A stretch of 64,000 nucleotides of DNA from contig JABDFS010000003.1 of the NCBI GenBank assembly GCA_013286425.1, positions 1-64,000 of the forward strand. Reading direction: 5' to 3'. Made by a program: the position numbers and the translations under genes. Shown here piece by piece: positions 1 to 64,000 of this stretch; position 1 is the first letter of the stretch; every line of letters starts with the position of its first letter. Source of the stretch: Bacteroidota bacterium. GTDB taxonomy: Bacteria > Bacteroidota > Bacteroidia > Chitinophagales > Chitinophagaceae. The notes under the pieces are model-generated. The model saw nothing but the letters and a program-made list of their open reading frames with translations. It did no database searches and was not told where the DNA came from.

Positions 1-320
1 GCAAACGTTCTCTTGTACTTTTTACTGATTATTCTGTTCGTGAAATTGTAAGCTGACTGGTAAATCGCCGGGAATAATTAATCGTGCCATAAGTGTAATA
101 GATTTTGCTTGTTATTGAAAAGAGCTTGATTTACTTAAAGTGGTTTCGTTGGTTGTTTGGTTTGAATTCGGAATTGAATGAATAAAATATAAAGCAGTTT
201 TGAATTTGTAGCGGGAAGTTTTTAATGTGATACATGCTTAACCATAAAACCATCTTTTTTTACCGTAATCAACTTGTCTACATTCAATAAATACCAACCT
301 TCATTGGTTATAGTTAATGT

Positions 321-1595
321 ATGCTAAAGTATTTTAGGAGACCCGGTAAGGTTTCCGGTATTTCTTCTTTACTAAAACTAACGCTTTTACCAGGTGCGGT
401 GCTGGTTTGCATAATGGCAGCGGCACAATCGCAATCAGCTGATTCAATAAAAATTAAAAAGGCTACGGATCAGCCTGCGCAAAAGCCCTCCAACATGGAA
501 GTCTATGGCTTTATTCTCACCGATGTTATTTATGATTTCAAACAAATGGATCCTAAATGGTTTGATGTACCGAGGCCCAGTAAGTTACCTGCCTATAAAG
601 ATCAATTTGCTCCTGACGGGCAGGTTTATTTTTGTGGCCGGCAAACAAGATTTGGAGTGAAAAGTTATATATCAACACCATTAGGCCCATTAACTACTTT
701 GTTTGAATTTGACCTGTTTGGATCGGGTGTGGATGCAGGGCAAACAACTTTTCATCTTTGCCATGCTTATGGCGAGCTGGGGAAATTTGGAGTTGGCCAA
801 ACCTGGAGCCCGTTTGTGGATATAGATGTATTTCCGAATGATCTTGAATATTGGGGGCCCAATGGAATGGCTAACATCCGTAATCCCCAGATTCGTTATA
901 TGCCTATACAGGGTGATTCAAAATTGACGATAGCATTAGAGAAACCCGGTGGTACTGCAGATGATGGAATATATGCGGATATGATAGAGCTAAAACATGT
1001 TAAACCCCAATTTAGCTTGCCCGATCTTACTGCAGAATATCGCCGCAGCATGCCCTGGGGTTACGTAGAGCTTGCCGGTATACTGAACCAACTTAAATGG
1101 AAAGACCTTGATACTACAGGTGTTAATTATAGCGGAAAGCAAACAGGCTGGGGCCTTAACCTTAGTTCAAGAATTAAAGTGTTTACACAAGACATAATTC
1201 ACCTGCAGTTGCTTTACGGAAAAGGCATTGAGAATTATGTAAGAGATGCTCCCGCAAATATTGGAATCAAAAACACAGGCACAAATTCCATTGAAGGCGT
1301 TGCGCTGCCCATTACAGGCTTTGTAGGTTTCTTCGATCATTACTGGAATAATAAATTCAGCAGTACAATCGATAATTCAAACGGGCAGGCGCCTGACGCT
1401 TTTAAAACAGGAGAATATGCAATAACCGATCTTATTTATACTCCTGTTAAGAATGTGATCTTAGAAATAGAACTTCAATATCCCGATAGAAAAAATTTTA
1501 GCGATGGCTGGACGGCCACCGATCCAAGAATACAATTTTCATTCAGATTTAATTTTTCTAAAAAGCTTTATTATGAAACCAATACAACACAGTAA
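321..1595 (+). CDS. DcaP-like outer-membrane porin
   Basis: 424 aa ORF, N-terminal signal segment, beta-barrel-like sequence with GRQTRFGVKSYI...FEFDLFG and terminal aromatic strand typical of DcaP/trimeric porin-like proteins. Confidence 0.7.
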   Translation: MLKYFRRPGKVSGISSLLKLTLLPGAVLVCIMAAAQSQSADSIKIKKATDQPAQKPSNMEVYGFILTDVIYDFKQMDPKWFDVPRPSKLPAYKDQFAPDGQVYFCGRQTRFGVKSYISTPLGPLTTLFEFDLFGSGVDAGQTTFHLCHAYGELGKFGVGQTWSPFVDIDVFPNDLEYWGPNGMANIRNPQIRYMPIQGDSKLTIALEKPGGTADDGIYADMIELKHVKPQFSLPDLTAEYRRSMPWGYVELAGILNQLKWKDLDTTGVNYSGKQTGWGLNLSSRIKVFTQDIIHLQLLYGKGIENYVRDAPANIGIKNTGTNSIEGVALPITGFVGFFDHYWNNKFSSTIDNSNGQAPDAFKTGEYAITDLIYTPVKNVILEIELQYPDRKNFSDGWTATDPRIQFSFRFNFSKKLYYETNTTQ

Positions 1596-2427
1596 ATTAT
1601 TGGCAAACGGGTTTTGTTTTGCTATGCTTCTTTTGCCTGCCTGCAACAGTACAAACAATGGGCAACAGAAAACATCAGATTCAAATACTTTAGATCATTC
1701 TCATACGGATACTTCATTAAGTGATAATAAAGTGAAGGCCAAAGCGCCTGATGCAAATAATAAAACCGAACAGGGTTATGCGCTTCCCAGGAATACCGCA
1801 AACCTTGCACAGTCGCCCATTGATATTATTTCAGGCGATGCAGATACAGACGGGATGGAACAAGTTTATTTTACTTTTCATTCAGATATTAATGTTACAG
1901 AAAACCTCGGCCATACGATCGAGCTTGAATTTAAAGAAGGAAGCACCTGTATTGTGAATGGTAAAGATTATGCAAGTAAACAATTTCATTTTCATACGCC
2001 GTCTGAACACCTGGTTGACGATGTAACTTTTCCTATGGAAATGCATATAGTAAATGTTTTACAGGATTCTGCCAATAAGCCATCTTATCTTGTTGTAGCA
2101 GTGCTTTTCAAAATGGGAGCAGAAAACAAATTCCTTAAAGAACTCCTGGATAAGATTCCGGCGGAGGAAGGAGGAAAAGACACATTGCAAACCGGTGAGG
2201 TAAAGCTTGATGATCTGTTTTCCCAATTCACCAAGAATGATATTAAATCTTACTACACCTATAACGGTTCATTAACCACTCCCCCATTTACAGAAAGCGT
2301 TCATTGGGTAGTTATGAAACATATTGTAGAAGCTTCAGAAGACCAGATCATGGCTATTGAAAAAATGGAAGGCAATAATGCAAGACATGTTCAAGCGCTT
2401 AATAACAGGAAAGTTTATAATGAATAA
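1573..2427 (+). CDS. Alpha-type carbonic anhydrase, predicted lipoprotein
   Basis: Start refined to ATG 1573 (MKPIQHSK...LLLPACNS lipobox); motifs QSPIDI, QFHFHTPSEH, YNGSLTTPPFTESVHWVV are alpha-CA hallmarks. Confidence 0.92.
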   Translation: MKPIQHSKLLANGFCFAMLLLPACNSTNNGQQKTSDSNTLDHSHTDTSLSDNKVKAKAPDANNKTEQGYALPRNTANLAQSPIDIISGDADTDGMEQVYFTFHSDINVTENLGHTIELEFKEGSTCIVNGKDYASKQFHFHTPSEHLVDDVTFPMEMHIVNVLQDSANKPSYLVVAVLFKMGAENKFLKELLDKIPAEEGGKDTLQTGEVKLDDLFSQFTKNDIKSYYTYNGSLTTPPFTESVHWVVMKHIVEASEDQIMAIEKMEGNNARHVQALNNRKVYNE

Positions 2428-2430
2428 TAA

Positions 2431-2493
2431 ACGTCATTTCCGCGAAGGCGGAAATCTCATAATTAAACATTGCAATGCTTCAAATAATGAGAT
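2431..2493 (-). repeat. Dispersed palindromic intergenic element, copy 1
   Basis: TTTCCGCgaagGCGGAAA hairpin followed by 40-nt imperfect palindrome ATCTCATAATTAAACATTGCAATGCTTCAAATAATGAGAT; second diverged copy near 21925. Confidence 0.6.
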
Positions 2494-2504
2494 ACCGATT
2501 AGCT

Positions 2505-3350
2505 CTACAGCATTATATTATCTATCAATCTTACCTCTTCAATAAATGCAGCTGCCAATGCGATCAATTGTTTATGCTTTGTTTCGTTGGTAACAGGCAG
2601 TAAAGTTTCAGCATCACAAACTTCTATGTAATTAATTTCATCAAAACCGTTCTCAAGAATACTGTCTTTTGCTTTTTGAACAAGCTCATCAACAGAGCGA
2701 ACACTTAAATTTTGTTGTATGAAATGAAGTGCTTTGTTCAATATAGCCGCTTTTTCGCGCGCACTGTTGCTTAAACGCATGTTACGGCTGCTCATGGCAA
2801 GCCCGTTTGATTCTCTTGCAATATCAACCGCCTGCACATTGACGGTAGAATAAAATTGCTGCATCATCTTTTTAAGGATTAGATATTGCTGGTAATCTTT
2901 TCTTCCCAAGAAGAGCGTGTTTGGGTTTACGATCTCCAGCAAACGGAACACCACATTACAAACACCCTGGAAATGGCCTGGCCTGTATTTCCCTTCCTGG
3001 ATATTTTCAAGATAACCAATATCAAAATGCTGAAGCTTATTTATTCCACCAGGATAAATTTCATTTACTGAAGGCAGAAAAAGTATATTGGTGTTATTGG
3101 TTTCCAGCAAAAAAATATCATTCTCAATAGTAACAGGATATTTTTCAAAATCCTTTTTATCGTTGAATTGTGTAGGGTTTACAAAAATGCTGCATACTGT
3201 AATATTGCAGGTTTTCCGGCTTTCTTTTATTAATGAAAGGTGCCCTTCATGCAGCGCACCCATTGTTGGTACAAAGCCTATTGTAAGGCTTTTGTTTCGC
3301 AGTTTGTTAAGATAATGTTGCAGTGTTGCGGTGGTCTTAAATAGTATCAT
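2505..3350 (-). CDS. panC: Pantothenate synthetase
   Basis: GFVPTMGALHEGHLSLI, SIFVNPTQFN, GRKDYQQYLILKKM, SSRNMRLS motifs. Confidence 0.97.
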   Translation of the reverse strand: MILFKTTATLQHYLNKLRNKSLTIGFVPTMGALHEGHLSLIKESRKTCNITVCSIFVNPTQFNDKKDFEKYPVTIENDIFLLETNNTNILFLPSVNEIYPGGINKLQHFDIGYLENIQEGKYRPGHFQGVCNVVFRLLEIVNPNTLFLGRKDYQQYLILKKMMQQFYSTVNVQAVDIARESNGLAMSSRNMRLSNSAREKAAILNKALHFIQQNLSVRSVDELVQKAKDSILENGFDEINYIEVCDAETLLPVTNETKHKQLIALAAAFIEEVRLIDNIML

Positions 3351-3406
3351 TAGAGGGATTTAACAGCGTTCAAACGCATTCACTAATTATTTACAAAGCA
3401 TTTCTT

Positions 3407-3414
3407 TACCTTTG
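3407..3414 (+). promoter_or_regulatory. Bacteroidota-type -7 promoter element (TACCTTTG)
   Basis: Matches TAnnTTTG consensus about 46 bp upstream of the GT5-like start codon. Confidence 0.4.
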
Positions 3415-3459
3415 CACTCTTATTTTTTTTCGTGTCAAGTTTCAAAACTGGTTTTCTTA

Positions 3460-4275
3460 ATGTCAACAAAGAAAAGAATTTTATTTATAGCGACGGAAAT
3501 GTCGCCGTACCTGGAGCTTACAGAATTTGCTGAGATTGTTAATAAACTTGCTATTAAATGCAATGATAACGGATACGAAGTACGTTGCATTATGCCAAGG
3601 TTTGGTGTGATAAATGAAAGAAGGCACAGGCTACATGAAGTGGTTAGATTATCCGGTATTAATGTTTCAATTGATAACGACGATTATCCTTTACAGATAA
3701 AAGTTGCTTCGCTTCCTAATGCGAGGTTACAGATCTATTTCCTGGATAATGAAGATTTTTTCAGGCGCAAATATATTTTTCATGATGAGCATGAGCATTG
3801 GTATGATGACAATGATTTGCGCACGATCTTCTTTTGCAAAGGCGCATTAGAAACTGTAAAAAAATTCGGATGGCCGCCAGATATTATTCATTGCAGTGGC
3901 TGGATGACGGGATTAATTCCGATGTACCTGAAAACAGTGTATAAACGGGAGCCTGTTTTTTTACACAGCAAGGTCATCTTCACTATTGGTCAGAATACAT
4001 TTAAAGAAAAGCTTGGTAAATCATTCCTTGAAAGAGCTTCTATTCATGCCAACATAAAGGATAAAGAGCTTGAATTTTACAAAGACGCTAATAACACAGC
4101 GATGTTCAGAGGCGGTGCACATTATGCAGATACCATAACTTTTGGTGCTGATAAAATTGATAAAAAACTTGTTGAAGAATTTGCTAAATCAAGAGGCAAA
4201 AAGATACTTCCATATAACAAGGAAAGTGATTTAACAGACTATTTAGAATTGTATAACGAGCTTGCGTCGAAGTAA
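3460..4275 (+). CDS. Short glycogen/starch synthase-like protein (GT5 catalytic N-terminal domain only)
   Basis: Start refined to MSTKKRILFIATEMSPY; ends at 271 aa without a C-terminal GT1-type lobe. Confidence 0.75.
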   Translation: MSTKKRILFIATEMSPYLELTEFAEIVNKLAIKCNDNGYEVRCIMPRFGVINERRHRLHEVVRLSGINVSIDNDDYPLQIKVASLPNARLQIYFLDNEDFFRRKYIFHDEHEHWYDDNDLRTIFFCKGALETVKKFGWPPDIIHCSGWMTGLIPMYLKTVYKREPVFLHSKVIFTIGQNTFKEKLGKSFLERASIHANIKDKELEFYKDANNTAMFRGGAHYADTITFGADKIDKKLVEEFAKSRGKKILPYNKESDLTDYLELYNELASK

Positions 4276-4282
4276 AAATTTC

Positions 4283-5692
4283 ATGAATTCATCTCTCTCC
4301 CGCTTTACTTTTTTTTTGTTTTTTGTGTCGATTTTTTCCTGTACAAAAATAGCAACTACTAATATTGGTACCGGGCTTATTCCACCTGCTGATGGTGTTA
4401 TTACGAAAGATACTATCCTGGAAATAAAAACAAAAAATGCCGGGTATGACAGCACTTCTGTTGGCATATCAGATAATCATATTTTGGGTTATGTGAATGA
4501 TGTGGTTTTTGGTACTACAACTGCTTCACTTAACTTCCAGGTTGCACCGCTGATTTCAGGCTTTTCATGGGGTATTGATAAATCGGAGGTTGTATTGGAT
4601 TCTGTTGTGCTATGCCTTGCTTACAAAGGTGTGTGGGGCGATTCAACACAGCCGCTTAAAGTGCACGTGTATACGATGGATCCCGAAGTTGTATTTAAGA
4701 ATGATTCATCATACAACAATACCCGCACATTTGAAAAAGGACAGGAAATAAGTGAATTCAGTTCCGGAACAACCATCTACCCTACAATACTGGACGGTGT
4801 TGATACAACTGAGGGATATTATAAAGAGGTTACAACAAGCCAGATAAGAATAAGATTAAGTAACTCTTTCGGACAGCAGGTTATTAACCTGGATTCAGCC
4901 AATGCCTTTATAAATGATTCTACTTTTTATAATTACCTGCGTGGCCTGATTGTAGAACCTGACGCTACAGGACATTCATTATTACAGGTAAACCTGACTG
5001 ATACAACCACGCATCTTTCTTTTTATTATCACTCAAGAGACCTTACAGACACTTTAACCAGAAGGTTTGAAGCGAATGATCTTACTTCGGCAAACTGCAA
5101 TACCATACTTAGAAATTACCAGGGAACACAGATACCATCATACATTGCCGGAACAGGCACAAACGATGATGAAGTGTTTATGCAAACAAGTCCGGGTACT
5201 TATACCAACATTGATGTTTCATCTATCATGGGGTTGCCTAACTTAATTATTCATCGCGCAGAAATATTAATGTACCAGATACCGGATGGTGATAGTTATT
5301 TAACACCACCAAATCTTTTCCTGGCAGCATATAAGCCTGACTCTGTGTATTCTTTTGCAGTGCCTAATGACATAACTTTCTATGGCACCAGTATAAGTAA
5401 CCTTACACAATTTGGTGTTTATCCAAGATTAAACAGCAGTACCGGCACTTATTATTACAGCTTCGATATTTCACGCTATGTGCAGGGAATTATAACAAGA
5501 AGCGACACCTTGTTTAATTTGAGGCTTACAGCACCTTACAATCAATACATCTACACAGATCAAACATATACTTATGCCGTACCTATTGCAGCACCATCGC
5601 TGAATACAGTAGGCATAGGAAGAGTACGTTTAGGTGGCGGTAATAATTCACAGTATAAAATGAAATTACACATCGTGTATTCATTGCCATAA
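4283..5692 (+). CDS. DUF4270-family lipoprotein
   Basis: Signal/lipobox FFVSIFSCTK, GTGLIPPADGV, DDVVFGTTTASLNFQ; 8 bp downstream of the GT5-like gene. Confidence 0.8.
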   Translation: MNSSLSRFTFFLFFVSIFSCTKIATTNIGTGLIPPADGVITKDTILEIKTKNAGYDSTSVGISDNHILGYVNDVVFGTTTASLNFQVAPLISGFSWGIDKSEVVLDSVVLCLAYKGVWGDSTQPLKVHVYTMDPEVVFKNDSSYNNTRTFEKGQEISEFSSGTTIYPTILDGVDTTEGYYKEVTTSQIRIRLSNSFGQQVINLDSANAFINDSTFYNYLRGLIVEPDATGHSLLQVNLTDTTTHLSFYYHSRDLTDTLTRRFEANDLTSANCNTILRNYQGTQIPSYIAGTGTNDDEVFMQTSPGTYTNIDVSSIMGLPNLIIHRAEILMYQIPDGDSYLTPPNLFLAAYKPDSVYSFAVPNDITFYGTSISNLTQFGVYPRLNSSTGTYYYSFDISRYVQGIITRSDTLFNLRLTAPYNQYIYTDQTYTYAVPIAAPSLNTVGIGRVRLGGGNNSQYKMKLHIVYSLP

Positions 5693-5707
5693 TTTTATTC
5701 TGAACAG

Positions 5708-5715
5708 TATATTTG
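5708..5715 (+). promoter_or_regulatory. Bacteroidota-type -7 promoter element (TATATTTG)
   Basis: TAnnTTTG match 19 bp before the metK ATG, with TTG about 21 nt upstream. Confidence 0.45.
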
Positions 5716-5734
5716 CACTCCCAATAAAAAAATT

Positions 5735-6988
5735 ATGCCTTATTTATTTACTTCTGAAAGCGTGTCTGAAGGACATCCTGATAAAATTGCAGACCAGATA
5801 TCTGACGCATTGATAGATAATTTTCTTGCTTTTGATGAAGACAGCAAAGTTGCCTGTGAAACGCTTGTAACAACTGGACAGGTTGTATTAGCCGGCGAGG
5901 TTAGATCGAAAGCATATCTTGATGTGCAGGAAATTGCACGCGGCGTTATCCGCAAGATTGGCTATACAAAAAGCGAGTATATGTTTGAAGCGCATTCATG
6001 TGGTGTGCTTTCAGCCATTCATGAACAATCAGCAGACATTAACCAGGGCGTTGACAGGGCAAGTAAAGAAGAGCAAGGCGCAGGCGACCAGGGAATGATG
6101 TTTGGTTATGCGATAAATGAAACCGAAGAGTTTATGCCTTTGGCATTAAATATCGCACACAAAATATTGATCGAATTGGCTGTACTTCGCCGCGAGAATA
6201 ATGAAATAAAATATTTAAGGCCTGATGCAAAGAGCCAGGTTACACTTGAATACAGCGACAACAATAAACCTTTGCGTATTGATGCAATTGTTGTATCAAC
6301 ACAGCATGATGATTTTGATACAGAAGAAGTCATGCTTAAAAAGATCAAAGAAGATGTTTTAAATATTCTTATTCCAAGATTAAAGGCAAAAAATCCAACA
6401 TTCGCACATTTGTTTTCAGGCGATATAAAGTATCATATCAATCCAACAGGCAAGTTTGTTATCGGTGGCCCGCACGGCGACACCGGTTTAACAGGCAGGA
6501 AAATTATTGTTGATACTTATGGCGGAAAAGGTGCACATGGTGGTGGTGCTTTCAGTGGAAAAGATCCAAGCAAGGTTGACCGTTCTGCAGCGTATGCGAC
6601 AAGGCATATCGCAAAAAATTTAGTAGCTGCAGGTATTTGCGATGAAGCATTGGTACAAGTATCTTATGCAATTGGCGTTGCAAGACCAACAAGTATTAAT
6701 GTAAAAACATTCGGTACTTCAAAAGTTGACCTGAGTGATGGTGAGATAAGCAAAAAGATTGAGAACATATTTGATCTTCGTCCTTACTTTATTGAACAAC
6801 GTTTAAAGCTGCGTAATCCTATTTACAGCGAAACTGCAGCGTATGGACATATGGGCCGCAAGAATGAAACAATTGAAAAAACATTTTCTTCCCCAGAAGG
6901 CAGAAAGGTTACAAAAACAGTTGAATTATTTACATGGGAAAAGCTTGATTACGTTGATAAAATAAAAGAAGCATTTGATATCGCTTAG
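5735..6988 (+). CDS. metK: S-adenosylmethionine synthetase
   Basis: [52 protein letters not shown]. Confidence 0.98.
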
Positions 6989-7012
6989 AACGAAAAGCAA
7001 ATACTTAGTTAT

Positions 7013-7046
7013 AAAAAAAGTCCCGTCAAAAAAACGGGACTTTTTA
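7013..7046. terminator. Bidirectional intrinsic terminator between metK and clpB
   Basis: AAAAAAAGTCCCGTcaaaaaaACGGGACTTTTT hairpin with A/T tracts on both sides, between convergent genes. Confidence 0.85.
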
Positions 7047-7061
7047 TTTAGTAATATTTCT

Positions 7062-9680
7062 TTACTTAACGTGCTCAGCAACTTCATTTCTGAATACAAC
7101 CACACCATCAAAAACATCAATCAACACAGGGTTAGTTTTATCAATATCACCGGCAAGTATTTTCTTACTTAACTGGTTTACTATTTCTTTTTGAATTAAA
7201 CGTTTTAAAGGCCTTGCGCCAAACTGCGGATCAAATCCTGTTTCAGATAAATAATCAATTAGATAATCAGTGAATTCCAGTTCGATATGATTCTGGCGAA
7301 GCAATTTTTGCAATGCATTTAATTGTATGCGGACAATGTTCTTTATTTCTTTTTTCAACAATGGCTGGAACATAATTATCTCATCAACCCTGTTTAAAAA
7401 TTCAGGACGAATTGTTTGACGCAACAAATTCATCACCTCTACTTTCGCACGTTCTGAAACTTCTTCAACATTATTTTCATTTACATCTTCAAAAGCTTCC
7501 TGAATAAGATTGCTTCCGATGTTACTCGTCATGATGATAATTGTATTTTTGAAATTCACCACGCGACCTTTATTATCAGTTAATCTTCCATCATCTAAAA
7601 CCTGCAATAAAACATTCCAAACATCAGGGTTTGCTTTTTCAATTTCATCCAGCAACACAACACTGTAAGGTTTGCGGCGAACGGCTTCTGTTAATTGCCC
7701 GCCTTCATCATAACCAACATAACCCGGAGGTGCACCAACCAAACGGGACACAGTATGCTTTTCCTGGTATTCACTCATGTCAATACGCGTCATCATACTT
7801 TCATCATCAAACAGATATTCTGCAAGCGCTTTTGCCAACTCTGTCTTACCAACACCGGTTGTACCTAAAAAAATGAATGAACCGATAGGTTTTTTAGGAT
7901 CCTGCAAACCTGCACGACTTCTGCGCACTGCATCAGCAACTGCAGTAATTGCTTCTTCCTGGCCAACCACTCTTTCATGTAAATGTTCTTCCAGGTGTAA
8001 TAATTTTTCACGTTCGCTTTGCATCATCCTTGTTACAGGAATGCCGGTTGCTTTTGCAACATTCTCTGCAATATCTTCTGCATCTACTTCTTCTTTCATT
8101 AACCTGCGGCCATGCTTGCTGAACTCATTCAACTGCTTTGTATAATCATTAATAATTTGCTCCTGGTCTTTTATTTTACCATAACGTATTTCAGCAACTC
8201 TTCCATAATCACCATTACGCTCTGCCTGTTCTGCTTCTAATTTTAATTGTTCGATAGAAGCTTTTGCATTCTGAATTTTTTCAACAAGCTCTTTCTCCTG
8301 TGACCATTTTGCTTTCAACGTATCACGCTCAACACTTAAGTTGCTTATTTCAATATTGAGTGACCTTAATTTCTCTTCATCATTTTCACGCTTGATGGCT
8401 TCACGTTCAATTTCCAATTGACGAATCTGCCTTTCAAGATTATCCAACTCTTCAGGCATTGAATTCATTTCAAGTCGAAGTTTTGCAGCGCTTTCATCAA
8501 TCAGATCAATTGCTTTATCAGGCAAAAATCTATCAGTGATATACCTGCTTGACAATTCAACTGCGGCAACAACAGCTTCATCTTTTATACGCACATGATG
8601 ATGCGTTTCATAACGGTCTTTCAATCCGCGCAAAATAGAAATGGCATCCTCAACACCTGGTTCATCAATCATCACTTTTTGAAAACGGCGTTCCAGTGCT
8701 TTATCTTTTTCAAAGAATTTCTGATATTCATTCAATGTAGTTGCACCTACTGCTCTCAGCTCGCCACGTGCCAATGCAGGCTTTAAAATATTCGCTGCAT
8801 CCATTGCGCCTTCGCCCCCACCGGCACCAACCAACGTGTGAATTTCATCTATAAAAAGAATGATCTCGCCATCACTGTTGCCCACTTCTTTTACAACACT
8901 TTTCAATCTTTCTTCAAACTCACCTTTATATTTCGCTCCCGCAATAAGCTGGCCCATATCCAAAGCATAAATAATTTTTGACTTAAGGTTTTCAGGCACA
9001 TCACCATTTACAATGCGATGCGCAATGCCTTCTGCGATGGCAGTTTTACCAACGCCAGGTTCACCAACAAGAATGGGGTTATTTTTAGTTCTTCGCGAAA
9101 GAATGTGTAAGGTTCTTCTTATCTCCTCATCACGGCCAATAACAGGATCAAGTTTACCCTGCCTTGCCATTTCGTTTAAGTTCTTTGCATATTTATTCAA
9201 TGCATTAAACTCCTGTGTTTGCGTTTGAGAATTTACAGTTTCACCTTTACGCAGATCTTTTACAGCAGTAACCAATCCTTTTTCAGTAAGGCCTGCATTC
9301 TTTAATATTTTAGCTGATGCATCATTGCCTTGTAAAATTGCAAGCAACAAATGTTCAGGCGTAATAAACTCATCATTGAATTGTTTTAATACAGCACCGG
9401 CACGCAACACAACATTATTTGCATCGCGGCTTACAGATTGCGCTGCTTCACCCCCGTTTTGTTTAGGAAGTTTATTCAATGCTTCATCCAACTTACTTTC
9501 AAGTAAATTGATGGTAACATTATTTTTCTTCAACAGGTATTCAACAGGAGAATCTTCCTGCTCCAACAAAGCCTTTAAAATATGCTCTGTTTCAATATTT
9601 GGATTTGCATTATTAAAAGCAAGCTGCTGCGCCTGTTGAAACGCTTCTGCTGCTTTAATAGTAAAGTTTCCTAAGTTCAT
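7062..9680 (-). CDS. clpB: ATP-dependent chaperone ClpB
   Basis: 872 aa, Clp N-domain, two AAA modules ([31 protein letters not shown]), ClpB middle coiled coil. Confidence 0.98.
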
Positions 9681-9848
9681 ATATAATCGTTTACTGTAAT
9701 TGGTTTAATTCAATTCAGCCATATACATTATCAAAAATCATTCATAAAGGTAGTTATGTGCTTAAAATGAAACTATGTCACTTGAAACCATCATTTTATG
9801 AAATTATTTCAGCTTTAATTAAATTTTACTGCAAAGATTTCCTATCGC

Positions 9849-9856
9849 TACATTTG
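9849..9856 (+). promoter_or_regulatory. Bacteroidota-type -7 promoter element (TACATTTG)
   Basis: TAnnTTTG match 27 bp before ATG 9883. Confidence 0.35.
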
Positions 9857-9882
9857 TGCAAACGAAAAAGGATTATTACTGC

Positions 9883-10692
9883 ATGAAGCGACTATTTTTT
9901 ACGCTAACTTTATTTATTTGCTGCACTTATTCATTAAAAGCACAGGATGAAAAAAAACACTTGTTTTATGGAATGTATTTGCAATGGGGTTATAACGCCG
10001 AGTGTTATACGCATAGCAATATTTTTTTCAAGATGAGTAACGGAGATAATTTCACTTTACATCACGCAAAAGCGCATGACCAGGGAGATTACAGCGACAT
10101 TTACAGGCATCCTGAAGAAGTATCAATACCCCAGTATAATTATCGCTTTGGGTTTTACCTGGACAAAAATTTTACAAAAGCGATTGAAATAAATTTTGAC
10201 CATGCAAAATATGTTGTAACAGATGGACAAACCGTGCATGTAACCGGTACTATCGATAAGCAACAGGTAGATGGCGACAGTGTTTTAAATGCACAAACAT
10301 TTTTACATTTTGAACATACAGATGGAGCTAACTGGTTGCATATAAATTATGTTGGGCAAAACACCTTGTTTCAAACAAGATCTAAATCGCGCGACTTACT
10401 TACACTTATTTACAAAGGCGGCGCAGGCATTAATATTCCACGAACAGATTTTACATGGAAAGGCGATCGTTTAAACAATAACTTTCATGTGGCGGGCTAT
10501 AATATCAGCGTTGAAGCAGGAGTAAGATTTTATATGCTTAAAAACTTCTTCCTGGAAACCACAGGTAAAACAGGCTATGTACGATACGTTGATGCACTCG
10601 CCAACACCTCTACAGCTAAAGGCAACAGGGCTTCACAGGGATTAGGTTACCTCGAGGCAATAGCAACACTTGGTTACCAGTTTAAATTTTAG
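9883..10692 (+). CDS. Predicted outer-membrane beta-barrel protein
   Basis: Signal peptide MKRLFFTLTLFICCTYSLKAQ, beta-rich sequence ending in YQFKF. Confidence 0.6.
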   Translation: MKRLFFTLTLFICCTYSLKAQDEKKHLFYGMYLQWGYNAECYTHSNIFFKMSNGDNFTLHHAKAHDQGDYSDIYRHPEEVSIPQYNYRFGFYLDKNFTKAIEINFDHAKYVVTDGQTVHVTGTIDKQQVDGDSVLNAQTFLHFEHTDGANWLHINYVGQNTLFQTRSKSRDLLTLIYKGGAGINIPRTDFTWKGDRLNNNFHVAGYNISVEAGVRFYMLKNFFLETTGKTGYVRYVDALANTSTAKGNRASQGLGYLEAIATLGYQFKF

Positions 10693-12596
10693 TTGGATTC
10701 CTTTTTTATAAATACCATTTTGCTGCGGTCTGATTTATAAATTGTATTTACAAAAGCACCGAAATCTGCATAAGCCGATGAGGGAAACCTTGAAGCATTT
10801 TGTTGAAATTTTCTTACGCAACTAACAGTATTATCCTGGTATTTAAAACTGATTGAATAACTGCCATAAGGTGTATTAAGGTTTACATCTTTCGGAAGGC
10901 TTTCTACGGTATACTTTCCACTGAGTTTAATAGAAACAGAATCAATGTGTGTAAAAGGATCATCCAATACAATATCATAGACACGTTTTTCTGATGTGTC
11001 TATTTTAACGCCTAAATGTGTTATTACATTAGGCATTAAAAAAAACCTTTTACCCATTGCCGAAGCGTAGTTGGTTGCATTTATTTGAAGGTCTTCATCA
11101 ACTGAAGGAATCATTCCTTTATTCTGTTTGTAGTTATAACTTGTAACATCATAAGTAGGCAAATCAAATTCTTCTTTCAAAACATCTTCTATACGTTTCT
11201 TATCTGCATAATCAAGCCGCAATTGCACATCATCCGATTCGCACGCTGCATAATGCGTAAATACTTTTGCAGTTAAATTGCCTGCACTGTCAACTGTGCC
11301 TTCTATATTTCTAATAATTAAATTATCGTTTGCATTATACTGCGGCGTTCTAACAATATGCCCGCCATTTTCATCAACTAATAAAGCATAACGGTTTCCT
11401 GTAAATGTTCCGGCATAACCTGTGGATTTGGTTTGACTGGTGCATTCAAGCCAGATTGAATCTTTATCAAGCGGCACACAAACAGTAGCATGGTTAAATT
11501 GGTTGATCGGGAAATCTGTCTGAATAGGTTCTTCACCTTCACCTGCTTTAATTAAAACATAATCTGCTTTAATTCCGGCTTCGCTTAACAAAGCAACCAT
11601 ATAGTTTGACAGTGCTTTACAATCGCCATATTTATTTGTCGCAACATAATTTGCGTCAAAAGGCTGCCAGCCGCCCACACCTAACTGCACACTTACATAT
11701 CTTGAATTTTCCTGAAGGTATTTATAAAGAATATCAACTTTTTCACGCGGGTCTTTTACGTTATCCGTTAATGCATGTACTTTCTGTTTCACATTGTCAG
11801 GCAATACATCCCTGTTTTTTCTAAGTGTATTAATAAAATCTCCAAAGCCTTTCCATGTATTCATGTCTCCTGTATAATCATCAAGCCCAAAAGTTGTAGG
11901 CGCAAGCATAACAGAAGGCATAATATCTCTCCATCCCGGCTGATATACTTCATACTTTTTTGTTGTAAGATTATCTACTTCCCATGTGTAAATTACTTTA
12001 TCGCCCTTTTGTGTTATCTGTGGTTCTGTTTTTAAATTAAATTGTTTGTAACGGAATTTATAATTTGAAGGTGCTTCAACAATTAGTTTACTTGCCTGAA
12101 CACTCATTAAGGCAGATATCTGCGGATCCCATGTTGGTAAGGAAAACATTTGATTTTGTTCATCCTCTTCTTCATATTCAACGGTGTAAGGATAATCCCT
12201 GCAATAAAAATTATGTTCTTTATAGCGTGCATCAATCATTAAACTATAGCCATCATAGCTTGCATGATCTGATATATCTTTTCTCTTGACTTCCTTTAAT
12301 TTTTTACCGGACGCATCATATAAGCTTCCGTCAAGATCATTTATAGAATTGAACTTATCGTAGTATGTTGTATAATCAGCGTATTTATCGCCAGCTTCAT
12401 TTAGAATGGTGTATACCTGTTTTTCATATAAGATTGCTTTTTTCTCATTTATGATAGTAAGGTGCATCTCAGAATACCGATCAACCACGTTCGCGTTCTT
12501 CATTAAAGAATCAGGGATCATCAATATATTATAATTCTGTGCACGCACACATAAAGCAGAAAAAATTATAGCGCTAAAAAATATTAAGGATTTCAT
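10689..12596 (-). CDS. Secreted DUF3857/transglutaminase-like protein, catalytic Cys and His present
   Basis: KYGDCKALSNYMVALL (Cys), FNHATVCV (His), WLECTS (acidic position Glu); signal peptide. Confidence 0.88.
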   Translation of the reverse strand: MKSLIFFSAIIFSALCVRAQNYNILMIPDSLMKNANVVDRYSEMHLTIINEKKAILYEKQVYTILNEAGDKYADYTTYYDKFNSINDLDGSLYDASGKKLKEVKRKDISDHASYDGYSLMIDARYKEHNFYCRDYPYTVEYEEEDEQNQMFSLPTWDPQISALMSVQASKLIVEAPSNYKFRYKQFNLKTEPQITQKGDKVIYTWEVDNLTTKKYEVYQPGWRDIMPSVMLAPTTFGLDDYTGDMNTWKGFGDFINTLRKNRDVLPDNVKQKVHALTDNVKDPREKVDILYKYLQENSRYVSVQLGVGGWQPFDANYVATNKYGDCKALSNYMVALLSEAGIKADYVLIKAGEGEEPIQTDFPINQFNHATVCVPLDKDSIWLECTSQTKSTGYAGTFTGNRYALLVDENGGHIVRTPQYNANDNLIIRNIEGTVDSAGNLTAKVFTHYAACESDDVQLRLDYADKKRIEDVLKEEFDLPTYDVTSYNYKQNKGMIPSVDEDLQINATNYASAMGKRFFLMPNVITHLGVKIDTSEKRVYDIVLDDPFTHIDSVSIKLSGKYTVESLPKDVNLNTPYGSYSISFKYQDNTVSCVRKFQQNASRFPSSAYADFGAFVNTIYKSDRSKMVFIKKESN

Positions 12597-12602
12597 TTTT
12601 TA

Positions 12603-14645
12603 TTATTGTTTCTTAAATACTATTTGTTCACTTTCCTTTTCAACAACCGATGCATAAAAGTTGCGCAGCGTTTCGTAATCTTCCGGTTCAAATGTTGCCT
12701 TATTTATTTTTAAACGAATAAGCATTTGAATCTGGTCATCGTTTTGTTGTACAAGATATTCAAAAGAACCTTCATTGCCATTCAATGTTACTCTTGCTGA
12801 TTTTGGAAGCTCATCAACTTTATAACCTGCCGGAACCTGCATGCTCAGAATATATGTTTTGTATATGCAAAAAGGTATTTCCACAGGATAAGAACGCTCA
12901 GCAGCTTTAAAAGGGTTTCCCGTTATCATATCAGTGCCAACAACCGGGTTAAAATAAATAATGTCACCTTCAGGTTTAAAAGATAAATTATATTGAATGC
13001 CCACAGGCAGCTCTTTATGTTCCAATGAATCTACTGAAGCATTACTTATGTTTACATCAAATGAATAATTTTTTGTAAGACGCTTAAAATAATCCGCTTC
13101 ATTTACAGCAGCCAGTTCCCTGCGTATGTTTTGAGATTGAAATTCACCCAGCGTGCTTTTATATGCACCGGAAATTTGTCCGGTACTATCATTGCTTAAA
13201 AATAAATTTGAAACCACAGTTTCTTTCAGTGAATCTGAAAAAAGATATAACGAATCAGGCCGGTTTGCATCAATCACTCTTGCATAACCATTAAAACATT
13301 TTACAGGAAGTTTTCCAAATCCAAGTACAGGATCAGCGGCATCAAGCAAATAGGTTTGCCCGTTAATTGTTGCCCTGCAAATAAGATAATCAAACTTATC
13401 TCTAACCGGGTAATTGGGATTTAAAAAACCATTTTCTTTTGTGCTTAGCATAACCGGTTGCGCATAAATGCCTTTGTTGTTTAGCATAGCTGTCAGCAAA
13501 AGATTTATTCCTCTTACACTACCTTTTTGTTTTTTATATACATCAACCAAATCCGTAGGCCGCAGTGCATCCGAAGTATCTGAACAGGTATAATTATTTT
13601 GCAGGTAGTAATAAATTTCTTTGGCAACATCCAGGTTATTTTGAGGATTGGCAGAACCCGGCACATCTTTTATCCACCAGGCATTATCATGCGCAGTGGC
13701 TTTTTGAAAATCATCATCATCAAAAAACTCTTTACATGCTGTTTGCCATGTGTTCCATACTGCAGATTGAGATTCGCCATTATAAGTTCCCGAGAGCTGA
13801 AATTCAATTTTATCAACATAGTTTTCCGGAGATGAAATATAGCTTTCAGGTTTGAAAGGCTTTACATCTTTTTGGGCCCACACAAAATTATTTGTAACAG
13901 CGCTTACACTTAATTGTTCATCCTGCATACCAAGGCTGCTTTTATCTGCTGGCTTTGTTACCATATAAGTTTGATAACCCTGTGATGATTTCTTCAAATA
14001 AAATGAATCAAACCCCTGGTGTATTAAAATATATGTTAGTGCTGAAGGAATGGAGACTTTACATTCACTCCATAAGACCGGGTATTCTGCACTTTGAAAA
14101 CGCCATGAAGGAATGCTGAATGTATATGGAGAAGTAACGGTATAGGTGTATTCAAATATTGATCCTTCCTGTATACCCGGCAACGTAAATTTTTTGACAG
14201 TTATATTTTTATTTTCCTGCTCAGAAAAAATATCACTCTTACTTAAAGCCACCGATGTTACATTACCATTTGAAAGCGTATAGGTAACAGCTTTTACATC
14301 TGATAACTCTTCGGTGTTATCATCCTTTGAATACAACGGTATTCTTACAGTTGCAAGATCAAATGCCTTTTTATTGATGATCTTAATTCTTCTTGTACAG
14401 GTATACACATAGCTAAACCAGGCTTTTTTATTGCCCACAAAATGCGTGTATCCCGATTCGTATAAGATAATAGCAGCATCGTCGGGACTTACAATTGAAG
14501 AAGAAACGTCAAAATCTTTTGCGTTTACATTTCCGAATTTAAAGTCTGCTTCTTTCTGACAAAAAACAATACCTGAACAAAAAATAAAGCAACTAATAAT
14601 TATTGATCGCTTTAATATGGTTGAAAATGAATACCCTGTTTTCAT
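12603..14645 (-). CDS. Secreted DUF3857 protein with degenerate transglutaminase domain (paralogue A)
   Basis: KGSVRGINLLLTAML in place of GDCxxL; KFDYLICR in place of NHxI; YLLDAADP retained. Confidence 0.85.
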   Translation of the reverse strand: MKTGYSFSTILKRSIIISCFIFCSGIVFCQKEADFKFGNVNAKDFDVSSSIVSPDDAAIILYESGYTHFVGNKKAWFSYVYTCTRRIKIINKKAFDLATVRIPLYSKDDNTEELSDVKAVTYTLSNGNVTSVALSKSDIFSEQENKNITVKKFTLPGIQEGSIFEYTYTVTSPYTFSIPSWRFQSAEYPVLWSECKVSIPSALTYILIHQGFDSFYLKKSSQGYQTYMVTKPADKSSLGMQDEQLSVSAVTNNFVWAQKDVKPFKPESYISSPENYVDKIEFQLSGTYNGESQSAVWNTWQTACKEFFDDDDFQKATAHDNAWWIKDVPGSANPQNNLDVAKEIYYYLQNNYTCSDTSDALRPTDLVDVYKKQKGSVRGINLLLTAMLNNKGIYAQPVMLSTKENGFLNPNYPVRDKFDYLICRATINGQTYLLDAADPVLGFGKLPVKCFNGYARVIDANRPDSLYLFSDSLKETVVSNLFLSNDSTGQISGAYKSTLGEFQSQNIRRELAAVNEADYFKRLTKNYSFDVNISNASVDSLEHKELPVGIQYNLSFKPEGDIIYFNPVVGTDMITGNPFKAAERSYPVEIPFCIYKTYILSMQVPAGYKVDELPKSARVTLNGNEGSFEYLVQQNDDQIQMLIRLKINKATFEPEDYETLRNFYASVVEKESEQIVFKKQ

Positions 14646-14651
14646 AAAAAT

Positions 14652-16688
14652 TTATTGCTTTTTAAAAACTATTTGCTCTCCTTCTTTTTCAACTATAAAA
14701 GCAAAGAAGTTACGCAATGTTTCATAGTCTCCGGGTTCAAAGGTTGCCTGGTTCAATTTCAGGTGGCACATCAATTGAATGTTATCACCGGTATGTTGAA
14801 TAAGGTATTGAAATGTTCCCTGGTTATCGTTTAAAGAAATGCGTGCCGATTTAGGTAATTCATCAACCACATAACCGGTTGGAACCTGCATATTCAACAC
14901 ATATGTTTTATCCATACAATAATCCATTTCTACAGGGTAAGATCGCTGTGCAGCTTTGAACGGGTTTTCTTTTTCCATTACAGGAGCCATTGGATTAAAA
15001 TAAACTATATCATCGCCACCTGTTTTAAAACTTATATCATAATGAACAGCAACAGGCATTTCTTTCTGATCAAGTGAATCAATACCTGTATGGGTCATGT
15101 TTATATCAAAAGGATAATCGTTTTTCAAATTTTTAAAATATCCTGTTGAATTTGTGGTTAACATTTTTTCGCGCATACCAGCAGACGAAATTTTGCCCAT
15201 TGTATATTTAAATGTCCCTGAAATTTTTCCATCATCATCGTTACTTAATGAAAGCGTTGAAACATCTGTATTCACCAAAGAATCGGAAAACAAATACAAT
15301 GAGTCAGAACGGTGTGTATCAATAATTCTTGCATAACCATTATAGCAGTCAGTTGAAAGTTGGTCAAAGCTTAGCGTTGGTTTAGTAGCATCAAGTAAAT
15401 ATACTTTTCCATTAATCACACTCCGGCAAATGATGTAATTAAGTTTATCAAGAACAGGATAATAAGGATTTATAAAACCGTTTGATTTTGTGCTAAGTAT
15501 TGCAGGCTCTGCATAAATGCCTTTATTTTTTAGCATGGCTATTAATAAAAGATTTATTTCTCTTACTGTTCCTTTCTGCCTTCTGTACACTTCATATAAA
15601 TCGGTATACGAATAAATATCCCGGCTATTTGTACATGCATAATTATTCTGCACATAGTAATAAATTGCTTTTGCTGTTTCAAGTTCATTACTATTAGTAC
15701 CGGGAATATCTTTTATCCATGAGTTATCACCTGCATTAGCCTGTATAAAATCTTTTTTGTTTGTGAAATAATCTATTACAGACTTCCATGTATTAAACAC
15801 TTTTTCTGTGTCTTTACCATTATATGTTTGTGAAAGCTGAAACTCAATTTTATCAACATAATTAACCGGCGAAGAAATAAAGCTTTCTGTTTCAAAAGGC
15901 ATCAGATCTTTCTGCACCCATTTGTGATTAATTGTAGGCGCATCTACATACCAATTCATTGCCAGTGTATAAGCATCCTCAAGCGGCGCTTTCTGATTTA
16001 CTTTATAGCTTTCTTTTCCCACCCATGCTTTATTAATAAAAAAAGGATTTAAGCCTTGTTTTATAGAAGTGTACGTTAACATGGTAGGAATTGAAATCCT
16101 GTATTCGCTCCATAATACCGGGTACTTTGTATCCTGGAATTCCCAAAAGGGAATATGCAAAAGATAAGGTGAGTTTTCCGTGTATGTGTATTCAATTATA
16201 CAGCCTTCTTTAACTGCAGGCAGCGTAAATTTTTTAGTGATATGGTTTTCATCTTCCACTTCCGAAAAAATACTGTTCTCATCCAATGATGATGATGAAA
16301 CTTTTCCATTTTCAAGACTATAGGTAGCTGCTTTAACGCCTGACAGCGTTTCTGCTGTTTCATCATCTTTATATAAAGACAGTTCAACAGTTGCTAAATC
16401 GAAAGCTTTTTTATTGATTATTTTTATTCGTTTGGTACAGGTATAAACGTAATCAAACCAACTCTGGTTATTGCCGGCAAAATGTGTAAAGCCGCACTCA
16501 TATAAAATTACAGCACCGGTGCTGCTGTCTACCATTTTGGAAGAAGAAACATCAAAGTCTTTTGCAGTTACATTTCCGAATTTAAAATTTGCATCTTCCT
16601 GGCAAAAAACAATAACAGGAAAAAATATAAAACTTAAAAGGATGATAAATTGCTTTAAAGCAATTAAGGGTTGATAAACAGTTCTCAT
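14652..16688 (-). CDS. Secreted DUF3857 protein with degenerate transglutaminase domain (paralogue B)
   Basis: KGTVREINLLLIAML, KLNYIICR, YLLDATKP; extensive similarity to paralogue A. Confidence 0.85.
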   Translation of the reverse strand: MRTVYQPLIALKQFIILLSFIFFPVIVFCQEDANFKFGNVTAKDFDVSSSKMVDSSTGAVILYECGFTHFAGNNQSWFDYVYTCTKRIKIINKKAFDLATVELSLYKDDETAETLSGVKAATYSLENGKVSSSSLDENSIFSEVEDENHITKKFTLPAVKEGCIIEYTYTENSPYLLHIPFWEFQDTKYPVLWSEYRISIPTMLTYTSIKQGLNPFFINKAWVGKESYKVNQKAPLEDAYTLAMNWYVDAPTINHKWVQKDLMPFETESFISSPVNYVDKIEFQLSQTYNGKDTEKVFNTWKSVIDYFTNKKDFIQANAGDNSWIKDIPGTNSNELETAKAIYYYVQNNYACTNSRDIYSYTDLYEVYRRQKGTVREINLLLIAMLKNKGIYAEPAILSTKSNGFINPYYPVLDKLNYIICRSVINGKVYLLDATKPTLSFDQLSTDCYNGYARIIDTHRSDSLYLFSDSLVNTDVSTLSLSNDDDGKISGTFKYTMGKISSAGMREKMLTTNSTGYFKNLKNDYPFDINMTHTGIDSLDQKEMPVAVHYDISFKTGGDDIVYFNPMAPVMEKENPFKAAQRSYPVEMDYCMDKTYVLNMQVPTGYVVDELPKSARISLNDNQGTFQYLIQHTGDNIQLMCHLKLNQATFEPGDYETLRNFFAFIVEKEGEQIVFKKQ

Positions 16689-16693
16689 AAAAT

Positions 16694-18700
16694 TTATAAC
16701 TTTTTAAACACTATTTGCTCTCCTTCTTTTTCAACAATAAGTGCAAAGAAGTTGCGCAGCGTTTGGTAATCATCAGGTTCAAAAGTTGCTTTATCTATTT
16801 TAATACGGCAAAGTAATTGTATACGTTGATCATCACTTTGAACAAGATATTCAAACATCCCTTCATCACTATTTAATGACACACGTGTTGACTTAGGCAG
16901 TTCATCAATCTTATATCCCTTTGGTATTTCCATATTCAGGATATAAGTTTCATCACTGCAATACGGCATTTCTACAGGGTAAAATCTTTCCGCTGCACTA
17001 AACGGGTTTTCTTTATAAACAGCATCTCCTACAACCGGCGAAAAGTAAAGTACATCTTCGTCAGGCTTGAAAGAAATATTATACTTTACTGCTACCGGCA
17101 TATCAGTTTTTTGAAGAGAATCAATATTGATATTGGCAAGATCAACATCTAAAGCAAAAGATTTTTTTACGTTTTTGAAATAATCATCTACGCTTGAACT
17201 CTGCATTTTTTTACGCATATTTACAGATTGCATTATGCCCATAGTATTTTGATAGTTTCCTGTCATTTTCCCATTGTCATCATTGGTAATAATTAAACTT
17301 GTTTCTTCTGATTCATGCAAAGAATCAGAAGAAAGATTTATCAGGACGGGAGCCGATGCAATTACCCGCGCATAACCGTTGTAACAATCTTCATCCAGTT
17401 TGCTAAAGCCTAATAATGGTCGAGCAGCATCAAGCAGGTAAAATTTATTATCATCGATATTCAATCTTGCAATTACATAATTGTATTTACTCATTATAGG
17501 ATAGACACTATTTGTTTTCCCATGGCCTCGTGTACTTAACAAAACAGGATCTGCATCAAAGCCTGCGTTTCTCAACATTGCAATCAATAGCATATTAATA
17601 TCTGAAACATTACCCTTCTTAGTTTGTTGAGTTTTCCTAAGTGGTTGCGATAAAAGGATAGCAGAATGATTAATACAGGAATAATTTTTTTGAATGTATT
17701 CGTAAATCTTTTTTGCTTTTTCTATAGTATCTGATTCGTTTTGTACTGCTGCTTCAATATCATCTTTTAACCAGCCATTATTTTTGGAAAGATCAGCGCC
17801 GAAATCATCAGCCTGCATTAATTTGTCAACCATTTCATTCCACGTATGTATGTAATAACTGGGTGATTCATTGGGCGGCCGAATTGCAAATAATTGAAAT
17901 TCCAGTTTTTGTACATAATTATCAAGATCTGTAATAAATTTTTCTTCTTTAATAACAGGAACATCTTTATAAGCCCATGTATGTTTTATAGTGTTGCTTC
18001 TGAAATCATAAACTTGTCCGTTACTTGGTACAAATATTCTGAAGTTATCAGCAGAAGATAAAACCGTATCTAAAACAGGTTCAAGATAGCCAGGGCTTAA
18101 AACAATAAAATCAAAAAATTGCGGAATTTCAGTGCTGAACTCACTCCATAATTTAGGATACTGACCTTGAAAATGCCATGAGGGTATATCTAAAAAGTTG
18201 GGTATTGTTTTAGTAAAACTATATTCAATTATGCATCCTTCTTTTAAATCAGGGAAGGTAAATTTCACTATTTGATTGTCGCCATCTTTATCTTTAAAAA
18301 CAGAATTCTTATCAACTTTTGTTTCAACTACCTTACCGTCTTCAATATTGAAAGTAGATGCCTGCAGGTCGCTCACCCTTTCCATATCATTGCCTAATTT
18401 GAAAAGTGGAATTTTTACTGTTCCCAGGTTATCAAAACTTTTCTTATTTAATAAGCGAATGCGTTCATGCACTGTGTAAACAACAGAAAACCAGCCCTGG
18501 GAATTGCCAATATGTTTAGATGAGCCAATATCATACAAATAAACCGCGTTCGCTGAAGAATCTACTTCATATACTTTGGGTGCAAAATCTGCAGGCGAAA
18601 TATCGCCAAATTTAACTTTTGGCTGTACACTTTGAGCGGAAATAGTTGCTACGCCGAGAACCATAGCCAACAGGCAGGCGTTTAAGCGGTTGAAAATCAT
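16694..18700 (-). CDS. Secreted DUF3857 protein with degenerate transglutaminase domain (paralogue C)
   Basis: KGNVSDINMLLIAML, KYNYVIAR, YLLDAARP; C-terminal FEPDDYQTLRNFFALIVEKEGEQIVFKKL shared with A and B. Confidence 0.85.
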   Translation of the reverse strand: MIFNRLNACLLAMVLGVATISAQSVQPKVKFGDISPADFAPKVYEVDSSANAVYLYDIGSSKHIGNSQGWFSVVYTVHERIRLLNKKSFDNLGTVKIPLFKLGNDMERVSDLQASTFNIEDGKVVETKVDKNSVFKDKDGDNQIVKFTFPDLKEGCIIEYSFTKTIPNFLDIPSWHFQGQYPKLWSEFSTEIPQFFDFIVLSPGYLEPVLDTVLSSADNFRIFVPSNGQVYDFRSNTIKHTWAYKDVPVIKEEKFITDLDNYVQKLEFQLFAIRPPNESPSYYIHTWNEMVDKLMQADDFGADLSKNNGWLKDDIEAAVQNESDTIEKAKKIYEYIQKNYSCINHSAILLSQPLRKTQQTKKGNVSDINMLLIAMLRNAGFDADPVLLSTRGHGKTNSVYPIMSKYNYVIARLNIDDNKFYLLDAARPLLGFSKLDEDCYNGYARVIASAPVLINLSSDSLHESEETSLIITNDDNGKMTGNYQNTMGIMQSVNMRKKMQSSSVDDYFKNVKKSFALDVDLANINIDSLQKTDMPVAVKYNISFKPDEDVLYFSPVVGDAVYKENPFSAAERFYPVEMPYCSDETYILNMEIPKGYKIDELPKSTRVSLNSDEGMFEYLVQSDDQRIQLLCRIKIDKATFEPDDYQTLRNFFALIVEKEGEQIVFKKL

Positions 18701-18805
18701 AAACAGTGGTTTTAGAAAGCTGCAATGTTACAAATTTTGTTAATAAGGCAACTTTTTTTCATTAACTAAGGTTTACCCATACATAAGCTAACATAAAAAT
18801 CCTGT

Positions 18806-19699
18806 ATGAAAAAAACCTGCTTTTTTATAGCCTGCCTGTTAACGGCGCACCAGTTATTTGCAACCAATCATGAAGTGCAGGTTTCCAATTACCAGTTTAC
18901 TCCTTCTACTGTAAATGCATTAATCGGGGATACTGTTACATGGGTATGGAAGCACGGAGTTCATACTACAACATCAATCAGTATACCTGTGGGCGCTGCT
19001 ACATGGGACTCACAGATACGATCCTCTGATCCATCATTTTATTACGTCGTTACTATAGAAGGTATTTATAATTATGATTGTACAATTCATGCACCCAACA
19101 TGAATGGAACTATCATAGTATCAGGAATACTGCCTGTAGTGCTTAGTAATTTTACAATTATTCCAACCAAAATAAACACTGCGTTTTTACAATGGGTTAC
19201 TGCAACAGAAAAAAATACAGATCATTTTGATGTAATGCGCAGCACTGATGGAAACCGTTTTGAAAAAATTGCAAGTGTACCGGCGAAAGGCAATTCAGGC
19301 ATTCTTACCAATTATTCTTATACCGATAACAGTTTGCCTTCTGCTTACAGGTTTGCTTATTATTCTTTGAATATTGTTGATAAAGATGGCAAGTCTTTTT
19401 TATCAGATATAAAAACCTTCCGCAACGATAAAGGTGCACCTAAATTAATAGTAAGCTTAAGCCCTAATCCTATCAGCAGGCCAGGGCACTTAATGATACA
19501 ATTCAATTCTGATAAACAAAACAGCATGCATGTAGAGTTATTTGATGCATCGGGCAGGTTGGTTAATCAAACAGATATGGCTGCGGTCACCGGCCTTAAC
19601 AATGGCCATTTTCATATGGATAACATGGCGCCGGGCACCTATACAATAGTGTTTACAATGGACAGTATGAAAGAGTCTTTTAAGATGGTTGTTCAGTAA
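18806..19699 (+). CDS. Secreted cupredoxin (plastocyanin-like) with T9SS type A sorting domain
   Basis: GVHTT and CTIHAPNM (Cys-x2-His-x3-Met) type 1 copper ligands; C-terminal SLSPNPISRPGHLMIQF...LFDASGRLV...GTYTIVF. Confidence 0.85.
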   Translation: MKKTCFFIACLLTAHQLFATNHEVQVSNYQFTPSTVNALIGDTVTWVWKHGVHTTTSISIPVGAATWDSQIRSSDPSFYYVVTIEGIYNYDCTIHAPNMNGTIIVSGILPVVLSNFTIIPTKINTAFLQWVTATEKNTDHFDVMRSTDGNRFEKIASVPAKGNSGILTNYSYTDNSLPSAYRFAYYSLNIVDKDGKSFLSDIKTFRNDKGAPKLIVSLSPNPISRPGHLMIQFNSDKQNSMHVELFDASGRLVNQTDMAAVTGLNNGHFHMDNMAPGTYTIVFTMDSMKESFKMVVQ

Positions 19700-19720
19700 T
19701 AGATGGTTCCCTTGTTAACT

Positions 19721-19756
19721 AACTGCTCCGTATAACAACGGGGCAGTTTATTTTTG
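19721..19756 (+). terminator. Intrinsic terminator downstream of the cupredoxin gene
   Basis: AACTGCTCCG-tataacaa-CGGGGCAGTT stem followed by TATTTTTG T-tract. Confidence 0.7.
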
Positions 19757-19760
19757 CGCC

Positions 19761-20282
19761 ATGCGTAAACTAAGCATGGATGAACTGAACCGTAAAACAG
19801 TTGAAGAATTTAAACAGGCAGAAAAAAACAAGATCATTGTTTTGCTGGATAACATTCGCAGCGCGTATAATGTGGGAAGCATCTTCAGAACAGCAGATGC
19901 TTTTTTAATTGAATGCATTTTTATTTGCGGTTATACGCCGCCACCCACACATCGTTCTGTTCATAAAACAGCGTTGGGCGCCGTTGAAACTGTTGACTGG
20001 ATGCAGTTTGAAAACATTGCTGATGCCATCAACCAGCTTAAACAAAATGATTATACTGTCTATGCAATTGAACAGGCTGAACAAAGCACTGCGCTTGACC
20101 AGGTTACCATTCCTTCAAATAAAAAAACAGCAATGATCTTTGGCAATGAAGTAACAGGTGTTCAGAATGAAGCCATGCTGCTGTCTGATGGCTGCATAGA
20201 AATTCCGCAACATGGTATGAAGCATTCTTTAAATGTAAGTGTTGCTGCAGGTATAGTATTGTGGAAGCTGGTACATGGCTGA
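19761..20282 (+). CDS. TrmH/SpoU-family RNA 2'-O-methyltransferase
   Basis: LLDNIRSAYNVGSIFRTADAF, MIFGNEVTGVQ, GCIEIPQHGMKHSLNVSVAAGI SPOUT motifs. Confidence 0.93.
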   Translation: MRKLSMDELNRKTVEEFKQAEKNKIIVLLDNIRSAYNVGSIFRTADAFLIECIFICGYTPPPTHRSVHKTALGAVETVDWMQFENIADAINQLKQNDYTVYAIEQAEQSTALDQVTIPSNKKTAMIFGNEVTGVQNEAMLLSDGCIEIPQHGMKHSLNVSVAAGIVLWKLVHG

Positions 20283-20301
20283 TTGATACTACAGATCAGT
20301 T

Positions 20302-20933
20302 ATGAAACACACCATTTATTTATTTCTTGCTTTTATAAATCTTACATTGAATGCACCTGCACAAAAAAATATTGAAGGAGAATATGCACTTGAAGGTGTA
20401 ATGGAAACCGCTGCTGCTTTTAAGCTTAACAGCGATTCAGGTTTTGAATTTTACTTTACTTACGGTGCACTGGACAGGTATGGTTCCGGCAAATGGGCGA
20501 TGAATAACAACAACATTATTTTTACAGGCAAAACATTACCGGGAAAAGATTTTAAACTTGCAAACACAACTGTATCAAAAGGGAAATTTCCTGTTATAAA
20601 GATTGAAGATAAAAACAAGTACTTATACCGGCTGATCTACTGCCGTGTGCAATCGAAGCAACACGATACCATATTTGAATTTGATGATATGGTGTTTTAA
20701 ATCTTCCTTATGCCGTTGACTCCATCCAATTTTTAAGTGATTTATGTGCTGAGCGTGCCTCTTCATTCAAATTGCAATCAACGCCGCATGTTTATACGTT
20801 TACTATTCAGCCATGGATTGTTGAAGTATTTTTTAACGGAGATATATTTCATTTCCAGGAAGATCATTTTGAAGGTCAATTCCTTTTGCTGCCTGATGAT
20901 AAAACTTATCGTTTTGTAAAACAAACAGAATAG
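20302..20933 (+). pseudogene. Secreted hypothetical protein interrupted by a -1 frameshift
   Basis: Frame 1 stops at 20700 (DDMVF*); adding one T to the TTTT run at 20695-20698 gives ...DDMVFLNLPYAVDSIQFLSDLCAERASSFKLQSTPHVYTFTIQPWIVEVFFNGD...KTYRFVKQTE* to 20933. Confidence 0.65.
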
Positions 20934-21083
20934 GCACTGTTATAAAATCAACATAGCTATTTATTTTTTTACTATCAACCTACAGGCAATGACAGATGTA
21001 TAACTACAGGCTGCATTAATCATTTTGTTATGCTTATTGCCTGGTATATAATTACCGGTAAGCTTATTTTTTCGATTTATTTA

Positions 21084-21171
21084 CGATATAACTTCGATAT
21101 AACTTCGATCTATTGGATCGAAGTTATATCGAAATTATATCGAAGAAATATCGAAGTTATATCGAAGAAAT
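21084..21171. repeat. 11-bp iteron array forming a long palindrome
   Basis: Two units ATAACTTCGAT at 21088-21109, then five units of ATCGAAGTTAT or variants (ATCGAAATTAT, ATCGAAGAAAT) at 21117-21171; 27-bp arms around a 5-nt loop with one mismatch. Confidence 0.9.
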
Positions 21172-21272
21172 GAATCTGCTGGTATGGAAATGTTTTTGTT
21201 GTCTTATAGCTATCAGTAAACAGAAGTTTTACAGGATTAATAGCTATCTTCAAAACACCAAACCTTTTTACT

Positions 21273-21778
21273 ATGAAACTGATCTTTACACTTATTGTTT
21301 TATGTTTTTCTATTGAATTGATGGCGCAAAAAGCAGGAACCCTGGATAGTAGTTTTGGAGTGGATGGGAAGGTGCTTACTTCATCAGCAACAGCGTATCT
21401 TGAGTGCACTGCTGCAACTTCATTAAATGATGGCTCAATCATTTGTGCCGGAGTTATAAGCATTGTTGATCAAACCGGTGGTTTTCTGGCTATGAATATC
21501 TTTCAAATGGCGACTTAGATACAAATGTTATTGCCATTAGTAATGATGAAATTAAGGTTTCCCCCAATCCTGCTGCCGGTAGTTTAAACATACAGGGCTT
21601 ACCGGCTACACAAAAAACAAAACTGACGATCTTTGATCTAAGCGGTAATATACAGTTGCAGGCCGTTGCGAGTGCTTCGTCTTATAAATTAAACATTGCT
21701 TTATTGCATGCAGGCAATTATGTGCTGAAGATTAAAACCAATGGGGAAGTAATTACAAAGCAGTTTGTGAAGGAGTAA
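21273..21778 (+). pseudogene. Frameshifted secreted delta-60-repeat protein with T9SS C-terminal domain
   Basis: Frame 1 gives signal peptide plus GTLDSSFGVDGKV...GGFLA; another frame gives YEYLSNGDLDT...VSPNPAAGSLNIQGLPATQKTKLTIFDLSGNIQ...GNYVLKIKTNGEVITKQFVKE* to 21778. Confidence 0.7.
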
Positions 21779-21919
21779 CTATTAATCAACAGTTGAAAAA
21801 GAACCTGGTTATGAGATTCCCACTTTCGTGGGAAAGGCGACTACAGGGTTTATTGATTATATAAAGTTTAAGATAGCAAGAGCAAAACACAATCTCCTGC
21901 ACGCCATGCCCGGCCTGAC

Positions 21920-21990
21920 TGAGCATCTCATTATTAAAAGCTTTGAAGATCTTAATGATGAGATGCTCACTTTCGTGGAACGAACAATCT
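21920..21990 (+). repeat. Dispersed palindromic intergenic element, copy 2
   Basis: TGAGCATCTCATTATTAA...TTAATGATGAGATGCTCA arms; 40-nt core (21925-21964) matches the reverse complement of 2454-2493 at about 31/40 positions by manual alignment; CTTTCGTGGAA follows. Confidence 0.6.
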
Positions 21991-22003
21991 TCCCGGCTAT
22001 TTC

Positions 22004-22630
22004 CTAAAACACATTGCTTTGGTTTTTTATCATTGTTGCCGCAACAGCTTTTGCTTCCTCATCACCCCGCTTCAACTGCTCAATAATATTTTCATAGCTT
22101 TCCTTATCGCGGTTCTGGCTTAATTTAAAAACATGTTCCATTGATGTTATCTCAATTTCAAATGCAACAATTGCTTTCATCATGTTGCTTACATATTCCT
22201 CCGGCAATTCAGGAACCAATGATGGAGAATGCGGGTTATTTTCAAAGTATTCAGTAAGCCTTGCCAGCAAATCATGCAGGAATGCATCGTTCTGAAAACT
22301 TAGTTTTCCTTTTGCATGCACAGCCTGGTAATTCCATGTGCTGCCAATCGTCTTTGTTGTATACCAGCTTGCACTTACGTACGTATGCGCGCCTGAAAAT
22401 ATAGCAAGCACATCCGGGTTGTGTTCAAATGCGATGGTATGTTTTTGCTTCCGCATGATGTGTGCCTGCAAAAAAAGTTTACCGTCTCTTTCTACAATAA
22501 GAACAGGCACATGCGTTGCAACAGGCTGGTTGTTTGCATCACAGCCACATAATGTTATAAACGGATGCGCATGCATAAATGCGATCACTTCTTTATGATC
22601 TGCCGCTTTGAAATGTGGGATATTATACAT
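22004..22630 (-). CDS. PaiB-like FMN-binding negative transcriptional regulator
   Basis: MYNIPHFKAADHKEVIAFMHAHPF, HNPDVLAIFSGAHTYVSASWY, WNYQAVHAKGKL. Confidence 0.88.
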   Translation of the reverse strand: MYNIPHFKAADHKEVIAFMHAHPFITLCGCDANNQPVATHVPVLIVERDGKLFLQAHIMRKQKHTIAFEHNPDVLAIFSGAHTYVSASWYTTKTIGSTWNYQAVHAKGKLSFQNDAFLHDLLARLTEYFENNPHSPSLVPELPEEYVSNMMKAIVAFEIEITSMEHVFKLSQNRDKESYENIIEQLKRGDEEAKAVAATMIKNQSNVF

Positions 22631-22689
22631 TCAGGTTAATTTAAACGCTAATGCAAGATTTAAATATTTTTGGAAATTATTTTAATAAA

Positions 22690-23253
22690 ATGAAATTTAT
22701 TATTCTTTCAACACTAAGCTTAATGCTGGCGATTTCGCCTGCATTCAATAGTATTAACGCACAAACCGATACTACAACAATACAAAAAGATTCTTCAGCT
22801 ATTGCTAATAACGATACTTCCAATAAAGAAGCTGAAGATGATGGTATGAATCTGTTCCTTATAACATTTGCCATCGCATTCTTTTCGGCAATTCTTGTTG
22901 CTTCTTTTTTCGGAGCAATTGCTGCAATTGTTGTTATAGGTTTTATTTTTTTATTGATAACAGCAGGCATAACTTCTGCTTCTGTGCTAATGGGCATTTA
23001 CAAAAGATCTTTTGCCACAGGATTTAAAACATTTATAATCATTCTTGGAATACTTGCAGGAACTTTTCTTGGTGCAGGCTGTTTATGGTTTATCACTAAA
23101 TTTTTTCATCTTCAATTATCTGAGAGCAATGCCCTTTGGATAGGTGCGGCAGGCGGTTGTATTGGTGGAATATTAACCGGGCTTATCATTTTCAAAGCCC
23201 TTCAATTAATAATTACTTATTTTAAAAATAAACTTAAACAGGCAATTGCCTGA
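22690..23253 (+). CDS. Hypothetical multi-pass membrane protein
   Basis: Signal segment from MKFIILSTLSLMLA and several hydrophobic segments. Confidence 0.6.
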   Translation: MKFIILSTLSLMLAISPAFNSINAQTDTTTIQKDSSAIANNDTSNKEAEDDGMNLFLITFAIAFFSAILVASFFGAIAAIVVIGFIFLLITAGITSASVLMGIYKRSFATGFKTFIIILGILAGTFLGAGCLWFITKFFHLQLSESNALWIGAAGGCIGGILTGLIIFKALQLIITYFKNKLKQAIA

Positions 23254-23258
23254 AACAA

Positions 23259-23285
23259 AAAGCCCGGAAAGAATTCCGGGCCGCT
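23259..23285. terminator. Hairpin terminator
   Basis: AAAGCCCGGAAagAATTCCGGGC between convergent genes. Confidence 0.55.
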
Positions 23286-23307
23286 ATATTTATTCATCAC
23301 CTAGAGA

Positions 23308-25752
23308 CTAATTCAATCCACCACCCTGGTTGCCTATACGCTGGCCTTCATCGTCTGCTCCTGTTTTACGCTGGCGTGCATTTTTAACCTGTGTGCTGCC
23401 AAACCTGTATGTAAAGCTTAAACGCAATTGCCTGCTGTCGTTACCGCCATTCACCTTCATATACTGACCTGCAAAATTGCTGGTGCCGCTCCAGCGCAGC
23501 GTTTGAAATATATCGCTTACACTTGCTTTTGCAGTTGCTTTTCCTTTGAATAAAGTCTGCTGCACACCACCATCAGCACTCCATATGGATGCTGTTTTAA
23601 ATGTTCCCTGCCAGATGGATGGAGATGAATAAAAACCGCTTACTTCAATGGTTGTTGCTTTTGCTACTTTAAATGTTTGCTGCGCATAAATATTTACTGA
23701 GTACACATCAAGATCAATTGTTCTGCCTTCACCAAAGTTTGCTTTGTAGTGAGAATAGAAAGTATTAACATTTGCAAACACGCTGTACCATTTGTATTGA
23801 AAAGGCATGCTGATATTCAGTGCTACCAAATCCTGGTCTGCAAGGTTCTTTTTTGTGATATAGGTTTTTGATTTATCAGCCGTATCTATTATCTGCGCGA
23901 ACACATCATTCACATGACTGTAACTTAATTTGGTAGTTAGCCTGTACCACAAAGTGTTGGTTAAAGAAACGCTGTTTGTGTATTGTGGTGTTAGTTGCGT
24001 ATTACCCTTTTGATATGTGTATTCATCCAGTTTAAATTCAAACGGATTCAGATCCTGGTAAGCCGGGCGGTCAATTCTTCTGCTGTATGCGAGTGACCAC
24101 TGGTTCTTTGGATTTTTATTAAACGTTACAGCAGCGCTTGGAAAGAAATCAGTATAATCTCTTTTGAATGTTGAATCGTAAGCTATATAATCTCCTTCCC
24201 AGTTATAACCATTTGATACGCCTTCAGAATTTGTATTCTCTACGCGCAAGCCAGCCTGTATCATTACAGTTTTAAACTGCCTGTTATAGTTTACATACGC
24301 TGCGTTTATGTTTTCTTTATAGTTGAAATTATTGCTGCGCAATGTGTCTAACAATTTATCAGTCGGATAAACATTATAGCGTTCAAAATCGTTGGTAGTT
24401 TTTACATAAGATATCTTTCCGCCATACCCTAACCTGCCTTTCATAAAGTTTTGTTCATAATCAACTTTTGCAGAATAGATATCAATTTTTGTCGGAGCGA
24501 TCATGTTATAGATGTACTGACTTTGCAACACAGTTCCTGTTGGGTCGTAATAATAGTTCGGCTGATATTGATTTGTCTTAATGTTGTAGTATCCATAATC
24601 AGCATCAATATTTAATTCATGGCCCAACGTATCTGCAAAATGATAATTAAGATTGGCATTGATGTTGTCTCTTTTTCCAACGCTTGAATTATCTGCTTTT
24701 AATATTTTGTTCAATGAATCTGTAGGCTGATAGGTTATTAATGTACTGCTCTGATTACTTGTTGATGGATCAGAGAGATTGCCGTTCACCATTACACCAA
24801 TCGTACTGGTTTTATTAATAGAATAATCAACACCTGCTTTAAAATTATGGCTGCTGTTTTTGTAGATCATATTTGAATGCTGATCAAAAATTGTATCAAG
24901 CTGTATGCGATAAATATTTATGAAGCCATCATTCTTATTATAGTTGTAATTATAGTTGCCGTAAATATTTACTTTTTTATTGCGGTGATTAAAAGCAAAG
25001 CCTGCATTATATCTTGGATATGTGCCGATGTTATAACCAAGATTTACAGAACCGTTTGTTCCAAAAGCTTTATTCTTTTTTAAGCGGATGTTAATGATGC
25101 CTGCATTGCCTTCTGCTTCATATTTAGCAGATGGATTAGTGATAAGTTCTATCGCTTCTATCTGTGATGAAGGCAACGATTTTAAATACGCTGCCAGGTC
25201 TGCACCGCTTAACGGAGAAGGTTTTCCGTCAATATAAACCTGCACACCATTTTTTCCCGCAAGGCTTAAATTATCATCTTTATCAACCAATACACCTGGA
25301 GATTTGCGCAGCAATTCCAACGCATCACTTCCTGTTGCATTGATAGTGTTTTCAACATTTAAAATGGTTTTATCTGCCTTTACTTCAATGATTGGTTTTT
25401 TTGCAGTTACCACAACATCTTTTAAACCATTGTTTGCTTTTGCAAGTGAAACAACAGCAACATTTACATCGTTGCCGTTAACTTCAAATATGGCAGAATG
25501 TGCAACGGCATAACCAATGTAGTTTACATCGGTTAAGTATTTTCCGTCTTTTATATTTTGAAATTTATATCCACCGGAAGCATCGGTGATTGAAATTTTT
25601 ATGACTGAAGAATCTTTTGCATTTAGTAATGACACACTTGCGTTGGCAAGCAACTTCCCTTCACCATCTTTCACAACACCTTTTATATTTTGAGCGATTG
25701 ATGTAAGAGCGATAAAACTGAATGCACTTAATAATAGTAAAATCCGTTTCAT
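23308..25752 (-). CDS. TonB-dependent-receptor-like outer-membrane beta-barrel protein with carboxypeptidase-regulatory N-terminal domain
   Basis: GVVKDGEGKLLANASVSLL, plug domain TINATGSDALELLRKSPGVLVD...VQVYIDGKPSPL, C-terminal barrel. Confidence 0.9.
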   Translation of the reverse strand: MKRILLLLSAFSFIALTSIAQNIKGVVKDGEGKLLANASVSLLNAKDSSVIKISITDASGGYKFQNIKDGKYLTDVNYIGYAVAHSAIFEVNGNDVNVAVVSLAKANNGLKDVVVTAKKPIIEVKADKTILNVENTINATGSDALELLRKSPGVLVDKDDNLSLAGKNGVQVYIDGKPSPLSGADLAAYLKSLPSSQIEAIELITNPSAKYEAEGNAGIINIRLKKNKAFGTNGSVNLGYNIGTYPRYNAGFAFNHRNKKVNIYGNYNYNYNKNDGFINIYRIQLDTIFDQHSNMIYKNSSHNFKAGVDYSINKTSTIGVMVNGNLSDPSTSNQSSTLITYQPTDSLNKILKADNSSVGKRDNINANLNYHFADTLGHELNIDADYGYYNIKTNQYQPNYYYDPTGTVLQSQYIYNMIAPTKIDIYSAKVDYEQNFMKGRLGYGGKISYVKTTNDFERYNVYPTDKLLDTLRSNNFNYKENINAAYVNYNRQFKTVMIQAGLRVENTNSEGVSNGYNWEGDYIAYDSTFKRDYTDFFPSAAVTFNKNPKNQWSLAYSRRIDRPAYQDLNPFEFKLDEYTYQKGNTQLTPQYTNSVSLTNTLWYRLTTKLSYSHVNDVFAQIIDTADKSKTYITKKNLADQDLVALNISMPFQYKWYSVFANVNTFYSHYKANFGEGRTIDLDVYSVNIYAQQTFKVAKATTIEVSGFYSSPSIWQGTFKTASIWSADGGVQQTLFKGKATAKASVSDIFQTLRWSGTSNFAGQYMKVNGGNDSRQLRLSFTYRFGSTQVKNARQRKTGADDEGQRIGNQGGGLN

Positions 25753-25944
25753 AAGTTCTTTGTTTGATATTATTCCACAAAGAAACCCATGAAGATTACC
25801 GGCGACAATCGTTAATCGGTGAATGAAGATTTAATACAGATGAAGTGCCTGGTTTATGATAATTATTTTCAGAAGCCGGTGAAAAATATCGGCGAATCAA
25901 TTCTTTAAATCGGTTAAAAAAACTGGTGAGTTATTTTTTAATTC

Positions 25945-26544
25945 TTATGCAACTTTTATTCTTTGTACTATAGCAAGCACCGGTGATTCAAGAACTTTTA
26001 CATCATGATGTTTGAACATAGGTATCTGCAAAAAACCGCCTGCATCTACTTCAATTTCTTCACCTTCAATATTGCACCTGCATTTACCTTTTAGAATAAT
26101 AAAACATTCTTCTACTTTCTCATGCACTTCATCAGGGTAATCAATTTTGGTCCAGATGATTGTTTGTGAAATCCCATGCTCGTTTCGTAATTCCTTTACA
26201 AGCATGTCTTCCGTTAATTCTCCGGGTAATAATGATTCTACAATTTTTAACCAATTATCCGGGTCGCTGTATTTATTTAACAAAGGAAGATGTTGAAGAT
26301 CTGCTTCCTGTTCTAATGCAAGGTTTTCAATGAGCATAAATGTCTTAGTTCTCATTTCTTCACCAGGATCAATAGCATTATCCATGGCGTACTGCTCAAG
26401 CACCTGCATATAAACATCTATTTCCTGCTTTACATCAGGATGTAATTGTGCATATTGCTCAACGTCTTTGTTCTCTTTATCATTCAATATGCCTAAGCAG
26501 TAATCTTCGATTACGCCTGATGCTATGTATGTTTTGCTATCCAT
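25945..26544 (-). CDS. Cupin-domain anti-sigma factor (ChrR/RskA-like)
   Basis: Start refined to MDSKTYIASGVIEDYCLGIL; C-terminal cupin VHEKVEECFIILKGKCRCNIEGEEIEVDAGGFLQIP; overlaps sigma gene by 8 bp. Confidence 0.8.
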   Translation of the reverse strand: MDSKTYIASGVIEDYCLGILNDKENKDVEQYAQLHPDVKQEIDVYMQVLEQYAMDNAIDPGEEMRTKTFMLIENLALEQEADLQHLPLLNKYSDPDNWLKIVESLLPGELTEDMLVKELRNEHGISQTIIWTKIDYPDEVHEKVEECFIILKGKCRCNIEGEEIEVDAGGFLQIPMFKHHDVKVLESPVLAIVQRIKVA

Positions 26545-27106
26545 TTGCCAGTTCAAAATTAGTTTTATTAAAATTTTCATACAAGGCTCTTAATTGCTGC
26601 AAACCCATTCTGCTTCTTGTTTGCACAGTGTTCAAAGGAATTTGCAACTGTTGTGCAATTTCTTCCTGTGAGTATCCCCAAAAAAATAAGAGCTCGATCA
26701 CTTGTTTGTATTTATGTTCCGGATTAAGTGTGCAATCATTTAATTCTTCATTTTGTGTTTTGTATTGTGCTGTTTCGTGTATGGCTAAAGTTTCAGGAAA
26801 CTGAAGCTGTGTAAGCATTTCGTGTTGCGCATTGCGCAGGTAGGCAATACATATATCGTGGGTTATATGTAACATCCATGTAAACAATGTTCCTTTAGAT
26901 GTTTCATATTTATCAATGTTATTCCAGATTTTTACAAAAACCTGCTGTAGTAATTCTTCTGCCGCAACTTTATTCTGAACAATTCTGCAAATGACTCCAA
27001 ATAAGGCGGAAGCGTATTTATCATACAATTCTGAAAAAGCGTCACGGCTTTTGGTTTTAATCAGATTGGCAAACAAGGTATTGTCAGTTGTTAGTATGGT
27101 GTTCAT
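26537..27106 (-). CDS. ECF-family RNA polymerase sigma factor
   Basis: AFSELYDKYASALFGVICRIV, EELLQQVFVKIWNNIDKYE, WGYSQEEIAQQLQIPLNTVQTRSRMGLQQLR. Confidence 0.95.
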   Translation of the reverse strand: MNTILTTDNTLFANLIKTKSRDAFSELYDKYASALFGVICRIVQNKVAAEELLQQVFVKIWNNIDKYETSKGTLFTWMLHITHDICIAYLRNAQHEMLTQLQFPETLAIHETAQYKTQNEELNDCTLNPEHKYKQVIELLFFWGYSQEEIAQQLQIPLNTVQTRSRMGLQQLRALYENFNKTNFELANG

Positions 27107-27262
27107 CAGAAGTTACAGATGAGCTTATAAAGCTAAGTAATTGTTTGAAAACCGCATTCACAGCAGCATAATAAATTAACCGCTGCTATAAACTGTTGTA
27201 AATCAAAAACAGTATGAGAACCCCAGGTAAATATTACATTGATTTTTCTGCATTGAACTGCA

Positions 27263-28378
27263 TTAATCAACCACAGACGCAACTTTTTCTTCAGAGAAAT
27301 TTGCATTCAGCATTGAAACACTTCTTGCAGTGATAGCTGCAAAGTTTTCAAAAGCAGCGCGCGAAATTTCATCATCACTCATCATTACAGGAACACCTTC
27401 ATCCCCACCTTCGCGAATACTTTGCACCAATGGAACCTGGCCTAGAAACGGAAGGTCATATTCTTCAGCCAAACGCTTTCCTCCTTCTTTTCCAAAAATG
27501 TAATACTTGTTGTTCGGTAACTCAGCAGGTGTGAAATACGCCATGTTCTCCACTAAACCAATTACCGGTACATTTAACTGCGCCTGGGCAAACATAGCAA
27601 TGCCTTTCTTCGCATCAGCCAATGCAACAAGCTGCGGTGTAGTAACAATAACAGCGCCTGTTACAGGAACGGTTTGCATCAATGTAAGATGAATATCGCC
27701 TGTGCCCGGCGGCATATCAATAACGAGATAATCAAGTTCGCCCCAATCAACATCGGTAACAAATTGTTTAATGGCGCTGCTTGCCATCGGGCCGCGCCAA
27801 ACCACTGCATTTTTTTCATCAACCAATAATCCGATGCTCATTAATTTAATGCCATAACGCTCCAGCGGAATGATCATGCCTTTGCCATTTACATCGCGCA
27901 TCATGGGCCGTTCGCCACGCACACCAAACATTATAGGAACGCTTGGGCCGTAAATATCAGCATCCATTAAACCGATCTTGGCATTGTGTTGTGATAAAGC
28001 CAGGGCAAGGTTTGCAGCCACCGTACTTTTTCCAACGCCGCCTTTGCCGCTTACTACTGCAATAATATTTTTTACGCCGGGTAAAATTGTTTTGCCATCG
28101 CTGCGCTTGCTGGTTGTATGAGAAGTAAAATTTACGTTCACTACAACACCGTCATTTATTTTTTGAACTGCATTTATACAATCTGTACGCAACACTTCTT
28201 TTAAAGGGCATGCAGGTGTGGTTAACACAATAGTAAATGACACTACATTGTCATTTATCAAAATATCTTTTACCATGTTTAGGGTAACGATATCTTTTCC
28301 AAGATCCGGTTCCTGTACACTGTTTAAAGCACTGAGAATATCATTTTCGTTCATCATCCATAATTTTGTTAAAAACAT
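27263..28378 (-). CDS. mrp: Mrp/NBP35-family iron-sulfur carrier ATPase
   Basis: VSGKGGVGKSTVAANLALALS, DADIYGPSVPIMFG, DMPPGTGDIHLTL; N-terminal MIP18-like domain; exact start may be downstream (MNENDIL). Confidence 0.95.
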   Translation of the reverse strand: MFLTKLWMMNENDILSALNSVQEPDLGKDIVTLNMVKDILINDNVVSFTIVLTTPACPLKEVLRTDCINAVQKINDGVVVNVNFTSHTTSKRSDGKTILPGVKNIIAVVSGKGGVGKSTVAANLALALSQHNAKIGLMDADIYGPSVPIMFGVRGERPMMRDVNGKGMIIPLERYGIKLMSIGLLVDEKNAVVWRGPMASSAIKQFVTDVDWGELDYLVIDMPPGTGDIHLTLMQTVPVTGAVIVTTPQLVALADAKKGIAMFAQAQLNVPVIGLVENMAYFTPAELPNNKYYIFGKEGGKRLAEEYDLPFLGQVPLVQSIREGGDEGVPVMMSDDEISRAAFENFAAITARSVSMLNANFSEEKVASVVD

Positions 28379-28466
28379 TCAGAGGGCCGCAAAGTTAACT
28401 GTGCATACGGTTTATTTGTTATGCCTTTACTTTCTTTGCATAAAAATTGATTTGGACTTAATAAGC

Positions 28467-29126
28467 ATGAACAAAGTTTTACGATATTCCCTTTTTATTG
28501 TTTTATTACTGTCTTCGTTGTACAGTAGAGCCCAGAACCAGACACAAAGAAAAGATTCAGTTGTTCAGTTATATGGTGTGGTAATGAGTGCCGACAGCTT
28601 ACGCGGGCTTGAAGCCACAAGTATAATTGTTGTGGGAACAGGACGGGGAACGATCACTAATAATGAAGGTGTTTTTTCGATTGCCGTTTTAAAAGGCGAT
28701 ACGATCCGTTTTTCAAGTGTTGGATTTAAAGATAAGTACGCTATTGTTCCGCTCAATCTACAGGGCACTCAATGGAGTGTTATACAATTAATGGTGAATG
28801 ATACTGCTTACCTGCCCTCAACCATTTTAAAACCAAGGCCAACACGTGCACAGTTTGAACGGGAATTTGTGAATGCAGATGTGCCTGCTGATGCTATTGA
28901 AATTGCAAGAAAAAATAATGATGAAGCAACCCGCAAAGCTTTAATGATGACGCTTCCTATTGATGGTGGTGAGGCTATGAATGCCCAGATACGCCAGCAA
29001 ACCCAGCAATATTATTATTCAGGCCAGCTTCCTCCGCAAAATATTTTCAATCCGGTAGCGTGGGCCGAATTTATCCAGGCCTGGAAGCGGGGCGATTATA
29101 AAAAGAAGAGCTCCAGTAATGATTAG
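28467..29126 (+). CDS. Secreted carboxypeptidase-regulatory-like domain protein
   Basis: Start refined to MNKVLRYSLFIVLLLSSLYSRAQ; VQLYGVVMSADSLRGLEATSIIVVGTGRGTITNNEGVFSIAVLKGDTIRFSSVGFK. Confidence 0.75.
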   Translation: MNKVLRYSLFIVLLLSSLYSRAQNQTQRKDSVVQLYGVVMSADSLRGLEATSIIVVGTGRGTITNNEGVFSIAVLKGDTIRFSSVGFKDKYAIVPLNLQGTQWSVIQLMVNDTAYLPSTILKPRPTRAQFEREFVNADVPADAIEIARKNNDEATRKALMMTLPIDGGEAMNAQIRQQTQQYYYSGQLPPQNIFNPVAWAEFIQAWKRGDYKKKSSSND

Positions 29127-29185
29127 TGTACCTGCCATTCATTTATCTTAGCACATCGCCTTTAATTATTTAAAGTATTTCCTTT

Positions 29186-30658
29186 ATGAAAAAACTAATT
29201 GCTTCAATAGCAATACTTTTTGCTGTGTCATCATATGCGCAAAACAAAACAGTTACAGACGATAATGTTGTTGTAACAAAACACCAGCTAAAACTGGGCA
29301 ATACAGTCATTAATTATACAGCTACTGCAGGATTTATGCAGATGAAAGATGAGAACGATTCGCTTAAAGCAAAAGTGTTTTATGTTGCTTACACAAAAGA
29401 TGGAGAAGACACTTCCAAACGGCCTGTATTGTTTGCGTATAATGGCGGACCAGGTTCGGCTTCTGTGTGGTTGCATATGGGTGCGATCGGGCCGAAAAGA
29501 GTGGTATTAAGTGATAAAGGTGAAATGCAGCAACCTCCTTTTTCTTACACCAATAATGAATATACCTGGCTTGATAAAACAGACATCGTTTTTATTGACC
29601 CGATGATGACAGGTTTTACAAGGCCTGCACATGGTGAAGACAAATCTGATTTCACAGGCTATGAAAACGATACGCGTTTTGTGGGTGATTTTATTCGCTT
29701 ATATACTTCAAAAAATGCCAGGTGGAGCTCACCGAAATTTATTGGCGGCGAAAGCTATGGCACTACGCGTTCTGCAGGTGTTGCAAATTATTTGCAGGAA
29801 CGTTACGGCATGTATTTAAACGGCGTTATACTTATATCTGCCATCCTTGATTTTGGCGCTGATGAAACAGACCGCGGTAACGACAGGCCCTATCCTTTGC
29901 AACTGCCAACCTTCGCCGCAACCGCATGGTATCATCACAAATTATCTCCACAATATTCTGATCTGAAATCGCTATTAACCGAAGTGGAGAATTTTTCGAT
30001 GAATGATTATGCTACGGCTTTATTAAAAGGCGATGCCATCAGCGATGCAGAGAAAAACCGCATTGCAGATAAACTGCATGATTATACAGGCTTATCAAAA
30101 GATTATATACTTCAATCAAACCTGCGTTTACATGTCGGAAGATTTAATAAAGAATTAATGCGTGATTCAGGCTTGACAGTTGGCAGGTTAGACAGTCGTT
30201 TTACGGGTTATGATTATGATGAAGCCGGTGAAAATTTTGAATATGACCCAAGCTATGATAAAACCATTTACGGCCCGTTTGCAGCAGTGGTGAATGATTA
30301 CATTAAACGTGAATTAAAATTCAACAGCGAATTGCCTTATGAAGTTTTAACCGGCCGCGTTGGTTACTGGCCATTAAGCAATGATCATTATTTAAATGTT
30401 GCAGAAGAATTAAGGGAAGCGATGACAAAAAACCCTTTTCTTAAAGTCTGGATAGCGCAGGGTTATTATGATATGGCAACACCTTATTTCGCTACAGAAA
30501 ATGTTGTGGCGCATATGTTCCTTAAAAAAGATATTCGTCAAAATCTTCATTTTACTTTTTATGAAGCAGGCCATATGGTATATATAAACAAGCCTTCACT
30601 CGCTCAATTAAAAAATGATTTTTCATCTTTCATGCAACAGGCATTACCCAAACAATAG
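29186..30658 (+). CDS. Secreted S10-family serine carboxypeptidase
   Basis: FAYNGGPGSASVWLHMGAIGPKR, FIGGESYGTTRSAGVANYL, GYYDMATPYFATE, EAGHMVYINKPS. Confidence 0.92.
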   Translation: MKKLIASIAILFAVSSYAQNKTVTDDNVVVTKHQLKLGNTVINYTATAGFMQMKDENDSLKAKVFYVAYTKDGEDTSKRPVLFAYNGGPGSASVWLHMGAIGPKRVVLSDKGEMQQPPFSYTNNEYTWLDKTDIVFIDPMMTGFTRPAHGEDKSDFTGYENDTRFVGDFIRLYTSKNARWSSPKFIGGESYGTTRSAGVANYLQERYGMYLNGVILISAILDFGADETDRGNDRPYPLQLPTFAATAWYHHKLSPQYSDLKSLLTEVENFSMNDYATALLKGDAISDAEKNRIADKLHDYTGLSKDYILQSNLRLHVGRFNKELMRDSGLTVGRLDSRFTGYDYDEAGENFEYDPSYDKTIYGPFAAVVNDYIKRELKFNSELPYEVLTGRVGYWPLSNDHYLNVAEELREAMTKNPFLKVWIAQGYYDMATPYFATENVVAHMFLKKDIRQNLHFTFYEAGHMVYINKPSLAQLKNDFSSFMQQALPKQ

Positions 30659-30779
30659 TTAGTTTTTATAATAGCTGATTGCTTAAAACAACATCGGTAA
30701 AAAACCTTATTTTTGGCGCGTTGAGCAAGAAACTTAAACTGCAAGTAATTATTAAACAAGTATTAACTGATTGCATTAG

Positions 30780-31784
30780 ATGTCAGCAAAAGTTACCAAA
30801 ATAGGAGTTTTAACATCGGGAGGAGATTCACCAGGTATGAATGCAGCTATAAGAGCTGTAGTAAGAACAAGTATTTACCGCGGACTTGACGTTTTTGGGA
30901 TCATGCGCGGTTACAGCGGAATGATTGAAGATGATATTTACCAGATGAATTCCCGCTCCGTAGCCAATATTATTCAGCGTGGAGGAACCATTTTAAAAAC
31001 TGCCCGAAGCAAAGATTTCTATAACGAAGATGGCCGAAAAAAAGCATATGCAAATCTGGTAAAGCGCGGCATTGACGGGCTTGTGGTAATTGGTGGCGAT
31101 GGAAGTTTTACAGGCGCTTATAAACTCAGTAAAGAGTTCGGTATTCCCTGCATTGGTCTTCCCGGTACTATAGATAAAGATTTATATGGTACTGATTTTA
31201 CCATTGGTTTTGATACTGCCGCCAATACAGCTGTTCAGGCAATAGATAAAATTCGTGATACAGCAGAATCGCACGACAGGCTTTTTGTTGTTGAAGTAAT
31301 GGGCAGGCACGCCGGCTACATTGCATTGCACAGCGGGATTGCAACAGGTGCTGAAAATATTTTAATGCCTGAAGTAAATACCACGCTCGATGATATGGTT
31401 GCCTCTTTATCAGAACAGGAAAAAAGAAAGAAGCTGGTAAATCTTGTTATTGTTGCTGAAGGTTACACACCCGATCCCTCACAGCCACATTTAAAAGGCG
31501 CGGCAGAAACTACACGCCTTATGGAAGAAAGATTAAAAGGGCTTGAAATAAGAGTTACCATTTTAGGACATATTCAAAGAGGCGGCCCACCATCATGCAT
31601 GGACAGGTTTATTGCAAGCCGTATGGGATTTCACGCCGTGGAATGTTTAATAGAAGGAAGGCACAACGTTATGGTTGGTATTCTTCACAATAATATGCAT
31701 TACACTCCTCTTGAAATTGCAATTCGTGAAAAGCAGAAAATAAGCGAAGACTGGATGAATATTGTAAAGATATTAGCGAGCTGA
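30780..31784 (+). CDS. pfkA: 6-phosphofructokinase
   Basis: GVLTSGGDSPGMNAAIRAVVR, GGDGSFTGA, GLPGTIDKDLYGTDFTIGFDTA, GHIQRGGPPSCMDR. Confidence 0.97.
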   Translation: MSAKVTKIGVLTSGGDSPGMNAAIRAVVRTSIYRGLDVFGIMRGYSGMIEDDIYQMNSRSVANIIQRGGTILKTARSKDFYNEDGRKKAYANLVKRGIDGLVVIGGDGSFTGAYKLSKEFGIPCIGLPGTIDKDLYGTDFTIGFDTAANTAVQAIDKIRDTAESHDRLFVVEVMGRHAGYIALHSGIATGAENILMPEVNTTLDDMVASLSEQEKRKKLVNLVIVAEGYTPDPSQPHLKGAAETTRLMEERLKGLEIRVTILGHIQRGGPPSCMDRFIASRMGFHAVECLIEGRHNVMVGILHNNMHYTPLEIAIREKQKISEDWMNIVKILAS

Positions 31785-31820
31785 TCTCAATTGAATTTAA
31801 AAAATTAATATTAAAACTTA

Positions 31821-33314
31821 ATGTCAGAAAATATTACGAAATACCTGCACAAGAATATGGATCGCCAGGCAGGTATAGAGCACACATTTCACCGCACTAA
31901 AATAGTGGCAACGGTTGGCCCATCCTGCGATACATATGAAAAAATGTTAGAGCTTGCAAGAGCAGGTGTAAATGTTTTCCGTTTAAATTTTTCGCATGGA
32001 AATCAGGATGACAAAGCCAAAATTTTAGGGTTTATTGAAAGGATGAATGAAGAAGAACCTTTTAATATTTCATCGCTGGCAGATCTTCAGGGCCCGAAAC
32101 TTAGGGTGGGCGATCTGCAAAATGGTTTGCTTGAAATTAACAACGGCGACATTCTTACTTTCACGTCAAAAGAAAAAGTGCTGGGCACTAAGGAGAAGAT
32201 TTATGTGTCTTATCCAAACTTGCATGCCGATGTTAAAGTAGGTGATAAAATTTTGATTGATGACGGTAAGCTTGAGGTGGTAGTTATTGAAATAACACCG
32301 GATGATGAAGTAAAAGTTGCTGTTACTTATGGCGGTATTTTGTTACCTAAAAAAGGGGTTAACCTTCCTGATACAGATATATCGCTACCTGCATTGACGG
32401 AAAAAGATCTCGCCGATCTTGATTTTATACTGCAACATAATTTTGACTGGATAGCACTTTCATTTGTACGTAAAGCAGAAGATATTATTGATCTTAAAGC
32501 AAGGATCGCAGAAAAAAATTCCCCCAGCAAGGTTATTGCAAAAATTGAAATGCCTTCCGCGTTAAATGATCTGCGCAATATTATTCTTGAGTCTGATGCA
32601 GTAATGGTTGCCCGTGGCGATTTGGGTGTTGAACTGCCGGTTGAAAAAGTACCGATGGCACAACGCGATATCATTCGCAAATGCATTCATCGTGCAAAGC
32701 CTGTAATTGTTGCTACGCAGATGATGGAAAGCATGATCGATCATATAAAACCCAACAGGAGTGAAATAACTGACGTTGCCAATGCAGTGCTTGAAGGTGC
32801 TGATGCTGTAATGCTGAGTGCTGAAACAGCAACAGGAAAGCATCCTGCGTTAGTGGTTGATACTATGCGCCGCATTATTATTGAAGTGGAAAAAACAGAA
32901 TACCGTTATAATCGTGAAGAAGACCTGAAGCCGCTTGCACACTCTCCATCTTTCTTAAGCGATGCCATTTGTTATAATGCATGCAAGATTGCAAAAGACG
33001 CTAATGCAGATGCATTGATCGGGATGACGCAGACAGGTTACACGGCATTTACATTAAGCAGTTACAGGCCTAAAAGCCCCCTATACATTTTTACTAAAAA
33101 GCAAAGTCTTGTAAACCAGTTAAGTTTAAGCTGGGGTGTTCGTGCTTTTTATTACGATGAAGAAATAAGTTTGGATGATATAATTTTTGATCAGATAGAT
33201 ATTTTAAAAGAAAGAGGGTTTCTTAAAAAAGATGATGTGGCAATCAACACGGGAAGCACGCCGGTTAACCTGCATCTTCCCACGAATGTTTTAAAGATTA
33301 CAAAAGTTGAATAA
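31821..33314 (+). CDS. pyk: Pyruvate kinase
   Basis: KIVATVGPSC, FRLNFSHG, DLQGPKLRVG, VMVARGDLGVELP, ATQMMESMI. Confidence 0.98.
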   Translation: MSENITKYLHKNMDRQAGIEHTFHRTKIVATVGPSCDTYEKMLELARAGVNVFRLNFSHGNQDDKAKILGFIERMNEEEPFNISSLADLQGPKLRVGDLQNGLLEINNGDILTFTSKEKVLGTKEKIYVSYPNLHADVKVGDKILIDDGKLEVVVIEITPDDEVKVAVTYGGILLPKKGVNLPDTDISLPALTEKDLADLDFILQHNFDWIALSFVRKAEDIIDLKARIAEKNSPSKVIAKIEMPSALNDLRNIILESDAVMVARGDLGVELPVEKVPMAQRDIIRKCIHRAKPVIVATQMMESMIDHIKPNRSEITDVANAVLEGADAVMLSAETATGKHPALVVDTMRRIIIEVEKTEYRYNREEDLKPLAHSPSFLSDAICYNACKIAKDANADALIGMTQTGYTAFTLSSYRPKSPLYIFTKKQSLVNQLSLSWGVRAFYYDEEISLDDIIFDQIDILKERGFLKKDDVAINTGSTPVNLHLPTNVLKITKVE

Positions 33315-33320
33315 AGTATT

Positions 33321-33348
33321 TCCCCCGAAAAAACGGGGGATTTTTTTT
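33321..33348 (+). terminator. Intrinsic terminator after pyk
   Basis: TCCCCCGaaaaaaCGGGGGATTTTTTTT. Confidence 0.9.
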
Positions 33349-33457
33349 GTGTGATTGTTACACTTTGTTTGTAAATTTTGGTTACATAATAAGCTTGTTG
33401 CACACTTATTATAAACCAACTTTAATCAAAACAACTATTTGCTTAATTGTAGTTAAT

Positions 33458-35098
33458 ATGAGAAATTTAATGCTTGCTCTCTTTATACTGATAACAGCAA
33501 CATGTATTGCTCAACAATCATCATTAAATGTAATTCCAGAGCCTGCAAAGGTTGAAGTGAAAGATGGAAATTTTATAATCACTCCATCAACTAAAATTAT
33601 TGTAGAAGCTTCTGGTGCTACCAACAGCATAAATTTTTTAAATGATTATCTGAGGAAATTCTATGGCTTTGAATTAAAAACATCAAAAGAAAAATCGACC
33701 TCAAATAATATTATAGAGTTGAATTTTGAAAGGCTTGATAACTCAATCGCCGGCACTTATAAAATGGATGTCGATAAAAATAAAATTTACATTGGTGGTA
33801 ATGACGAACAAGGAGTTTTTTATGGCATTCAAACTTTGATACAATTATTACCGACAGAAAAATCAAACAGTTTGAACGTGCAGTCATGCAGCATTGTTGA
33901 TTCACCACGTTTTGCTTACCGTGGTTTGCATTTAGATTGCGGCAGGCATTTTTTCTCTGTTGATTTTGTAAAGCAGTACATAGATTTCATCGCCATGCAT
34001 AAGATGAATACATTTCACTGGCACCTGACTGAAGACCAGGGCTGGCGCATCGAAATAAAAAAATATCCTAAGCTTACACAGGTTGGTGGCTGCAGAAACG
34101 GAACCATCACCGGTCATCATCCGGGTACCGGAAACGATGATAAAAAAGATTGTGGTTATTATACGCAGGCGCAAATAAAAGAGATCGTAAAGTATGCAGC
34201 AGACCGTTACATCACTATCATTCCTGAAATAGAAATGCCCGGTCATGCATCTGCAGCCATTGCTGCTTATCCGCAATTAAGTTGCTTTCCTGATTCATCA
34301 ACAAAAATTGCAAGAGGAGTTATTTGGAGTGGCGATTCAACTGGCAAACAAGTGCAACAAAGCTGGGGCGTTTACCCTGATGTTTTTTGTCCAAACGATT
34401 ATACTTTCAAATTTTTAGAGAATGTTCTGGATGAAGTAATGCAATTATTCCCTTCAAAATATATTCATATCGGCGGCGATGAATGCCCTAAAACATATTG
34501 GAAGCAATCTGCATTTTGCCAGCAGTTAATTAAAGATAGTGGCTTGCAAAATGAAGAAGGTTTACAGAGTTATTTTATTAGTAAGATTGAAAGATATTTA
34601 AACAGCAAAGGCCGTTCAATAATTGGCTGGGACGAAATTCTTGAAGGCGGTGTTGCCCCCAATGCTACTGTAATGAGTTGGCGAGGCGAAAAAGGCGGTA
34701 TCAACGCAGCACAACAACATCATAAAGTTATTATGACGCCAACAACATATGTGTACTTTGATTATTCGCAGACAAAACATGAAGACAGTTTAACTATTGG
34801 TGGCTATTTGCCTGTAGAAACAGTGTATAATTATGAACCTTTGCCTGCACAGCTTTCTTTAGAAGAGCAAAAGTATATTACAGGCGCACAGGCAAACCTA
34901 TGGACTGAATACATAAGCAATCCCGCAAAAGTTGAATATATGTTGTTCCCGAGGTTAGATGCATTGAGTGAAGTTTTATGGAGCCCGAAAGACAACAAAA
35001 ACTGGGATGATTTTAAAACACGTTTACAACAACAATATAAGCGATACGATCTGTTGAACGTACGCTATAATATACAAGGCATGAACAAAGGAGAATAA
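33458..35098 (+). CDS. Secreted GH20 beta-N-acetylhexosaminidase
   Basis: Start refined to MRNLMLALFILITATCIAQ; FAYRGLHLDCGRHFFSVDFVKQYID, WHLTEDQGWRIEIKKYPKLT, IHIGGDECPK. Confidence 0.95.
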   Translation: MRNLMLALFILITATCIAQQSSLNVIPEPAKVEVKDGNFIITPSTKIIVEASGATNSINFLNDYLRKFYGFELKTSKEKSTSNNIIELNFERLDNSIAGTYKMDVDKNKIYIGGNDEQGVFYGIQTLIQLLPTEKSNSLNVQSCSIVDSPRFAYRGLHLDCGRHFFSVDFVKQYIDFIAMHKMNTFHWHLTEDQGWRIEIKKYPKLTQVGGCRNGTITGHHPGTGNDDKKDCGYYTQAQIKEIVKYAADRYITIIPEIEMPGHASAAIAAYPQLSCFPDSSTKIARGVIWSGDSTGKQVQQSWGVYPDVFCPNDYTFKFLENVLDEVMQLFPSKYIHIGGDECPKTYWKQSAFCQQLIKDSGLQNEEGLQSYFISKIERYLNSKGRSIIGWDEILEGGVAPNATVMSWRGEKGGINAAQQHHKVIMTPTTYVYFDYSQTKHEDSLTIGGYLPVETVYNYEPLPAQLSLEEQKYITGAQANLWTEYISNPAKVEYMLFPRLDALSEVLWSPKDNKNWDDFKTRLQQQYKRYDLLNVRYNIQGMNKGE

Positions 35099-35164
35099 AA
35101 TAAACAAACGTTTACATCAAAACAATTAAACAATAATTTTAAACAGTATCAACATTCATTTATC

Positions 35165-37063
35165 ATGGTAGATTCTTTTGAAAAAATTCCGGTTGAAATT
35201 TTTCCAACACCGAAGGAAGGTTCACAATATGCTGCCGGAGAAATTGCAAAACTCATCAGGCAAAAACAACAGGAAGGCAAACAATGTATATTAGGTTTAG
35301 CTACAGGTTCAACGCCTTTGAGCATGTATAAAGAACTCGTTCGTTTGCACAAAGAAGAAGGCCTCAGCTTTAAGAATGTGATCACGTTTAATCTTGATGA
35401 ATATTATCCGATCGCACGCAACGCATTTCAAAGCTATTGGAGTTTTATGCACAGGCATTTGTTTGATCATATTGATATCAATCCTGAAAATATTCATATT
35501 CCTAATGGCGAACTATCAAAAGAAGAAGCAAAAGAATATTGCATTCAATATGAAAAAATGATTGATGATGCCGGCGGCATCGATTTGCAGATATTAGGTA
35601 TCGGCAACAATGGACATATTGGTTTTAACGAACCGGGCTCAAGTATTTTTTCAAAAACGCGCTTAACAAATCTTGATAACAACACGCGTGTTGCTAATGC
35701 AAGAGAATTTCAAAACATATCAAAAGTGCCGAGGCTTGCTGTTACAATGGGCATCAGTACGATTATGAAGGCACGCCGCGTTTTATTAATGGCATGGAGT
35801 TTTAAAGCGCCTATCGTTGCAAAGTCTGTTGAAGGTTATGTTACAGAACATATTCCTGCGAGCATTTTGCAGCAGCATAACAACTGCACATTTATTTTAG
35901 ATGAACAATCTGCTTCAGAACTTACCCGATTGAAATCACCATGGTTAACCGGACAAATTGAATGGACGCCAAAGATGATTAAACGCGCTGTTGTAAATCT
36001 TGCGTTGAAACTGAACAAACCTGTATTAAGTCTTACAACAGTTGATTACAATGAAAATGGATTAGGGGAACTGTTGGTTGAAAAAGGTGATGCATATGAA
36101 ATAAACCTGCAGGTATATTATTTATTGCGCGACAGTATTACAGGTTGGCCTGGCGGAAAACCAAATGTTGATCTGCCAACACATCCTGAACGCAGTGAAC
36201 CATATCCAAAACGTGTTATCATTTTTTCACCACATCCTGATGATGATATTATAAGCATGGGCGGAACATTTATGCGTTTACACGACCAGGGTCATGAAGT
36301 GCATGTTGCTTATCAGACCAGCGGCAATATTGCTGTTACAGACGAATTCGTAACACGTTTTTTAGATTTTGCAGTAGGCTTTGAAAGTTTGTTTAACATC
36401 AATACTGAAAAGAGCAGCAAGATTCTGGAAGACGCACAAAACTTTCTTTCATTAAAAAAACCTGAACAAACCGATACGCCTGAAATACGCGCTGTAAAAG
36501 GTTTAATAAGAAGAGCAGAAGCAAAAGCAACCTGTAAATATGTAGGCCTGCCTGAAGGCCGTTGGCATTTTCAAAACCTGCCGTTTTACGAAACAGGTAC
36601 AGTAGAAAAAAAACCAATGGGCGAAGAAGATGTTTTGTTAACGATGCAATTGTTGCGTGAAATAAAACCGCAACAGGTGTATTGCGCCGGTGATCTTGCC
36701 GATCCGCATGGAACACATAAAGTTTGTTTGGATATTGTTTTTGAAAGTTTAAAAAGAATAAAAGCTGAAGGTGATGAATGGGTAAATGATTGCTGGATAT
36801 GGTTGTATAAAGGTGCATGGCAGGAATGGGATATTGCAGATATTGAAATGGCAATACCGATGAGTCCAGACCAGGTCATAAAAAAGCGCAACGGCATATT
36901 TATTCATCAAAGCCAGAAAGATTCTGTCCCTTTCCAGGGAAATGATAACCGTGAATTCTGGCAACGTGCAGAAGATCGTAACAGTAATACGGCAAATCTT
37001 TACTCGGCTTTAGGTTTAACAAAATATGCAGCCATGGAAGCTTTTGTCAGATGGAAATACTGA
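35165..37063 (+). CDS. nagB: Glucosamine-6-phosphate deaminase fused to C-terminal LmbE/PIG-L deacetylase-like domain
   Basis: ILGLATGSTPLSMYKELVRLH, FNLDEYYPI, GIGNNGHIGFNEPGS; then IIFSPHPDDDIISMGGTFMRLHDQGHEVHVAYQTSGN. Confidence 0.94.
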   Translation: MVDSFEKIPVEIFPTPKEGSQYAAGEIAKLIRQKQQEGKQCILGLATGSTPLSMYKELVRLHKEEGLSFKNVITFNLDEYYPIARNAFQSYWSFMHRHLFDHIDINPENIHIPNGELSKEEAKEYCIQYEKMIDDAGGIDLQILGIGNNGHIGFNEPGSSIFSKTRLTNLDNNTRVANAREFQNISKVPRLAVTMGISTIMKARRVLLMAWSFKAPIVAKSVEGYVTEHIPASILQQHNNCTFILDEQSASELTRLKSPWLTGQIEWTPKMIKRAVVNLALKLNKPVLSLTTVDYNENGLGELLVEKGDAYEINLQVYYLLRDSITGWPGGKPNVDLPTHPERSEPYPKRVIIFSPHPDDDIISMGGTFMRLHDQGHEVHVAYQTSGNIAVTDEFVTRFLDFAVGFESLFNINTEKSSKILEDAQNFLSLKKPEQTDTPEIRAVKGLIRRAEAKATCKYVGLPEGRWHFQNLPFYETGTVEKKPMGEEDVLLTMQLLREIKPQQVYCAGDLADPHGTHKVCLDIVFESLKRIKAEGDEWVNDCWIWLYKGAWQEWDIADIEMAIPMSPDQVIKKRNGIFIHQSQKDSVPFQGNDNREFWQRAEDRNSNTANLYSALGLTKYAAMEAFVRWKY

Positions 37064-37143
37064 TTAAACTTTCAAACAAAATATCTCTCCAACATTATAC
37101 AATTTGATGGAATAGATTTTGCGGGACAATAAAAAATATAATT

Positions 37144-37539
37144 ATGAAGAAAGCCTTATTTGCAATAGCCTTGATGGTAACATGTGCAACACTACATGCC
37201 CAGAAAAACAAAAATGATGGAAATTGGAGCCAGATAGGCCAGGCGACACTTGATTTTAAAACAACAAAAGGTGTTATCAGTATTATAAACATTGATAATT
37301 ATAAAGCACTGCGCATAAAAACAGATTCTCCGGTGCATGTAGATAATATTGTTGTGGTATATGATAGTGGTGAACCCGAAAACGTGCCGGTTCGTTATGA
37401 TTTTAAAGCAGGCGTTGAAAGCCGTGATATTAACCTGCAGAATGTAAAAAGTAAAGTAAAAGAAGTTGATGTTACCTACAGGTTGGTTGTTAATTCAAAA
37501 ATTGACAAAGCAAATATCCAGGTTCTGGGAACTAAGTAA
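37144..37539 (+). CDS. Secreted hypothetical protein
   Basis: Signal peptide MKKALFAIALMVTCATLHAQ; short beta-rich protein. Confidence 0.6.
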   Translation: MKKALFAIALMVTCATLHAQKNKNDGNWSQIGQATLDFKTTKGVISIINIDNYKALRIKTDSPVHVDNIVVVYDSGEPENVPVRYDFKAGVESRDINLQNVKSKVKEVDVTYRLVVNSKIDKANIQVLGTK

Positions 37540-37572
37540 TTATTAATCGCATTTACTTATTAATATTTCTTA

Positions 37573-37599
37573 CCGCATGTTTTACATACGGCTTTTTTG
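37573..37599 (+). terminator. Probable intrinsic terminator
   Basis: CCGCATGTtttACATACGGcTTTTTT, one mismatched pair. Confidence 0.55.
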
Positions 37600-37609
37600 T
37601 GTGCTGTAT

Positions 37610-38704
37610 CTATCCAACATTAAAACTTAAATACTTTATCAAATCATCAGGAAGTTTAGGCAAGTTTCTCCTTTCAATCAAATAAGTTGACAAACCTGCA
37701 ATATCACGGTACACATAATGCCTGTTCAATGCTCCTTCCAAATAGCCTGCACCAGAAGTATTACCTGTGCCTACACGCATGCCGATCATTCTGCGCACCA
37801 TTATCAAATGCTTATGCCGCCAGTTGCTCATTAAATGATCAATCTCTATCAATGCGTCTAATACCTGGTAAGATGTCTGAAACACAGGAAAATCTCTGTA
37901 CAACATAATAAACAATGCAGCGCGTAATGCTTTTGCAGAAAAACTACTTCTTAAATTATTAAGCCTTTCATTGGTTGCATCAGCAGGTATTTTATTAAAG
38001 AACACATAATCGAAATCTATGATCTTATTCGTTTCTCTTTCCGTTAAGCCTGCTTTGTACACCTGCCTGTAATCATTCCAGAAAACATGCGCTGTTGTTT
38101 CATCGTGAAATAAAGGGTTATAATTTTTCCAGAATTGTTCTTCAAAAAAAGGCATGCGTTCAAGCCAGTTGTTTACAAGTTGCGAAAGATTTTGTGCGGC
38201 TTCTCTTTGATTTATTCTTTCATAATCCTGCTTATTAAAACCACCTTCCCCTGTACGTTTATAATAACCGCTTTGATGTCGGTTCTGCATTTGTAACCCC
38301 AACGTTGCTTCAATTAATCTGAATTGTGTGCTTTGAAAACCGGATGATGGCGTTAAAAGGTTTCTGAATTCAAGAAAATCCAACGGCGTCATTGTATCTA
38401 AAATACTTACCTGCTGATTCAGCAATTCAAATATTCTTATGATACGTCTTAACCTGTGCAGCACAAGGTTCAGGTCTTCTGAGTTATCATTGATCTCCTG
38501 CTTGTCAAAAACTTTCAATACATAATCCAGTTCAAATAAAATTTGTTTGAACCAAAGTTCATATGCCTGGTGAATAATGATGAACAACATTTCATCATGT
38601 GCAGGTATATTTCCTTCTTTAAAACTTACCGGTTCCTGGCTGTCGATTACTTTATCAAGCTGAAGATAATCGCTGTAATACATGGTAGCATTCATCGCAA
38701 ACAA
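37610..38704 (-). CDS. Tryptophan 2,3-dioxygenase-family protein
   Basis: HDEMLFIIIHQAYELWFKQILFELD, PSSGFQSTQFRLIEA, MSNWRHKHLIMVRRMIGMRVGTGNTSGAGYL. Confidence 0.95.
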   Translation of the reverse strand: MFAMNATMYYSDYLQLDKVIDSQEPVSFKEGNIPAHDEMLFIIIHQAYELWFKQILFELDYVLKVFDKQEINDNSEDLNLVLHRLRRIIRIFELLNQQVSILDTMTPLDFLEFRNLLTPSSGFQSTQFRLIEATLGLQMQNRHQSGYYKRTGEGGFNKQDYERINQREAAQNLSQLVNNWLERMPFFEEQFWKNYNPLFHDETTAHVFWNDYRQVYKAGLTERETNKIIDFDYVFFNKIPADATNERLNNLRSSFSAKALRAALFIMLYRDFPVFQTSYQVLDALIEIDHLMSNWRHKHLIMVRRMIGMRVGTGNTSGAGYLEGALNRHYVYRDIAGLSTYLIERRNLPKLPDDLIKYLSFNVG

Positions 38705-38824
38705 TTAAAAAAATCAAAAGTAAATAGTAAAAAAGGTAATTCTAATTTGATTTTTGATTTTTAGCTTTTGACTTTTCACTTAATTTGCAGCCGTCAATCA
38801 TTACAAAATCTATAATAATACCAC

Positions 38825-39544
38825 ATGCTTCCAAGATACAAGAGAATCGTACTAAAACTTTCGGGTGAATCTTTAATGGGTAACAGTGATGATGGCTTTG
38901 AACCTTTTAATGCACACATGATTGAGCAGTATGCAAAAGATATAAAAATCATTACTGAATTGGGCGTCCAGGTGGCATTGGTTATTGGCGGAGGAAATAT
39001 TTACAGGGGTGCAAATGAAATTGAAACCGGGATTGAACGCGCGCACGGTGATTATATGGGCATGCTTGCTACCACAATAAACGGAATGGCAGTGCAGGCG
39101 ATGCTTGAACGCATTGGTGTTGATACGCGCCTGCTCAGCGCCATAAAAATGGAACAGGTTGCAGAGCCTTATATCCGCCGCAGGGCAATGCGCCATCTTG
39201 AAAAAGGGCGTGTTGTAATATTCGCTGCCGGCACAGGTAATCCTTATTTTACTACAGACACCGCAGGTTCTTTAAGAGCGCTTGAAATAAAAGCTGACGT
39301 TATTTTAAAAGGAACGCGCGTTGATGGTATTTACACAGCCGATCCTGAAACAGATATTACTGCAACCAAATACGAAACCATAACTTACCAGGAATGCATT
39401 TTAAAAAACCTGAAGGTTATGGATATGACTGCTTTTACGCTCTGCATGGAAAATAACCTGCCTATTATTGTCTTTGACATGAACAAATCAGGCAATCTTT
39501 TAAAAGTAGTTGAAGGCCTGAATGTAGGAACGCTGGTGAATTAA
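38825..39544 (+). CDS. pyrH: UMP kinase
   Basis: [61 protein letters not shown]. Confidence 0.98.
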
Positions 39545-39778
39545 TGTCCCTGCCCCCTAAAGGGAAGTTTGGCGAGACACTTAAATACTAATCAGTCTTT
39601 AGAAGCAATCTTATTTTTGGGTGACCAGCAAATGAACAACTATCATCGTTTGTTGCGTCGCAACACTTGTACTGCATATCAATATTCAGCTTCTGTTCCT
39701 GCCTGTAGCTATCAATTTATTTCATGCATTAGTTTTTAAACGATCAATTCAACAACTTTGCAAACAATATAATTAAGC

Positions 39779-40420
39779 ATGAATAAAAGTATTGCTGATA
39801 TACGCAAGGATTATCGACTGCTTACATTAAATGAAACAGATGTTGCAGCAGATGCCATTGAACAATTTGCACGTTGGTGGAACGATGCTTTACAAAGCGA
39901 GATCACGGAGGTAAATGCAATGACGCTTGCCACTGCAACCAGTGACGCCAAACCTTCAGCAAGAATTGTTTTATTAAAAAGCTTTGATAAAAACGGGTTT
40001 GTTTTTTTCACCAATTATGAAAGCCACAAAGGCAAAGAGCTGGAAGAAAATGCAAATGCGGCTTTGGTCTTTTTCTGGAAGGAAATAGAGAGGCAGGTGC
40101 GTATTGAAGGTATTGTTGAAAAAGTTTCTGCTGAAGAAAGTGATGAATATTTTTTTTCAAGACCGGAAGGCAGCCGCGTGGGCGCATGGTCGTCACCACA
40201 AAGTAAAGTAATTGCCAACAGGCAAACACTTGAAATGAACGAGCATATCTATAAAGAGAAATTTACAAACAGCATTCCCCGGCCTCCGCACTGGGGCGGT
40301 TACCGGGTTATGCCTTTAAGAATTGAGTTTTGGCAAGGTAGAAGCAACCGCTTGCACGACCGTCTTTTATATACCAAAATCAATGAAGGGAGTTGGAAGG
40401 TTGACCGATTGGCGCCTTAA
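39779..40420 (+). CDS. pdxH: Pyridoxamine 5'-phosphate oxidase
   Basis: ARIVLLKSFDKNGFVFFTNYESHKGKELEENANAAL, GSRVGAWSSPQSKVI, PPHWGGYRVMPLRIEFWQGRSNRLHDR. Confidence 0.98.
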   Translation: MNKSIADIRKDYRLLTLNETDVAADAIEQFARWWNDALQSEITEVNAMTLATATSDAKPSARIVLLKSFDKNGFVFFTNYESHKGKELEENANAALVFFWKEIERQVRIEGIVEKVSAEESDEYFFSRPEGSRVGAWSSPQSKVIANRQTLEMNEHIYKEKFTNSIPRPPHWGGYRVMPLRIEFWQGRSNRLHDRLLYTKINEGSWKVDRLAP

Positions 40421-40438
40421 TCTATCCGCACACGATAA

Positions 40439-40555
40439 CTATTTTGACTCTTCTTTAGATTCTTTTTTGGTCTTGGTTGGCTTAGCAGGCCTGCTTTTTC
40501 CGAAAGAGCCTTTTGCTATTTTCCCTTTTTTCGTTTTCTTATCTCCTCTACCCAT
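40439..40555 (-). CDS. 30S ribosomal protein THX
   Basis: Manual translation MGRGDKKTKKGKIAKGSFGKSRPAKPTKTKKESKEESK*; matches the MGKGD(R/K)(R/K)T(R/K)(R/K)GKI.(R/K)G(T/S)(Y/F)GK.RP pattern of Thx; missed by the ORF track because of its 38-aa length. Confidence 0.88.
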   Translation of the reverse strand: MGRGDKKTKKGKIAKGSFGKSRPAKPTKTKKESKEESK

Positions 40556-40618
40556 ATTTTATAATTAAAGTTATAAAGTTAATTTATTAAGTAAATATTT
40601 CAAACAGATTTTCCAGGA

Positions 40619-40888
40619 TTATAATTTGGCAGCAAGTTCTTTACCTGCTTTAAAGCGTGCAACTTTTTTTGCTTTGATCTTAATGGCTGCTCCGGTTTGA
40701 GGGTTGCGGCCGGTACGGGCATTTCGTTTTGAAACAGAGAAAGTACCAAAACCAACGAGTGTAACTTTATCACCTGACTTTAATGCTTTGGTTACTGCAT
40801 CAGTAAAAGAATCGAGTGCAACGTTAGCTTGTGATTTACTGAGGCCTGCATCCTCAGCAATTTTTGCAACTAATTCAGCTTTGTTCAT
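40619..40888 (-). CDS. hup: HU-family DNA-binding protein
   Basis: [50 protein letters not shown]. Confidence 0.97.
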
Positions 40889-41068
40889 AGTAGTTTATTT
40901 TAAATAATTTGATAACGGCGCAAAAGTATTTTCTTTTTACAGTTGATAAAATAAATTTTCACATTATAAACATTATTATCACACTGGTAAAAAGAAAATT
41001 TTTAAACCTATTTATTATTCAATTGATCAGGCAAAATTTTTAATAAAGATTGCATTTCTCAGGTTTAA

Positions 41069-41086
41069 CTTAGCCCGTTCGGGTTT
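41069..41086 (+). terminator. Intrinsic-terminator-like hairpin with no upstream + strand gene
   Basis: AGCCCGttCGGGTTTTTG about 80 bp upstream of rimM. Confidence 0.4.
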
Positions 41087-41163
41087 TTGTGTGCGGCAAA
41101 AGAAAGCAACAAGAATGCCAACATGTTTGCAATAAATTTTTGAGGCAATTAAAAATCACAATT

Positions 41164-41685
41164 TTGAGTGAATATATACATATAGGAAAACTTGCAGCTA
41201 CTCACGGATTAAGCGGGGAACTGGTGTTGAAACACGTATTAGGCAAGCGTACAGATTTTAAAAACATCGAAGTAATATTCGTTGAAATGAATAAGAGTGA
41301 ATACATTCCTTACTTCCATGAAAAAAGCAATGAAAAAAACGATACTGAAACCATTGTAAAACTGGAAAGTGTTGATACAAAAGAGACTGCTGCTAAACTT
41401 ATTCAGAAAAAAATATGGCTTACCAAAAATGATTTTGAAAAATTGGTAAGTAAATCTGCACCGGTTAATCTTATTGATTTTATTATTTTAAATGATGGAA
41501 AAAAATTAGGGACTGTCGAAGCAGTAATTGAACAACCACAACAGGTCTTATTACAAACTTCAGTTAACAACAAAGAAGTATTGGTGCCGGTTAACGAATC
41601 AACCTTAAAAAAAATAGATCGCAAAAAGAAAGAAGTGCATGTTAGTTTACCTGATGGCTTGATTGAAATTTATTTAGGAATGTAA
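41164..41685 (+). CDS. rimM: Ribosome maturation factor RimM
   Basis: SEYIHIGKLAATHGLSGELVLKHVLG, GTVEAVIEQPQQVLL, VPVNESTLKKIDRKKKEVHVSLPDGL; start taken as TTG 41164. Confidence 0.88.
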   Translation: MSEYIHIGKLAATHGLSGELVLKHVLGKRTDFKNIEVIFVEMNKSEYIPYFHEKSNEKNDTETIVKLESVDTKETAAKLIQKKIWLTKNDFEKLVSKSAPVNLIDFIILNDGKKLGTVEAVIEQPQQVLLQTSVNNKEVLVPVNESTLKKIDRKKKEVHVSLPDGLIEIYLGM

Positions 41686-41757
41686 TTATTTTGAAGTTGC
41701 CAATCGGGAAATTTTAAAATTGAAAATTCATCTCACATCTTACTTCCCACCTTTCAC

Positions 41758-43599
41758 TTAAACAATAACTGCATTAGCTTTTTCAAACTGCATGCTGTGC
41801 AGCTTTGCATAAAAACCATTTAATGCCAGCAATTCTTCATGCGTACCGACTTCTTTTATTTCACCTTTATCCAGCACAATTATTTTATCTGCTTTGCGAA
41901 TAGTTGATAAACGATGCGCAATTACAATAGCAGTTCTTCCGGTTATTAAAGTATCAATTGCTTTCTGAATAAGCAACTCACTCTCCGAATCAATAGATGA
42001 TGTTGCTTCGTCTAAAATTAATACTGCAGGATCTGATAGTATTGCCCGTATAAATGATATTAATTGTCGCTGGCCAAGACTTAAAGTATTGCCACGTTCC
42101 ATTACATTATAATCGTAATTGCCGGGCAATTGCATGATAAAATCGTGTACACCGATAAGCTTTGCCGCTTGAACAACTTCTTCTTTTTTTATGTCACTGT
42201 CATGCAATGTTATATTGTCCATCACTGAACCGGAGAATAAAAAAACATCCTGCAAAACAACTGCGATGTTTCTTCTTAAAGTATCCAGGTTATATGCTTC
42301 AATGTTTACATCATCCAGTTTTATTTCACCCTTTTTTATCTGATACAAACGATTCAGCACACTGATGATAGATGTTTTTCCGCTGCCGGTATGCCCAACT
42401 ATTGCAACCGTTTCGCCTGCTTTAACTTTAAATGAAATCTCTTTCAATACATAATTCTCTTCATTGTAAGCAAACCAAACATGATCAAACTCAACCTTTC
42501 CTTCAAGCCTTTCCGTTGGTGCATGCGCATCTGCTGGTGATGGTGGCAATGCATCAGGATTATCGATTATTTTAAACACTCGTTCTGCAGCAATAACGCC
42601 CATTTGTATCACGTTGAACTTATCAGCAATGACACGCAACGGCCTAAATATTTGATTTAGATAAAGTATAAATGCAACTAATTCGCCTGCAAGATTTTCA
42701 TTGCTTATCGGGTTTGATGCAGCCTTACCTGCAAGATACCAAACAAGCAAACCTGTTGAAACAGCCAATACAATTTCAACTATTGGAAAGAAAACAGAAT
42801 ATGCAAATATTGACCTGATGTTTGCATTGCGGTGATGCTTGTTTATTTTTTTAAACTTATTCATCTCCCTGTCTTCTGCAGCAAAAGCCTGCACTATCTG
42901 CATGCCTGTTATGCGCTCTTGTATAAATGCGTTTAGAGCAGCAACAGCATTGCGTACCTGTATAAAACTTTTGTTTACACTTTCTTTAAAATAATAAGTA
43001 GCAAGAATCAAAAGAGGAAATGGTATCAACGCAATCAATGTAAGACGCCAATCGGTAATAAACATTACTACCAATACAACAATGATAGAAAGCAGGTCGG
43101 CGAAGATGGGTACCAATCCATCAGAAAAAATATCATTGATGCTTTCAATATCATTAATGGTTCTTGTTGTTAATGTACCAATTGGTGTTGTATCAAATTG
43201 TTTAAGATTAAGGCCAAGAATTTTTTTATACACCGCAGTGCGCATATCACGCACAACAGTTTGCCCTAACCATGAAGTAATGAAGCTAAAATAAAAACGT
43301 GCAGCCGTTTCAATAAAAATAAAAATTATCTGAAAGATGGTTACATCAATTATAAACTGCCATGCATTACTTAAATCTAAATGAGGAGAAAAAAAGTTTA
43401 TGAACCATTGTGGAAGGTTTTTGCCAGTTGCTTTATCAACTGTAAGCTGGATTAGAAAAGGGCGAACCGGAGTAAAAACTGCAAGTACAACTGCTAATAT
43501 GATGCTTATAATAAACCGCCAGCGATAAGGTTTTACAAAAGAGAAAACGCGCCTGAGAACCGAAAAATCAAAATACTTTTTTTCACTGCTGTCACTCAT
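41758..43599 (-). CDS. ABC transporter ATP-binding/permease (MsbA-like exporter)
   Basis: Start refined to MSDSSEKKYFDFSVLRRVFSF; Walker A GHTGSGKTSII, signature LSLGQRQLISFIRAIL, Walker B VLILDEATSSID. Confidence 0.95.
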   Translation of the reverse strand: MSDSSEKKYFDFSVLRRVFSFVKPYRWRFIISIILAVVLAVFTPVRPFLIQLTVDKATGKNLPQWFINFFSPHLDLSNAWQFIIDVTIFQIIFIFIETAARFYFSFITSWLGQTVVRDMRTAVYKKILGLNLKQFDTTPIGTLTTRTINDIESINDIFSDGLVPIFADLLSIIVVLVVMFITDWRLTLIALIPFPLLILATYYFKESVNKSFIQVRNAVAALNAFIQERITGMQIVQAFAAEDREMNKFKKINKHHRNANIRSIFAYSVFFPIVEIVLAVSTGLLVWYLAGKAASNPISNENLAGELVAFILYLNQIFRPLRVIADKFNVIQMGVIAAERVFKIIDNPDALPPSPADAHAPTERLEGKVEFDHVWFAYNEENYVLKEISFKVKAGETVAIVGHTGSGKTSIISVLNRLYQIKKGEIKLDDVNIEAYNLDTLRRNIAVVLQDVFLFSGSVMDNITLHDSDIKKEEVVQAAKLIGVHDFIMQLPGNYDYNVMERGNTLSLGQRQLISFIRAILSDPAVLILDEATSSIDSESELLIQKAIDTLITGRTAIVIAHRLSTIRKADKIIVLDKGEIKEVGTHEELLALNGFYAKLHSMQFEKANAVIV

Positions 43600-43696
43600 A
43601 ATGCTACACAAAGGTAAACAGTAAGTCTGTAATAATACATCGTTCGTTTTCGTTATACATTGGCAAAGTATATTACTTTGCATAAAACATTAAAGT

Positions 43697-44227
43697 TTGG
43701 ATATCACCTCCGTTATTTTTACTGTAATAGTTGCTGTGGTAATAACAGCGGCTATCGCTTATATGTTTGCTTCACGCTCAAAAACAGACAAAGAAGACGA
43801 GTTTACGCACAAGAGAGATGCAGCATCAGTGTCAATGCAATTGCAGGCATACGAACGATTAGTAATTTTGGTTGATCGTATTGCGTTACCACATTTAATA
43901 ACAAGGGTAAATCAACCCAATTTATCTGCAAGAGAAATGCAGTTAACGCTTACACAAAACATACGATCAGAGTTTGACTATAACATAACACAGCAGATAT
44001 ATGTTTCATCTGAAGCATGGAACGCTGTAAAAAATCTTAAAGAACAAAATCTTCTTATTATAAACCAGCTTGCCAACGTATTGCCACCAAATGCCACCGG
44101 TTTGGATCTTAATAAACTGTTGCTTGAATTTTTAATGAATGATAAAAAAGGCACGTTACACGAAGTTGTAAGTGAAGTATTAAGCTTTGAAGCAAAGAAG
44201 CTGATGGAACAACCTTACAGCATTTAA
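43697..44227 (+). CDS. Conserved hypothetical protein with N-terminal TM segment
   Basis: [22 protein letters not shown] followed by soluble helical domain; start codon TTG. Confidence 0.7.
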
Positions 44228-44237
44228 TAAAATTTTT

Positions 44238-45800
44238 ATGGCTGAAAACACCAAACGGTTTACAGAAAGTGAACTTGAAATAAACCCTGTTTATACAAAA
44301 AAGGATACAACTGATTTGCCGCTTAATGAAATGCCCGGGCAGCCCCCGTTTACACGCGGCATTCAACCGGATATGTATCGCGGCAAGTTGTGGACGATGC
44401 GCCAATATGCAGGATTTTCTACTGCGGAAGAAAGCAATAAACGATATCATTATTTATTATCGCAGGGTGTAAATGGATTAAGCGTTGCATTTGATTTGCC
44501 AACACAAATTGGTTATGATAGTGATCATGAACTGGCAGAAGGTGAAGTAGGAAAAGTTGGTGTTGCAATAAGCAGTATTGAAGACATGCAGGCTTTGTTC
44601 AACGATATTAAACTGCAGGATATAACCACATCAATGACGATCAATGCAACAGGTTTCATACTGCTTGCATTTTATGTTGCAATCGCAAAACAGCAAACCG
44701 CTGATCTTAAAAAAATATCAGGAACAATTCAAAATGATATACTGAAAGAGTATGCTGCAAGAGGCACATATATTTATCCGCCCAAACCTTCTATGCGCAT
44801 CATCACAGATATTTTTGAATGGTGCAGCAACGAACTTCCCAAATGGAATACAATATCAATTTCAGGATATCACATTCGCGAAGCGGGCAGTACAGCCGTG
44901 CAGGAAGTTGCGTTTACATTAAGCAATGGAAAAGCTTATATAAAAGCAGCTATTGAAAAAGGACTTGATATAAATGTTTTCGGCAGAAGGCTTTCATTCT
45001 TTTTTAATGCGCACAATAATTTATTTGAAGAAGTTGCAAAATTTCGCGCAGCAAGAAGAATGTGGGCTTCAATTATGAAGCAACTTGGCGCAACAGATGA
45101 AAAAGCAATGATGTTGCGTTTTCACACACAAACCGGTGGCAGCACACTTACTGCACAACAACCGTTGAATAATATTTCAAGAGTAACTATTCAAACATTA
45201 GCTGCAGTTTTAGGCGGCACACAAAGCCTGCATACAAATGGCTATGACGAAGCATTTAGCTTGCCCACAGAAGAAGCTGCGCGCATTGCATTGCGTACGC
45301 AACAAATTACTGCGTTTGAAAGTGGAGTAGCTGATACAGTTGATCCTTTGGGCGGAAGTTATTTTGTTGAATCGCTTACAGATGAGTTGGAAAAAGCTGC
45401 ATGGCAATTGATCGGTCAGGTTGATGCAATCGGCGGAAGTATTACTGCCATTGAACAAGGCTTTATTCAAAATGAGATTGCGCGCAGTGCGTATGAGTAT
45501 CAAAGAAAGATTGAATCGAATGAAAAAATTATTGTTGGCGTAAATAAATTCACTACAAAAGAAGATGATAAAATTCCATTACTTAAAATTGATGACAGCA
45601 TAAGAAAAGTGCAGATTGAAAAATTGAAAAACCTTAAAGCTTCAAGAAACGATAACGACGTAAATAAATGTCTGCAAACCTTGCATTATAAAGCAGTTTC
45701 CGATGAAAATATCATCCCTGCAGTTATTGATGCAGTTGAACATTACTGCACGCTCGGAGAAATTGCAGATGAATTACGAAAAGTTTTTGGCGAATATTAA
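44238..45800 (+). CDS. Methylmalonyl-CoA mutase-family large subunit (no B12-binding domain)
   Basis: [78 protein letters not shown]; stops at 520 aa. Confidence 0.92.
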
Positions 45801-45882
45801 TTTCAGATATTAACCTATTGTTATCAATTCTATTCATTCCAATTATTTCGCTTCTTTATTTTTACTGATAAATAATTTTTCA

Positions 45883-46677
45883 ATGAAAAAACACTTTCTC
45901 ATCATTGCTGCATTAATTATATTGGTTGGTTTGCAAACAAAAGCTCAGGATTCAGTTAAACATTATGTTGGCATTAAAGCTGGCCTCAGTATTCCAAATC
46001 TTACTTCTGATGGTTCGGTTGAAAATGAACTGAACTCTGGTTATAGTTCAACTGTCGGTCCCAACTTTGCGGCGTTTTATGAATGTCTTGTTTCAAAAAA
46101 ATTCTCTTTGTCAACACAGTTGGAATATTCCGCACAAGGTGGGAAGAAAAGCGGTTTCCAGGCGCTTCCAACTCCTGAAGAACTTGCGCCTTACTTCACA
46201 GCGCAACAAAGGCCTGTGCCTGCTGTTGTTTATGCTAATTTTGACAGCAAAGCCAAGATCAATTATCTTATGCTGAGCGAACTTGCTAAATTTAATTTTC
46301 CGTTCAATTCAAAATCACCTTTATCATTTTATGTTGAAGCAGGGCCATTTGCAGGATTATTGATTTCTGCACACCAGGTTACAAGTGGCACAAGTGATAT
46401 TTATGCAGATAAAGGCAAGCAGGAAAACATAACAGAGATCACGCAACAGGGCCCGCAGTCTTTCGATAATACAACAGATATAAAAGATGATCTGCACAAA
46501 GGCAATTTTGGTATTGAAGGTGATGTTGGCGTTGCACTCAACATGTCAAATTCAAAAATGTTTATTGAAGGCGGCGGCAATTATGGCTTCTTGAATATTC
46601 AGAAAGGTGAAGCGAATGGCAAAAATCATATCGGTGCAGGAACGGTGCGTATAGGTTATGCGTTCGGGATTAAATAA
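45883..46677 (+). CDS. PorT-like outer-membrane beta-barrel protein
   Basis: Signal peptide plus VGIKAGLSIPNL...LEYSAQGGKKSG...YLMLSELAKFNF...GAGTVRIGYAFGIK. Confidence 0.7.
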   Translation: MKKHFLIIAALIILVGLQTKAQDSVKHYVGIKAGLSIPNLTSDGSVENELNSGYSSTVGPNFAAFYECLVSKKFSLSTQLEYSAQGGKKSGFQALPTPEELAPYFTAQQRPVPAVVYANFDSKAKINYLMLSELAKFNFPFNSKSPLSFYVEAGPFAGLLISAHQVTSGTSDIYADKGKQENITEITQQGPQSFDNTTDIKDDLHKGNFGIEGDVGVALNMSNSKMFIEGGGNYGFLNIQKGEANGKNHIGAGTVRIGYAFGIK

Positions 46678-46696
46678 ACTACAGTTATAATAAAAT

Positions 46697-46731
46697 TAAA
46701 AGAGGTGTTCCTTTGAGTACCTCTTTTTTTA
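46697..46731 (+). terminator. Intrinsic terminator
   Basis: AGAGGTgttcctttgagtACCTCTTTTTTT. Confidence 0.75.
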
Positions 46732-46775
46732 TAAATGACAATACAGAACATTTTTATAATACAGCAGGTTAAACA

Positions 46776-47671
46776 CTAAAAAACATTTTTTACAGATGCA
46801 TTACTCCAGTTTGCATTATTCAATATTTCTGCAGCAGGCAATGCAAAAGCTGTTTTAGCATAAATATCATTTTTAAGTTGGTAACACATCCATGCTGTAA
46901 GATAATCTCATTCCAATTTATTTTCCTGCATAGAATTATGATCAGCGCCCACACGCATACCTAATGCAGCAGGCAAGCCTTGTTGCAATTTATTATATGC
47001 AGCTTTGTTTACGGATAAAGTTGAGAACACAACATCTTTTGTTCCGCTAATAAAAAAACAGGCATTTTATTTTAGACGCATCATATTTATCGCCCGAATC
47101 TGTTTCAGATAAAGAAGGCAGTGCAATTGGTACCAATGTTTTTATGCTACTTAATCCTGAAGCATATCGCGTGTTTGCATTGATAACACCAGTTGCACCC
47201 TGCGAATGTCACGCAGCGCCGATATGTGCAACATTTATTTTATGATAGAACATACTGTTTTGATTATTGTTTTCTGATATCATATACGCTGCTGATTGAA
47301 GTATAGAATTGCCCGGACCCGCTTGCCTGTCGTAATTATCAATCACACTAAATCCCCAGCTTGCAAGATGCGTTAATACAGAATCATAATTTTTGGTAGT
47401 TGCGCCTGTTCCGTTTCATCAGGTAATTAATGGATAAATAGCATTTAATGATGTTGGATAATATATTTTGTATAAACTCTTTCCATTATCATCCATATAG
47501 TTTGTGTTGATACTGTTTCATTACCGTTAGCAGTATATAACGATTCAACAGTTTGTGTTGCTATTCCATCACCATTATTTACGCTGCCTGTTAATGCAGT
47601 TGAAGTAATATTTTTTTAGAACAACTTGCAAGGGAGATAAGAAGTAAAATAGTTAATAAAATTTTGCGCAT
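46776..47671 (-). pseudogene. Decayed cutinase/PETase-like alpha/beta-hydrolase lipoprotein
   Basis: Minus-strand reading reconstructs MRKILLTILLLISLASCSK...YPTSLNAIYPLIT**NGTGATTKNYDSVLTHLASWGFSVIDNYDRQAGPGNSILQSAAYM...VAHIGAA*HSQGATGVINANTRYA...VGADHNSMQENKLE*DYLTAWMCYQLKNDIYAKTAF, with several single-base frameshifts. Confidence 0.8.
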
Positions 47672-47759
47672 AGACTTTTGTTTTTAGTAAATATAATAAG
47701 CCGCCGGCTATAGCATTAGCAGAATGATTATTGCATGAATCATTATCTTTCCAAATTAA

Positions 47760-49277
47760 TTGTTTGTCATGAAAAGATTGATCGCTATACTAACATCCGT
47801 ATTCATTTTTAGCCGCCTGCATGCGCAACCTTCATTCATCACTGATAGCCTCGACAGTTATATAAACAAAGGCATGAAGGATTGGAACATTCCCGGTCTT
47901 GCCATTGCCATTATAAAAGATGGAAAAGTTGTTGTGATGAAAGGCTATGGCGTTCGGAATATTGAAACAAAAGAACCTGTTGATGAGAACACGCTTTTTA
48001 TGATCGCAAGCAACAGCAAATTATTTACAGCTACATCGCTTGCGCAATTGGAGTATGATAAAAAACTTTCGCTGGATGATAAGATAACAAAATATTTTCC
48101 GTGGTATCGTGCGTATGACAGCACAACAACGCAACTGGTTACCATAAGAGATATGCTTTCACACCATCTCGGTACAAAAACTTTCCAGGGAGATTTTACA
48201 TTCTGGAACTCTTTGTATTCAAGGGATTCGCTTATGTATAAAATGCGGTTGGTTAAACCAACAGGTAATTTCAGGCAACAATGGGGTTATTGCAATACCT
48301 GTTTTTTAACTGCAGGCCAGGTTATACAACAGGTAACCGGCAAGCCATGGGAGGTGTATGTTTATGACAGCATAATGGAGCCATTGGGAATGACGGATAC
48401 ACATGCACTTGGCAACAACATGGAGCAAATGCCTGATGTTGCCGCACCATATACCAATTCATTTTATAAAGACCTGCAGGCTTTGCCCTATGATAACGTA
48501 GATAACCTTGCTCCTGCCGGCGCTATTGTAAGTAGTGTAAATGATATATCAAAATGGCTGATGATGCAGCTTGACAGCGGAAAATATCAAGGCAAACAAA
48601 TTATTCCGTGGCGTGCCATTCAACGTACAAGGGACATGAATACTATTATCAGCAGCCGTAAAAACCCATTCCTGCCGTATCATTATTATGGTTATGGGTT
48701 AGGTGTTTTTATGAGTGATTATGGCGGCAAACAAACTTTTGAGCACACAGGCGGCGCAGATGGTTTTGTAACCAATACCTGTTTTGTACCAGAAGAAAAC
48801 CTGGGTATTGCTATTTTCACCAACAACGATAACCAAAGTTTTTTTGAGCTGCTTCGCTTCCAGATACTTGATGCGTATCTTGGTTTGCCTTACCGCAATT
48901 ACAGTGAGATTGCACTAGGCGGTTTTATGAATGAAAGAGCCCGGTTATTAAATGAAATAGAAGGTTATAAAGCAAGGCTTAAAAACAAAAAGCCGCCGCT
49001 TTCATTAAATGCATATGCAGGAGATTATAATAATCCTTTGTTCGGTAATATTTCTATTCATGCAAATGCAGGTGACCTCATCATAAAATTCAATCAACAT
49101 AATTTAACTGCGAAACTGGAATATATGGATAGCGGTGAATGGCTGCTGACATATAGCAACCCTGCTGATGGAATATTTCCTGTTAGTTTTAATACAGATA
49201 ATGCCAATGTTATTTCCATAGATATTAAGGTAAACGACTTTGTTGAATACGATCCTTATACATTTACTAAACATTAG
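47760..49277 (+). CDS. Serine beta-lactamase-like hydrolase (class C/PBP fold), secreted
   Basis: FMIASNSKLFTATSLAQL (SxxK), YCNTCFLTAGQVIQQVTG (Tyr-Cys-Asn), EHTGGADGFVT; likely start 47769. Confidence 0.92.
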   Translation: MFVMKRLIAILTSVFIFSRLHAQPSFITDSLDSYINKGMKDWNIPGLAIAIIKDGKVVVMKGYGVRNIETKEPVDENTLFMIASNSKLFTATSLAQLEYDKKLSLDDKITKYFPWYRAYDSTTTQLVTIRDMLSHHLGTKTFQGDFTFWNSLYSRDSLMYKMRLVKPTGNFRQQWGYCNTCFLTAGQVIQQVTGKPWEVYVYDSIMEPLGMTDTHALGNNMEQMPDVAAPYTNSFYKDLQALPYDNVDNLAPAGAIVSSVNDISKWLMMQLDSGKYQGKQIIPWRAIQRTRDMNTIISSRKNPFLPYHYYGYGLGVFMSDYGGKQTFEHTGGADGFVTNTCFVPEENLGIAIFTNNDNQSFFELLRFQILDAYLGLPYRNYSEIALGGFMNERARLLNEIEGYKARLKNKKPPLSLNAYAGDYNNPLFGNISIHANAGDLIIKFNQHNLTAKLEYMDSGEWLLTYSNPADGIFPVSFNTDNANVISIDIKVNDFVEYDPYTFTKH

Positions 49278-49327
49278 CAACAAATGCAGCACTTGCTCAC
49301 TCAATCATAAAAATTAATAAATACGAA

Positions 49328-49522
49328 TTGAACAATTTTTTTCTTGTAGGCTTTCATTTTAATTCGCCGGAAGAAGGTTTACTTTTTACAAGTGCCCTTT
49401 TGATTATTTTAATAATTACAGACAGAAAAGAATTCTATTCAAAAATAAAAAAGAGAAACTTAGTAGTCATTGCTGCATTCATTATTTTTATTATTGCATG
49501 TATAAAAAAATGTTTTTCCTAA
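49328..49522 (+). CDS. Small hypothetical membrane protein
   Basis: 64 aa with two hydrophobic segments; no other support. Confidence 0.3.
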   Translation: MNNFFLVGFHFNSPEEGLLFTSALLIILIITDRKEFYSKIKKRNLVVIAAFIIFIIACIKKCFS

Positions 49523-49597
49523 TGGAGTTATTTAAAATTCAACTAACCATTACCTCGAATACCAATCATTAAAAAATAAATATCCTTTCTTTACCTT

Positions 49598-50284
49598 ATG
49601 AAAAAATATGCGGTTATAGTTGCAGGTGGCGCCGGAAAAAGAATGGGTAATACAATTCCGAAACAGTTTTTATTGTTGAAAGGAAAAACTATTTTATGGT
49701 ATACACTCGATACTTTTTTACGGGCTTACAACGATATGCAGATAATACTGGTATTGCCTGAACAGCATATTCAAAAAGGCAAGGCAATCGTTGCTTCATT
49801 TGCAGATAATAACCGTATACAAATAGTTAACGGAGGCGATACAAGGTTTCATTCTGTGCAATGCGGTTTAAATTATGTAAAAGAAAAATCAGTTGTTTTT
49901 GTGCATGATGCGGTGCGTTGCCTTGTTTCCGTTCCACTTATTCATCGTTGTTATAAAGATGCATTGGAAAAAGGGAATGCTACACCTGCAGTTCCTGCAA
50001 CAGACAGCATACGCATTTTAAATGGTGATGGAAATTATGTTGCAGACAGAACGCAGGTGCGTATTATACAAACACCGCAAACATTTTTAAGTGATATTAT
50101 TTTACCTGCATTTCAACAAGAATATACAGATGCATTTACAGATGAAGCCACTGTTGTTGAAGCATCAGGGGAAAAAATTTTTCTTACCGAAGGCGAATAT
50201 GATAATATAAAAATTACACGCCCTGTTGATATAATGATCGCAGAAAAAATTCTCGAAGAACGCTCAGCGCTTAAACAAGCGTAA
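49598..50284 (+). CDS. ispD: 2-C-methyl-D-erythritol 4-phosphate cytidylyltransferase
   Basis: VIVAGGAGKRMGNTIPKQFLLLKGK, VFVHDAVRCLVS, TPQTF, DEATVVEASG. Confidence 0.96.
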   Translation: MKKYAVIVAGGAGKRMGNTIPKQFLLLKGKTILWYTLDTFLRAYNDMQIILVLPEQHIQKGKAIVASFADNNRIQIVNGGDTRFHSVQCGLNYVKEKSVVFVHDAVRCLVSVPLIHRCYKDALEKGNATPAVPATDSIRILNGDGNYVADRTQVRIIQTPQTFLSDIILPAFQQEYTDAFTDEATVVEASGEKIFLTEGEYDNIKITRPVDIMIAEKILEERSALKQA

Positions 50285-51160
50285 AAAGTAAGGTAGCTTG
50301 TTGAAATGCATTTTAGAATAAGGCTGATTGATTGCTCCGAAGCTTTTATAAAACTGTTCAACACCGGGAATATCTGATCCTTCAAAATCAAAAACTAAAC
50401 CTGTTCGCGAAAATTCTTTTATCAAACTATCATATAAAAAATGACCTGCAAAAACGTTCCTTCCTTCACGAAATGTGCATGATAATAAATTGTACAATCT
50501 GTGTTGATCTTTCACCAATAAATTAATTGCCAGTAAATCTTTTGCCAAGGAAATTTTGCGTAGAACAAGATTATCTTCTTTCAGTTTTAACATGCAAAAA
50601 GCATAAAAGCTATTGTAATCTTCCGGCGTAATATTTGGCATTCTTGTGCCATACAATTCATTATAATATTTTATAGCATCTTCTGCAGTTGCATTGCTGT
50701 ATGCAAAAACATTTTGAGAGGCCTTCTTGAGACGCGACTTTAATTTATTGCTATAAAAAAGGGAAATTGTTTTGTAGTCTGATGCAAGTGAAAGCACATA
50801 GTTGTTGCTTTTTTTTGCATTATTTAATTTATTAAGATGGTTAAAAGCATAATCACCATACTTAAAATTGTTCTGCAGCATTTTAATACAGGCTTCAATA
50901 TTATCATTGACAGCCTGTTTTCCAAACAAGCCCAACTGTTGAACAAAAGGGATGCTGTACGTATATTTTATACCATATTTTTTTCGCCAGGGAATTGGCA
51001 TTATCAATTCATAATCATTGCCAATAATTCCACTCCAGTTATCAGCCATATTATCAAGATAAGATGATGATGCATACATGAACGGCAGAGCGCTACTGTA
51101 CAAGCATTCATCCCACTTTAATCTGTCAATATTGTATGAAGGCAGAATGGTTAACTCCAT
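50264..51160 (-). CDS. Conserved hypothetical protein, possible GNAT/FemAB-like fold
   Basis: MIYASSSYLDNMADNWSGIIGNDYELIMPIPWRKKYG-type N-terminus and VFDFEGSDIPGVEQFYKSFGA C-terminal motif; overlaps the ispD 3' end by 21 bp. Confidence 0.65.
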   Translation of the reverse strand: MELTILPSYNIDRLKWDECLYSSALPFMYASSSYLDNMADNWSGIIGNDYELIMPIPWRKKYGIKYTYSIPFVQQLGLFGKQAVNDNIEACIKMLQNNFKYGDYAFNHLNKLNNAKKSNNYVLSLASDYKTISLFYSNKLKSRLKKASQNVFAYSNATAEDAIKYYNELYGTRMPNITPEDYNSFYAFCMLKLKEDNLVLRKISLAKDLLAINLLVKDQHRLYNLLSCTFREGRNVFAGHFLYDSLIKEFSRTGLVFDFEGSDIPGVEQFYKSFGAINQPYSKMHFNKLPYFLRLFKR

Positions 51161-51181
51161 AGATAATATGATATATCGCGG

Positions 51182-52606
51182 CTATTTTCCTTTACCTAAA
51201 AATATAGTGCGCAAAGTATAGATCATAATTTTAAGATCAAGCAGCAATGAAATATTCTCAACATACACAAGATCATATTTCATACGCTCAATCATTTCGG
51301 GCACGCTTGATGCATAACCAAATTGCACCATTCCCCATGAAGTAAGGCCGGGCTTAACTTTAATCAGGTATCGGAAATATGGTGTTGATTCGTTAATGGC
51401 ATTAATGTAAAATTTGCGTTCGGGGCGTGGCCCAACGAAGCTCATTTCGCCCTTTAAAATATTCCATAACTGTGGCAATTCATCCAATCTCCATTTACGC
51501 ATTATTCTTCCCCATTTTGTTATGCGTGGATCGTTTTCTGATGAAAGCGCAGGTCCGTTTTTTTCAGCATCAGCATACATACTTCTGAATTTATGAATGT
51601 AAAATGGTTTGCCTTTATACCCGATCCTTTGCTGGTTATAAATGATGTATCCTTCTGAAGATAATTTTGTGCGTAAAGCAACATATGCTAATAAAGGCGA
51701 TAGAACAATCAAAGCAATTACTGATGCTGAAACATCAAATAGTCGCTTAATATTATTTTGCCATGCAGGCATTGGAGCGGTGTTAACATCAATCAGCACA
51801 GCATCTGGAACATTACGCATCTTTACAGAGCCTGTAATAATAGCTAATGAATCGGGCACCATTTTAATTTCAACGTCACATTCACTTAAGCGGCTTATCA
51901 ATGTTTCCACAACAATTCTTTCAGATTTTTCAAGTGCTACAACAACCTGGTTTATATTTTTTTGATGAATGATCTTTTCCGTTTCTTCGATCATGCCAAG
52001 ACAAGGCAAATTTTTTGATATCCCATTCTTAGGAAAGCTTTCATCAGTAATAAATCCTAAAAGATTATAAGTTGAAGTAAGGCGATTTCTTTTGATCTCT
52101 TTATATGCTGCAACGGCTTTTGCATTATTGCCGATGATAACTGTATTGAAGAATTGTGGGATTTTTTTTGCGTTGTTATGCGCGATAGAAATTAAAATTA
52201 ATCTGCCGGCAATAACAAGCAAGGCTTGTAAAACAGCGAATGTAAAAAAAACATCATTAAGATATGTTGAGTCAGCTTTTCGATCATTTAAAAAAAGAAT
52301 AAACAATAATAGTATTGAACCGATAAGGCATTGAATGATTGAGATCGTTGTTTCTTTCAGTCTTGATTTTTTATATAAAGGCTGATTGTAAGCGCCGGAA
52401 ACAGCGAATAAAATGACCCAGAAGATAATGGCAAAAAAAAGTGAACTATAAAAAAAATTGTAATTATTAAACAAGCCCTGGTAAGTCATTGGTTCTTCAT
52501 ACAACCAGATCTTTCGTTTATGTGTAAGCACAGTCCAGGCAATAACAGATGCAATAACATCTGAAAAAATGTACCAGCCTGTTTTAACTGTTTGGGTTTT
52601 CTGCAT
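51182..52606 (-). CDS. Undecaprenyl-phosphate sugar phosphotransferase (WcaJ/WbaP-like)
   Basis: Multi-TM N-terminus, KRLFDVSASVIALIVLSPLLAYVAL, KFRSMYADAEKNGPALSSENDPRITKWGRIMRKWRLDELPQLWNILKGEMSFVGPRPER. Confidence 0.95.
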   Translation of the reverse strand: MQKTQTVKTGWYIFSDVIASVIAWTVLTHKRKIWLYEEPMTYQGLFNNYNFFYSSLFFAIIFWVILFAVSGAYNQPLYKKSRLKETTISIIQCLIGSILLLFILFLNDRKADSTYLNDVFFTFAVLQALLVIAGRLILISIAHNNAKKIPQFFNTVIIGNNAKAVAAYKEIKRNRLTSTYNLLGFITDESFPKNGISKNLPCLGMIEETEKIIHQKNINQVVVALEKSERIVVETLISRLSECDVEIKMVPDSLAIITGSVKMRNVPDAVLIDVNTAPMPAWQNNIKRLFDVSASVIALIVLSPLLAYVALRTKLSSEGYIIYNQQRIGYKGKPFYIHKFRSMYADAEKNGPALSSENDPRITKWGRIMRKWRLDELPQLWNILKGEMSFVGPRPERKFYINAINESTPYFRYLIKVKPGLTSWGMVQFGYASSVPEMIERMKYDLVYVENISLLLDLKIMIYTLRTIFLGKGK

Positions 52607-52618
52607 GAGAAAATCAGA

Positions 52619-53593
52619 TCAGGGTAAATTTACTTTATGATGAATCTTTTCTAAAATAAGATGCGCCACTTCCATTGCAAGCAGGCCATCAATTTCATTT
52701 ACAGCTGTTGGCTTGTTACGGATTACAGCATCAACAAATGATCTTAGTTCTTCTTTGATGGCATTTGAGGGTTGCGTGGCAGGATTAATTATTGCAAGCG
52801 TTTTATTACCTGAAGGCGTATCAATATCAAAAGTAAATGCGTCTCCGTCTTCAAGAGATTTAAGCTTTATTATTTCCGTCTTCTTTTCTAAAAAATCTAT
52901 TCCTATATAAGCGTCTTTTTGAAACAAACGCATCTTGCGCATCTTCTTCATGCTTATGCGGCTGCTGGTTAAATTAGCAACACAACCATTATTAAATTCA
53001 ATGCGTACGTTGGCAATATCAGGTGTATCTGTCATAACGGCTACGCCACTTGCCGATATATTCTTCACATCGCTTTTTACCAGTTTTAAAATGATGTCTA
53101 TGTCGTGAATCATCAGGTCTAATATCACACTTACTTCTGTGCCACGCGGGTTAAACTGTGCCAACCTGTGCACTTCAATAAACATCGGGTTCAAAGCCAT
53201 GTCCTTCAAAGAGAGATATGCGGGATTAAATCTTTCAACATGTCCAACCTGGAATTTAATGCCGGCTTCTTTCACCATCTGCACAATCTTTTTGCCCTGT
53301 TCAAGTGTATCAGCCATTGGCTTTTCTACAAAAACATGCCTGCCTTTTTTTATAGCAGCTTCACATAAATCAAAATGAAAAGTTGTTGGAGCAATGATAT
53401 CGGCGGCATCGCATTTATCAAGTAATTTATCTGCAGAAGCAAATCTTTTTAAACCATATTTTTCTTCAACTTCTTTTGCTGTTTCGTCGTTGGGATCAAA
53501 AAAACCAGTTACTTCCACATCATCAATTTCCATCCAGTTGTTCAAATGAAATTTGCCAAGATGCCCAACTCCGAATATCCCAATCTTCAGCAT
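52619..53593 (-). CDS. Gfo/Idh/MocA-family oxidoreductase
   Basis: KIGIFGVGHLGKFHL Rossmann motif, GRHVFVEKPMADTLEQGKKIV, RFNPAYLSLK. Confidence 0.94.
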   Translation of the reverse strand: MLKIGIFGVGHLGKFHLNNWMEIDDVEVTGFFDPNDETAKEVEEKYGLKRFASADKLLDKCDAADIIAPTTFHFDLCEAAIKKGRHVFVEKPMADTLEQGKKIVQMVKEAGIKFQVGHVERFNPAYLSLKDMALNPMFIEVHRLAQFNPRGTEVSVILDLMIHDIDIILKLVKSDVKNISASGVAVMTDTPDIANVRIEFNNGCVANLTSSRISMKKMRKMRLFQKDAYIGIDFLEKKTEIIKLKSLEDGDAFTFDIDTPSGNKTLAIINPATQPSNAIKEELRSFVDAVIRNKPTAVNEIDGLLAMEVAHLILEKIHHKVNLP

Positions 53594-53683
53594 AAAAAAT
53601 TTTACGGGTAAAGATAATATGGTTTAAATCACTTTCAGATGTTAATAATCTATCCACGAAACGCAGGCAGGCTTATACTATGT

Positions 53684-54985
53684 TTATGCGTTCTGCATTG
53701 CAACTGCTTCAACAACTGTAACAGTATTTTTTCTGAAATCAACCAACGCAAACCAACCAGTAACAAGAAACGAAATAATGAAATACGCAATCAGTGCAGC
53801 ATCTATCCAGGACAGTTGTTTGCCTGCACCAAACCAGTCATTATAATACCATATTATTCCGATGCCGGCAGCGCTTTTTATAAACTCCCAGGCCAATGCA
53901 TATTTATTTTTGTTCATCAATTCAGTAAATGCGTACACATAAATAAATACAAATGCTCCGTATACAAACATCGCAGGACTTCCAATTGAAGCAAGATTGC
54001 CGAACAACCAGCTTATCAGTATTAATAATACGCCAACCTGTATCCAGCTCCATGCATACAATAAAGGGGAAGATTCAGGATTATATTTTTCGAAGTGATA
54101 AACATCTTCAATCTTATACAAAGGATATTTTTCTGCAACATCATCTGGCCGCCAGCCTGTAGGCATGAACCAGATGCGCAATTTATTTTTCAGGCTTTTG
54201 GTACGCCATGCATCTTTAACCAACAACCACAAATGCTGAAAATTTATTTTGATAGGATTCCATGTACTTACAGGCCTTGTAATACCATATACAGGTGGTT
54301 TATCCGGCAACTCTTCCTGGAATGTTCCGAAGAGTTTATCCCACATAATAAATATCTGCGAAAGATTTTTATCAATATACTCAGGATTGATTGCATGATG
54401 CACGCGATGATGTGACGGCGTTACAATAATATGTTCAAGAAAGCCCATCTTTTTTATATGCCTTGTATGATACCAGAATTGCGCAAACAATTGTATGGGT
54501 GCAACAATTGCGATTACTTCTGCGGGCACACCTAACAATGCTGCGGGAATTAAAAGAAAAGTAAAAATGCGAATGAACACGGATATGCTTTGACGCAACG
54601 CACAAGCAAGATTAAATTCTTCGCTGCTGTGATGCACAATATGGCTGTTCCAGAATATATTTATTTTATGATCGAAACGGTGTACCCAATACCCTGCAAA
54701 ATCAATTACAATGAATGCAATCGCATACGTCCAGAAAGTAGATTGTATATTATAGATCGCGATCTTGCTTTCAAGCCATTCATAAGTAAGAATAGTAAGG
54801 CTTAAACCCAACACATCTTTGGTAACGTTGGTGATGCCGCTGCTAAGACTGCTGATCATATCCATGCCGCGAACCGTGTCATTGCCTTTATACCAGCCAT
54901 ACCATTTTTCAAACAAGACAAGCAGGAGAAAAGCAGGCATCGCAATTAATAGAATTTTGCCGTAGGCTTCCATAAAACAAAACAA
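53684..54985 (-). CDS. Sterol desaturase/fatty acid hydroxylase-family membrane protein
   Basis: His clusters HRFDH, HIVHHSSEEFN, HTRHI, HHRVHHAINPEYIDKN. Confidence 0.95.
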   Translation of the reverse strand: MFCFMEAYGKILLIAMPAFLLLVLFEKWYGWYKGNDTVRGMDMISSLSSGITNVTKDVLGLSLTILTYEWLESKIAIYNIQSTFWTYAIAFIVIDFAGYWVHRFDHKINIFWNSHIVHHSSEEFNLACALRQSISVFIRIFTFLLIPAALLGVPAEVIAIVAPIQLFAQFWYHTRHIKKMGFLEHIIVTPSHHRVHHAINPEYIDKNLSQIFIMWDKLFGTFQEELPDKPPVYGITRPVSTWNPIKINFQHLWLLVKDAWRTKSLKNKLRIWFMPTGWRPDDVAEKYPLYKIEDVYHFEKYNPESSPLLYAWSWIQVGVLLILISWLFGNLASIGSPAMFVYGAFVFIYVYAFTELMNKNKYALAWEFIKSAAGIGIIWYYNDWFGAGKQLSWIDAALIAYFIISFLVTGWFALVDFRKNTVTVVEAVAMQNA

Positions 54986-55182
54986 AATTTAAAGTAATCA
55001 AAGATAAAAAAGTTTGCGGGTTAAGTTTTAAATCCACAAGATTATTAACAACTTCACCATTCGCATCAATCATTCAATTTTATTTGCATTTTTTTTGAAA
55101 AAAAATTTCTGAATAAATTTCCAATTATTATTTTTAGAGGAAAAATCTAACTGCTTAGCAATAACCTTTAAAAAAAATTATT

Positions 55183-56022
55183 ATGTCAACCAAACTAACT
55201 TCCCCTTTTTTTATCGCTATTATATTTTTTTCAGCATGTACAAAATCCGGTGATGGCAATAACAACAATAGCAATAATAATGATAATAATACCCGCAACA
55301 ATGGAGGAACTACTACTCCCGCCAGTTATCTTATACACACCAATATTTCATCAACGTATAACTCATCAGGTGTTTTGAATACAAAGCTTGAATATACTTT
55401 CAATTACGACAAGCCTAATAATACAATTATCGTTTACGAACATGATAGTTTGCAAACAAATAATGACTTTAAGGATACTGTTACATACAAGTTAAGTGGA
55501 GATTCAATAACTGTTCAACATAAAACCGTTTCATTTTCCGAAACCTATTATTTAAATCATGAACATACTTACCCTGACAGTTTAATTATTCTCAATAGCG
55601 GAACAAAGATTGTATATTACTATATAAATACTTTTGATGCAAACGGCAAAATACTTTCATCCAAACAAACAGGAACTGTTTATTCAAATGGTGCCACTAC
55701 TTCCGCTACTAATTTAAATACAGAATTTACATGGCAAAACGGCAACCAGATAAAATCGTCTAACAGCAGTCTGGTATATAGCCGTACTTATAATGAAGAT
55801 ACTTTGGCTGCTCAACCAGATCCTATACTTATTGCATATAATCCCATGCAAAATGCACAAGCTTCCAAAAACATTTTAAAAACAGAAAGCATTACCTATC
55901 TTTTTAATAACAGCGTTCTTAGTGGTGTATGCACTTACGATGATAAACAAAGACTAATAAAAGAAACGACTATTAATAGTTTGGATGGCTCAACAACTAT
56001 AGGTATTGCGACATACTATTAA
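55183..56022 (+). CDS. Lipoprotein with Asn-rich linker, hypothetical
   Basis: FFSACTKSGDGNNNNSNNNDNNTRNNGG lipobox and linker; secretion signal. Confidence 0.65.
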   Translation: MSTKLTSPFFIAIIFFSACTKSGDGNNNNSNNNDNNTRNNGGTTTPASYLIHTNISSTYNSSGVLNTKLEYTFNYDKPNNTIIVYEHDSLQTNNDFKDTVTYKLSGDSITVQHKTVSFSETYYLNHEHTYPDSLIILNSGTKIVYYYINTFDANGKILSSKQTGTVYSNGATTSATNLNTEFTWQNGNQIKSSNSSLVYSRTYNEDTLAAQPDPILIAYNPMQNAQASKNILKTESITYLFNNSVLSGVCTYDDKQRLIKETTINSLDGSTTIGIATYY

Positions 56023-56039
56023 ATAGCTTGTATGAGTAG

Positions 56040-56455
56040 TTATTCAGTAAAAATCCGATCAAGTTTAAGAAAAGTATCTCTCCAACCCCTTTCATAATTA
56101 TGCGCTGAAGCAAACCCAACATGTGCATGCTCAAACTGCATTAATGTATTCTCATCATTCGGTATTAGAACTATTGTTACGAATGATTCTACGTCAGGCT
56201 CGTTTTTCCACATCCAGATAAAGCTGAGTTTCTCATAAGGATGTACTTCTTTATAAACGCCGCTGCATATATGTTCAGCACCGTTAGATTAGCGAACGCT
56301 ATTTCAAAATTGCCACTTGGTTGTACATCCATTTCTGCATGCAATCCTGAACCTTTAGGATATGATCCAAACCATTGCAATACCAATTTTGACAACGTCC
56401 ATGCATCCCATACTTCATGAATACCCGCTTTAAATTCATGTTCAATAAATATATA
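56040..56455 (-). pseudogene. Frameshifted SRPBCC/AHSA1-domain protein
   Basis: Two minus frames join as FIEHEFKAGIHEVWDAWTLSKLVLQWFGSYPKGSGLHAEMDVQPSGNFEIAFANL / NGAEHICSGVYKEVHPYEKLSFIWMWKNEPDVESFVTIVLIPNDENTLMQFEHAHVGFASAHNYERGWRDTFLKLDRIFTE*. Confidence 0.8.
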
Positions 56456-56582
56456 GTATCGCTTTCAGAAGAATTAATTTTATTAACCTGTTATCGAAAT
56501 AACGCAATAAAATTATGCGGGATCATAAGCAGGATATTGATAAGCACATGCAGCAGCATAATCATTCAAAAAAATTGAAAAA

Positions 56583-56617
56583 AATTTAATTCCTATTAAT
56601 TTGGTAGGAATTAAATT
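56583..56617. repeat. Perfect 13-bp inverted repeat
   Basis: AATTTAATTCCTA-ttaatttgg-TAGGAATTAAATT. Confidence 0.85.
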
Positions 56618-56791
56618 AATTACTAATCTTGCCCTATGATTCATAGTAAAAGACCCGTGCTTGTATTTTCAAATATGCGATGTTGTCGCAAAAACTTTTA
56701 ATGCTGATTTGGGCACCTGCTATTCGAATTTATCCTGTTAAATTTTAAGTATTCAATCTTAATATTATTAAACACACCAAAAATTTAAACA

Positions 56792-57343
56792 ATGTCTGAA
56801 CAAAAATTAGGTCAGCTAAATATTATTGCTGCCGTTTATGGCCTTCAAACTGTTACTGAACAAATACGCAACCTTATTACCGATGGCTCGCCACAAACGC
56901 TAAGCTTTATAGTTAATAATAAAAGTATAGGAGAAGATGGATGGGTTGGCCAAATGAAATCAATCACGATCGTTTATGATTATGATAATGGCGATCTTCA
57001 TGTAGCAACTGCAATAGAAGGCGACACCATAAGTATTAATCCAGATAAACTTGGTAGCCAAAGGCCCTTTATTCCGGAACCTTTTTCAGGCAATAATAGT
57101 TTGTCCGTTCTCGCCGCAACCTACGGCCCGGATGATGTTACTTATAAAATAAAAAGCTTTATTTCTTCTTATAACACTTTGTCATTTCATGTTGACAATA
57201 CTACGTTTGGAGATCCATGGTATGGTATAGCAAAGACACTTGTAATTGTTCTAGGAAAAGATCATGATGTGAGTGCAGTTGAAATTTTTACAGAAAGGGA
57301 AAACTGCTATATTGACCTTAATGAAGTTATACCAACAATTTAA
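56792..57343 (+). CDS. Two-repeat 'AxYG' domain protein (DUF3395-like), cytoplasmic
   Basis: Internal duplication: LNIIAAVYGLQTVTEQIRNLI...LSFIVNNKSIGEDGWVGQMKSITIVYDYDNG and LSVLAATYGPDDVTYKIKSFI...LSFHVDNTTFGDPWYGIAKTLVIVLGKDHD. Confidence 0.75.
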   Translation: MSEQKLGQLNIIAAVYGLQTVTEQIRNLITDGSPQTLSFIVNNKSIGEDGWVGQMKSITIVYDYDNGDLHVATAIEGDTISINPDKLGSQRPFIPEPFSGNNSLSVLAATYGPDDVTYKIKSFISSYNTLSFHVDNTTFGDPWYGIAKTLVIVLGKDHDVSAVEIFTERENCYIDLNEVIPTI

Positions 57344-57470
57344 ATCACAACATTTTTAATATAGGATATTAGTTGCTTAACCAGTTCAGGTATCTGGCTT
57401 ACTAAATTTTTTCCCGGTTTTGCCGCATATTTATTTATTTTGCGACCGCCAAAAAAATTGTTTAGTGAGT

Positions 57471-59348
57471 ATGAAGTTACCCGTAACCTTATTATTATTG
57501 CTTGCTTTTGGTATTAAAGCCAGCGCCGGAAATTTTGCATCAAAAGATTCAAACATTATTATCAGTAATGCAAAAGATGTGTATGAGTTTGTTTATGACA
57601 AATCATCAAACAGCGTACAGGTAAAAGAATCATCAACCACAATTTATAACTGTAACGATTTCAGGAGCACATTGCCTGTTGTTGAATTTTACAACGAAAA
57701 GGTAACGATTGATGATGTTGACTTTTCGGTTGACGGCAAAAAACCCAAAGATGTAAAGCCTGTCTATTCTTATTACGAAATAGATGATTATTTTTATTCG
57801 GATGCACATATTTGTTACTTTCCTCTGCTGCTTGATAAAAAAGGAAGCGTTGCCCAGGTAAGCTTTCAGAAAACCATACAAGATCCACGTTATTTTACCA
57901 ATGTATTTTTTGATGAGATCTTTCCGGTTGCTTTAAAACAAATTGTTTTTAAAGTACCAAAGTGGATGAACATTGAATTAAAGGAAATGAACTTCAATGG
58001 TTATACCATCAGCAAAACAAAAGACTACGATAGCAAAAATGATGAAGATGTTTATACTTATACTGCATCAAACATAGAATCACGCGACGGTGAAGCATCC
58101 TGCCCCGGCCCAACTTATATTTATCCGCATATATTGGTTATTTCAAAAGAAGCAAATCCCGCAGGTACAACGATTACTTATTTTAAGTCAACAGCAGATC
58201 AATATGCGTGGTATCGTTCTTTGCTGAAAGATATTTCCAACAACGAAACAATTATTAAAGCAAAAGCGGATGAAATAACTGCGGGTAAAACAAACGACAT
58301 AGATAAAATAAAAGCTATCTTTTATTGGGTTCAAAACAATGTTAGGTATATAGCTTTTGAAGATGGTATTGCCGGTTTTTTGCCTGATAAAGCGGATGAA
58401 GTAATGCGCAAAAAATATGGCGATTGCAAAGGCATGGCAAATCTCACCAAAGAATTGCTGAAAGCAGAAGGTTTTGATGCAAGGCTTTGCTGGCTGGGCA
58501 CCAATCATATTGCGTATGATTATTCAACGCCTTCGCTTGCTGTGGATAATCATATGATTTGTGCACTGATGTATAAAGGCAAAACATATTTTTTAGATGC
58601 AACAGAAAATTATCTCGCATTAAATAATTATGCAGAACGTATACAAGGCAGGCAGATATTGATTGAAGATGGCGATAAATATATTCTTACACATGTGCCT
58701 GAAGAAACATACACGCAAAATCTTGACTCAGAAAAAAGAGTGCTTACAATAAACGGCACTGATTTAAACGGAACCGTTAATCAAAGCTGGAAAGGCGAAG
58801 AGAAAGAATATATTTTGTACGAGTTGAACACAGTCAAGAAAGATAAATCGCAGGATGCATTGAAGCGGTATTTGGCAAATGGTAGTGCCGATTATAAAAT
58901 AACCGATCTTAAAACATCAAGCCTTGACAGCATTGATGGCGATCTTACTGCAAGCTATTCAATGGTACACAGCAATGCTGTTACATCGTTTGGTAAAGAT
59001 TATTATGTTGATCTTGATTTTAAAAAAGAGTTAAGCAGCAGTGATTTCGATACATCAAAGCGCAAGCTTGATTATTTGTTTCCTTACAAAACGCATATTG
59101 AACGTATAACCGAACTTACTGTTCCGGCAGGATATAAAATTAGTTCTGTGCCGCCGGATCTTTCCATCAGCAACAGCAACTATGATTTTAGTATCACATA
59201 CAAACAACAACCGAATAAAGTTGTTTATCACAAAAGCATCATTCTTAAAAACACACATGTTGCCAAAGCAAATTTTAAGCAATGGAATGATGATATCGCA
59301 AAACTTACCGAAGCTTATAATCAACAATTAGTTTTAACCCAGCAATAA
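57471..59348 (+). CDS. Secreted DUF3857/transglutaminase-like protein with intact catalytic triad
   Basis: KKYGDCKGMANLTKELL (Cys), VDNHMICAL (His), YFLDATENY (Asp); start refined to MKLPVTLLLLLAFG. Confidence 0.9.
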   Translation: MKLPVTLLLLLAFGIKASAGNFASKDSNIIISNAKDVYEFVYDKSSNSVQVKESSTTIYNCNDFRSTLPVVEFYNEKVTIDDVDFSVDGKKPKDVKPVYSYYEIDDYFYSDAHICYFPLLLDKKGSVAQVSFQKTIQDPRYFTNVFFDEIFPVALKQIVFKVPKWMNIELKEMNFNGYTISKTKDYDSKNDEDVYTYTASNIESRDGEASCPGPTYIYPHILVISKEANPAGTTITYFKSTADQYAWYRSLLKDISNNETIIKAKADEITAGKTNDIDKIKAIFYWVQNNVRYIAFEDGIAGFLPDKADEVMRKKYGDCKGMANLTKELLKAEGFDARLCWLGTNHIAYDYSTPSLAVDNHMICALMYKGKTYFLDATENYLALNNYAERIQGRQILIEDGDKYILTHVPEETYTQNLDSEKRVLTINGTDLNGTVNQSWKGEEKEYILYELNTVKKDKSQDALKRYLANGSADYKITDLKTSSLDSIDGDLTASYSMVHSNAVTSFGKDYYVDLDFKKELSSSDFDTSKRKLDYLFPYKTHIERITELTVPAGYKISSVPPDLSISNSNYDFSITYKQQPNKVVYHKSIILKNTHVAKANFKQWNDDIAKLTEAYNQQLVLTQQ

Positions 59349-59349
59349 T

Positions 59350-61578
59350 ATGAGAACTAAATTTTTATTTATCGCAGCAATACTATGCATTGTAATAAAT
59401 GCATCAGCGCAAAAAGATGAAGCTGAATACAAACAAAGATCACAGGATATTCAATCTGAGTTATGGAGCAATCCTGCAAAAGAGTTTGCAGTAAAAGCTA
59501 TTCCTTCAACTATGGATAGCGAAAGTGCTGTAATTATTGCAACATCTTTTGATGTAGTGAACAGTGCTAAAATGAAAATGAAATTCGGTGCGCTTGGCTT
59601 TGGTTCTGTGCAACGCGTATTTTATCAAACAACATTTCACGAAAGAGTTAAGATAAACGATAAAGCCGCACTTGAAGATTATTCAACCATAGAATACCAG
59701 AAGAAGCTTGACAAATCAGTTTCTGTTGCTTTAATAAAAGTGTATAATAAAACAACAACATACATAGGTGCAAAAATTATTAAGCCCGACGGAAAAGAGA
59801 TTGTTGTGAATACAGATGAAGAAGTGTTAACCAAAGATGAAACAAAAAATAAAGCAGGCAAGCTTGCTATTTCTGATCTGCAGGTTGGTGACATTCTTGA
59901 TTATTATATACGCATAGAACAAATGCAGGAACTTAATTCTGACATGCAGGGCCCGTATACATTTTTTCTTGGCGGTGAATATCCTATTTTATACCAATCT
60001 ATAAAATTGCAACTGGATGAAAAATCCGGTGTTGAATATATTACCGGCAATGGCGCGCCTGCAATGAAAGAAATGCGCGATGACGATGACAACATCATTC
60101 TTTTTTCAGAGCAGAGAAACCTGCCCAAAATTCAAAGCAGTTTATTTACTTCATCTTACAGGCAATATCCCTATATATCTATACAATACATGTTCATTAC
60201 AAAAGGTGCAGATGCCAGCACGCATTTTAGTAAAGGTGAAGTAAAACATGGTTTTTTAAGTGACGCCTTGTTAGACCAGTTTCAGAAAATATTGCAAAGC
60301 AACGCAGTGCCAGTTAACTATTCGGCTTATATAAAAACAGCAAATTATTTTGGAGGTGAAAAACATTTGAAAGATCAGTCGCAGGATACACTTGTAAAAA
60401 CTTTATACAATGCATGGCGGCTTACAACCTTCTGTGATTTTTCAACTACCAATATTGACATTACAAATGATAACAATTACGCACAGGCCAACAGCCTTAT
60501 TTGCGCCATTAGTATGAGCCGTATGTTACGAACATTGGGTATCGATCATGAAATTGTGCTTTTGTGCCCGCGCAACTCAAACAAATTAAAAGATGTGATG
60601 AACCTTGGCGATTTTGAAGCAATGATCCATTTAAAAAATGGTAAAGATTATTGGCTGGCGTTTAATGATATTGTAACACAATTCAATGAAATACCTGCAA
60701 GATTCCAGGGAGAAGATGCACTTACATTCCGTCCCGATATGGATGCAAAAAATCTTGAGTACAATCCTATGGGTAAACAGAAAATTCCTGTGGCATCAGC
60801 TGATAAAAACACAGAAACAGAAAATATTAATGTTGCTTTCAATTCATCCAACATGCAGCAATTACAGATAGACAGGTCAACAACATTATCAGGTGCAACC
60901 AGGCATTACACACAAAAAGAATTATTAATGATGGAAGATATGCAGGCAGACCTTGCAACATCTGTAAATGAAAAAAAATTAACCGACAGGCTTGCTGATG
61001 ATAAAAAACAACAGAAGCTTGTAACTGAATTCAGCGCTGCTTTCGCAAAAGAAAAAACAAACCAGAAATCTTATTTTGAAGATGAGATAAAAGAACAGTA
61101 TGATCAATCAGCAAAAGATGTTAGTTCGTATGAAGTGAAAGATGCAGGCATGTTCAGTTCAAACTTTATGTATCATACCAATTTTACAATGGATAATTAC
61201 GTAAAGAAAGCAGGCAACAATTATATAATTGAGGCAGGTAAGCTGTTAGGTTCTGTAACCAAGATTGAAGAGAAAGACCGCACAAGAACTTTAGATGTTT
61301 ATATGCCTTATGCAAGAACATATACGTACAATATTTCGCTCGCTTTGCCCGCAGGTTATAAAGTAAAAGGCCTTGAAAATTTCAATAAGAATGTAAGCAA
61401 CGAAACAGGCTCATTAACTTCAACTGCAACAGCAGATGCCGCCGCTGTACATATCACTATCAAACAGCAATTCCTTAAAAATTTTGAAGTAGCTGCAAGC
61501 TGGCCAAAGCTGCTTGAGTTAATGGATGGCTTATATGATGTAAGCAATCAAAAATTATTGTTTGAAAAAAGCAATTAA
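59350..61578 (+). CDS. Secreted DUF3857-like protein with degenerate transglutaminase core
   Basis: Same architecture; NYAQANSLICAISMSRMLRTLGI lacks GDC, FEAMIHL lacks the His, YWLAFNDI; 1-bp gap from the upstream gene. Confidence 0.75.
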   Translation: MRTKFLFIAAILCIVINASAQKDEAEYKQRSQDIQSELWSNPAKEFAVKAIPSTMDSESAVIIATSFDVVNSAKMKMKFGALGFGSVQRVFYQTTFHERVKINDKAALEDYSTIEYQKKLDKSVSVALIKVYNKTTTYIGAKIIKPDGKEIVVNTDEEVLTKDETKNKAGKLAISDLQVGDILDYYIRIEQMQELNSDMQGPYTFFLGGEYPILYQSIKLQLDEKSGVEYITGNGAPAMKEMRDDDDNIILFSEQRNLPKIQSSLFTSSYRQYPYISIQYMFITKGADASTHFSKGEVKHGFLSDALLDQFQKILQSNAVPVNYSAYIKTANYFGGEKHLKDQSQDTLVKTLYNAWRLTTFCDFSTTNIDITNDNNYAQANSLICAISMSRMLRTLGIDHEIVLLCPRNSNKLKDVMNLGDFEAMIHLKNGKDYWLAFNDIVTQFNEIPARFQGEDALTFRPDMDAKNLEYNPMGKQKIPVASADKNTETENINVAFNSSNMQQLQIDRSTTLSGATRHYTQKELLMMEDMQADLATSVNEKKLTDRLADDKKQQKLVTEFSAAFAKEKTNQKSYFEDEIKEQYDQSAKDVSSYEVKDAGMFSSNFMYHTNFTMDNYVKKAGNNYIIEAGKLLGSVTKIEEKDRTRTLDVYMPYARTYTYNISLALPAGYKVKGLENFNKNVSNETGSLTSTATADAAAVHITIKQQFLKNFEVAASWPKLLELMDGLYDVSNQKLLFEKSN

Positions 61579-61634
61579 AAAATTTATAGCATATAGTGAG
61601 GTAAGCATTCATAAAGTTTATCGTTAATAACTGC

Positions 61635-61671
61635 AAAGCCTGCGCATATTTTTGTGCAGGCTTTATATTTT
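61635..61671 (+). terminator. Intrinsic terminator after the DUF3857 pair
   Basis: AAAGCCTGCgcatatttttgtGCAGGCTTTatatttt. Confidence 0.75.
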
Positions 61672-61770
61672 CCTGCGCTTAAATGAAGAAATTATTTTCG
61701 GTCGCTTATTGAAATCATTTTTTGTCTTCTCATAAAATTCAGCCAGATTATTTTATTTTCATTTTTAATT

Positions 61771-62643
61771 ATGAAACCGGTGCTTCGCCAGATTACTGCC
61801 ACGCCAGAGTATTCTTTTCTGGTAAGAAAAGATGTTGGTGGAAATATGATTAATAACTGGCATTATCATCCTGAAATCGAATTGCTTTTTATTCAAAGAA
61901 GCGTTGGCACATGGCTGATAGGCGATCATATCGGGTATTATAAAAGTGGTGATGTAGTATTGATCGGGCCAAACCTGCCGCATTGTTTCAGGCATGAATA
62001 TGATTATGTGATGAAGCGTGATGAAACAGCTGGTGAAACCATTTGCATAAAGTTTCTGCCTGATGTTTTCGGAAACCAGTTTTTAAATCTTCCTGAATGT
62101 AAAGACATAAAAGATCTGTTTGCAAAAAGCTCACGCGCATTAAAACTAACAGGCAAAACAAAAGTTTGTGTAGCCAACGCTATCGAAAAAATTACAAACC
62201 TGCCTCATAGTAAAAAACTTATACAGGTTTTATCTATTCTTGAAACAATTGCAGAAAGCAAAGAATATAAACCACTTTCATCTAACGGATTTGTACAGGC
62301 ATACGACCATAATGATCAGAACAGGATCAAAACTATTTTTGAGTACACTTTTAATCATTATGATGAAAAAATTTCAATTGATAAAGTAGCGTCACTTTTA
62401 AATATGACAAGGCAATCTTTTTGCCGGTATTTTAAAAGTAAAACCAAAAAGACTTATGTGCAGTTTTTGATGGAAGTAAGAATTGGACAGGCATGCAGGC
62501 TATTGGTTGAAGAAGAAAAAAATGTTGCTGAAATAAGTTATGCTTGTGGGTATAATAATATATCACACTTCAATCACCAGTTTAAATTTATTACTGGCAA
62601 AAAACCACTGGAGTATAAGAAAGATTATTTAAAAGAAACCTGA
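61771..62643 (+). CDS. AraC-family transcriptional regulator with N-terminal cupin
   Basis: WHYHPEIELLFIQRSVGTWLIGDHIGYYKSGDVVLIGPNLPH; HTH SIDKVASLLNMTRQSFCRYFKSKTKKTYVQFLMEVRIGQACRLL...NISHFNHQFKFITGKKPLEYKK. Confidence 0.96.
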   Translation: MKPVLRQITATPEYSFLVRKDVGGNMINNWHYHPEIELLFIQRSVGTWLIGDHIGYYKSGDVVLIGPNLPHCFRHEYDYVMKRDETAGETICIKFLPDVFGNQFLNLPECKDIKDLFAKSSRALKLTGKTKVCVANAIEKITNLPHSKKLIQVLSILETIAESKEYKPLSSNGFVQAYDHNDQNRIKTIFEYTFNHYDEKISIDKVASLLNMTRQSFCRYFKSKTKKTYVQFLMEVRIGQACRLLVEEEKNVAEISYACGYNNISHFNHQFKFITGKKPLEYKKDYLKET

Positions 62644-62688
62644 TTATTATACTTCGTTGATCGTTTATTGAGAATTAATTTGAGTTAT

Positions 62689-63666
62689 TTATTTTTCAAT
62701 GACAGGCCAGTTATTTATCCAGTCTAATTTCTCTATAATCAGTTTAGACTTTCCGTTATCAAATGCATCATAACCGTGAAAGACAATGTAATCAATATTA
62801 TTGAAAGTAGCTACCGAATTATGCCCAACTCCATACCAGTTCTTATCGCCTTCTGCAACAAGTGATCCACCACCAAGATTCATAGGCACCCCATCTTTAT
62901 CCGCATACGGCCCTTCAATTTTATCGCTTCTTCCCACCATTATTTTATATGTAATTTTCTCACCGCGGCAACAATAATCAAACGATACAAACAGGTAATA
63001 ATATTTATCCTTTTTAAAAATAAAAGGCGCTTCAATGGCGCCATCTCCCGGCACAGAATCAGGCAACACAGCATTGCGCGGACGTGCAGCAACTGTATAC
63101 CATTGTTCAGGCTGCGCTACTGATTTTAAATCGTTGCTGAGCTTAACAAGCTTTATACCATGCCAGAAAGAACCAAATACCAGCCAGTGATTTCCCTGCT
63201 CATCATCTGCTTCATTCGGATCAATAGCATTCCACAAATCTCTGTTAGGCACTGATTGTATTATTTTTCCTTCATCTTCCCATTTATAATCTTTAGATGA
63301 AGTATTCAACGTTTTATTAATCGCCAGCCCAATAACAGAAGTATTTTTTGCAAATGCGCTTGCTGCATAATACATGTAGTACATGCTATTGTGATAGCTT
63401 ATATCAGGGGCCCACATAAAACCTTTAAAACCAGGCAAGGCTTCTAATATCCATTGAGGTGATTTGTCAAAAACAGGATTTTCTTTTTTCCAGTTTTTCA
63501 TATTTGTTGAACTCCACATACTAATGCCGGGACCTGTACAGAAAATATAATAGGTGCTGTCCTGCCGTATAATTACTGGGTCATGCACAGAAATATTGGT
63601 TTGTGACTGTGCATTGCTTTGAATAAAAATGAATGTTGCGAGTATAATGTACGAGCGTTTAAGCAT
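62689..63666 (-). CDS. GH43-family glycosidase (arabinan endo-1,5-alpha-L-arabinosidase-like)
   Basis: SVHDPVIIRQDSTYYIFCTGPGISMWSS, MWAPDISYHNSMYYMYYAAS, GAIEAPFIFKKDKYYYLFVSFDYCCRG. Confidence 0.92.
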   Translation of the reverse strand: MLKRSYIILATFIFIQSNAQSQTNISVHDPVIIRQDSTYYIFCTGPGISMWSSTNMKNWKKENPVFDKSPQWILEALPGFKGFMWAPDISYHNSMYYMYYAASAFAKNTSVIGLAINKTLNTSSKDYKWEDEGKIIQSVPNRDLWNAIDPNEADDEQGNHWLVFGSFWHGIKLVKLSNDLKSVAQPEQWYTVAARPRNAVLPDSVPGDGAIEAPFIFKKDKYYYLFVSFDYCCRGEKITYKIMVGRSDKIEGPYADKDGVPMNLGGGSLVAEGDKNWYGVGHNSVATFNNIDYIVFHGYDAFDNGKSKLIIEKLDWINNWPVIEK

Positions 63667-63693
63667 AATGAATATCTTATAATGAATGAAAGA

Positions 63694-64000
63694 TTATTCA
63701 GCAAAAGTTATTTTATAAGCTGCTGCATTTGTAGAAGGGTATGCAATTAATGGCTTAATGATAAGCGCATCATCATTCTGTTTCCATTTAATAACAACAT
63801 TACTGCCGAGTAATTTTACAGAAGCAATCTTTCCGTTACCGGACGATGAAGACAATGCCTTTATACTTATTGCTTCTTTGGGAATACCCAATGTTATTGC
63901 ATATACAATTTTTCCTTTTGTTGTAAAACGAATGTCTTTTGCAGTAAACGGAATTTTCTGATCAGCAAAAGAGCCGCTTGCAGATTGCGTAGGGCCTTCA
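63694..64000 (-). CDS. GH29 alpha-L-fucosidase-like C-terminus (truncated by window edge)
   Basis: Minus-strand reading EGPTQSASGSFADQKIPFTAKDIRFTTKGKIVYAITLGIPKEAISIKAL... resembles the C-terminal region of GH29 enzymes. Confidence 0.7.
   Translation of the reverse strand, partial: EGPTQSASGSFADQKIPFTAKDIRFTTKGKIVYAITLGIPKEAISIKALSSSSGNGKIASVKLLGSNVVIKWKQNDDALIIKPLIAYPSTNAAAYKITFAE

Follow-up and report, generated by a model that had tools for sequence, protein, structure and literature searches.

The four transglutaminase-like genes in the window, which is the whole 64,000-nucleotide stretch of DNA analyzed here, are a local copy-number expansion of a two-gene module found across the Bacteroidota. 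In this module a gene for a predicted cysteine enzyme lies beside at least one gene for a paralogue that lacks the catalytic cysteine; we refer to the two kinds of gene and protein as live and dead, respectively. The array is read as a local expansion because most loci elsewhere have a single dead copy, two of the three dead genes in the window (P2 and P3) are sisters, and the remaining one (P4) has orthologues throughout the genus. The source is a Chitinophagaceae draft genome with a completeness of 64%, with Parafilimonas as its nearest named relatives, and most members of the family in this genome are catalytically dead by motif. The DUF3857/transglutaminase-fold genes P4-P3-P2-P1 form a head-to-tail row on the minus strand from 18700 to 10689 and are given below in transcription order, preceded by a candidate promoter.

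18723..18751, minus strand: candidate single promoter upstream of P4, TTG-N18-TAACATTG, weak and read by eye
16694..18700, minus strand: P4, first in the array, a Cys-less DUF3857/TG/DUF3858 pseudoenzyme of 668 aa with V365/Y408/D424 at the catalytic sites
14652..16688, minus strand: P3, Cys-less, 678 aa, sister of P2
12603..14645, minus strand: P2, Cys-less, 680 aa, sister of P3
10689..12596, minus strand: P1, last in the array, 635 aa, with an intact-looking triad C326/H369/E384

The open reading frames agree with the original prediction of four head-to-tail proteins of 635 to 680 aa separated by 5 to 6 bp, the intergenic gaps being 5, 6, and 6 bp in the order of transcription. All four proteins score above the curated Pfam cutoffs for DUF3857 and Transglut_core, carry a signal-like N terminus, and are predicted to be secreted. 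A DUF3858-like C terminus is recognized above the cutoff in P2 to P4 and falls below it in P1 (21.9 versus 27 bits), whose C-terminal domain region is covered by a fold match to the solved structure 3kd4. Motif reading supported the replacement of Cys by Val and of His by Tyr, with retention of the Asp, in each of P2 to P4; the motifs are KKGNV, NY, and LLDA in P4, QKGTV, NY, and LLDA in P3, and QKGSV, DY, and LLDA in P2. For the promoter-distal P1, the GDC and NH motifs of the expected Cys-His-Asp triad are present (YGDC and NH), but the Asp is not, as the third site is occupied by Glu (WLECT).

P1 is 18 to 20% identical to P2 to P4, which are 42 to 58% identical among themselves (57 to 58% for P2 versus P3), and the four genes are therefore not recent copies of one another. 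In the tree, P4 is the orthologue of a dead gene that occurs genus-wide, P2-type copies cluster with the second-type dead copies of other Chitinophagaceae (support of 98), and the two dead types split before the genus arose (support of 98). The candidate P4 promoter has one mismatch to the Bacteroidetes promoter element, the consensus of which is TAnnTTTG; a pattern search for this 8-base element within the window found no enrichment over chance. The divergent neighbor of P4 (18806-19699, plus strand) encodes a protein with a cupredoxin-like N terminus and a type IX secretion C-terminal sorting signal. At the other end, a gene for a 278-aa protein without a Pfam family (9856-10692, plus strand) converges on P1, and the two gene ends overlap by 4 bp.

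Cys and His are retained in 151 of 151 live proteins, and the third site in these P1 relatives is Glu in 148 and Asp in the rest. Cys is absent from the catalytic site in all of the approximately 200 dead proteins, where the former Cys site is occupied by V, E, S, I, A, G, T, D, P, or W. The His site of the dead members is mostly Tyr and varies by lineage (H/Y/K/R/T/N), with His still present in one set of dead lineages, and the third-site Asp is retained in about 98% of dead members. The phylogeny separates dead from live proteins by one branch (support of 97), and the dead P clade has a support of 100. The loss of Cys requires one change on this tree, while the distinction between Val and non-Val requires 10; among 49 dead rows, the residue at the Cys site requires 16 changes and that at the His site 12. 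A single loss of Cys thus took place in the ancestor of the P dead family, and losses of His came later and more than once. Because the single Cys loss predates the copies in the window, the identical residues of P2 to P4 reflect inheritance and not convergence, and the three parallel losses that had been proposed reduce to one change that serves the whole dead family. A clade marked by the V/Y/D combination had also been proposed; the many residues found at the Cys site and the 10 and 16 changes counted above led us to reject V/Y/D as a specific signature, and the clade is better described as Cys-less. In a number of loci (L147, L150-L152, L155-L157, L159, L160, L162, L163, L167, L170, L173, and L191), dead members have kept the His and Asp and lost the Cys alone, to Ser or Gly, which is possibly an intermediate state.

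One P1-type gene is adjoined by at least one dead gene in 80 related loci and in 20 loci from relatives, with one dead copy per locus in most, two in 38, and three or four in a few. The Chitinophagaceae loci were retrieved with a dead protein and so could not be used to test pairing. Pairing was instead tested with a P1-only search of 248 genomes across the phylum, which gave matches at E ≤ 1e-40 in 60 of them; the 60 loci read from these matches contained 61 live genes. All 61 of these Cys-His-Glu/Asp enzymes had a same-strand Cys-less paralogue no more than 400 bp away. The dead neighbor is upstream in 39 cases, downstream in 21, and on both sides in 1, with a median gap of 2 bp, and since it may occur on either side, adjacency outlives gene order. 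In L093 (13952-18009) and L134 (11484-13484), one live gene is flanked by dead genes on both sides, with P-H-D dead members downstream and V-Y-D copies upstream.

A dead neighbor seems to be a requirement for the live gene, whereas a dead gene may be solitary, as in L126, L218/L270, L263, L269, L272, and L280. At least some dead proteins function without an adjacent live gene or pair with one in trans. One of the solitary genes encodes a dead DUF3857 protein found in two genomes of the genus (G000:C32:24140-24625, in L002 and L218, and its orthologue in L270), with the motifs KQGNS, QFNT, and LLDGT. A functional context was sought in the conserved neighboring genes, and no functional neighborhood was found in those examined; most of them have housekeeping functions and are specific to a lineage (queG, clpB, ssb, murB, aroA, and dtd), which argues that the live and dead genes are a unit of their own.

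The window contains a second, distantly related pair.

57420..59348, plus strand: Q1, the live member, with YGDC/NH/LDAT
59350..61578, plus strand: Q2, the dead member, in which all three catalytic motifs are gone and Pfam Transglut_core is not recognized

Q1 and Q2 are separated by 1 bp, and 16 of the 18 Q1 loci from relatives have an adjacent dead paralogue. A gene for an AraC-family regulator follows Q2 at 61771-62643. A third pair type, R, was found at five loci in two other Bacteroidota families (L252, L254, L256, L258, and L264); its live members have YGDC or YADC-KDYS, NH, and WYDGT, and its dead members have GD[A/V/I] and an Arg at the His site. After removal of the catalytic columns, the P-dead and Q-dead proteins still group together (support of 95). 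A single Cys loss for P, Q, and R has the higher likelihood, but the test did not reject separate losses, with the P pair as a clade of its own (p-AU of 0.83 and 0.59). The family also includes stand-alone live forms, among them proteins of about 1250 aa that have one DUF3857/transglutaminase unit with an intact triad and no dead neighbor (L250, L253, L259, L261, and L262). The possibility that these long proteins are fusions of a live and a dead member was rejected, as the two that were checked consist of TPR repeats and one live DUF3857/TG.

Selection on both kinds of gene was assessed from dN/dS values calculated by the Nei-Gojobori method, in which many of the wider pairs have saturated dS and are given little weight. 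Dead orthologues have values from 0.035 to about 0.14 apart from a single pair at 0.22, and the live genes that accompany them in those genome pairs have values of 0.036 to 0.15; for the window versus L039, the live gene gives 0.090 and the dead genes give 0.129 and 0.128. The dead members are thus under purifying selection, as had been anticipated, and the motifs, selection, and adjacency together substantiate the central idea of the original prediction, that of conserved pseudoenzymes beside a potentially active member. Its argument that the dead copies are not decaying stands on dN/dS far below 1 and frames that are intact phylum-wide; the part of the argument drawn from their identical replacements falls away, as these were inherited.

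In two genomes with two modules each, the live and the dead protein of a module stay matched to one another. Between L153 and L158, the live proteins are 56% alike and the dead proteins 52%, and between L164 and L166, the values are 56% and 51%, against about 30% otherwise for a comparison of modules in one genome. The overall mirror correlation between live and dead proteins is r = 0.91, a value that common descent alone could produce. The comparison of modules within a genome is stronger evidence of fidelity because both modules have the same species history.

AlphaFold2 models of P4 (pLDDT of 92.8, pTM of 0.84) and P1 (pLDDT of 93.2, pTM of 0.87) place V365 and C326, respectively, at the start of a helix, Y408 and H369 at the start of the same strand, and D424 and E384 after the next strand. 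In these predicted structures, V/Y/D and C/H/E hold the same positions in the fold, as judged by sequence and by position in the predicted secondary structure and not by distances. The best solved match of both models in Foldseek is 3kd4 (E of 6e-26 for P4 and 1e-32 for P1), with later matches that include 3isr and the N-terminal domain of M1 aminopeptidases. 3kd4 is BDI_1141 of Parabacteroides distasonis, a "putative protease," and is the basis of the Pfam DUF3857/DUF3858 families. It has the same three-part architecture as P4 and P1, and its own Cys is absent too (YGTPLE where YGDC is expected); however, it is only 12 to 13% identical to them, and, of the two family profiles, its sequence matches the live one more closely. 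A sequence search with the dead profile found no closer solved structure, and a search for a functional study of 3kd4 found none.

Where the constraint lies bears on what the dead proteins may do. In the live proteins, conservation of the core (0.53) is far above that of the flanking domains (0.37 to 0.39), with Cys and His at ranks 2 and 3, while in the dead proteins the core (0.40) hardly exceeds DUF3857 (0.38) or the C-terminal part (0.35). It is possible that the dead proteins hold the same substrate in a residual pocket and so protect it, present it, or compete for it, much as had been suggested in the form of binding without cleavage. The third-site Asp, at rank 11 of 668, the Tyr that replaces His in most lineages, at rank 83, and the conserved xIN motif that follows the old Cys site would fit such a role, and pseudoenzymes that trap or compete are known (PMC10211241). 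However, the old Cys site is unconstrained (rank 334), the His site differs among lineages, and the strongest dead-specific windows are in DUF3857 (EGxIIEY and KFTFP) and in the C-terminal domain (RxYPVEM), which weakens this explanation to the point where we consider it unlikely. With constraint on dead members found in every domain and drift at the old Cys site, a role as partner or scaffold fits better than a substrate pocket. It is far less probable still that the dead proteins are atypical enzymes that catalyze some other reaction with migrated or different residues. Migrated residues do rescue some supposed pseudoenzymes (PMC10211241), and the dead members of the Chitinophagaceae frequently have two well-conserved Cys residues, C342 and C439 in P4 numbering, each of which is present in about 52 to 57% of the dead family. 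These two largely co-occur (both in 91 proteins, neither in 75, and one in 34) and are both missing from many others, so that a disulfide, and not a moved nucleophile, is the probable reading of this pattern. The position of C342 is Trp elsewhere in the phylum. In agreement with the expectation that no real Cys or His lies elsewhere in these proteins, conservation across the dead family reveals none that is common to it; a migrated catalytic Cys was therefore rejected, and the old Cys site itself tolerates Val, Glu, Gly, Pro, and Trp.

An explanation that dispenses with the live partner, and that we also regard as unlikely, is that the dead members have an independent function after secretion, in binding, in the envelope, or in adhesion, and that their adjacency is a relic of an ancient tandem duplication. 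The solitary dead genes, the identity of only about 20% between dead and live proteins, and the lack of a functional gene neighborhood are consistent with this. It is harder to reconcile with adjacency that is complete phylum-wide, has near-zero gaps, and is kept through swaps in gene order, or with the co-inheritance of live and dead genes module by module in genomes that have two modules, or with the occurrence of pairs in three subfamilies. The loss of catalytic residues is the sole point in favor of degenerating duplicates on their way to becoming pseudogenes; the low dN/dS, the intact frames, and the single ancient loss refute this at the level of the family and leave it a negligible likelihood.

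We hypothesize that the module encodes a secreted enzyme-pseudoenzyme complex that is produced from one operon and works in the manner of the M16B peptidases with an unrelated fold, and we hold this to be, on balance, probable. We regard P1-type proteins as probable hydrolases or acyltransferases of the papain/transglutaminase fold, secreted or periplasmic and equipped with a Cys-His-Glu triad. Their Cys-less paralogues would be noncatalytic partner subunits that share a transcript with the live subunit, would bind it through surfaces of DUF3857, the core, or the C-terminal domain, and would be required to stabilize, activate, or target it; where there are several dead copies, these may be alternative or additional subunits. 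We infer the physical complex and the role of the dead subunit from the adjacency of all 61 live genes, the one ancient loss of Cys, selection, the fidelity of modules, and the recurrence of pairing in Q and R. However, tandem duplicates can remain neighbors without forming a complex, some dead genes are solitary, and the activity of P1 is itself a prediction, with Glu at the third site. A more speculative form of the hypothesis, which we think doubtful, is that of an obligate transglutaminase-fold holoenzyme throughout the phylum, in which the live Cys-His-Glu subunit would be unable to function unless joined by a pseudoenzyme subunit, and the one to four tandem dead copies would serve as specificity subunits that can replace each other and direct a single secreted enzyme to different targets.

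A widespread Bacteroidota family of predicted secreted proteins, labeled "transglutaminase-like" or "putative protease" in databases, is built as pairs of live and dead genes, and both the annotation and the assay of these genes are affected, as a live protein assayed by itself may seem to lack activity. The natural variants with one to four dead copies offer a testable system for the control of a cysteine enzyme by dead subunits.

In eukaryotes, partnerships with pseudoenzymes have been studied extensively. In cyanobacterial ClpP/ClpR, a dead paralogue activates or co-assembles with a live one. The same holds for AdoMetDC/prozyme of T. brucei (PMC5201418); both systems belong to unrelated families and are analogues of mechanism only. 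By fold and by the positions of its triad, P1 resembles the transglutaminase-like cysteine peptidase superfamily (clan CA; 3isr, LapG, and vasohibin), in which the triad is usually Cys-His-Asp/Glu and Cys-His-Glu is accepted as functional (PMC4866520). No description of enzyme-pseudoenzyme operons in this superfamily was found in a literature search that covered few subscription journals, and a search for literature on DUF3857/DUF3858 returned one incidental mention only. The clearest bacterial case found for comparison is the M16B metallopeptidase pair, in which an active protein and an inactive homologue are encoded by a two-gene operon and form a heterodimer that requires the inactive subunit (PMC11266112, PMC8960859). 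The P proteins have neither the HXXEH zinc motif nor the M16 fold and are not members of M16B, which are zinc peptidases of a clam shell shape with unrelated fold and chemistry; by Pfam and by fold, the P proteins belong to the transglutaminase superfamily. The complex is proven for M16B and proposed for the P pair, and in the P system as many as four dead copies may accompany a live gene. What the P pair has in common with Sph2681/Sph2682, Bcn-gP1/gP2, and the alpha and beta subunits of mitochondrial MPP is the combination of an active protein with a homologous inactive one, encoded by adjacent genes.
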